Source: a virus
DNA: 29,087 nucleotides
Strand: one strand, 5' to 3'
IMG/VR virus record: IMGVR_UViG_3300012964_000045
Coordinates: 1 to 29,087 of that record
In this document: one piece after another, positions 1 through 29,087 of the stretch
Numbering within the stretch: position 1 is the stretch's first letter
Layout: each line of letters begins with the position of its first letter
Position numbers and translations under genes: made by a program
The notes under the pieces: generated by a model
What the model was told of the DNA's origin: nothing
Databases searched by the model: none
The model's input: the letters and a program-made list of their open reading frames with translations, nothing else

Positions 1-42
1 AAGCGACGCAGGCGGCAAGTCCGCTTGACCGTAAGGTTATAC
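1..42 (+). repeat. attC-like cassette boundary, 3' part only
   Basis: The window opens inside a short hairpin (GCGG at 12-15, CCGC at 21-24). It is followed by TTGACCG (25-31), a 4-nt spacer and GTTATAC (36-42). The same TTGASCG-N4-GTTAKRC layout recurs at 1519-1536 and 1978-1995. GTTRRRY is the integron core-site consensus; this copy deviates at one position. The upstream half lies outside the window. A reading frame entering from the left would stop at TGA 26-28, inside the element, as the genes at the other two copies also do. Confidence 0.45.
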
Positions 43-58
43 GTCTTTTTGGTGAACT

Positions 59-829
59 ATGAACGCATTGAGTTTGTTTTCTGGGATTGGTGGACTTGAC
101 CTCGCTGCGGAGTGGGCTGGGTTTAAGACTGTGGCGTTTTGTGAGCGTGATCCGTTTTGCCAGAAGGTGCTGGCGAAGCACTGGCCGGGGGTAAAGATTT
201 ATGACGATGTGCGAACACTTGACACAAGCGAACTGCCAGCAATTGAACTCTTGCACGGTGGCTACCCATGCCAGCCGTTCAGCACAGCCGGGAACCGGCG
301 CGGAGAGGCCGACGAGCGGCACATGTGGCCGCACATGCTGCGGGTCGTGCGAGAACTCAAACCCCGTTGGGTTGTTGGTGAAAATGTTAAAGGCCACATT
401 ACCCTTGGACTCGATACCGTTTGCAATGACATGGAGGCGGAAGGCTACACCGTCAGGGCGGTTTGTGTTCCAGCTTGCGCCATTGGAGCGGTCCATCGCA
501 GAGAGCGGGTATTCGTTCTGGCCAACGCCTCAAGCGATGGACGGGATGAAGGCGCGACCAGCGGCGGCAATGTACCGCCAGATGACGCACGGCGGGCGGA
601 AGAACAGGCGCAAGATTGCCAACATGAAAGATGTGGCGGTTTACGGCTTGAACTGGACTGGCGAGGCCGTGAGGTTGGGGGATGGGGAGTTGAACCCCCA
701 GCGATTAGAGTGGATGCAGGGCTTCCCGGTCGGGTGGACAGAAATAGAGTTGTAGGGAATTCGGTTTCACCTCAACAGGCGTACCCGATATTCGCGGCAA
801 TTGCCGAGACGTATAACGATTTGACATGA
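59..829 (+). CDS. DNA (cytosine-5-)-methyltransferase, phage type
   Basis: This is a 256-aa cytosine-C5 methyltransferase that would transfer a methyl group from S-adenosylmethionine to a cytosine in a specific DNA site. Motif I (SLFSGIGGLDLA, about 5-16) binds the cofactor. Motif IV is GGYPCQPFSTAG with catalytic Cys71, motif VI is GENV (107-110), motif VIII is HRRERVFVLAN (146-156), and motif X is GNSVSPQQ (233-240). All core motifs are present in order, so it is probably active. The target-recognition region between motifs VIII and X is only about 75 residues and low in recognisable structure, and the protein is shorter than typical 320-450 aa family members. In a phage it would modify the genome against host restriction. 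It sits between two attC-like elements and carries an overlapping second frame (201-755). The recognition site cannot be predicted. Confidence 0.9.
   Translation: MNALSLFSGIGGLDLAAEWAGFKTVAFCERDPFCQKVLAKHWPGVKIYDDVRTLDTSELPAIELLHGGYPCQPFSTAGNRRGEADERHMWPHMLRVVRELKPRWVVGENVKGHITLGLDTVCNDMEAEGYTVRAVCVPACAIGAVHRRERVFVLANASSDGRDEGATSGGNVPPDDARRAEEQAQDCQHERCGGLRLELDWRGREVGGWGVEPPAIRVDAGLPGRVDRNRVVGNSVSPQQAYPIFAAIAETYNDLT
201..755 (+). CDS. Overprinted ORF, phage methylase-associated protein family (+1 frame inside the methyltransferase)
   Basis: A 184-codon open frame lies entirely within the methyltransferase gene, one nucleotide out of phase. Its translation is not random. Residues about 55-95 read as TWRRKATPSGRFVFQLAP, residues 106-114 as SFWPTPQAM, and the C-terminus as NPQRLEWMQGFPVGWTEIEL. 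I recognise this combination (KxTxxGRxxFQLAP, WPTPxAxD, NPxxxEWMMGFPxGWTEL) from a phage protein family often annotated as DNA cytosine methylase or of unknown function. The two frames interlock: LANAS (motif VIII end) is read as WPTPQ, and RVDAGLPGRVD is read as EWMQGFPVGW. No clear ribosome binding site precedes 201, so the true start, or fusion by frameshift from the methyltransferase, is open. The family match is from memory and function is unknown. Confidence 0.4.
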   Translation: MTMCEHLTQANCQQLNSCTVATHASRSAQPGTGAERPTSGTCGRTCCGSCENSNPVGLLVKMLKATLPLDSIPFAMTWRRKATPSGRFVFQLAPLERSIAESGYSFWPTPQAMDGMKARPAAAMYRQMTHGGRKNRRKIANMKDVAVYGLNWTGEAVRLGDGELNPQRLEWMQGFPVGWTEIEL

Positions 830-876
830 GGGGCAACCCTGCTTTTGGGTTGTCCCTCTCGATGGAATAGTTGGGC
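811..876 (+). repeat. Imperfect palindrome, weak attC-like candidate
   Basis: GTATAAC (811-817) and GTTGGGC (870-876) frame a long imperfect inverted repeat whose core stem is GGGGCAACCC / GGGTTGTCCC (one G-T pair) around a 7-nt loop. GTTGGGC fits GTTRRRY exactly, and the outer boxes pair with one mismatch if wobbles count. The TTGASCG box seen in the other copies is poorly preserved here. It overlaps the methyltransferase stop codon (827-829). A simple bidirectional transcription terminator is the alternative, but there is no T-run after the stem. Confidence 0.3.
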
Positions 877-902
877 AACCAAACTTTGAAAAGGAGCAAC
901 AA

Positions 903-1487
903 ATGCAAAGCAATGTACAACAGCGTGGTGCAGTTAAATTTCCGCAATTCCTCGGTGAGCGCGTTTACATGCGCGAATTTACGAAGAGCGGCGGATTGCC
1001 AAAAGACCTTGAGCGGTGGCAGGGAACGATTGACCAAATGCTTGATGGGATAGATGCGCCTGGTTCGATTTTCTTGATGATAGATCAGGCCGAAGTAAAG
1101 GCTGGCGCATCTCACCGCAGGGGCGGTGTGCATGTGGACGGATATTGGGATAAGGCGCTACGCGCACACGGCGGCGGACACAGAGGCGGACACATCATAG
1201 GCGAAGCCTACGAGCCGGAGGCTTTGATATTGGCAACGGACGTGATGGCAAGCTATGCGTACATCGGAGAGTATGACGATGCGCCGGGAAGCGGCGGGGA
1301 CTGCGCTCACATTGACGTGAGCGGGATGCTTTGCACTGACATTGAACCCGGCAAGGTGTGGGCGGGGCATACGCTCACATTTTTGCACGAAGCGATGCCC
1401 GTGGCGAAGGATTGCAAGCGCACTCTGGTACGCCTGAACATTCCGGGGTGGGTGCCCAACGGAACTGAGCTAACAGGCACGCCGTAG
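903..1487 (+). CDS. Conserved phage protein of unknown function with HxD...H...R pattern
   Basis: This 194-aa protein resembles a family of small phage proteins of unknown function, which I recognise from the RRGGVHVDG and GGDCAHID stretches. His77 and Asp79 (GGVHVDG), His162 (TFLHEAMPV) and Arg174 or Arg177 (KRTLVRLNIP) have the order and spacing of the iron and 2-oxoglutarate ligands in double-stranded beta-helix (cupin-like) oxygenases. That is an inference from four residues, not a domain match. AGGAG-type sequence (AAAAGGAGCAACAA) precedes the ATG well. The last residues (ELTGTP) are encoded by the attC-like element at 1468-1536. Its neighbour upstream is a cytosine methyltransferase, so a role in base modification is conceivable but unproven. 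Confidence 0.75.
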   Translation: MQSNVQQRGAVKFPQFLGERVYMREFTKSGGLPKDLERWQGTIDQMLDGIDAPGSIFLMIDQAEVKAGASHRRGGVHVDGYWDKALRAHGGGHRGGHIIGEAYEPEALILATDVMASYAYIGEYDDAPGSGGDCAHIDVSGMLCTDIEPGKVWAGHTLTFLHEAMPVAKDCKRTLVRLNIPGWVPNGTELTGTP

Positions 1488-1536
1488 GCGTGTCCGAGCG
1501 GAACGGAGTGGAGCGGTGTTGAGCGAGTAGTTATGC
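1468..1536 (+). repeat. attC-like cassette boundary
   Basis: AGCTAAC (1468-1474) starts the element and GTTATGC (1530-1536) ends it. Inside are a hairpin CACGCC-GTA-GGCGTG and TTGAGCG (1519-1525), separated by 4 nt from the end box. The TAG in the hairpin loop is the stop codon of the 194-aa gene. It shares AGCTAAC, CGCCGTAGGCG, TGTTGAGCG and GTTA-GC with the copy at 1947-1995. Read on the minus strand, GCATAAC-N4-CGCTCAA matches the R''-L'' side of integron attC sites. No matching L box is visible on the other side, so the site is imperfect. Confidence 0.5.
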
Positions 1537-1550
1537 CACACTAACCGAAA

Positions 1551-1598
1551 AAACGCATATACGAAAACGCTTGACACGAGGTATAAAACGCATATACA
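1551..1598 (+). promoter_or_regulatory. Sigma-70-like promoter with a repeated operator candidate
   Basis: TTGACA (1571-1576) is a perfect -35 box. TATACA (1593-1598) follows after 16 bp as a -10 box. The 12-mer AAACGCATATAC occurs at 1551-1562, upstream of the -35, and again at 1586-1597, overlapping the -10, with a 35-bp period. Such an arrangement suits a repressor binding two sites. The likely regulated unit is the two-gene pair at 1632-1966; the second product looks like a small DNA-binding protein, which would fit self-regulation. Confidence 0.6.
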
Positions 1599-1631
1599 TT
1601 ACGGACTCGACAAACAACACCGGAGAGCTAA

Positions 1632-1811
1632 ATGGAACTCGAAAAAAGAATGTCAGAATTTGGCGAATTTATAATCACTGCGCAAAAAGATGCAGCGCAA
1701 ACAGTGGTTGTTGTTCGTGCAAATAATTTTGGGGTGGCAGAGAAATCTGCATTTATAGAACACGAAATACAATCAAGCGAAATAATCAACATAGAGCGCG
1801 TTAAAAAATGA
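1632..1811 (+). CDS. Small protein of unknown function (59 aa)
   Basis: I do not recognise this 59-aa protein. It begins MELEKRMSEFGEFIITAQ, has a Val-rich strand (TVVVVRANNFG) near residues 25-34 and an acidic C-terminal half ending in ERVKK. The ATG is preceded by GGAG at a good distance (CGGAGAGCTAA). The stop codon overlaps the next start (ATGA), so the two genes are translationally coupled. They share a dedicated promoter at 1571-1598 and lie between two attC-like elements. Small size, pairing and an own promoter are typical of toxin-antitoxin or other self-contained cassettes, but nothing in this protein identifies a toxin. Confidence 0.65.
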   Translation: MELEKRMSEFGEFIITAQKDAAQTVVVVRANNFGVAEKSAFIEHEIQSSEIINIERVKK

Positions 1812-1966
1812 CCGCTAAGAAAAAAGAAGCACGCAAAAGCCGCCCCATTCGGATGACTGATGCCGAGTGGGAAAAGTGCAAAGCGTTGGGCGGGGCGGCT
1901 TTTATCCGGGCAAAAATAAAGGCCGCAAAGGTGGGCATAACTAGAAAGCTAACTGCGCCGCCGTAG
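1808..1966 (+). CDS. Small basic protein, ribbon-helix-helix-like
   Basis: This 52-aa basic protein starts MTAKKKEARKSRPIRMTDAE. The segment RPIRMTDAEWEKCKALGG followed by AAFIRAKIKAAK resembles the beta-strand plus helix-turn-helix plan of short ribbon-helix-helix (Arc/MetJ-like) DNA-binding proteins. These use a basic strand to read DNA and often repress their own operon. The start overlaps the previous stop by ATGA. The stop TAG and the last residues (KLTAPP) are supplied by the attC-like element at 1947-1995. It may bind the repeated 12-mer in the promoter at 1551-1597; this is inference. Confidence 0.6.
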   Translation: MTAKKKEARKSRPIRMTDAEWEKCKALGGAAFIRAKIKAAKVGITRKLTAPP

Positions 1967-1995
1967 GCGGTCGCATGTTGAGCGGCGAGTTAGGC
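1947..1995 (+). repeat. attC-like cassette boundary (best copy)
   Basis: AGCTAAC (1947-1953) and GTTAGGC (1989-1995) bound the element. GTTAGGC is a perfect GTTRRRY core. Between them lies a stem TGCGCCGCC / GGCGGTCGCA with loop GTA and one bulged T, then TTGAGCG (1978-1984) and a 4-nt spacer. On the minus strand, GCCTAAC-TCGC-CGCTCAA is an excellent R''-L'' pair. The partner L box next to AGCTAAC is missing, so the fold is asymmetric compared with classical attC sites. The TAG in the loop ends the preceding gene. Confidence 0.55.
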
Positions 1996-2023
1996 TTTTA
2001 ACTACGAAGCGAAGGAGAAGAAG

Positions 2024-2239
2024 ATGCGCAAGGTCATGGTAAGTGAGCATAAACAACAGCCAGACTTGAAATGGAAACTCGAAGAAAAAGGCGAGGCACT
2101 GTTTCACCAGTTCGGCGTGAACTACGAAGAGTTTGATGTTGGTGCTGGCAACTACAGCACGGCTATTGTTGAATGGCCTGATGGAACGGTGAGCAACATC
2201 CCGGCGGAGCATATCAGGTTTCTTGACGTGCCTAACTAA
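2024..2239 (+). CDS. Conserved small phage protein, function unknown
   Basis: This 71-aa protein belongs to a type seen widely in phage genomes, recognised by the C-terminal stretch GNYSTAIVEWPDGTV followed by a segment ending HIRFLD. The pattern of short beta-strands (FHQFGVNYEEF, YSTAIVEW, VSNIPAEHIRFL) suggests a small all-beta fold. No function is known to me. The start has a strong purine-rich ribosome binding site (GAAGGAGAAGAAG). It follows directly after the best attC-like element, and its own stop codon lies in GCCTAACTAA, another R''-like box. Confidence 0.75.
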   Translation: MRKVMVSEHKQQPDLKWKLEEKGEALFHQFGVNYEEFDVGAGNYSTAIVEWPDGTVSNIPAEHIRFLDVPN

Positions 2240-2240
2240 T

Positions 2241-2277
2241 ATTAGTAGGTGTTCAAAACGCTCGAACACCTACTAAT
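2241..2277. promoter_or_regulatory. Perfect 14-bp inverted repeat over the next gene's start
   Basis: ATTAGTAGGTGTTC (2241-2254) pairs perfectly with 2264-2277 around a 9-nt loop. There is no T-run after it, so it is not a standard intrinsic terminator. It lies 1 nt after the stop of the 71-aa gene and covers the GTG at 2249. It could be a processed or regulatory hairpin, or the stem of another cassette site: GCCTAAC is at 2230-2236 and GTTAAGC at 2291-2297. Confidence 0.55.
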
Positions 2278-2800
2278 TCGGACAGGTTTGGTTAAGCAGG
2301 ACAAATTTAACGATTTACTCGACTTTTGCGCTAAAGAAAGAGAGGGAATGATGAACCCAACACCAGAAAGGCAGCTTGAGATTGCGAATGAGTGCGGGGC
2401 AACAGAAAACGGGTTGTCTATTGATGGTGCATGGAATGTATGCAAGGATGCAGAGAACTACGAGCTAAAACAGGCAATACAGGTTCAGGCTATGCAGCTT
2501 GAGGAACTCCAAGCCAAGCTCACGAAGGTAGAGCAGCAGCGCGAAGTCGCAATGGTTCAGCTAAAAAGCTACGAGCAGATTTTCAAAGATGCGACAAAGG
2601 CTGTTGAGGTTAGGGCAGAACTTGAGCATAAGCTACTCGCAGAGCAGACAGCCCATGCCGAACAGATGCGCGAGAATAATATCCGCTTCAGACAATTCGA
2701 GAAGGCACTTTCCGACTGCATGAATGACCGTAGAGCAGAGCAGGTTCTAAACGCAGGCAGTTCTGAACAAGTACCGAAAAAGGAGGAATTGAAACAATGA
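2249..2800 (+). CDS. Coiled-coil phage protein, function unknown
   Basis: The longest frame gives 183 aa from a GTG start. Residues about 75-150 are rich in Gln, Glu, Lys, Ala and Leu (ELQAKLTKVEQQREVA) and should form a long coiled coil. The C-terminus is charged (PKKEELKQ). The start is uncertain. The GTG lies inside a perfect hairpin with no good ribosome binding site, while ATG 2348 and ATG 2351 follow an AGAGAGG purine tract and would give about 150 aa (MMNPTPERQLEIANECG). The N-terminal extension MFKTLEHLLIRTG does look protein-like. The stop overlaps the next start by ATGA. A structural or accessory role cannot be assigned. Confidence 0.65.
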   Translation: MFKTLEHLLIRTGLVKQDKFNDLLDFCAKEREGMMNPTPERQLEIANECGATENGLSIDGAWNVCKDAENYELKQAIQVQAMQLEELQAKLTKVEQQREVAMVQLKSYEQIFKDATKAVEVRAELEHKLLAEQTAHAEQMRENNIRFRQFEKALSDCMNDRRAEQVLNAGSSEQVPKKEELKQ

Positions 2801-3066
2801 ATATCGGTTTAACAATCTTTCGCATTCAGCATTCCTATCGCTTCAAATGGTTTCGGAATGCCCTGAATCATCTTAAATTTGGCCTTCAATTCGCCATTTG
2901 CGTATGGACAGCACTTCATGTTTATTCAATTATTCAAGCCCAGCAAACAGCCGCAAAAGAGCATTTGGAGCTTGCACAATGCCGATCCAGCGCCCAAAGC
3001 GTTGCCGAAACCATCAATACCCTTCGCCGGGATAAAGTCAAATGGGGGATCATATGCAGCCAGTAA
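2797..3066 (+). CDS. Small membrane protein
   Basis: This 89-aa protein has a basic N-terminal part and one probable transmembrane helix at about residues 28-47 (FGLQFAICVWTALHVYSII). A polar, Ala/Gln-rich helical segment follows. The layout (cytoplasmic N-terminus, one helix, short periplasmic helix) is similar to an inner-membrane spanin, but it lies far from the lysis genes and no outer-membrane lipoprotein partner is visible. It is coupled to the previous gene by an ATGA overlap, and its 3' end overlaps the next start. Function unknown. Confidence 0.6.
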   Translation: MNIGLTIFRIQHSYRFKWFRNALNHLKFGLQFAICVWTALHVYSIIQAQQTAAKEHLELAQCRSSAQSVAETINTLRRDKVKWGIICSQ

Positions 3067-3287
3067 TTCACAAGTACATAAATGCAGAAAAAGGCGGATT
3101 TGTGATTTGGGCCGCCTCATCCGGCGTTTCTCATTTGGAAGAGGCATTTCGATTTGGGAATATAAAATCTGCCGGATTCGTGCAATTTATTGATGGAAAA
3201 CCACTTTGCTTCGGCGGATCGGATAGCCTTAATATTGATTCTTCGCCGGATGATTCGCAGTTGATGGCCACCCAGCTAGGATTATGA
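3054..3287 (+). CDS. Small protein of unknown function
   Basis: This 77-aa protein begins MQPVIHKYINAEKGGFVIWA. I chose ATG 3054 because GGGGGA (3044-3049) sits 4 nt upstream; an earlier in-frame ATG at 3042 would place that site inside the gene. The sequence has no recognisable motif. Short alternating hydrophobic strands (GFVIWAAS, AGFVQFIDGKPLCFGG) suggest a small beta-rich fold. It is the last gene before the promoter region of the packaging genes. Confidence 0.55.
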   Translation: MQPVIHKYINAEKGGFVIWAASSGVSHLEEAFRFGNIKSAGFVQFIDGKPLCFGGSDSLNIDSSPDDSQLMATQLGL

Positions 3288-3375
3288 CCATGCCAAGACC
3301 CAAGCAATGAAATCCTCATTAAAGAAATCGCCTTATGCCAACTGACACGATGGGTTAAAGCGTAAATACAATGCC

Positions 3376-3418
3376 GCGAACATTGCGAACATTCATTAAA
3401 AACAAATACTAATATAAT
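3376..3418 (+). promoter_or_regulatory. Promoter with tandem 9-bp repeat upstream of the terminase genes
   Basis: TATAAT (3413-3418) is a perfect -10 box in an AT-rich stretch. The 9-mer GCGAACATT is repeated head to tail at 3376-3384 and 3385-3393, where the -35 box would lie. No good -35 hexamer exists at 16-18 bp, which suggests an activator-dependent promoter with the direct repeat as its binding site. The rest of the 184-bp gap (3288-3471) holds no gene I can support. Confidence 0.5.
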
Positions 3419-3471
3419 CGAATATACGCATTTATTCGCGCACCCTTCGCAAAAATGCTATATTTCTGCAC

Positions 3472-4062
3472 ATGGCACGAAAAAGCAAGCTTACAGAAGA
3501 GCAATGGGAGGATATTCGCAAGCGCGTGATAGCTGGCGAATCAGTGCGTGGGCTTGCGGCTGAATATAGCAAGATAATCGGTGGAACAATTTCCGAAGCG
3601 GCCATCAGGCAAAGAATCAAAACAACAACCGGGGGCCGTGTTTCTGTTGATTCAATTAAATTGGCGGCTCAAAAATCACTTCAAAATGATTTGAGCGATC
3701 CAGAAATTCGGCCAATACTAGAATCAATCGGGCCGAAGGATTGGGATTTATTCCATTCCCACAAATCCGATTTGCTGGAAATGACTATGCATTTAAATCT
3801 TGCGGCCAAACTCAGCGCACAGAATGCACATAAGCTGGCAGAAATGGCCCAGAATCATCTGAGCAAGGTGGAAACCGATGCGGAGCTTGATGCCGATACC
3901 CGAATAAGTATAAACGATGCAATGATGCTTCAAAGCTGTTCAAATGAATCGTCAAAGCAGCCGATGAAGCTATTTGAGATAGCCACAAAGCAACCGCCGC
4001 CCCTTCCTGAAGATAAGCCGTTGCGCATTATCGGCGGCCTGCCAGATGTGCCGTATGAATAG
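3472..4062 (+). CDS. terS: Terminase small subunit (putative)
   Basis: This 196-aa protein precedes and overlaps the large terminase gene, the usual place for the DNA-recognition subunit of the packaging motor. Residues about 8-50 (LTEEQWEDIRKRVIAGESVRGLAAEY, then SEAAIRQRI) form a helix-turn-helix, as expected for binding the pac or cos site. The middle (85-150) is helical and probably mediates ring assembly. The C-terminus is proline-rich (PPPLPEDKP) and may dock to the large subunit. Assignment rests on the domain plan and position rather than on a strong family match. No good ribosome binding site is visible (TATTTCTGCAC before the ATG). Confidence 0.8.
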   Translation: MARKSKLTEEQWEDIRKRVIAGESVRGLAAEYSKIIGGTISEAAIRQRIKTTTGGRVSVDSIKLAAQKSLQNDLSDPEIRPILESIGPKDWDLFHSHKSDLLEMTMHLNLAAKLSAQNAHKLAEMAQNHLSKVETDAELDADTRISINDAMMLQSCSNESSKQPMKLFEIATKQPPPLPEDKPLRIIGGLPDVPYE

Positions 4063-5347
4063 CATTCAGCGCACAAGAGGAAATGGAAGTACGGTTACGC
4101 TCCCAACACTCCATCCGGGGCAAGTGCAAGCCTATATGCTTCGGAAAAGGTTCAAGGTTATCAGATGCGGAAGGCGCTGGGGCAAAACTGACTTGCTCAA
4201 GACCATTGCAGGGGATGGGGCAGTAAAAGGGCATTCAATCGGTTGGTTTACGCCTGATTACAAAATTCAATCAGAAGCCTACAATGAAATAACGGAAATG
4301 CTTCATCCGGTTATTCGATCCGCGTCAAAAATTGATGGTGTGATTCGCACCATTACCGGAGGCCGCATAGATTTTTGGACGTTGAATAACCCGCGTGCCG
4401 GACGATCCCGTAAATACCATACTGCATTGCTGGATGAAATTGCCTTTGCTGGCGATGATATGCTTGATATTTGGGAGAAGTCTATAAAGCCTTCATTGCT
4501 TGACTATGGCGGCAACGCAATCGCAGCCTCAACCCCGGCAGGAGATAACCCAGAAAATTTCTTCTGGAAGCTTTGCAACGATTCGCGTCTTGGGTTTGGC
4601 GAATACCATGCGCCAACCCATACCAATCCATATTTGCCGGAAATAGAGCTTGCCAAGTTGATTGACGAAAACGCCCCGTTTGTTTATTCACAAGAGTATT
4701 TGGCGAACTTTGTTGATTGGAAAGGGGCGGCATTCTTTTCCCAAGATTCGTTGCTTGAAAACGGCCAGCCAGTTTTTCCAACGATGAATTGTGATGCGGT
4801 TTTTGCCGTTGTTGATACTGCAATCAAGGATGGCAAGGAACATGACGGTACAGCAGTAACCTATTTCGCCGTTTCAAAGCTGCATGGCACGCCTTTAGTT
4901 ATCCTTGATTACGATATGGTACAGATCGCCGGGGATTTGCTTGAAAACTGGATGCCGCAGGTTTACAAGCGTTGCGAAGAACTTGCCGCAGCAGTTCAGG
5001 CCCGGCATGGATCGCTGGGCGCTTTCATTGAAGATAAGCAAACCGGAACGATCCTGATTCAGCAAGCAGAGCGCAGGGGGCTTCCCGGCAGGGCTATAGA
5101 TAGCAAACTAACCGCAGCCGGGAAGGATGCACGCGCAATTTCTGTTTCCGGGTATGTGCATCGCGGCATGGTGAAAATCTCTGTGCAGGCATTTACTAAA
5201 GTGATAAACTTCAAAGGAATAACCCGCAATCATTTCATTTCGCAAGTGTGCGGTTTTCGCATCGGCATCAAAGATCAGATGGACGATTTACTTGATACGT
5301 TCACTTATGGAATCAGTATTGCGCTGGGCGATTCATCAGGATATTAA
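4046..5347 (+). CDS. terL: Terminase large subunit (packaging ATPase and nuclease)
   Basis: This 433-aa protein pumps DNA into the prohead and cuts the concatemer. Walker A is GRRWGKTD (residues 42-49) with the terminase-type Arg-rich loop. Walker B is TALLDE (126-131), and a coupling motif ASTP is at 161-164. The C-terminal RNase H-like nuclease shows the acidic residues Asp257 (AVVDTA), Glu329/Asp330 (FIEDKQTG) and Asp410-Asp414 (KDQMDDLLD). Length and motif spacing are complete. The ATG at 4046 overlaps the small subunit gene by 17 bp. ATG 4055 is an alternative, and neither has a strong ribosome binding site, so coupling to the upstream gene is likely. Confidence 0.95.
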   Translation: MCRMNSIQRTRGNGSTVTLPTLHPGQVQAYMLRKRFKVIRCGRRWGKTDLLKTIAGDGAVKGHSIGWFTPDYKIQSEAYNEITEMLHPVIRSASKIDGVIRTITGGRIDFWTLNNPRAGRSRKYHTALLDEIAFAGDDMLDIWEKSIKPSLLDYGGNAIAASTPAGDNPENFFWKLCNDSRLGFGEYHAPTHTNPYLPEIELAKLIDENAPFVYSQEYLANFVDWKGAAFFSQDSLLENGQPVFPTMNCDAVFAVVDTAIKDGKEHDGTAVTYFAVSKLHGTPLVILDYDMVQIAGDLLENWMPQVYKRCEELAAAVQARHGSLGAFIEDKQTGTILIQQAERRGLPGRAIDSKLTAAGKDARAISVSGYVHRGMVKISVQAFTKVINFKGITRNHFISQVCGFRIGIKDQMDDLLDTFTYGISIALGDSSGY

Positions 5348-5353
5348 CCAATC

Positions 5354-5367
5354 GCGCTGAGAAGCGC
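5354..5367 (+). promoter_or_regulatory. GNRA-capped hairpin in the portal leader
   Basis: GCGCT-GAGA-AGCGC forms a perfect 5-bp stem with a GAGA (GNRA) tetraloop. It is followed by AAGAGGGGCAAGC and the portal ATG. It lies 14 nt before the start, so it leaves the ribosome binding site (GAGGGG) free. It is one of five similar leader hairpins in the window. Confidence 0.6.
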
Positions 5368-5381
5368 CAAGAGGGGCAAGC

Positions 5382-6794
5382 ATGAGTTCTTCAATTTCAA
5401 TCACAGGATCAATCGCAGGCAATGCCCTCCAAACTTTGCTGATGGCCGAAGATATTCAGCCCGGAGATTCCCCCAGCTATGAACTTTGCAAAACGGTTTA
5501 TCTATATCATCCCATGGGTTCAAAGATGGTGGATTCCCCTCTTACCATCGCGATGTCAAAAGCCCGTAATATTTCCGTTCCGGACGGGCCAGAAGAGAAG
5601 ATTGTTGAAGCGTTTGAACGCGAATGGAAAAAGCTGAAATGTGATTTTCATATCAAGAATGTAATGCGCCAAAAGCGCATTTATGGCATAGCTTCGGTTG
5701 TGTATGGGGCGAAGGGCGTTCCTACTGACAGGCCAATGGATATGCACACACTGGCCGATCTGGATATTTATTTCAATGTTCTTGATCCGCTTAATACTGC
5801 CGGAAGTCTTGTGCTGAATCAAAACCCGAATTCTCCCGATTTCCAGAAAGTACACAATATCACGGCGGCCGGGCAAGCTTATCATCGTTCCCGCGCTTGC
5901 GTAGTTTTGAACGAAGAGCCGATTTACATTGCATACAGTTCATCAGGCTTCGGCTTCGTTGGTCGTAGCGTTTTTCAGCGTGCGCTGTTTCCGTTGAAAT
6001 CCTACATTCAAAGCATGATCACAAATGATTTGGTAATCACGAAAGCAGGGGTGTTGATCGCCAAGACAAAACAGCCCGGCTCCATCATTGACAATCTCAC
6101 GGCTTCATTCATGCGCCAGAAGCGGGATATGATCAAAGAAGCTGTTCAGGGTAATGTGATCAGCATCGCAATGGATGAATCCGTTGAAAGTCTGAACCTG
6201 AACAATATTGATACGGCCATTGGCACGGCCAGAACAAACATCATCGAAGATATTGCATCGAGTGCAAACATGCCGCCAAAGTTACTTTTGGCGAATGGCT
6301 ATGCCAGCATTCTTGCGAACGGCACGGAAGATTTCAAGTCAACCATGCAATTCATAGATTCACTTCGTGAAGATATGCAGCCGCTTTATGATTTCTTCGA
6401 TCCAATCGTAATGTATCGCGCATGGAATCCGGAGTTCTACAAGACCATTCAGGCGCAATTCCCAGAATATCAGGGCGTTGGTTATACGGAGGCATTCTAT
6501 CGCTGGAAGAACAGCTTTACAGCTATCTGGCCCAGCCTTCAAGAAGAGCCGGAATCGGATAAGGCTGATGCCGATAAAGTAAAACTGGATGCCATCAAAG
6601 ATATTCTTGAAACCTTGCATTCAAAGATTGATCCTGAGAATCAGGCATTGCTGATTAAATGGGCCGCAGATAACATAAACCAAAACAAGGTAATGTTCAG
6701 CACGCCGCTTGATCTGGATTTTGAGGCATTGGCAGAATATGAACCACCGCCTCCCGGCCAAGAGCAGGAAGAGCCTCAAATTGTAGAAAAATAA
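5382..6794 (+). CDS. Portal protein, DUF1073 type
   Basis: This 470-aa protein fits the DUF1073 portal family, which forms the dodecameric ring at the head vertex through which DNA passes and to which the neck attaches. Typical features are the N-terminal segment with YELCKTVYLYHPMGSKMVD, the RIYGIASVVYG region (about 100-115), and a long central helical stretch containing ANMPPKLLLANG (about 295-310), near the stem and wing of portal folds. The C-terminus is acidic and proline-rich (EYEPPPPGQEQEEPQ) and probably disordered. It follows the large terminase by 34 bp and precedes a head morphogenesis gene by 1 bp, the normal packaging-head order. Ribosome binding site GAGGGG is clear. Confidence 0.9.
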   Translation: MSSSISITGSIAGNALQTLLMAEDIQPGDSPSYELCKTVYLYHPMGSKMVDSPLTIAMSKARNISVPDGPEEKIVEAFEREWKKLKCDFHIKNVMRQKRIYGIASVVYGAKGVPTDRPMDMHTLADLDIYFNVLDPLNTAGSLVLNQNPNSPDFQKVHNITAAGQAYHRSRACVVLNEEPIYIAYSSSGFGFVGRSVFQRALFPLKSYIQSMITNDLVITKAGVLIAKTKQPGSIIDNLTASFMRQKRDMIKEAVQGNVISIAMDESVESLNLNNIDTAIGTARTNIIEDIASSANMPPKLLLANGYASILANGTEDFKSTMQFIDSLREDMQPLYDFFDPIVMYRAWNPEFYKTIQAQFPEYQGVGYTEAFYRWKNSFTAIWPSLQEEPESDKADADKVKLDAIKDILETLHSKIDPENQALLIKWAADNINQNKVMFSTPLDLDFEALAEYEPPPPGQEQEEPQIVEK

Positions 6795-6795
6795 C

Positions 6796-7587
6796 ATGGC
6801 ATCCTTTCATCAAATTTTAAACGAAGCCATAGCCGATTTTGAAGAGCATGGCTATGACAGCGAAGAGCGCCTCGAATACTGGCGCAAACGCCTATCCGAA
6901 GCGGCTGATGCGCAAACAGCCATTACGCCGGAAGCCATGAAGCGCACTTTCACGGCTATTTACTCAGCACAAGTAATTAATGGCGGATTGCTCAAGACAC
7001 ACAAAATTGCGGATTGGGAATTGCGCCAGCTTGCGCCAAAACTTCGCGTGGAACTTGAGCGCAAAATTATGGCATCGGCCCAGCTTATCAAATTGAACCG
7101 TGAAGAAATGATTTCGCGCACGATCCGCCGCTTCACTGGATGGGCCACTTCAATTCACGTTGGCGGTAGCGAAGCCATAGAAAAGCGCGAAACATCGAAT
7201 GAAATCAAAAAGAGCTTGAAACAGCTTCCTTTTACTGAACGCCGTGTGATGATAGATCAAGCCGCCAAGTTCAATGCATCGCTTTCCAATATAGTTGCCG
7301 TTGAAACTGGCGCTATTGCCGCCGTTTGGAAATCCCATTGGCGTGCGCCCGGTTACAATTACCGGAAGGATCACAAAGAACGCGATGGGGTTGTTTATCT
7401 GTTGCGCGACAATTGGGCCATGCAGAAGGGTTTGGTTAAATTGGCTGGGCATCAATATACCGATGAAATAACAATGGTTGCCGAAGAGCCTTATTGTTCA
7501 TGCAAATACAAATATCTTTACAACCTGCGCGATCTTCCTGAAGAGCTTTTGACGGAAAAGGGTCGCGCATCTATTGGGAAGAAATAG
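6796..7587 (+). CDS. Head morphogenesis protein, Mu gpF/SPP1 gp7-like (putative)
   Basis: This 263-aa protein lies directly after the portal, the standard place for the minor head protein that helps portal incorporation and is injected or retained near the vertex. The N-terminal two-thirds are helical and charged. The C-terminal part contains WRAPGYNYRKDHKERDG and then CSCKYKYLYNLRDLPEELL. The RxDHxxRDG stretch and the closing Cys-x-Cys segment resemble the conserved end of the SPP1 gp7/Mu F domain. The match is from memory of the pattern. Confidence 0.75.
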   Translation: MASFHQILNEAIADFEEHGYDSEERLEYWRKRLSEAADAQTAITPEAMKRTFTAIYSAQVINGGLLKTHKIADWELRQLAPKLRVELERKIMASAQLIKLNREEMISRTIRRFTGWATSIHVGGSEAIEKRETSNEIKKSLKQLPFTERRVMIDQAAKFNASLSNIVAVETGAIAAVWKSHWRAPGYNYRKDHKERDGVVYLLRDNWAMQKGLVKLAGHQYTDEITMVAEEPYCSCKYKYLYNLRDLPEELLTEKGRASIGKK

Positions 7588-7589
7588 CC

Positions 7590-7763
7590 ATGCCATACAC
7601 CGAAAAGCAGCATGCGCTTTTTGAATCTGCTGCCCACGATCCGAAGATTGCAGAAAAACATAATATCAGCCAAAGCAAAGCGGCTGAATTGGCTTCCGAA
7701 GGTGTGAAAAAAGATTCTCCAAAAGAGCAAAAGAAAATCCGCGTGAGATTCAGAAAAGACTGA
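7590..7763 (+). CDS. Very small basic head-region protein (57 aa)
   Basis: The protein starts MPYTEKQHALFESAAHDPKI, continues with a helix that ends in KAAELASEG, and finishes with the basic tail KKIRVRFRKD. Tiny proteins of this kind between the head morphogenesis and protease genes occur in related phages, function unknown. The start follows the previous stop by 2 nt. No strong ribosome binding site is visible beyond GGGAAGAAATAGCC. The tail is echoed by a 10-codon frame 11 nt downstream (7775-7807). Confidence 0.6.
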   Translation: MPYTEKQHALFESAAHDPKIAEKHNISQSKAAELASEGVKKDSPKEQKKIRVRFRKD

Positions 7764-7808
7764 GCAGAAATGCCATGAAGAAAATTAAAGTACGTTTCAA
7801 AAAGTAAG

Positions 7809-7837
7809 TTGCATCATACGTCGAAATCTTTGATAAT
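7809..7837 (+). promoter_or_regulatory. Promoter candidate before the protease-scaffold gene
   Basis: TTGCAT (7809-7814) and GATAAT (7832-7837) are separated by 17 bp in an AT-rich gap. Transcription would begin near 7844, about 9 nt before a GNRA hairpin. The -35 is weak, the -10 good. Confidence 0.4.
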
Positions 7838-7852
7838 GAAATAGTTCGCTCA

Positions 7853-7864
7853 TGCCGGGAGGCA
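7853..7864 (+). promoter_or_regulatory. GNRA-capped hairpin with embedded ribosome binding site
   Basis: TGCC-GGGA-GGCA folds into a 4-bp stem with a GGGA tetraloop. The ribosome binding sequence GGGAGG for the ATG at 7870 is in the loop and 3' stem, so folding could modulate initiation. Nearly identical elements are at 14318-14329 and 23498-23509. Confidence 0.55.
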
Positions 7865-7869
7865 GAAGC

Positions 7870-9603
7870 ATGGAAATAAAAGCATCATCGCAAATAGCTA
7901 TTGAAAGCTCGGAAAATGTCCGGGCTTCTGGCATTTTGATTATGTCAGGCGGCAAAACGCTGTTAATTAAGCGTTCCCCAAATAGCACGTATGGCGGCAA
8001 ATGGGCATTGCCGGGTGGCGGAATTGAGGCTGGGGAAACTCCGGAAGAAGCCGCCATTCGTGAATGCACTGAGGAAATTGGATATGTTCCCGATGGGGAG
8101 CTTTCCGAAATAGCGCATACAGCAAACCATGGCGCGGATTTCACCACGTTTTATGCGAATCATTCCGAAGAAAAAATCCCAACTCTCAATGAAGAGCATA
8201 CAGAATATGCATGGGTTACAGCGCATGAGCTTGGGGAATATGACTTGCATCCCGGCGTAAAGGAGCTTTTCGCTGGCGAATCGCGCAAAGATTCGGTTGA
8301 AACTGAGTTTGACATTGCAGAAAAGATAAAGAACGGCGAATTGGAATCCCCGCAGCGTTACGCGAATATTACACTGTTCGATATTCGCATTACTGGAACA
8401 GGCGTTTCGTATCGAGTGGCGCATAATGAATACGTTTTCCGCGATCCGGATTTGTATTTGAACGATGGATTTTTGCGCCGTTGTAATGGGCTTCCGGTGA
8501 TAATTGAGCATCCAAAAGAAGATACATTGAATTCAAAAGAATTTTCCGATAGAATTATTGGAACGGTTCTGCTACCATACATAAAAGGCAATGAAGTTTG
8601 GGGCATCGCAAAGATTTATGATGATGCTGGGGCCGAGATTATGGCCGAAAACCAAATTTCAACTTCTCCCGCCGTGGTCTTTCACAACGCGGCGAAAAAT
8701 GAGAAGATAGAATTGGAAGATGGAAATAATCTTTTGATTGAGGGGGAACCCTCGTTGTTGGATCATTTGGCTGTTGTTTCAAATGGGGTATGGGATAAGG
8801 GCGGCAAGCCCTCCGGTGTCAAAAATGCTCACGCTGAGAAAGCGGAAGCAAGCAAGAAGGATTCTGCCGATCCAACTTGTTCCTTACTAATGGAGAATTT
8901 CAAAATGGCTGAAAAAGAAGTAGCGCCCGAAGTGAAAAAGGATGAAGCCGGAGAAGTAACCTTGGCTTCCGTTATGGCCGCAGTCCAAGCAATTGCCGCA
9001 AAGGTTGACCGCTTGGAGAGTGCCGAAGAAGCCGAATCCGCCGCACTGGCAAAACCGGATGAATCTGCCGCCATGCCTGCGCCGGAGCAAGGTGCAACTG
9101 CCGAACCCGCCGCCGACAATGCAAAGCCTTCTGCCGCCATTCTGGATATGCAGAAACGCATGGATGAATTTGAATCCAAGCTGCCCAAAGAAGAACCAAA
9201 AGAAGAAGATCGCGCAGCCATGGCCGATGCGCAAGCTAAGGCGGATTCTGTCTATGCGGCATTTGGCGATTCTGCTCCGCGTCCATTGCAAGGCGAAACA
9301 CTGTTGGCCTATCGCAAACGCTTGGCCGCCAAGATGCAGCCGCATTGCAAGGCATTCAAAGATGTTAATCTTTCCGCTTGCGATGCAACCGTTCTGAATG
9401 CAATCGAAGCCCAGATTTACGCCGATGCGCAAGTTGCCGCAAGCAGCCCCGCCGCCGTTCCGGCTGGTGTGCTGATGGAGCGCACAACTCAGGATGCAAC
9501 TGGCCGCAAGATTACCACGTTCCACGGCCATCCCTCTGCATGGACAAAGCAATTTAAGGCTCCCAAACGGAACCTGACTCGCGTTGTTACTCAGTTCCAC
9601 TAA
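7870..9603 (+). CDS. Nudix hydrolase - DUF2213 (putative prohead protease) - scaffold fusion
   Basis: This 577-aa multidomain head protein has three parts. Residues about 15-135 are a Nudix domain with the full box (G-x5-E-x7-RECTEEIG, about residues 50-73), which would hydrolyse a nucleoside diphosphate-linked compound. Residues about 155-315 match the DUF2213 type found next to phage capsid genes; IEHP and STSPAVVFH are likely functional stretches, and a prohead protease role is probable but not proven. Residues about 345-470 are Ala/Glu/Lys-rich with coiled-coil character, as in scaffolding proteins. ATG 7870 is preferred over ATG 7852 because GGGAGG lies 8 nt upstream of 7870. A second in-frame start at 8905 could make the scaffold part alone. 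Confidence 0.85.
   Translation: MEIKASSQIAIESSENVRASGILIMSGGKTLLIKRSPNSTYGGKWALPGGGIEAGETPEEAAIRECTEEIGYVPDGELSEIAHTANHGADFTTFYANHSEEKIPTLNEEHTEYAWVTAHELGEYDLHPGVKELFAGESRKDSVETEFDIAEKIKNGELESPQRYANITLFDIRITGTGVSYRVAHNEYVFRDPDLYLNDGFLRRCNGLPVIIEHPKEDTLNSKEFSDRIIGTVLLPYIKGNEVWGIAKIYDDAGAEIMAENQISTSPAVVFHNAAKNEKIELEDGNNLLIEGEPSLLDHLAVVSNGVWDKGGKPSGVKNAHAEKAEASKKDSADPTCSLLMENFKMAEKEVAPEVKKDEAGEVTLASVMAAVQAIAAKVDRLESAEEAESAALAKPDESAAMPAPEQGATAEPAADNAKPSAAILDMQKRMDEFESKLPKEEPKEEDRAAMADAQAKADSVYAAFGDSAPRPLQGETLLAYRKRLAAKMQPHCKAFKDVNLSACDATVLNAIEAQIYADAQVAASSPAAVPAGVLMERTTQDATGRKITTFHGHPSAWTKQFKAPKRNLTRVVTQFH
8905..9603 (+). CDS. Nested in-frame scaffold protein (putative internal start)
   Basis: ATG 8905 is in frame with the protease fusion and is preceded by GGAG (8892-8895), 9 nt upstream. 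Initiation there would give a 232-aa protein starting MAEKEVAPEVKKDEAGEV. It consists of the Ala/Glu-rich coiled coil and the C-terminal segment (ALKRN-type basic end, KAPKRNLTRVVTQFH) without the Nudix and DUF2213 domains. Phage lambda uses the same design (C and nested Nu3), so a separate scaffold is plausible. A basic C-terminal end is typical for capsid binding by scaffolds. Confidence 0.45.
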   Translation: MAEKEVAPEVKKDEAGEVTLASVMAAVQAIAAKVDRLESAEEAESAALAKPDESAAMPAPEQGATAEPAADNAKPSAAILDMQKRMDEFESKLPKEEPKEEDRAAMADAQAKADSVYAAFGDSAPRPLQGETLLAYRKRLAAKMQPHCKAFKDVNLSACDATVLNAIEAQIYADAQVAASSPAAVPAGVLMERTTQDATGRKITTFHGHPSAWTKQFKAPKRNLTRVVTQFH

Positions 9604-9631
9604 TCGCCAATAGCTACAGGAGAACATAAAC

Positions 9632-10243
9632 ATGGCAAATTCAATTTCCCTTCAGCCTTTGGCAACTACAAATGCGGCTGGATCGTTTTCGGTTCAATCC
9701 GATGGTTACGTTCAGGGCGTTGCGCTGGACGATCCGTCAATTCGCAATTCGCTGGCAATGGGCATTCTGGCATCAACCGAAACTCTGCCAATGTGGGGCG
9801 GCCTGCCGATCTTTGAACATATCCCGGCCAGCACTTCCAACGGCGCATTGGGCGGCCTTGTCGGGCGTTCCACAAGTTATGCAACCGTAAACGGCTTCGC
9901 TGTTTTCAATCAGGCCCAAGCATTCGTTACCACTCCGCAAAGCCAAGCCCCTTCGGCTGGCGCTGGCGCTTCCATTCCGTTCTTTCGTATGGGTTCGCGT
10001 GCGCGAATTGCTGTGCCAATTGATGCAACTCTTGCGGCATCGCTGGCAAACGGAACTACGCCAATTGATCAACAAGTAAGCTGGGATTTCACGCTGAACG
10101 AAATCATTGCTTTCAACACAACGGCGCTTCCGGTGAAGATTGTTGGCATCGTTCTTTCCAATAACAAGGTTGTTACCTATGATTCCGTAAACAATCTGGT
10201 GAACTGGACTGTAACGGGCGCATTGGCAATCATCGAAATCTAA
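9632..10243 (+). CDS. Capsid decoration or head-stabilising protein (putative)
   Basis: This 203-aa protein is rich in Ala, Ser, Thr, Gly and Val, with alternating strands, and lies immediately before the major capsid gene. That position and composition fit a cement or decoration protein that binds the outside of the expanded capsid. The N-terminus (MANSISLQPLATTNAAGSF) is polar and probably flexible. The end VNWTVTGALAIIEI is strand-forming. A good ribosome binding site (AGGAGAACATAAAC) suggests high expression. I recognise no catalytic motif. Confidence 0.65.
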   Translation: MANSISLQPLATTNAAGSFSVQSDGYVQGVALDDPSIRNSLAMGILASTETLPMWGGLPIFEHIPASTSNGALGGLVGRSTSYATVNGFAVFNQAQAFVTTPQSQAPSAGAGASIPFFRMGSRARIAVPIDATLAASLANGTTPIDQQVSWDFTLNEIIAFNTTALPVKIVGIVLSNNKVVTYDSVNNLVNWTVTGALAIIEI

Positions 10244-10272
10244 CCATTCCATAAAGAAACGGGAGTAAAACC

Positions 10273-11292
10273 ATGGGAAACGTAACAACTAGCTTCGTAC
10301 AGGTAAATCCCTCGTACATCATGCCGGAAGTGCTGTTGCAGTATCAGCAAGTTTCCGGCGCTTTCGACACGCTGGCCGGGGGTGATCCCATGGTTCGATT
10401 GTCCGATGGCGATCTGTATGCCTACATCAAACGCTTCGATATTCGCACCAAAGCCGCAGCAGGCCAAAGCGCGATGAATCAACTGCCGAGTGTTTCTATC
10501 ACGGCAAACATGATCAGTACTCCGACATATCTGATCCGCACTCGCGCCGAGTACGATCATCACGATACCGCCGCCATGGGCCGTTGGGGTGCTTCCATCG
10601 TTGAAGCACAGCGTTTGGGTATGCGTCAAGGAACTTTCCAGCAAATGCGCCAAGCATTGCTGTATGGCTTCCATCCGGAGAACGGCGAAGGCTTGCTGAA
10701 TACCAATGGCGCAACTGCCGTAACTCTGCCAGCCGACACAAACGGCCATTCTACGGTGCAAACCTACGACAACGGCCAAATGGCGCTGTTCATTCTTACC
10801 CAGATTTCGGCGCTAAAAACTCGCACAATGCAAATGGGTATGCCCAGCCGGATCGTGATTCTCGGCCCCCAGCGCGTGCTTTCTTCGTGGGAATATCAAG
10901 GCATCGTTCAGGTTACGAGTTACCAACGCGAAGGCGGCGGTACTGCATCCATCGGCGCAACCGTTTCCCTGCAAGCTGGCGCGGCTGGCGATACGGTGGA
11001 ATGGGTGTATGATGATACCCTGATTGGCAAAGGTGCTGGTGGCCGTGATGCAATCCTGATCACGATCCCGGAAATCGAAAAACCCGAAGGTGCGCAAATC
11101 AACACCAATGAATTCGCCAAGATGCTTCCCGGCTTGAATGCTATCAATATCATGCTGTGCGACATGGCGGCTCCGCGTGAAATCCCAACGCCGTTGCCCG
11201 GTGGAGCAATTGACATTATCAGCGAACTGCGTTGCACTTCCGGTTGGTCTGTACGTCCTGAAGCATTAACCATCTGCTCAATGACTTACTAA
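10273..11292 (+). CDS. Major capsid protein, DUF2184 type
   Basis: This 339-aa protein follows the scaffold and decoration genes and is followed by a strong terminator, as expected for the most abundant virion protein. Sequence features of the DUF2184 capsid-like family include the N-terminal segment ending YIKRFDIRTK, the RTRAEYDHHDTAAMGRW stretch (about 88-104), and LGPQRVLSSWEYQG (about 197-210). The family is thought to have the HK97 fold. A clear ribosome binding site (GGGAG) lies 8 nt upstream. There is no obvious N-terminal delta domain to be cut off, consistent with a separate scaffold. Confidence 0.85.
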   Translation: MGNVTTSFVQVNPSYIMPEVLLQYQQVSGAFDTLAGGDPMVRLSDGDLYAYIKRFDIRTKAAAGQSAMNQLPSVSITANMISTPTYLIRTRAEYDHHDTAAMGRWGASIVEAQRLGMRQGTFQQMRQALLYGFHPENGEGLLNTNGATAVTLPADTNGHSTVQTYDNGQMALFILTQISALKTRTMQMGMPSRIVILGPQRVLSSWEYQGIVQVTSYQREGGGTASIGATVSLQAGAAGDTVEWVYDDTLIGKGAGGRDAILITIPEIEKPEGAQINTNEFAKMLPGLNAINIMLCDMAAPREIPTPLPGGAIDIISELRCTSGWSVRPEALTICSMTY

Positions 11293-11315
11293 GCGGCTGG
11301 AATGCTGATATGATG

Positions 11316-11347
11316 AAGGCCCGTTATTTTTGAACGGGCCTTTTTCT
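11316..11347 (+). terminator. Intrinsic terminator after the major capsid gene
   Basis: AAGGCCCGTT (11316-11325) pairs with AACGGGCCTT (11333-11342) around a 7-nt loop, followed by TTTTTCTT. This is a textbook Rho-independent terminator and ends the head transcript 23 bp after the capsid stop codon. Confidence 0.92.
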
Positions 11348-11369
11348 TACCATCAGGAGAATAAATAAA

Positions 11370-11879
11370 ATGAAACTTTTTATTGCGAATACGACAAAGC
11401 ACCATCAAGAATTTTTGTATCGCTTGCCCGAAGATGCGCGATCAACGCCAATGCGCCAAATCATTCGGGTTGGCGAGCAGGTGCAGATTTATCAGGACAC
11501 AACAAAAGATGTTCTGGAACACATTTTGAAGCAGCACATGGACGCACCAAAACCGTTTCTTATCCCAGAATCGGAAGCTGCACGGTACAAAGGCTTTATC
11601 GGCCTGATTTACTCTTTCGATAAGCCTGTAACGGCAACGAAGATCGAAGATGCCTTTGAAAAGAACGATGGCGAACTGAAAAAGCAAGGCGATGAACAAC
11701 GCAAAGAAGCGGCACTTGCAACCAACGCAGGGATTGAAGGGCAAGCCGAAAATACCGGGGCAACCGTGAATGCCGTTGACGTAACTATCATTGAGCAAAC
11801 GAAAGAAGGCCAACAGCCTACCGGGAATGAGCTTAACGAAAAAATCACCGTTGACAAGCCCGGCAGAAAAAATCGATAA
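11370..11879 (+). CDS. Conserved myophage protein of unknown function
   Basis: This 169-aa protein has a compact N-terminal half (residues 1-90, KLFIANTTKHHQEFLYRLPE) and a low-complexity, Glu/Lys/Gln/Asn-rich C-terminal half that is probably disordered. Proteins with the same opening (short strand, then HHQEFxYRLPE) occur after the capsid gene in other myophages; their role is unknown to me. It is the first gene after the capsid terminator, with ribosome binding site AGGAGAATAAATAAA. Confidence 0.65.
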   Translation: MKLFIANTTKHHQEFLYRLPEDARSTPMRQIIRVGEQVQIYQDTTKDVLEHILKQHMDAPKPFLIPESEAARYKGFIGLIYSFDKPVTATKIEDAFEKNDGELKKQGDEQRKEAALATNAGIEGQAENTGATVNAVDVTIIEQTKEGQQPTGNELNEKITVDKPGRKNR

Positions 11880-11891
11880 GAAAGGTTAATC

Positions 11892-12527
11892 ATGGCAGAT
11901 CGCGCAGGGTTTTTATTGTTCATCCGGAATTCGATGGGCATTGATTCATCTGTTTTGCCGGATGGATCAACAGATATTGATTTTGCGCTTTCGCTTGCCC
12001 AGCAAATTGTTTATGCGCCTATGGTGGATGCATCTTCCCTGATTTATGATTTGGCTGTTTATAATTTGGCCGGAAGCAATTTGGTTGAATTCGCCAATGA
12101 TTTAACCGCAAGATTCAATGCCTACATATCCGGCCTGAATTTAACCATCATTGGGGCGGTTACGGGAACCCCTACAATTGGACAACTTGTTACGGGCGGC
12201 GGGGTTGCTCCTGAAACCTTCTTGGTTGGAGGATCAGGGCTTGCGTGGACGGTTGGATTAAGCCAAAACGTAGGAAGCTCAATTTCTCTTGTCGCAATGA
12301 CTTCTGCGCAAACTTATTTTGCGGATTTGCGCAAACAATTCGATATGAACGGATTTACTCCGGGCGTTATCGCTTCAACATCGGATGAATCAACTTCGGA
12401 ATCTTTGCTCAATCCCGATTTTATGAAGCAACTCACTATGGCCGACTTGCAATACATCAAGAATCCATGGGGAAGAGCATACATGGCTTATGCGCAAAGA
12501 ATAGGCACAGTCTGGGGAATAAGTTAA
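11892..12527 (+). CDS. Head-tail connector protein with inserted beta domain
   Basis: This 211-aa protein sits at the start of the neck genes. The outer parts (FLLFIRNSMGIDSSVLPDGS at 7-26 and the C-terminal half ending GRAYMAYAQRIGTVWG) fit the small helical connector or DUF4054-like proteins that bind the portal. Residues about 80-135 (TIIGAVTGTPTIGQLVTGGG through SQNVGSSISLVAMT) form a Gly/Thr/Val-rich unit. It follows the pattern G-x-vG-x-x-vsG-x-gv-x-x-x-t-x-I-x-x-g-s-G-x-x-wtV-x-x-s-Q-x-v-x-S that is common in phage fibres. It appears inserted into the connector. It is coupled to the next gene (TAA directly followed by ATG). Confidence 0.7.
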   Translation: MADRAGFLLFIRNSMGIDSSVLPDGSTDIDFALSLAQQIVYAPMVDASSLIYDLAVYNLAGSNLVEFANDLTARFNAYISGLNLTIIGAVTGTPTIGQLVTGGGVAPETFLVGGSGLAWTVGLSQNVGSSISLVAMTSAQTYFADLRKQFDMNGFTPGVIASTSDESTSESLLNPDFMKQLTMADLQYIKNPWGRAYMAYAQRIGTVWGIS

Positions 12528-12944
12528 ATGAAACTTGTTCTTGGCGTAGTGGATATTCCATACGCCGACAAAGGGCGGCAAAGCACTGGTGACGTTGCCG
12601 AAATCCTTGAGGAAAAATTTGAAGTAATGGGGATTTTCGCAGAACAAAATGAGCAAAAAATTGCTGGCTTTTTGGAAGGTGGATTGGCAGGGGCGCTTGA
12701 GAATATCATGGCTGGTGCGCCGGAGGGATTCGATGTTTTTGGATCTGCAATGTCAAATGTGGAGGAAAGATTTACCGAATTCATCAATGGCGAAGAGCAT
12801 GGAATAAGAACAAAAGCCAAGCAAGCGCCCAAAGCTGGCGCACGCAAAAAGCGGCAATATGTAGCAGTAACGAACAAAATTACTTTTGTTGACTCCGGTT
12901 TGTATCGGGGGAATTTCAAGGCTTGGGTAAAGAACGATGGCTAA
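12528..12944 (+). CDS. Head closure or tail completion protein (putative)
   Basis: This 138-aa protein begins MKLVLGVVDIPYAD. It has a helical middle part and a basic stretch (KQAPKAGARKKRQYVAV), then ends with FVDSGLYRGNFKAWVKNDG. An ending of the type F-x-D-T/S-G-L-Y-x-x-x-F-x-A-W is characteristic of neck or tail completion proteins in this position. Such proteins close the filled head or join it to the tail. It starts directly after the connector stop codon and overlaps the next gene by 8 bp. Confidence 0.6.
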   Translation: MKLVLGVVDIPYADKGRQSTGDVAEILEEKFEVMGIFAEQNEQKIAGFLEGGLAGALENIMAGAPEGFDVFGSAMSNVEERFTEFINGEEHGIRTKAKQAPKAGARKKRQYVAVTNKITFVDSGLYRGNFKAWVKNDG

Positions 12945-13842
12945 AGTTTCGGAAAGCACAACGCAAACGCCTATCAAATCAACTCTTGGAATAGGGTTGA
13001 AAACGCTTTCCGGCGATCAGCAGATAAAATTTCAGAAGTACACGCGACAAGTATTGCCAATTGATGGATATGTTTTTTGGGTGCGCGATGTTCAGGCAAA
13101 AGAAATTCAGGTTCAGGGATCGCTTCATTACGCAACGGATCAGAAGCAAAATATTGATGAAACGATTGGGCTTAACGCCGTTGTCTTTACAACTCAGCAA
13201 GAGATTCAGCAATTCAACGCAATCGCTGAAAATGTTGTTTATATTGGCGCGATAGATTCAATTCGCTTTGCCTTTACTTCTCGCGGAATGCTTTATGAGC
13301 AAGCGGGAACGTATCATTATCGCGGGGATGCGATTTATCCGGCGATGTACTCGCAGATTATTGACAACCCGGCGAATCCAGTTGATCTTGGTGCATTGAT
13401 TGCAACGAACAGTATGCCCATTTGGTTGATATTGAATCAATATATGACGCTCTATCCGGCCATGGCTGTTTCAACAAACTTGCGCCCCCCATATGCCGCC
13501 GTTGAAATATCAGATACAAAGGCATTGGCGGCGGCCCCCGATCTGAATAAAAATTCCACACATCAGCAACTTTTCACTGAAAAAGTGAAAATCATCATGT
13601 ATGGACTGAGAAATGATCAGGCTCTTGATTTTCAAGATTACATCTTGAATTATTCTTTGGTTTACGACACAATAGGAATAATGAACATGCCCGGAGTAAT
13701 TGATGAAAAACGGGGGCAATCAGAATTGGGCATTCTGGCGCAAAAGAAGTCCATAGAATTTGAGATTAGTTATTACCAATACCGAGCAAATAATATTGCA
13801 AGGCAAATGATCTTGGATGCAGGCTTGAGTTTTCAAATTTAA
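12937..13842 (+). CDS. Neck or tail-joining structural protein (putative)
   Basis: I do not recognise a named domain in this 301-aa protein. It has mixed strands and helices, no membrane segments and no low complexity, and it lies between the connector genes and the sheath, where related myophages carry a conserved virion protein. Stretches such as YPAMYSQIIDNPANPVDLG and a C-terminal helix (YRANNIARQMILDAGLSF) look like an ordered soluble protein. A tail terminator or neck-fibre role would fit the position but is inference. Confidence 0.6.
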   Translation: MAKVSESTTQTPIKSTLGIGLKTLSGDQQIKFQKYTRQVLPIDGYVFWVRDVQAKEIQVQGSLHYATDQKQNIDETIGLNAVVFTTQQEIQQFNAIAENVVYIGAIDSIRFAFTSRGMLYEQAGTYHYRGDAIYPAMYSQIIDNPANPVDLGALIATNSMPIWLILNQYMTLYPAMAVSTNLRPPYAAVEISDTKALAAAPDLNKNSTHQQLFTEKVKIIMYGLRNDQALDFQDYILNYSLVYDTIGIMNMPGVIDEKRGQSELGILAQKKSIEFEISYYQYRANNIARQMILDAGLSFQI

Positions 13843-13858
13843 CTAGAGGGGTAATACC

Positions 13859-14284
13859 ATGAAAAAAGCGATTCAATTCCTGATGGGCGCATTGTCTGTT
13901 GGCCTGCTATATGCCGCTGTTGGTTTCGCCGGGCAAAGCCCAAATGCCGTTAATCCGGCCCTGAATACTTCCGGATATTATTCCGCGATGAATCTGGATG
14001 CCCAAGGCGATCTTCTGCAATCGCAAGGAACGAACGCAACTAATGCAATCAGTGGCGTTCCTGTTGTTGTCAAAGCATCGGCTGGCAGGCTTGTTCAGGT
14101 GAATGTTATCAGTGCATCCGGTATTGGCGCAATCTATGACTCTGCAACGGTTGCAAGTGGTGTTGCCGCAAACAAAGTTGCAACAATCCCGGCAGCTGTC
14201 GGAACATATTTCTATGATTGGCCGATGGTAAACGGTATCGTTGTTGATCCATCTTCAAACGTGATTGCGGTTAAGTACAACTAA
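13859..14284 (+). CDS. Small beta-rich protein with signal peptide inside the virion genes
   Basis: This 141-aa protein starts with a clear Sec-type signal peptide: MKKAI, a hydrophobic core (FLMGALSVGLLYAAVGFA) and a likely cut after Ala24. The mature part has a strand pattern (VPVVVKASAGRLVQVNV, GTYFYDWPMVNGIVVDP, NVIAVKYN) like small phage capsid-associated beta-sandwich proteins. Without the signal it would pass as a virion protein, so export to the periplasm or membrane is unexpected. A strong ribosome binding site (AGAGGGG) precedes it. It is followed by the structured leader of the sheath gene. Confidence 0.7.
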   Translation: MKKAIQFLMGALSVGLLYAAVGFAGQSPNAVNPALNTSGYYSAMNLDAQGDLLQSQGTNATNAISGVPVVVKASAGRLVQVNVISASGIGAIYDSATVASGVAANKVATIPAAVGTYFYDWPMVNGIVVDPSSNVIAVKYN

Positions 14285-14289
14285 GAATG

Positions 14290-14361
14290 CGCGGCACAAG
14301 CCGCGAAAAAGCGCCCATGCCGTGAGGCAGCAGCAAGCCGGATCGGGGGTTAATTCCCCCG
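14290..14361 (+). promoter_or_regulatory. Structured leader of the tail sheath gene, three hairpins
   Basis: The 105-nt gap before the sheath gene contains three separate hairpins. They are CGCGGC-ACAA-GCCGCG (14290-14305), TGCC-GTGA-GGCA (14318-14329, a GNRA loop), and CGGGGG-TTAATT-CCCCCG (14344-14361). None is followed by a T-run, so they are not simple terminators. The ribosome binding site GTGGAGG at about 14378 remains open. An RNA element controlling stability or translation of the abundant sheath message is likely; it matches no riboswitch class I know. Confidence 0.6.
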
Positions 14362-14389
14362 CGAAGGTTCCCAACAGTGGAGGTTTAGA

Positions 14390-15841
14390 ATGTCGGCAAA
14401 TCAGATCGTACAAGTCAACGTATCGCAAACAATTGCGCCAACGCCAAACAGGCTTCAGCAAACCGGAATTATAGTTACTCAGGGCGGAACCAATACACTT
14501 GCTGGAACCGTAACGCTGATTGCCACTCAAGCACAGCTTTCTGCCATTCTTGGAACACCCGGAACTCCGGCAACAAAACTTCAGGCAGCATTTAATACCT
14601 TCACGGCAAACAATGCAGCAGGCCGCGCAATATATGTGCTTGAGCTAGGTTCTGGCGCAACTTCCGGGTATGTTGTCGGCGGGGTTCTTTCCGGAACTGC
14701 TCTTGCCGTTTCTACTTGGACAGCAATTACGGCTGGATCAATGGCGATCACCATTGATGGCGTGGTAAAAACGCTTTCTGCTATCAACTTTTCAACTGGT
14801 GTCAATACGCTTACCGACGTTGCGGCCAAGATCACAACGGCACTTGGCGCTTCGGGTTCTTGCGCATGGAATGGATCAAGTTTTGTAATCACAAGCGCAA
14901 CAACTGGCGCGACTTCAACGGTTTCATATGCAAGCGCAACAGGTTCCGGAACCGATATATCAGCATTGGCCGGGCTTGTAACTGGCGTTGCTTCCGTGCC
15001 TGTTCCCGGTTATGTGGCTGGAACTGCCGCAGGAATTTCTGCCCTGCAATTGTTCATTGCTAGCAATCCGAAGAAATATTATGCCTATCTTTTGCCGGAT
15101 GGATGGAGCGCAGATTCAACGCTTTTGGGTTTCGTCAATCTCTATACTGGAACAACGCAAGAAATCTATTTCTATTTCCATGCAACGGCGGTAACCTACG
15201 GTATTTATGCGGCCAAAAAGAGCGTTGTTATGGCGATCCAAGCCGCAGCAGCGCCAAGCACGGAATTTACAGTTGCAGCATGGTTTGCTGGGGTTCTTCA
15301 GTATGATCCAAGCGCAACGAATCAGGTTACACCGTTTGCATTCCGTTTCTTGTTCGGCGTTACGGCATATCCAATCTCTTCTGTTGATGCGATCAACTTC
15401 AAGGCAGGCAATCTGAACTTTGTTGATACCGGGGCAGAAGGCGGAATTTCCAATACCATTGCAAAATGGGGTGTAACTGCTGATGGCCGCGATATTACCT
15501 ATTGGTATTCAGTGGACTGGTCACAAATCAATTTGGAACTTGATTTGGCGAATGCGATCATCAACGGATCGAACAACCCATTGGCTCCGCTTTATTACAA
15601 CCAAAGCGGCATTAATCGCCTGCTTGCTGTTGCTCAAGGAACAATGAATCGGGCGATCACTTATGGGCTGGCACTTTCGCCTGTAACCGTAACGGCGATT
15701 GATTTCCTGACTTATACAACGGCAAATCCAAGCGATTATTCGCTTGGAAAATATACCGGGCTGGCATGTAGCTATGTTCCGGCACGCGGATTCACAAACA
15801 TCATTTTCAATCTGAATGTAACCGATTTCGTTACTGGCTAA
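14390..15841 (+). CDS. Tail sheath protein, DUF3383 type
   Basis: This 483-aa protein forms the contractile sheath around the tail tube. It belongs to the DUF3383 type by the opening MSANQIVQVNVSQTIAPTPN, the YVLELGSG strand (about 82-89), the ASNPKKYYAYLLPDGWSAD stretch (about 224-242) and the C-terminal domain. A Thr/Ser/Ala/Gly-rich segment (about 105-205) containing SMAITIDGVVKTLSAINFST reads as an extra surface domain of a kind often inserted in DUF3383 sheaths. It is followed by tube, chaperones and tape measure in standard order. Ribosome binding site GTGGAGG is 7 nt from the ATG, behind a structured leader. Confidence 0.9.
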   Translation: MSANQIVQVNVSQTIAPTPNRLQQTGIIVTQGGTNTLAGTVTLIATQAQLSAILGTPGTPATKLQAAFNTFTANNAAGRAIYVLELGSGATSGYVVGGVLSGTALAVSTWTAITAGSMAITIDGVVKTLSAINFSTGVNTLTDVAAKITTALGASGSCAWNGSSFVITSATTGATSTVSYASATGSGTDISALAGLVTGVASVPVPGYVAGTAAGISALQLFIASNPKKYYAYLLPDGWSADSTLLGFVNLYTGTTQEIYFYFHATAVTYGIYAAKKSVVMAIQAAAAPSTEFTVAAWFAGVLQYDPSATNQVTPFAFRFLFGVTAYPISSVDAINFKAGNLNFVDTGAEGGISNTIAKWGVTADGRDITYWYSVDWSQINLELDLANAIINGSNNPLAPLYYNQSGINRLLAVAQGTMNRAITYGLALSPVTVTAIDFLTYTTANPSDYSLGKYTGLACSYVPARGFTNIIFNLNVTDFVTG

Positions 15842-15854
15842 AGGGTGAAACAAA

Positions 15855-16295
15855 ATGGCAAATCCTAATGTTGCACAAGGCACGCTTAACAGGCTTCGCG
15901 GTAGCGTTGTCATTCCTGATCATCCAAGCCTGAACGTCGCCGCTTTCAATCTGGGCGAAAACGGCATGACATTGGCATTTGATGGGAATGCCGTGCTGAT
16001 GATCAACACGCTCACCGGGCGCGTTACATCGCCAGAGCCTTTCGTTCCGGCAACGCTTACTGTTCCTCTGTTGAAAACTCAGGCATTAGCTGGGCAATAC
16101 AAAGCAAAGATCGAATCGCTTGCGCTGATTGGTGATATTACAGTTTACACGGATTCTTCCGTTCTTCCTGCATTCAGCCTAAAGAATTGCGCGATTGAAA
16201 AGGTAGAAAGTATGCCTATCAATGGCAAAGATGCCGTGATTGGTGTTACCATCGCCGGAACTTGGCAAGTCAACGATCAACTTTATACCCTGTAA
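15855..16295 (+). CDS. Tail tube protein (DUF3277-like)
   Basis: This 146-aa protein stacks in rings to make the inner tail tube. The size, the strands (GSVVIPDHPSLNVAAFNLGE, NGMTLAFDGNAVLMINTLTG) and the position between sheath and chaperones are typical of myophage tubes of the DUF3277 type. The C-terminus (GVTIAGTWQVNDQLYTL) is strand-rich. Ribosome binding site AAGGGTGA is present. Confidence 0.85.
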   Translation: MANPNVAQGTLNRLRGSVVIPDHPSLNVAAFNLGENGMTLAFDGNAVLMINTLTGRVTSPEPFVPATLTVPLLKTQALAGQYKAKIESLALIGDITVYTDSSVLPAFSLKNCAIEKVESMPINGKDAVIGVTIAGTWQVNDQLYTL

Positions 16296-16298
16296 AAA

Positions 16299-16871
16299 AT
16301 GAAAATTAACAAACAGCTAAATCTTGTTGTTCCGGTAGTTGACGGCGATGAAACAATTTACATTCATTCCGCCCCTATTGGGCATGAAGTGTTTGAAAAA
16401 TATCATCGCGTTATCGGGAAAACTTTCTCCGTTATTTATTCGGAAGGGCTGAATGTTGTTGCAGGGCCGCGCATTGCCGCCATGATCCTGAAAGAAGTTG
16501 CGCAAGAAATGCCAAGGGCAAATGAATCGGGTAATTGGTGGAGCGGCGTGGATGGCGTTGAAAATGGCCTAATGAATGAAATTCGCAGGCTTTGCAGCGT
16601 TGCGATTCCCGAAGCTGATGGCTGGAAATCATTGCCTGTTGATGTTGCGATCAAGCGCGAATTGATCAGCGCCGAAACCGTAAGGGAGGCGGAAGGGAAA
16701 ATTGTTTTTTTTACCTTGGCCTCAGTGATGCATACTGGAACGCAAAAAACGGGGATGCTGGAAGCGATGAAAGAGCTTTGGGAAGTGGAGCTTACATTCT
16801 TGAACTCTACGGAATACATCAATTCATTGCCGATGTTGAACGTGGCCGCGAATACCCAGATAGCAGCATAA
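16299..16871 (+). CDS. Tail assembly chaperone, short form (gpG-like)
   Basis: This 190-aa protein occupies the place of lambda gpG between tube and tape measure, where a chaperone coats the tape measure protein during tail assembly. The N-terminal part (LNLVVPVVDGDETIYIHSAP) is strand-rich, and the C-terminal part is helical, ending with FLNSTEYINSLPMLNV. An 8-T run (16705-16712) supplies the slippery heptamer T-TTT-TTT in the zero frame at 16706-16712. A -1 slip there leads into the frame of the next ORF. No ribosome binding site is obvious (CTGTAAAAA), so translation may be coupled to the tube gene. Confidence 0.8.
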   Translation: MKINKQLNLVVPVVDGDETIYIHSAPIGHEVFEKYHRVIGKTFSVIYSEGLNVVAGPRIAAMILKEVAQEMPRANESGNWWSGVDGVENGLMNEIRRLCSVAIPEADGWKSLPVDVAIKRELISAETVREAEGKIVFFTLASVMHTGTQKTGMLEAMKELWEVELTFLNSTEYINSLPMLNVAANTQIAA

Positions 16872-17011
16872 TAGGATTCATCCTTGATTGCATCGCAACG
16901 CGCAAATTTGCGGAATTTTTTGATGAAGTAGATAGCAAATACATGGGTTCCGCCCTTCAATTCAGGCAGCGTTATTTGCTTGAAGCACTGGAAAACAGGG
17001 GAGCATTCTAA
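16712..17011 (+). CDS. Frameshift extension of the tail chaperone (gpT part of gpGT)
   Basis: This frame is open from 16712 to the TAA at 17009-17011, with no stop codon across the junction. It has no ATG; the first possible initiator is TTG 16778. A -1 slip at T-TTT-TTT (16706-16712) would produce a G-T fusion of about 237 aa. The T part contains FIADVERGREYPDSSIIGFI and ends RQRYLLEALENRGAF. Two-frame chaperone genes between tube and tape measure are conserved in long-tailed phages. The stop overlaps the tape measure start (TAATG). Confidence 0.7.
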   Translation, partial: YLGLSDAYWNAKNGDAGSDERALGSGAYILELYGIHQFIADVERGREYPDSSIIGFILDCIATRKFAEFFDEVDSKYMGSALQFRQRYLLEALENRGAF

Positions 17012-18495
17012 TGGCCGCCAAATCAATTCTGGAAGTAGAAATAAAAGATGGCGCGTTTAAGGATTTTCAGTCCCGATTTCAAAAATATCAGAAGCAGCTA
17101 AAAAACCTGCCCGGACAATGGGGCGCGGTTGGCAAATCCATCCAAAACGCTTCAGGAAAATCCATAGAACTTGCGGCAAGGGCTTCGCTTATTGCGCAAA
17201 AGTTCAAAGAAGCCGATACATTCGCCAAAAAACTTACGCTTACCCTGAAGGCGGCGGATCGAACAACAACTTCCCTTGCGCGTCATACCGGAACGATGGC
17301 GCGAAATATTAAAGATGCAACGGCATCTTTGTTGAAATGGGGCGGTCTGACAAGTCTTTTTTCTGGATTGTTGGGGGCGGGGGGGTTGTTTGGCATTGCG
17401 CGACTTGCCGAGGGGGTTTCTGGCGGACAAGCGCAGGCGGGAAGGGCGGGAGTAAGCTACGGGGCCGACAAGGCCGCGCAAACCGCTTATGGACAGCTTC
17501 TTGGGGGTGCGGGAGGCGTTCAGGCGACATTGGAAGCAATCAATGTTGCCCGTACAAGTTTCGGCCTTTATGGTGGGAAACCTGTTTTTGATCTGGCCGG
17601 AATGAAACGATCCGATTGGGAGGGTAAATCGGCGGCTGAAATTTTGCCGAAATATCTCGAAGCGGCTCAGAAGAAATATGCGTATTACGCCAAAGCCACG
17701 CAAGGAAAAGGACAGGGAACACTTTCGGAAGCAACAGGACTTACCGGGATTCTTGATATTGGTACGCTTACCCAGCTTTCCGGCGCAAATCTGACTGTTC
17801 TTAAACAGCAATATGATGCCAACAAGCGCAGCCTTGATCTTTCTCAGGGAACGCAAAATGCATGGTCTAATTTTGACCGCGTATTAACATCGGCTGGGCA
17901 GCAAATAGAAAACGTGTTTATCCGTGGAATAACACCATTGCTTCCGGCTTTCACAAAGCTTTCAACGGCAATAACGCATGCCATCGCAACGGTTCTTGGA
18001 AGTCCTCAAGTAAATAAATGGGTTTCTGGCGCTGGCGTTGGATTGGAAAAATTCGCCAAATATTTGACAAGCCCAGATTTCAAGGATGATATGAACGGAT
18101 TCCTCGAAGGCGTTGACCGCGCAGGGGGTGCGCTTTGGGATTTCGCAAGCGCCGTGATGAAGATTACCGGAAAAATTTTTGATATTGGCGGCGGCCTTAC
18201 TGCTTCAGAGCATCAGGCAATCGAGAAAATTCGCGCCATCAATCCAAAGATGGCAGAAAAACTTGAATATGCGGAACGCCATAAAGAGAGGCATGATGTA
18301 ATGGCTCAAGTTGCTTTGATGATGCAAGAATTCAGAACGGGCAAAGGCGGCCAGATGGTAGAAGGAAAAATCGGCCATGGCGGCGGCATGACTGCGAATC
18401 AAAAAACTGTCAGCGATGTTGCCGTTAAATTGCATATCCTGAACGGAACCGGAGGCGATTTGTTTACCATCGCCAACGGGGCGGGGGCGCAATGA
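17011..18495 (+). CDS. Tail tape measure protein
   Basis: This 494-aa protein sets tail length and is ejected with DNA. The N-terminal 100 residues are helical and charged (KDFQSRFQKYQKQLKNLPG). A hydrophobic Gly-rich segment (about 110-132, LTSLFSGLLGAGGLFGIARL) would insert in the host membrane. The middle is Ala/Gln-rich and helical. The length is short for the family and would predict a tail of roughly 70-75 nm by the usual 1.5 Angstrom per residue. The C-terminus is Gly-rich (GGGMTANQK, NGTGGDLFTIANGAG). The start overlaps the chaperone stop. Confidence 0.85.
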   Translation: MAAKSILEVEIKDGAFKDFQSRFQKYQKQLKNLPGQWGAVGKSIQNASGKSIELAARASLIAQKFKEADTFAKKLTLTLKAADRTTTSLARHTGTMARNIKDATASLLKWGGLTSLFSGLLGAGGLFGIARLAEGVSGGQAQAGRAGVSYGADKAAQTAYGQLLGGAGGVQATLEAINVARTSFGLYGGKPVFDLAGMKRSDWEGKSAAEILPKYLEAAQKKYAYYAKATQGKGQGTLSEATGLTGILDIGTLTQLSGANLTVLKQQYDANKRSLDLSQGTQNAWSNFDRVLTSAGQQIENVFIRGITPLLPAFTKLSTAITHAIATVLGSPQVNKWVSGAGVGLEKFAKYLTSPDFKDDMNGFLEGVDRAGGALWDFASAVMKITGKIFDIGGGLTASEHQAIEKIRAINPKMAEKLEYAERHKERHDVMAQVALMMQEFRTGKGGQMVEGKIGHGGGMTANQKTVSDVAVKLHILNGTGGDLFTIANGAGAQ

Positions 18496-19190
18496 GCATT
18501 GGGCGGATAGCTTATCAGCTTGCATATCAGATTTCGCCAATAATATTGACGGATGGGATTGCCGCAAATGTTCCGGGCGGAATGTTGCCAATTGTCGCAC
18601 TTTCTCAATCAAGTTCTTTTGTTTCTGGCTTGCTTGCCGGAAATGTTTCTACAAGCCTTGATGAATTTTATGCCCAATTTAGCGTAATGCCGGGCGGCAC
18701 TCTACACAGCAATCAGATCGGCATGTACCCATTCGCAAATCAGCAAGTGGCGGCCAATGCGATTATTGCCCAGCCCTTGCACGTTCCTTTGAAAATGACT
18801 TGTCATCCGAGAACGGGCGGGGCCATGGTGTCGCGCATAATGACAGCAAGCGCGTTGAAATCTTCTTTGGACAATCACAATTTCAACGGCGGAACTTATA
18901 CAATCTTAACGCCTTCTTTCATGTACACCGGATGCGTCATGCTGGAAATGAAGGACATTTCGCCGGGCAACAGTGTGCACCCTCAAGTTGAATGGCAATT
19001 AGATTTTATTCAACCATTGCTTTCGCAGCAACAGGCAAGCATTACTTATAATTCGCTCATGGAAAAAATAGCAGGAGGATTGCATTTGCCCAATCCCTCG
19101 TGGTCTGGGCTTGCAACTCAGGTTGGCAAATACGTTCAGGGAACCGCTTCAAACGCCATTAAGAGCGTAGAAAGCATGTTGCCATTATGA
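18492..19190 (+). CDS. Baseplate protein near the hub (putative)
   Basis: This 232-aa protein begins MSIGRIAYQLAYQISPIILT and contains the segment PLHVPLKMTCHPRTGG (about 96-111), often seen in myophage baseplate proteins directly after the tape measure. The end is helical (YVQGTASNAIKSVESMLPL). It overlaps both neighbours by ATGA, indicating strict co-translation with the tape measure and plug genes. The exact role (distal tail or hub adapter) cannot be read from the sequence. Confidence 0.65.
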   Translation: MSIGRIAYQLAYQISPIILTDGIAANVPGGMLPIVALSQSSSFVSGLLAGNVSTSLDEFYAQFSVMPGGTLHSNQIGMYPFANQQVAANAIIAQPLHVPLKMTCHPRTGGAMVSRIMTASALKSSLDNHNFNGGTYTILTPSFMYTGCVMLEMKDISPGNSVHPQVEWQLDFIQPLLSQQQASITYNSLMEKIAGGLHLPNPSWSGLATQVGKYVQGTASNAIKSVESMLPL

Positions 19191-19453
19191 CCACATATTT
19201 CCAATATCAGGAAAATAATTCATCAAATTTTCAGTTCCAGCCAACATTGGATGGGCAAGTTTATAACGCGGTTGTTACCTATAACATTTTCGGCAAACGT
19301 AATTATTTGACGATTACGGACTTGCGGAATAATCTAATTTTTTCGCTTCCTGTTATCGGATCACCGGATGGGTTTGATATATCTATCAGTGCCGGATATT
19401 TCACCACAAAAATCATTTTCCGAACTTCCAGCAACCAATTTGAGATAATCTAA
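19187..19453 (+). CDS. Baseplate plug protein (DUF6983-like)
   Basis: This 88-aa all-beta protein (YNAVVTYNIFGKRNYLTITD, FDISISAGYFTTKIIFR) lies between the hub-proximal protein and the hub. Size, strand pattern and place fit the small plug proteins of phages with this baseplate type, which close or fill the tube end. The family name is from memory. ATGA overlap with the upstream gene. Confidence 0.65.
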   Translation: MTTYFQYQENNSSNFQFQPTLDGQVYNAVVTYNIFGKRNYLTITDLRNNLIFSLPVIGSPDGFDISISAGYFTTKIIFRTSSNQFEII

Positions 19454-19454
19454 A

Positions 19455-20408
19455 ATGCGTTATTACGACATTCGCATTTTTGATGAAACAACGGGGGCGC
19501 AACTCCGCCAATTCACTTCGTTTGTAAGCGGAAAAACATTGCCCGGCGCATTGAATGTTGAAATAGACGCTCCTGTTGTTTCGCTTGATGTAATAGCCGG
19601 GGCGGCTATGCTAAAAATATGGGGCGTTTCTGTTGAAGATATTGGATCAGGATTCAATTTTAATAATCGTTTAATTCAAGTCAGGGCAGGTATGCAAGCC
19701 GGGCTTCCGTTGGCAAATCCGAAACAATCCGGATTGATATTTAGCGGCTATATTTATCAGGCTTTCGGAAACTGGCAAGGCACGAACATGACGTTGGATT
19801 TTGTTGTGCATCCGGGAACGGGAACGCAAACGGCTCCGAAAAATCTCACATTCTTTTGGCCCAAAGGCGGATTGCTTTCTTCTGCCATACAACAAACACT
19901 TTCCGTTGCGTTTCCTATTTTGGCGGCCCCAAAAATCAACATAAGCGCCGATCTTGTTACTTCGCAAGATCAGGCTGGATATTATGATGATGTTGGGCAA
20001 TTTGCGCAGAAGATGCGGGAATTCAGTTTGGCGATAAAGAAAACTTCTGGTTATCTTGGAGTTTCGATAATAAAGCAAGATACTCAATTTGTTGTTGATG
20101 ATGGAACAGTTTCATCAACAAATGTTCTTGAGATAAGCGCCCTTGATTTTATCGGACAACCAACTTGGCTGAATGCCGTGGAGCTTCAAATAAAATGCGT
20201 TATGCGTGCCGATGTTTTTGTTTCTCAAATCGTCAAACTTCCACAAATTCTTGGTTTTAATCAGAAGCGCAGCACATCATTTGTGCGGAACGATTTAACC
20301 TTTACGGGGCAATTCCAAATTACGGCAATTCGGCATGTTGGAAATTTTCGTCAAGCCGATGCAAATTCTTGGGTTACGGTATTAAATTTGGTTGCGCTGA
20401 CAATATGA
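19455..20408 (+). CDS. Baseplate hub protein (gp27/gpD-like)
   Basis: This 317-aa protein precedes the spike gene, the usual place for the trimeric hub that links tube and spike. The first strands (YYDIRIFDETTGAQLRQFTS), the GALNVEIDAP stretch and the FSGYIYQAF segment fit the beta-barrel domains of hub proteins. The C-terminal domain ends QITAIRHVGNFRQADANSWV, like the common hub ending HxGdtr...W. The start is 1 nt after the plug stop, and the end overlaps the spike start by ATGA. Confidence 0.75.
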   Translation: MRYYDIRIFDETTGAQLRQFTSFVSGKTLPGALNVEIDAPVVSLDVIAGAAMLKIWGVSVEDIGSGFNFNNRLIQVRAGMQAGLPLANPKQSGLIFSGYIYQAFGNWQGTNMTLDFVVHPGTGTQTAPKNLTFFWPKGGLLSSAIQQTLSVAFPILAAPKINISADLVTSQDQAGYYDDVGQFAQKMREFSLAIKKTSGYLGVSIIKQDTQFVVDDGTVSSTNVLEISALDFIGQPTWLNAVELQIKCVMRADVFVSQIVKLPQILGFNQKRSTSFVRNDLTFTGQFQITAIRHVGNFRQADANSWVTVLNLVALTI

Positions 20409-21148
20409 GCAATGCACAAAAAACGCCACTAGGGCATAGCTTAAATCGAATTGCCATAGCAAGGGCGGGGGAAGCCATCCAGAAGCTAGGGAAGGCGCTT
20501 CCTTGCTCTGTTGTGAAGGTTTCTGGAGCCATAATAACCGTGAAGTTTGAAGTCCAAAGCGGTTTCACTTTGCCGAATGTTGCGATCCCGCTTTTTGGCC
20601 CCGAATATATTCGTTATCCAATCAAAGCAGGAGATAAGGGCGTTGCCTATCCGTGCGCCGTAAATATTGGGAACATGTCCGGACTTGGCCCGAATACTCC
20701 ATCAGAATTGACTGAGCCGGGCAATCTTGGCGCTTTGGTATTTTTTCCAATTGGGAATTCGTCATGGTCTGCCGTTGATGCAAATGCGGTTACTGTTTAT
20801 GGCCCAAATGGTGTTGTAATACGCGATTCTGCAAATCAATCTTCTGTTGTTGTTCTTCCCGGCTCTGTTGTAATGACCGGACGCGATTCGATTACGCTTG
20901 TTACCGGATCGGCAACTTTGACGCTTTCCAGCGCCGGAGCAATTTCATTGAGTGGCGCAACAACTTTAACCCTACATGGCGGATCAGGGGTTTCAATATC
21001 GGATAATGTTCATGCCACGAATCTTGTAACGATGAACAGCGTTTTCGCAAGTCTGGTAACATTCATAAATAGCCATGTGCATACCGATCCGCAGGGCGGA
21101 AATACTGGCGCACCTACAACAACATTTACCGGAAATATCGTGAGCTAA
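20405..21148 (+). CDS. Baseplate spike protein (gpV/Gp138-like OB fold plus beta-helix)
   Basis: This 247-aa protein is the tail spike that punctures the outer membrane. Residues about 30-100 form an OB-fold domain of the Gp138 type (VVKVSGAIITVKFEVQSG ... GDKGVAYPC). Residues about 125-205 are short Val/Ser/Thr/Gly repeats (GSVVMTGRDSITLVTGSATL) typical of a triple-stranded beta-helix. The tip region has NSHVHTDPQGGNTGAPT, whose HxH is the pattern that binds iron at spike tips. I chose ATG 20405 (ATGA overlap with the hub stop) over the upstream GTG 20369. Confidence 0.85.
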   Translation: MSNAQKTPLGHSLNRIAIARAGEAIQKLGKALPCSVVKVSGAIITVKFEVQSGFTLPNVAIPLFGPEYIRYPIKAGDKGVAYPCAVNIGNMSGLGPNTPSELTEPGNLGALVFFPIGNSSWSAVDANAVTVYGPNGVVIRDSANQSSVVVLPGSVVMTGRDSITLVTGSATLTLSSAGAISLSGATTLTLHGGSGVSISDNVHATNLVTMNSVFASLVTFINSHVHTDPQGGNTGAPTTTFTGNIVS

Positions 21149-21151
21149 AAA

Positions 21152-21493
21152 ATGAGAACTTGGGGAAGAGTAAACGGCATTTGGACTGAAGTTCAAACAG
21201 ATGCCAGCGGGCATGACGATTATGTTTGGATCACAACGCTGATCCAATGCCTGAAACTTTCTCCGGGAGAATCGCCATTTTTCTCGAATTATGGCATTCC
21301 GGCCCAGCAATCGTTGGTTACTCAGATTTTTCCGGATTTCTTTGTTGCGCTTACTCAATCACAATTTGCTCAATATTTTGCAACGCTGAATGTAAGCAAG
21401 CAACCGCCAGCAAAAGGCACTAATAACCCAACTTATTTGATCAATTTGATTACCAATCAGGGAACTGTTGTAAATCAGACTATCGCAGTATAA
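21152..21493 (+). CDS. Baseplate wedge protein, gp25/gpW-like (putative)
   Basis: This 113-aa protein lies between spike and baseplate J, exactly where the gp25-like wedge protein is found in contractile tails. The stretch LSPGESPFFSNYGIPAQQ is the signature of the small wedge proteins in this phage group. The protein would connect hub and wedge and trigger sheath contraction. It lacks a strong ribosome binding site and starts 3 nt after the spike stop, so it is probably coupled. Confidence 0.75.
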   Translation: MRTWGRVNGIWTEVQTDASGHDDYVWITTLIQCLKLSPGESPFFSNYGIPAQQSLVTQIFPDFFVALTQSQFAQYFATLNVSKQPPAKGTNNPTYLINLITNQGTVVNQTIAV

Positions 21494-21535
21494 TCAAAGA
21501 ATCGCGCTGGGATAGCGCCATTTTCCCGAAGATGG
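21489..21535 (+). promoter_or_regulatory. Promoter -10 box and double-hairpin leader before baseplate J
   Basis: TATAAT (21489-21494) is a perfect -10. Ten nt later comes GCGCT-GGGAT-AGCGC (21504-21518), and directly after it CCATTTT-CCCG-AAGATGG (21518-21535, one G-T pair). The -35 is poor (TTGTAA at 15 bp or TGTTGT at 17 bp). The ribosome binding site (GGAGAAG) is at the foot of the second hairpin. The first stem matches the portal leader stem GCGCT/AGCGC exactly. Confidence 0.55.
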
Positions 21536-21544
21536 AGAAGCAAA

Positions 21545-22735
21545 ATGACTTTGCCCATAGTTATGTCAACGCAAGGATTGGTTCCGCGCACGCCTTCCGA
21601 TATTCGTACACAATTAACGAATAATGTTGCCGCGACAAATCCCGGCTATACAAACAATCTTCCCGGTTCTCTAATCGAAGATATTTCAAGCACTGATGTT
21701 GCGGCCATCGCGTTATGTGAACAGGCACGCATTGAGCTTGTAAATTCTATCACCCCATATGGAGCAAATGAATTTCTTCTCACTCAGCTTGGAAACGTGT
21801 ACGGTGTAACGCTTGGAGAGCCGACAAATGGGAGTGTTTACGTTACTTTTACAGGGCAAGCTGGCTTTGTGATCCCGCAAGGATTTATCGTTTCGGACGG
21901 TACGAATCAATATAAAGCTGCCGATGGCGGAATTATCGGAAGCGGTTTAACTGCTTCGCTTTATTGCATCGCCACAAATTCAAATTCATTTTCAATTCCA
22001 GCCGGAACGGTTACGCAAATAATCACTTCTGTACCATCACCTTTTACGCTTTCATGCACAAATCCGCTTGCTGGAAATCCTGCGACAACAAAAGAATCCC
22101 CGGATAGTTATCGCGTGCGCGTGCTTCAGGCTGGGATTGCCGCATCACAAGGTATGGCACGCTATCTGAAAACCTTGCTACCTCAAGTGCCGGGAGTTGT
22201 TTCGCGCTTGATTGCTGTTCGGCAGGGCGCGGGAACTTGGAAAGTTATTTGCGGCGGCGGCGATCCGTATCAAGTTGCATATGCGATTTATCAAGCTCTT
22301 TTCGATATAACGGATTTGGCCGGATCGGCTACGCCAGCGCGAAATGTAACGGTTACGATCAATGATTATCCTGATGTGTATCAAGTGATTTTCGTAAATC
22401 CGCCAAAACAAGATGTTGGAATTGTTCTTACTTGGAACACCACGGCAACCAATGCCATTTCTGATTCATCCATTGCCCAGCTTGTTTCGCCTCAATTGGA
22501 AGCGTATATAAATTCGCTTCCTGTTGGATATACCATCAACATTTTTGATATGCAGGATATTTTCCTAACAGCCGTTAATGCCGTAATTCCATCGCAATAT
22601 ATTTCCAAGCTGAATTTTGCTGTAACGATCAACGGCGTTCCAACTTCACCATCAGCCGGAACTCAGCTAATTTATGGCGATGCGGAAAGTTATTTTCAAA
22701 CTATATCAACGGCTATTTCGATTGTGAGGGGCTAA
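21545..22735 (+). CDS. Baseplate J-like wedge protein
   Basis: This 396-aa protein is the gpJ-type wedge component. The N-terminal region has PSDIRTQLTNNVAATNPGYT and LPGSLIEDISSTDVAAIALC. The middle contains NGSVYVTFTGQAGFVIPQGF (the inserted beta-sandwich) and ESPDSYRVRVLQAG (about 180-193), a hallmark of the family (ES-x-x-YR-x-R). The C-terminal part is alpha/beta (DYPDVYQVIFVNPP). It polymerises around the hub and carries the fibres via gpI. Good ribosome binding site GGAGAAGCAAA, behind a structured leader. Confidence 0.92.
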   Translation: MTLPIVMSTQGLVPRTPSDIRTQLTNNVAATNPGYTNNLPGSLIEDISSTDVAAIALCEQARIELVNSITPYGANEFLLTQLGNVYGVTLGEPTNGSVYVTFTGQAGFVIPQGFIVSDGTNQYKAADGGIIGSGLTASLYCIATNSNSFSIPAGTVTQIITSVPSPFTLSCTNPLAGNPATTKESPDSYRVRVLQAGIAASQGMARYLKTLLPQVPGVVSRLIAVRQGAGTWKVICGGGDPYQVAYAIYQALFDITDLAGSATPARNVTVTINDYPDVYQVIFVNPPKQDVGIVLTWNTTATNAISDSSIAQLVSPQLEAYINSLPVGYTINIFDMQDIFLTAVNAVIPSQYISKLNFAVTINGVPTSPSAGTQLIYGDAESYFQTISTAISIVRG

Positions 22736-23434
22736 ATGCAAACCCAAACAATTCCAAGCTATCTTTACAATCAATATTCAGATGATGAAGATTTGCAGGC
22801 GTTTGTTCGTTCTTATAATGCGCTTGCGCAGGAATACGTTGATTTCTTCAATGCGATCAATTTGCCAATTTATGTTGGTGTAAACGATATTCAGGGGGCT
22901 TTGCTGGATTGGGTTGTGCAAGGGCTTTACGGGATGCAAAGGCCCGTTTTGCCTTCTGGGCATAATGCGATTGTCGGCATGTTCAACACAGGGCAATTCA
23001 ATACTCAGGTTTACAATCAATATAAAATCATTCAATCAAAAACCTATTACACGGTTACAGATGATATTTTTAAACGAATTCTGACTTGGCATTTTTACAA
23101 GGGTGATGGAAAAGTTTTCAATATTCGCTGGCTAAAAAGGCGAATTGAGCGTTTTCTGATTGGTGATAATGGAACCGCCCCAGATGTTGCAAATACACAA
23201 GATGTTGGCGTAACTTTCGGGCCAAATGGCGCGGTTTATATCCGTATCGCCGGGGCTGTTGCTGTTATGGTGAAGGGGCAATTCAATACTTTCACATTCA
23301 ACAAGATACCCATTCATGGGGTGCAAAATCGTATTGTTACTTTTCCTCAAAATCCGATTGCCCCAATATTTATTGCGGCAGTTCAAGCTGGAGCAATAGA
23401 GCTTCCTTTTCAATATACGTTTTCGGTAAGCTAA
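22736..23434 (+). CDS. Tail protein I-like (baseplate-fibre adapter, DUF2612-like)
   Basis: This 232-aa protein begins right after the baseplate J stop. The opening PSYLYNQYSDDEDLQAFVRS and the segment VQGLYGMQRPVLPSG fit the protein I/DUF2612 type, which bridges wedge and tail fibre. DIFKRILTWHFYKGDG and RWLKRRIERFL form the conserved middle. The C-terminal part is beta-rich. Gene order J, I, fibre is as in P2-like and many other myophages. Confidence 0.8.
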   Translation: MQTQTIPSYLYNQYSDDEDLQAFVRSYNALAQEYVDFFNAINLPIYVGVNDIQGALLDWVVQGLYGMQRPVLPSGHNAIVGMFNTGQFNTQVYNQYKIIQSKTYYTVTDDIFKRILTWHFYKGDGKVFNIRWLKRRIERFLIGDNGTAPDVANTQDVGVTFGPNGAVYIRIAGAVAVMVKGQFNTFTFNKIPIHGVQNRIVTFPQNPIAPIFIAAVQAGAIELPFQYTFSVS

Positions 23435-23479
23435 AGATTCGTGAATAAATAATATTGCGACAAAAACAGCAAAAAGCAG

Positions 23480-23509
23480 TATCATTTCAAGAACTCATGC
23501 CGAGAGGCA
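23480..23509 (+). promoter_or_regulatory. Promoter-like box and GNRA hairpin in the tail fibre leader
   Basis: TATCAT (23480-23485) can serve as a -10 box, with TTGCGA (23455-23460) at a long 19-bp spacing. TGCC-GAGA-GGCA (23498-23509) follows 12 nt after, differing from the elements at 7853 and 14318 only in the second loop base. The fibre ATG is 21 nt further on, after GGCGGAAAA. Confidence 0.5.
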
Positions 23510-23530
23510 GAAAAGCAAAAAGGCGGAAAA

Positions 23531-25207
23531 ATGGCAAAAAATATTCTTTATGCAAATAATGCATCTACCACAATCGCAACTGGAATATCAAATGTTGCAA
23601 CTTCAGTAACGCTTTCGGCTGGCTCTGGCGTTCTTTTTCCGGCCCCAACTGGAACTGATTTTTTCCGCTTGACTTTTGTTGATGCCGCAACAGGTTTTGT
23701 CAATGAAATTTGCCATGCTACTAACGTAACAGCAGATACACTTACGATCGTTCGCGGCCAAGAAGGAACTACGGCAAAAGCATGGCTTGCAGGCGATGTT
23801 GCGGCAAATATTATGACAGCAGCCGATATGCAGCTTGTGCAAGAATATTTCAACGCTATAACGGTTAGCGTGGCTGGGGCTGCAAATATAACGCTTACTG
23901 ATGCACAAGCGCAGGCGCAAACAATTATTCTAACCGGATTGCTTACCGGAAATATCCAATTGATTTTCCCGCTTCAGGCGAGAAAATACACCATCGTAAA
24001 TAATTCAACTGGCGCATTTGCTGTTACCGCAATTCAGGCAAGCGGAACGGGTGTTGTTATCCCGCAAAATGGGAATTCCTATGCTATTTATTCTGATGCT
24101 GTGAATATTAATTTTGATGCTCCCGCTTCGGATCGGTATGCAGATGCCGGGGGAACGGCTGATGCGGTGACTGCGAGTTATGTTGGTGTTCCGCAAAATC
24201 TTGTGGATGGCTATCGTTTAACGGTTGGGATTGTAACGCCAAATGCCACAACAACACCGACATTTGCGCCAACTCTTAATGGCATTACGCAGACAGCAAG
24301 AACTATCGTCAAATTCGTTGCAAATACAGCAGTGGCTGTTGATGCTGGCGATCTTCAGGGCGATGTTGATTTGCTTTATGATTTGCCCAATACAAGATGG
24401 ATTCTTGCGAGTGCGGGAGGCGGAATTACGCTTCCCTCTGCTGATGCACGCTATCCAATCATGCCTTATACCTACAGCAACTTGAAAGTTTCCGTGCCGG
24501 GCCTTAACAGCTATACACAAGTGGTTACTGCTGATTACGCCATCCTGCGGAATAGTTCCGGTGTCGCGCACATGGCAAGCGCGATCAACCTGACGCTGAA
24601 CGCAAACGGAACAACAGGCACACCACTTGCCTGTATGTCGGCACGTGCAGCCTCAACATGGTACTTCCGCTGGCTATGGTATAACGCCACGTTGGGTCTG
24701 ACCGCAACGCTGGACATCAGCAGCACGGCCCCGACAGCACCGACTGGCTATTCTGCTACTGACTACAAGATGCTGCTTCCGGGTGCTTCGCGGACTGATG
24801 CAAGCGGCAGCACTTATCTAATCCAATTGGAAACGGTCGGACGTTCTACTAGATACATTGTAACCACTGGCACAAATACTGCGGCATTACCTCAGTTGAT
24901 AAACGGGGCGCAGGGTAGTGTGACTACACCGACATGGGTAGCTAGTTCGATTGCAAGTTATGTACCGTCAACCGCTGTGACTTTTAATGGAGTGTTGTGG
25001 ATTGCCGGTGGAGCCACCCCGAGCGCGATGGTAGCTCCGAATAACTCGTATGGTGCTTACAACAACTACGCAAATCCTCCGCCTCTGTTTTTATTTAATT
25101 ACTACTCTGCGGAATCATCTCCGTTCTCGTTTTTGCTGGAAAGCTCAAACATATATTACGCAGGAACGGTAAATTGTTTGGTCACATGTTACGGATGGGA
25201 GGATTAA
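23531..25207 (+). CDS. Tail fibre protein (receptor binding)
   Basis: This 558-aa protein lies after the J and I genes. The N-terminal 100 residues (MAKNILYANNASTTIATGIS ... IVRGQEGTTAKAWLAGD) are the common virion-attachment domain of myophage and siphophage fibres. The middle contains Gly/Asn/Thr/Ile repeats of a trimeric shaft and a PSADARYPI joint at about residue 304. The last about 240 codons (from about 24490) use many more C- and G-ending codons than the rest and encode Trp- and Tyr-rich strands (STWYFRWLWYNATLG). This suggests an acquired receptor-binding tip. It ends with GTVNCLVTCYGWED. Confidence 0.88.
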   Translation: MAKNILYANNASTTIATGISNVATSVTLSAGSGVLFPAPTGTDFFRLTFVDAATGFVNEICHATNVTADTLTIVRGQEGTTAKAWLAGDVAANIMTAADMQLVQEYFNAITVSVAGAANITLTDAQAQAQTIILTGLLTGNIQLIFPLQARKYTIVNNSTGAFAVTAIQASGTGVVIPQNGNSYAIYSDAVNINFDAPASDRYADAGGTADAVTASYVGVPQNLVDGYRLTVGIVTPNATTTPTFAPTLNGITQTARTIVKFVANTAVAVDAGDLQGDVDLLYDLPNTRWILASAGGGITLPSADARYPIMPYTYSNLKVSVPGLNSYTQVVTADYAILRNSSGVAHMASAINLTLNANGTTGTPLACMSARAASTWYFRWLWYNATLGLTATLDISSTAPTAPTGYSATDYKMLLPGASRTDASGSTYLIQLETVGRSTRYIVTTGTNTAALPQLINGAQGSVTTPTWVASSIASYVPSTAVTFNGVLWIAGGATPSAMVAPNNSYGAYNNYANPPPLFLFNYYSAESSPFSFLLESSNIYYAGTVNCLVTCYGWED

Positions 25208-25209
25208 TC

Positions 25210-25554
25210 ATGACCGGATTCGCAGTTAGACAAGATGGCCTAGGATGGCGTGCAGTTAATTCGCAGACCGATGTTGACGCAGCAACAGAAACATTTTCGG
25301 CAATGCAACCAGCATTCAGCGCACCAACCGCGTTGAAAGTATATCAGCAGACTTGCCGCGATGCTCGTGCCGCAACAGATGTAACATTTCGACGCATTCA
25401 GGAGGCTATTATTGCAGGACGCACAACGGCTTCTGATACAGTTACAAAATCATGGCTGGATTGGTTTTATGCGTGCACTATTGGCATGACGGCCACAAAA
25501 ATAGGAGTTGATCCAATGACAACAAAACCAACATCATATCCAGCAGGAACTTAA
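25210..25554 (+). CDS. Small tail fibre-associated protein (putative assembly chaperone)
   Basis: This 114-aa protein begins MTGFAVRQDGLGWRAVNSQT, a pattern of small proteins found right behind tail fibre genes and often annotated as fibre assembly or tail proteins. The middle is helical (QQTCRDARAATDVTFRRIQEA). I chose ATG 25210, 2 nt after the fibre stop, because GGGAGG lies 9 nt upstream; an upstream TTG would extend into the fibre gene. Its first half shares the C/G-ending codon style of the fibre tip, so both may have been acquired together. Confidence 0.6.
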   Translation: MTGFAVRQDGLGWRAVNSQTDVDAATETFSAMQPAFSAPTALKVYQQTCRDARAATDVTFRRIQEAIIAGRTTASDTVTKSWLDWFYACTIGMTATKIGVDPMTTKPTSYPAGT

Positions 25555-25557
25555 ATT

Positions 25558-25923
25558 ATGCTCAAAAAATTACTTACTCTACTATTTTTTTGTTTTCCTG
25601 TTGCTGTTCTTGGCGCAACAGTCATTGGCTCCATTTCCACAACAACCGGATCAACACCGACAATTGTTGATGTTACCAATCATCATTTTCCAATGACCGT
25701 TTCCATGATTCCGGAAAGTGGTGTTACCGGAACTGTGGAATATTCAACAACGCCGGATGCGGCTGGATCGGCTTCTGCCGTTGCAAATTGGCATATTCTG
25801 GATAATCTCAGCGCATCAAGTGTATCGGCATCTGTAACAATGCCAAGCCCGGTTACTGCTGTGCGCTTTATTCGGAATTCTGGCGCTTCTTCAGTAATTG
25901 GTGAGATTGATTGGACTAATTAA
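25558..25923 (+). CDS. Small exported beta-rich protein
   Basis: This 121-aa protein has a Sec-type signal peptide (MLKKLLTLLFFCFPVAVLGA, cut near residues 19-20). The mature domain is Thr/Ser/Val-rich with an immunoglobulin-like strand pattern (TPTIVDVTNHHFPMTVSMIP ... AVRFIRNSGA). It resembles the export gene at 13859 in plan but not in sequence. It lies between fibre and lysis genes; a virion role or a host-envelope role (for example receptor masking) are both possible. Confidence 0.65.
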   Translation: MLKKLLTLLFFCFPVAVLGATVIGSISTTTGSTPTIVDVTNHHFPMTVSMIPESGVTGTVEYSTTPDAAGSASAVANWHILDNLSASSVSASVTMPSPVTAVRFIRNSGASSVIGEIDWTN

Positions 25924-25924
25924 A

Positions 25925-27289
25925 ATGATAAAAAAACTTTTGCAAGGATTTCTTTTGCTTTCATTTGTCGCGGTTGCAGGAGGCGCGGCATACAATCCAT
26001 CAAAGCCCATATCCGATAGCAATCCAGCACCTTCGGCAATTGTTGTTGGAGATAATCCGAGTTTAGATGCGGCAGGAAGATTCAGGGAGTCTGCGCCATA
26101 TGGGATTTTTGAAGACAAGCGTTTATATGGTCTTGGAACAGGTATTTGGGAAGATGTTGCCAGCGGCGTAAGTTCTGTTTCTACGTTCAATTCAAACGAG
26201 GCAACGATTTCATTGACTGTTGGCACAGGTGCAAATGATTATCTTTATCGCCAAACAAGATATTTTCCATATGTTTCCGGGAAAAGCCAGCTTATAAAAA
26301 TAACTTTAATTGATGGCGCGGGAGTTGCCAATACTGCAAAACGCGCTGGCTATTTCGATGATAAAAATGGAATGTATTTTCAGCAATTGGGAAATACTCT
26401 TTCGATGTGCGTGCGCACTTCAACAAGCGGATCGCCTGTTGATACATGCTATCCGCAATCGGCATGGAATCTTGATAGGCTTGACGGAAGCTGCAATGCA
26501 ACAACTTCAAATTGTTCTGCAACAGCCAATCCAAGCGGATTGACAATAGATGCATCAAAAGCAGAATTATTGGTTATAGATTACCTTTGGCAAGGTGTTG
26601 GGCGTATCAGATTCGGATTTCAGATTAACGGCATAACATATTATGTTCATCAGGTATTGAACGCAAATAATATTTCCGTTCCTTTTATTGGAACGCCATC
26701 GCTTCCGGTTAGATATGAAATAAGAAATGTCGGAACCTCAGCGGGGGGAACGATGAAGCAAATTTGCGTATCCGTTGAAAGTGAGGGCGGATATACTTTG
26801 CCGGGCTATGAATTTACAGCAGCAAATGCGGCAAGTTCTGTTTCAATTACAACCCGCGCCCCGGTTTTGGCAATACGGCTTGCAAATACTTTCAAAGGGA
26901 AAGAGAATAGAAAAATAGTCCGAATATTACATTCAAGTTATCGGGCAGCAACTAATGATGCATTTTGCGAATTGGTGCATATGCATTTCCCCGTAACGGC
27001 AGTTGGGGGAACATGGTTGCCAGTAAATAATGATAGTGCTGTTGAATATAATACTGGCCTCACTTCTGTTACTTCTGCAATTTCGCATGTTATTGATGAT
27101 AACTATATTTCGGCAGGAACGGGAAATACTTCATCCTCTCTTTCTTCCGCACTTGATTGGATAAATTATCACGGATTGCTTTCGCAGAATGCCGCTTCAA
27201 CGGGATCACAAATGTTTGTTGTATTTTGCACTTCCATGAGCAATATTTCGCTTGTGTCGGCAGAACTAAATTGGATAGAGGCTGAATAA
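25925..27289 (+). CDS. Large exported protein, putative fibre or surface protein
   Basis: This 454-aa protein starts with a signal peptide (MIKKLLQGFLLLSFVAVAGG, cut near GGA-A). I prefer ATG 25925, just after the previous stop, over GTG 25898, because only it puts the basic residues and hydrophobic core at the N-terminus. Residues about 85-290 form a beta-rich domain with several cysteines (MCVRTSTSGSPVDTCYPQSA, DGSCNATTSNCSAT). These could form disulphides only outside the cytoplasm, in line with export. The segment with GLGTGIWEDVASGVSSV and YLYRQTRYFPYVSGKSQ resembles phage structural proteins that bind surfaces. Function is not certain. Confidence 0.65.
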   Translation: MIKKLLQGFLLLSFVAVAGGAAYNPSKPISDSNPAPSAIVVGDNPSLDAAGRFRESAPYGIFEDKRLYGLGTGIWEDVASGVSSVSTFNSNEATISLTVGTGANDYLYRQTRYFPYVSGKSQLIKITLIDGAGVANTAKRAGYFDDKNGMYFQQLGNTLSMCVRTSTSGSPVDTCYPQSAWNLDRLDGSCNATTSNCSATANPSGLTIDASKAELLVIDYLWQGVGRIRFGFQINGITYYVHQVLNANNISVPFIGTPSLPVRYEIRNVGTSAGGTMKQICVSVESEGGYTLPGYEFTAANAASSVSITTRAPVLAIRLANTFKGKENRKIVRILHSSYRAATNDAFCELVHMHFPVTAVGGTWLPVNNDSAVEYNTGLTSVTSAISHVIDDNYISAGTGNTSSSLSSALDWINYHGLLSQNAASTGSQMFVVFCTSMSNISLVSAELNWIEAE

Positions 27290-27504
27290 TGACAGAAGAA
27301 AAAAAAGTTGAAAAAGAAGCCGTAAAAGAAACGATTCGCGGCCTGACAAAAGACGAAGCCAAAGAGGCTTTCAAAGAGGCAATCAGAGAATGGCTGAATG
27401 AAAAGCTTCTTGAATTCGGAACCTTTTCGGCCAAAGGAATTGCGGCAGCATTATTGGGGGGCGTTTTGAGCCTGATTATGTATATTCAATTCCATGGCAA
27501 GTAA
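27289..27504 (+). CDS. Membrane-anchored small protein, putative holin (XhlA-like plan)
   Basis: This 71-aa protein has an acidic and basic helical N-terminus (EEKKVEKEAVKETIRGLTKD) and one transmembrane helix at the C-terminus (GIAAALLGGVLSLIMYI). That plan is shared by XhlA-like and other single-TM lysis proteins. Position just ahead of the endolysin supports a lysis role. It overlaps both neighbours by 1 bp (TAATG). Confidence 0.6.
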   Translation: MTEEKKVEKEAVKETIRGLTKDEAKEAFKEAIREWLNEKLLEFGTFSAKGIAAALLGGVLSLIMYIQFHGK

Positions 27505-27707
27505 TGGATATTGCAGACGATGCCGCCATTGCTGAAGATGTTTTTCTTCGCATGGCGCTTCACAAAAGCAAAAAACAGGAAGATGTTTTTTCTGGATTTT
27601 GTCTGAATTGCGGCCATGTTTTACAGGTAGGGAAATTTTGCAATTTGGATTGTTCCCATGATTGGGATAAACGAATTGCAGCACAGAAAAGGAACGGGGA
27701 ATGTTGA
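27504..27707 (+). CDS. Small Cys-rich, zinc-finger-like protein
   Basis: This 67-aa protein has CLNCGHVLQVGKFCNLDCSHDW near its C-terminal half, that is C-x2-C-x9-C-x3-C, a treble-clef-like zinc site of the kind found in small phage proteins that follow lysis genes. The N-terminal half is helical. It could bind nucleic acid or a host factor. It is embedded between a lysis membrane protein and the endolysin, overlapping both genes. Confidence 0.6.
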   Translation: MDIADDAAIAEDVFLRMALHKSKKQEDVFSGFCLNCGHVLQVGKFCNLDCSHDWDKRIAAQKRNGEC

Positions 27708-28132
27708 CTCTTCAAAACTATTTCGGGCGCTGGATTAATCACCCAGACGCTACAGCAGAAAGAAAGCTGAATGCAGTCAAGCTAATTGCGCAAGTAAACC
27801 GATTTGTTGCTGAAGCGCAGCAATCCGGGATTATGTTCCATGAGAACATTAATACCGAAAGCATTGTATCTGGCAATGAATATGGCGGATTCAGGCCGCA
27901 ATCATGCCCACAAGGGGCCGCGAATAGCTCCCACAAGGAAGGGGCTGGTGTTGATATATTCGATCCGGAAAACAAGCTTGATCAATGGATAGATCAATTT
28001 GAAGATGGGCAACGCGGCAATTCAGTTTTGGAAAAATTTGGTCTTTACCGGGAAGCGCCGGAATCAACTTTGCATTGGTGTCATTTGACAACAAGAGCGC
28101 CCGATTCAGGCCATCGGACATTTTTGCCATAA
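27701..28132 (+). CDS. Endolysin, M15-type peptidase
   Basis: This 143-aa protein is a zinc peptidase of the M15 (VanY/L-alanyl-D-glutamate peptidase-like) family that cuts the peptide part of peptidoglycan at lysis. The zinc motif is S-S-H78-K-E-G-A-G-V-D85, and the third ligand is His128 in LHWCHLT. It lacks a signal peptide and a cell-wall binding domain, so it needs a holin to leave the cytoplasm, as typical in Gram-negative hosts. The start overlaps the Cys-rich gene by 7 bp; ribosome binding site GGAACGGGGA. Confidence 0.85.
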   Translation: MLTLQNYFGRWINHPDATAERKLNAVKLIAQVNRFVAEAQQSGIMFHENINTESIVSGNEYGGFRPQSCPQGAANSSHKEGAGVDIFDPENKLDQWIDQFEDGQRGNSVLEKFGLYREAPESTLHWCHLTTRAPDSGHRTFLP

Positions 28133-28141
28133 GGGGAAGTC

Positions 28142-28405
28142 ATGTTCAAAGATCAAAAAGTTCAGCTTTCGATTGCGGGGTTCCTGCTTTTTTTTATTGC
28201 CGCCGCTTTGGTTGCATGGAAATTCCCTGAAATGCGTGCGCAATTCAATGGGTTCGTTTTTATGGGATTGGGCGCGATGTACACGGCTATTTGGGCATTT
28301 GTGAAACCAGATGGCGGCAATGACAAAACAGGCGTAAACTTGCCGCCGCCAGCCGAACAGGTGCGGCTTTCTCAACCCGATACAGGAGCAAGCGAAAATG
28401 ATTAA
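28142..28405 (+). CDS. Putative holin, two transmembrane helices
   Basis: This 87-aa protein has two hydrophobic helices (LSIAGFLLFFIAAALVAWKF at about 8-27 and FNGFVFMGLGAMYTAIWAFV at about 35-54) and a polar C-terminal tail (NLPPPAEQVRLSQPDTG). This fits a class II holin or a similar lysis membrane protein. It follows the endolysin by 9 bp with ribosome binding site AAGGGGAAGTC and overlaps the next gene by 8 bp. Confidence 0.65.
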   Translation: MFKDQKVQLSIAGFLLFFIAAALVAWKFPEMRAQFNGFVFMGLGAMYTAIWAFVKPDGGNDKTGVNLPPPAEQVRLSQPDTGASEND

Positions 28406-28694
28406 TCTTGATGCGGTTAAAAATCTGGAAGGTGGAATTGTTGCAAAACTGAAACCAATGGTTGTTCTGGTCGAGCAACTTTTGCCATTGGCCGAATTGG
28501 CGGCTCCGGAATTGGAAGCTATATTTCCTCAGTTTGCGGCAGTTTTTCCGATGCTGAATGGACTTGTTGCTGCTGTGAAGGCAATTGAAACGGCTGCCCC
28601 AACGCTAGAAGCCGATCTTGTTTCCGCAAAGAATATTGCTTTGAAATTGGAAGCCGATATTACGGCCATAATGGCAGCTTCAAAAGGGGTGTAA
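28398..28694 (+). CDS. Small Ala/Leu-rich phage protein
   Basis: This 98-aa protein is made of amphipathic to hydrophobic helices rich in Ala, Leu, Val and Glu (MVVLVEQLLPLAELAAPELE, PTLEADLVSAKNIALKLEAD). It has no clear transmembrane helix of full length and no motif I know. Its place behind the holin candidate suggests a lysis or membrane-associated accessory. Ribosome binding site GGAG is 9 nt upstream of the ATG. Confidence 0.55.
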   Translation: MINLDAVKNLEGGIVAKLKPMVVLVEQLLPLAELAAPELEAIFPQFAAVFPMLNGLVAAVKAIETAAPTLEADLVSAKNIALKLEADITAIMAASKGV

Positions 28695-28695
28695 C

Positions 28696-29087
28696 ATGAA
28701 TTCACGAATCAAAAAAGAAATAGCAATATGGGCCTTAATATTTGGAATCATGGCATTGTTCATGGGGATTCACGGCATTGCGTATGCCGCTTGTGATCAG
28801 TTTTACCCGATTGGCAAAAAAATTACTGTTCCAAATTCAGTTGAATTGTGCAATACATTTTATGCGGTGGAATTTGATACCAAACTGAACGGAGCAATAA
28901 TTTCCGTTGAAAAATTCCAAAAGGGAAGCCATCCGGCCAGAACCAACGATTTTCATCCCGATCCAAGATTGAACAAGGCAACCGAAGCTGAGAAATCCGA
29001 TTATCTGCATTCCGGATTTGATCAGGGCCATTTGACTCCGGCAGCCGATGCCATCAATGATGCGGAAATGCATGATACTTTTCTGCT
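28696..29087 (+). CDS. Exported DNA/RNA non-specific endonuclease (truncated by window end)
   Basis: The first 130 residues are visible. A signal peptide (MNSRIKKEIAIWALIFGI ... IAYA) is followed by the nuclease start with CNTFYAVEFDTKLNGAIISV and the motif DQGHLTPAADA, the DRGH-type active site of the NUC (Serratia/NucA) family. His is the general base, and Asn from NDAEM-type sequence downstream may bind magnesium. Arg of the usual DRGH is Gln here; the other key residues are kept. The enzyme would act in the periplasm. Roles could be degrading DNA released at lysis or attacking incoming foreign DNA. Confidence 0.85.
   Translation, partial: MNSRIKKEIAIWALIFGIMALFMGIHGIAYAACDQFYPIGKKITVPNSVELCNTFYAVEFDTKLNGAIISVEKFQKGSHPARTNDFHPDPRLNKATEAEKSDYLHSGFDQGHLTPAADAINDAEMHDTFL

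Follow-up and report, generated by a model that had tools for sequence, protein, structure and literature searches.

Clusters of attC sites without an integron integrase (CALINs) have been described in the tailed phages TJE1, H101/PH101, P12002L and MW202573 by Qi et al. 2023 (PMC9892861), with methyltransferase genes among the cargo, cassettes in one direction and activity of IntI1 in an assay. The same paper also covers complete integrons of temperate phages (Vibrio anguillarum phage p16, P1 L-II and Shewanella M16-3), which likewise place attC arrays on phage DNA and have an integrase. We analyzed a stretch of 29,087 bases (the window), which is the complete IMG/VR record IMGVR_UViG_3300012964_000045 and, being of linear class, probably a fragment. 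Positions 1-2236 are very probably an integron cassette array without an integrase of its own (a CALIN), carried by a tailed-phage genome. The window resembles the phage CALINs in attC sites with no intI on the fragment, tailed-phage context, methyltransferase cargo and cassette direction, whereas recombination was measured there and the window is known from its sequence; it also differs in the phage and in the cassettes, two of which recur, with left ends exact to the crossover, in other viral contigs. In contrast to the complete temperate-phage integrons, the fragment has no integrase. Sedentary chromosomal integrons of bacteria likewise have canonical attC sites and single-gene cassettes, whereas the window has a short array, phage structural neighbors and no visible intI or attI. 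Phage attC arrays are thus already known, and the window adds a well-supported case to them without defining a new system; what goes beyond the considered part of PMC9892861 is crossover-precise sharing between unrelated viral contigs, contig numbers from IMG/VR and changing attC bodies.

A sequence-only reading of this DNA had called attention to three elements with the motif TTGASCG-N4-GTTAKRC, and its copies (25-42, 1519-1536, and 1978-1995) indeed lie on the + strand in the first 2 kb and nowhere else in the 29 kb; 100 shuffles contained none. AGCTAAC is likewise present at 1468 and 1947, followed in both elements by CGCCGTAGGCG, and the stop codons in the CGCCGTAGGCG hairpin are those of the 194-aa and 52-aa genes. 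The placement of AGCTAAC at the start of the elements has to be revised, because folding pairs it with GTTGAGC, leaving one bulged base, and AGCTAAC is therefore the inner L'' box pairing with L'. An extrahelical base is typical of attC sites, and the bulge is that base. The true R'' boxes, GCCCAAC and GCATAAC, lie upstream of AGCTAAC, so that the sites span 83 bp and 61 bp (attC 2 and attC 3; Table 1), which is ordinary attC length. Pairing of R''/L'' with L'/R' and the extrahelical base were found, most clearly at 1935-1995, where the bottom strand takes an attC-like fold with a bulged base (z -2.55), and with weak L pairing at 811-876. Intrinsic terminators were considered and dropped, a terminator scan having detected none of the elements, and an Rfam search with them gave no match.

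Table 1. Features of the array and of the adjoining phage genome in the window.
Feature	Position	Strand	Evidence or remark
Half attC (right half), cut by contig end	25-42	+	L' TTGACCG 25-31, R' GTTATAC 36-42; motif match
Cassette 1 (TT...G), 834 bp	37-870	+	R' GTTATAC 36-42 and R'' 811-817 are exact reverse complements
C5 cytosine DNA methyltransferase, 256 aa	59-829	+	PF00145, E 3.8e-40; phrog_363, E 4.8e-79
attC 1	811-876	+	R'' GTATAAC 811-817, R' GTTGGGC 870-876; 26.4 bits, E 3.4e-5
Cassette 2, 660 bp	871-1530	+	R'/R'' exact match GTTGGGC/GCCCAAC
194-aa protein, phage family of unknown function	903-1487	+	phrog_8970, E 6.8e-52
attC 2	1454-1536	+	R'' 1454-1460, L'' 1468-1474, L' 1519-1525, R' 1530-1536; 19.6 bits, E 0.0026
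Cassette 3, 459 bp	1531-1989	+	R'/R'' exact match GTTATGC/GCATAAC
Promoter-like site in cassette 3, TTGACA-18-TACATT	1571-1600	+	Weak: one found, 1.8 expected by chance
Two small overlapping genes, 59 aa and 52 aa	1632-1811, 1808-1966	+	Open reading frames
attC 3	1935-1995	+	R'' 1935-1941, L'' 1947-1953, L' 1978-1984, R' 1989-1995; 41.5 bits, E 1.9e-9
71-aa protein, phage family of unknown function, fourth cassette	2024-2239	+	phrog_11000, E 1.2e-20
R'' GCCTAAC, fourth cassette	2230-2236	+	Exact reverse complement of R' 1989-1995
Terminase large subunit, start of phage structural part	4046-5347	+	phrog_2, E 4.6e-23
Portal	5382-6794	+	Family matches
Tail sheath	14390-15841	+	Family matches
Baseplate	21545-22735	+	Family matches

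A home-made box-pairing score hardly rose above a Markov null, and a covariance model was used instead, built on the R, L, and inner stems of 13 attC sites from other contigs and on zero window sequences; the donor contigs were found via a pattern or protein from the window, so the model is independent of it in sequence, not in sampling. When both strands of the window were scanned unfiltered, only the three complete sites of Table 1 scored, far above background, with the next-best hit at an E value of 1.9; the palindrome at 811-876, which the sequence-only reading had added to the series as a weaker member, came second. The model detected sites in all three published phage attC clusters used as positive controls (TJE1, H101, and MW202573), those of TJE1 being on the other strand from the genes. 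Seven terminase-related loci yielded no site at E 0.1, and viral loci with a related methyltransferase were silent in 33 of 35 cases at E values up to 1, the two that scored (L061 and L062) being the closest relatives. CALINs are recognized by at least two nearby attC sites, and here three lie within 1.2 kb, together with the half site at 25-42. The elements are located at gene ends and two have strong stems, as might be expected of terminators or of further hairpin types with a chance likeness to attC, but this explanation is extremely improbable, as it is contradicted by the covariance E values and by the crossover boundaries and R'/R'' matches described below.

When a cassette is excised as a circle, its own start supplies the R' box, and R'' should therefore match that start and not the adjacent R'. 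In the window, R' and R'' are exact partners in all four cassettes (GTTATAC/GTATAAC, GTTGGGC/GCCCAAC, GTTATGC/GCATAAC, and GTTAGGC/GCCTAAC), whereas within one attC R'' and R' disagree at 3, 2, and 1 of the 4 free positions; the chance of such a partner 150 to 900 nt downstream of a random GTT site is 8%. The match was perfect in 176 of 218 cassettes from 48 contigs, all of them IMG/VR records except one bacterial metagenome-assembled genome (MAG) contig, compared with 80 when both boxes came from a single attC and no more than 84 after shuffling. The cassette units proposed earlier, with one or two genes per boundary, are borne out, except that the methyltransferase and 194-aa genes form two separate cassettes.

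Integron integrases cross over at G↓TT, and the boundaries of two cassettes could be read from relatives. The same methyltransferase stands directly behind an attC in L061 and L062, whose viral status is that of the IMG/VR listing; near-identity of the three begins at GTTATAC (window position 36, with similarity of cassette 1 to both contigs starting at 35-36), and the preceding attC halves align poorly, although L062 is also partly similar to the window upstream of G↓TT, within the attC arm. The R'' box and outer arms of attC 1 are common to the attC behind the L061 methyltransferase. The 194-aa cassette is 93.4% identical to one in L016 over positions 870-1461, from GTTGGGC to just past GCCCAAC, and both flanks differ; L016 is part of a 50.7-kb phage with a portal family unlike that of the window. 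Similarity sets in at G↓TT in window versus L016, window versus L061, and L061 versus L062, and from the methyltransferase and 194-aa alignments the left boundary of these two cassettes is therefore G↓TT. In the array of L014, a different phage contig, one repeat matches the final 66 nt of attC 2 at 97% identity. DNA similarity searches of plasmids and named phages with positions 1-2400 returned nothing useful. These alignments are sequence-level evidence that unrelated viral contigs share integron cassettes at a left-end precision like that of integron integrase, with a DNA methyltransferase as one cargo.

Family searches placed the backbone genes of the phage on the + strand downstream of the array; the terminase large subunit is 55% identical to its counterpart in Shewanella phage vB_Sb_QDWS. 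The fragment is from a myovirus, a tailed phage with a contractile tail, and the array lies upstream of the packaging genes. Covariance scores, G↓TT left boundaries, and phage-gene neighbors agree on integron-like cassettes at the end of a phage genome, as had been suggested. The position of the array at the extreme contig end would also suit an assembly chimera, in which the end of a bacterial integron is fused to a phage contig; we consider this very unlikely, since attC clusters accompany terminase, portal, or helicase genes in other phage contigs as well and some of the cargo belongs to phage protein families. A fixed array position adjoining the terminase, compared by reading coordinates, was dropped as a general feature: it is true of the window and of three further contigs (G009, G010, and G012) and not of G016, H101, or MW202573. 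Neither an integron integrase nor a tyrosine recombinase was found in the 29,087-base record, in keeping with the sequence-only reading; its left end falls inside an attC, and a complete integron, with intI and attI beside the array, is not seen in this contig that lacks its left side.

The sequence itself shows the attC sites, the cassette units and their sharing with another phage, the precise left boundaries and the surrounding phage genes; we infer that an integrase acts in trans, most likely from an integron-bearing host, and that the array is still active. Each cassette consists of one gene, or a small pair, and its attC; the host would supply the integron integrase during infection, the attC bottom strand would fold when single-stranded, and the integrase would join one cassette to another at the G↓TT in R'. 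Cassettes might then be lost, gained, and exchanged between phages meeting in one cell, perhaps also with host integrons. Phages would be users as well as carriers of a cassette pool, and a phage without an integrase could renew its accessory genes via that of its host. Several observations count against this plain model: the contig ends inside an attC, and an integrase or attI farther left is possible; the right-hand boundaries deviate; and the fourth cassette is without a scoring attC. Among genome contigs, one attC pattern matched a single 3.5-kb MAG contig, whose genome held no intI over the cutoff, so this search led to no host and no host integrase.

A cassette normally takes its attC along. 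The 194-aa cassette and its L016 homolog have different attC bodies, so that its own attC is not unchanged up to the next R', and in eight homologous cassette pairs from different contigs (69 to 94% identity) similarity often breaks off 7 to 10 bases after R'' begins and never extends as far as the attC end. This is a real departure, and the other cassette features stand. Unlike bodies on homologous cassettes were seen at window positions 1454-1536 and L016 1823-1888, in L134/L142 and L136/L115, and in other pairs. Drift may account for the divergent pairs and hardly for window versus L016 at 93%; the alternatives are an exchange of attC bodies at R'' and homologous recombination between attC sites. 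L010 and L015 carry near-identical arrays, one of them with a whole cassette more than the other, and the leftover spacer suggests a crossover inside the attC body and not at G↓TT, which favors homologous recombination between attC sites, a pattern that point changes could mimic.

Differing attC bodies, the L010/L015 crossover, a RecE-like exonuclease encoded by the related phage G012, and the lack of an integrase in the window would all suit cassettes that were once captured by an integrase and are now a static relic, present exchange being homologous recombination at attC repeats. We regard this as rather unlikely, because the shared cassettes have G↓TT left boundaries and the R'/R'' match is intact in four of four cassettes, which neither a decayed nor a purely homologous system would have to preserve. 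We can speculate that unrelated phages draw on a common cassette pool in which the traveling unit is R'-gene-R'' and the attC body is swapped independently of it at R'', although as a whole this proposal is doubtful and probably incorrect. Recombination of R'' with R'', for example by integrase on the other strand, would fit genes with new attC sites. If true, a separate exchange of attC bodies would be relevant to the open problem of cassette formation. The repeated change of attC body among homologous cassettes offers a lead, amenable to testing, on the way an attC is acquired.

Judged by its family, the methyltransferase would shield phage DNA from restriction and is a possible antirestriction gene. 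In the 194-aa protein, the stretches HVD, LHE, and RTxVRLN are invariant among three relatives and recall iron(II)/2-oxoglutarate oxygenases, a similarity that may serve only as a lead; its AlphaFold model was unusable (pLDDT 35), and its PDB sequence matches were set aside as chance (E above 0.2). The 59-aa and 52-aa genes found no match in family searches. Two direct repeats of AAACGCATATAC (1551 and 1586; window 1551-1600) flank the TTGACA box before these genes, and the pair with its AAACGCATATAC repeats could be autoregulated, such as a toxin-antitoxin module. The 71-aa gene of the fourth cassette begins after the R' box of attC 3 and has its end on the R'' box GCCTAAC, which is followed 3' by a perfect 14-bp hairpin (2241-2277); the covariance scan found no scoring attC after 2230-2236, and phrog_11000 relatives are without an adjoining attC in the loci checked. 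The GCCTAAC box had been counted in the series, and it is convincing as an R'', whereas the right half of the site is not; either the attC of the fourth cassette has decayed, or this is where the array was formerly joined to the phage genome.

The earlier view that attC arrays in phages are rare calls for some qualification, as two strict attC patterns alone match dozens of IMG/VR contigs (14 and 52 stretches, some of which may be host DNA). G009 (IMGVR_UViG_3300022208_000278, 58.5 kb; L013, L052-L054) is a phage with terminase, head protein, and replicative helicase genes. It lacks intI, and its 24 attC matches form several clusters distributed over both strands, so that a large part of the accessory genome looks as if assembled from cassettes. 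The viral contig G005 (L009, L060) encodes an integron integrase (L060 8713-9693, E 6.8e-130) with six attC matches on the strand of that gene, a second, phage-type integrase, and tail genes, and is possibly a complete integron with inverted integrase in a prophage. Lastly, the MAG contig JAALKB010000284.1 (L048, 3.5 kb, from a gammaproteobacterium bin) is a dense attC array, one of whose sites matches, at 96% identity over 53 nt, the attC preceding a methyltransferase in the viral contig L004.
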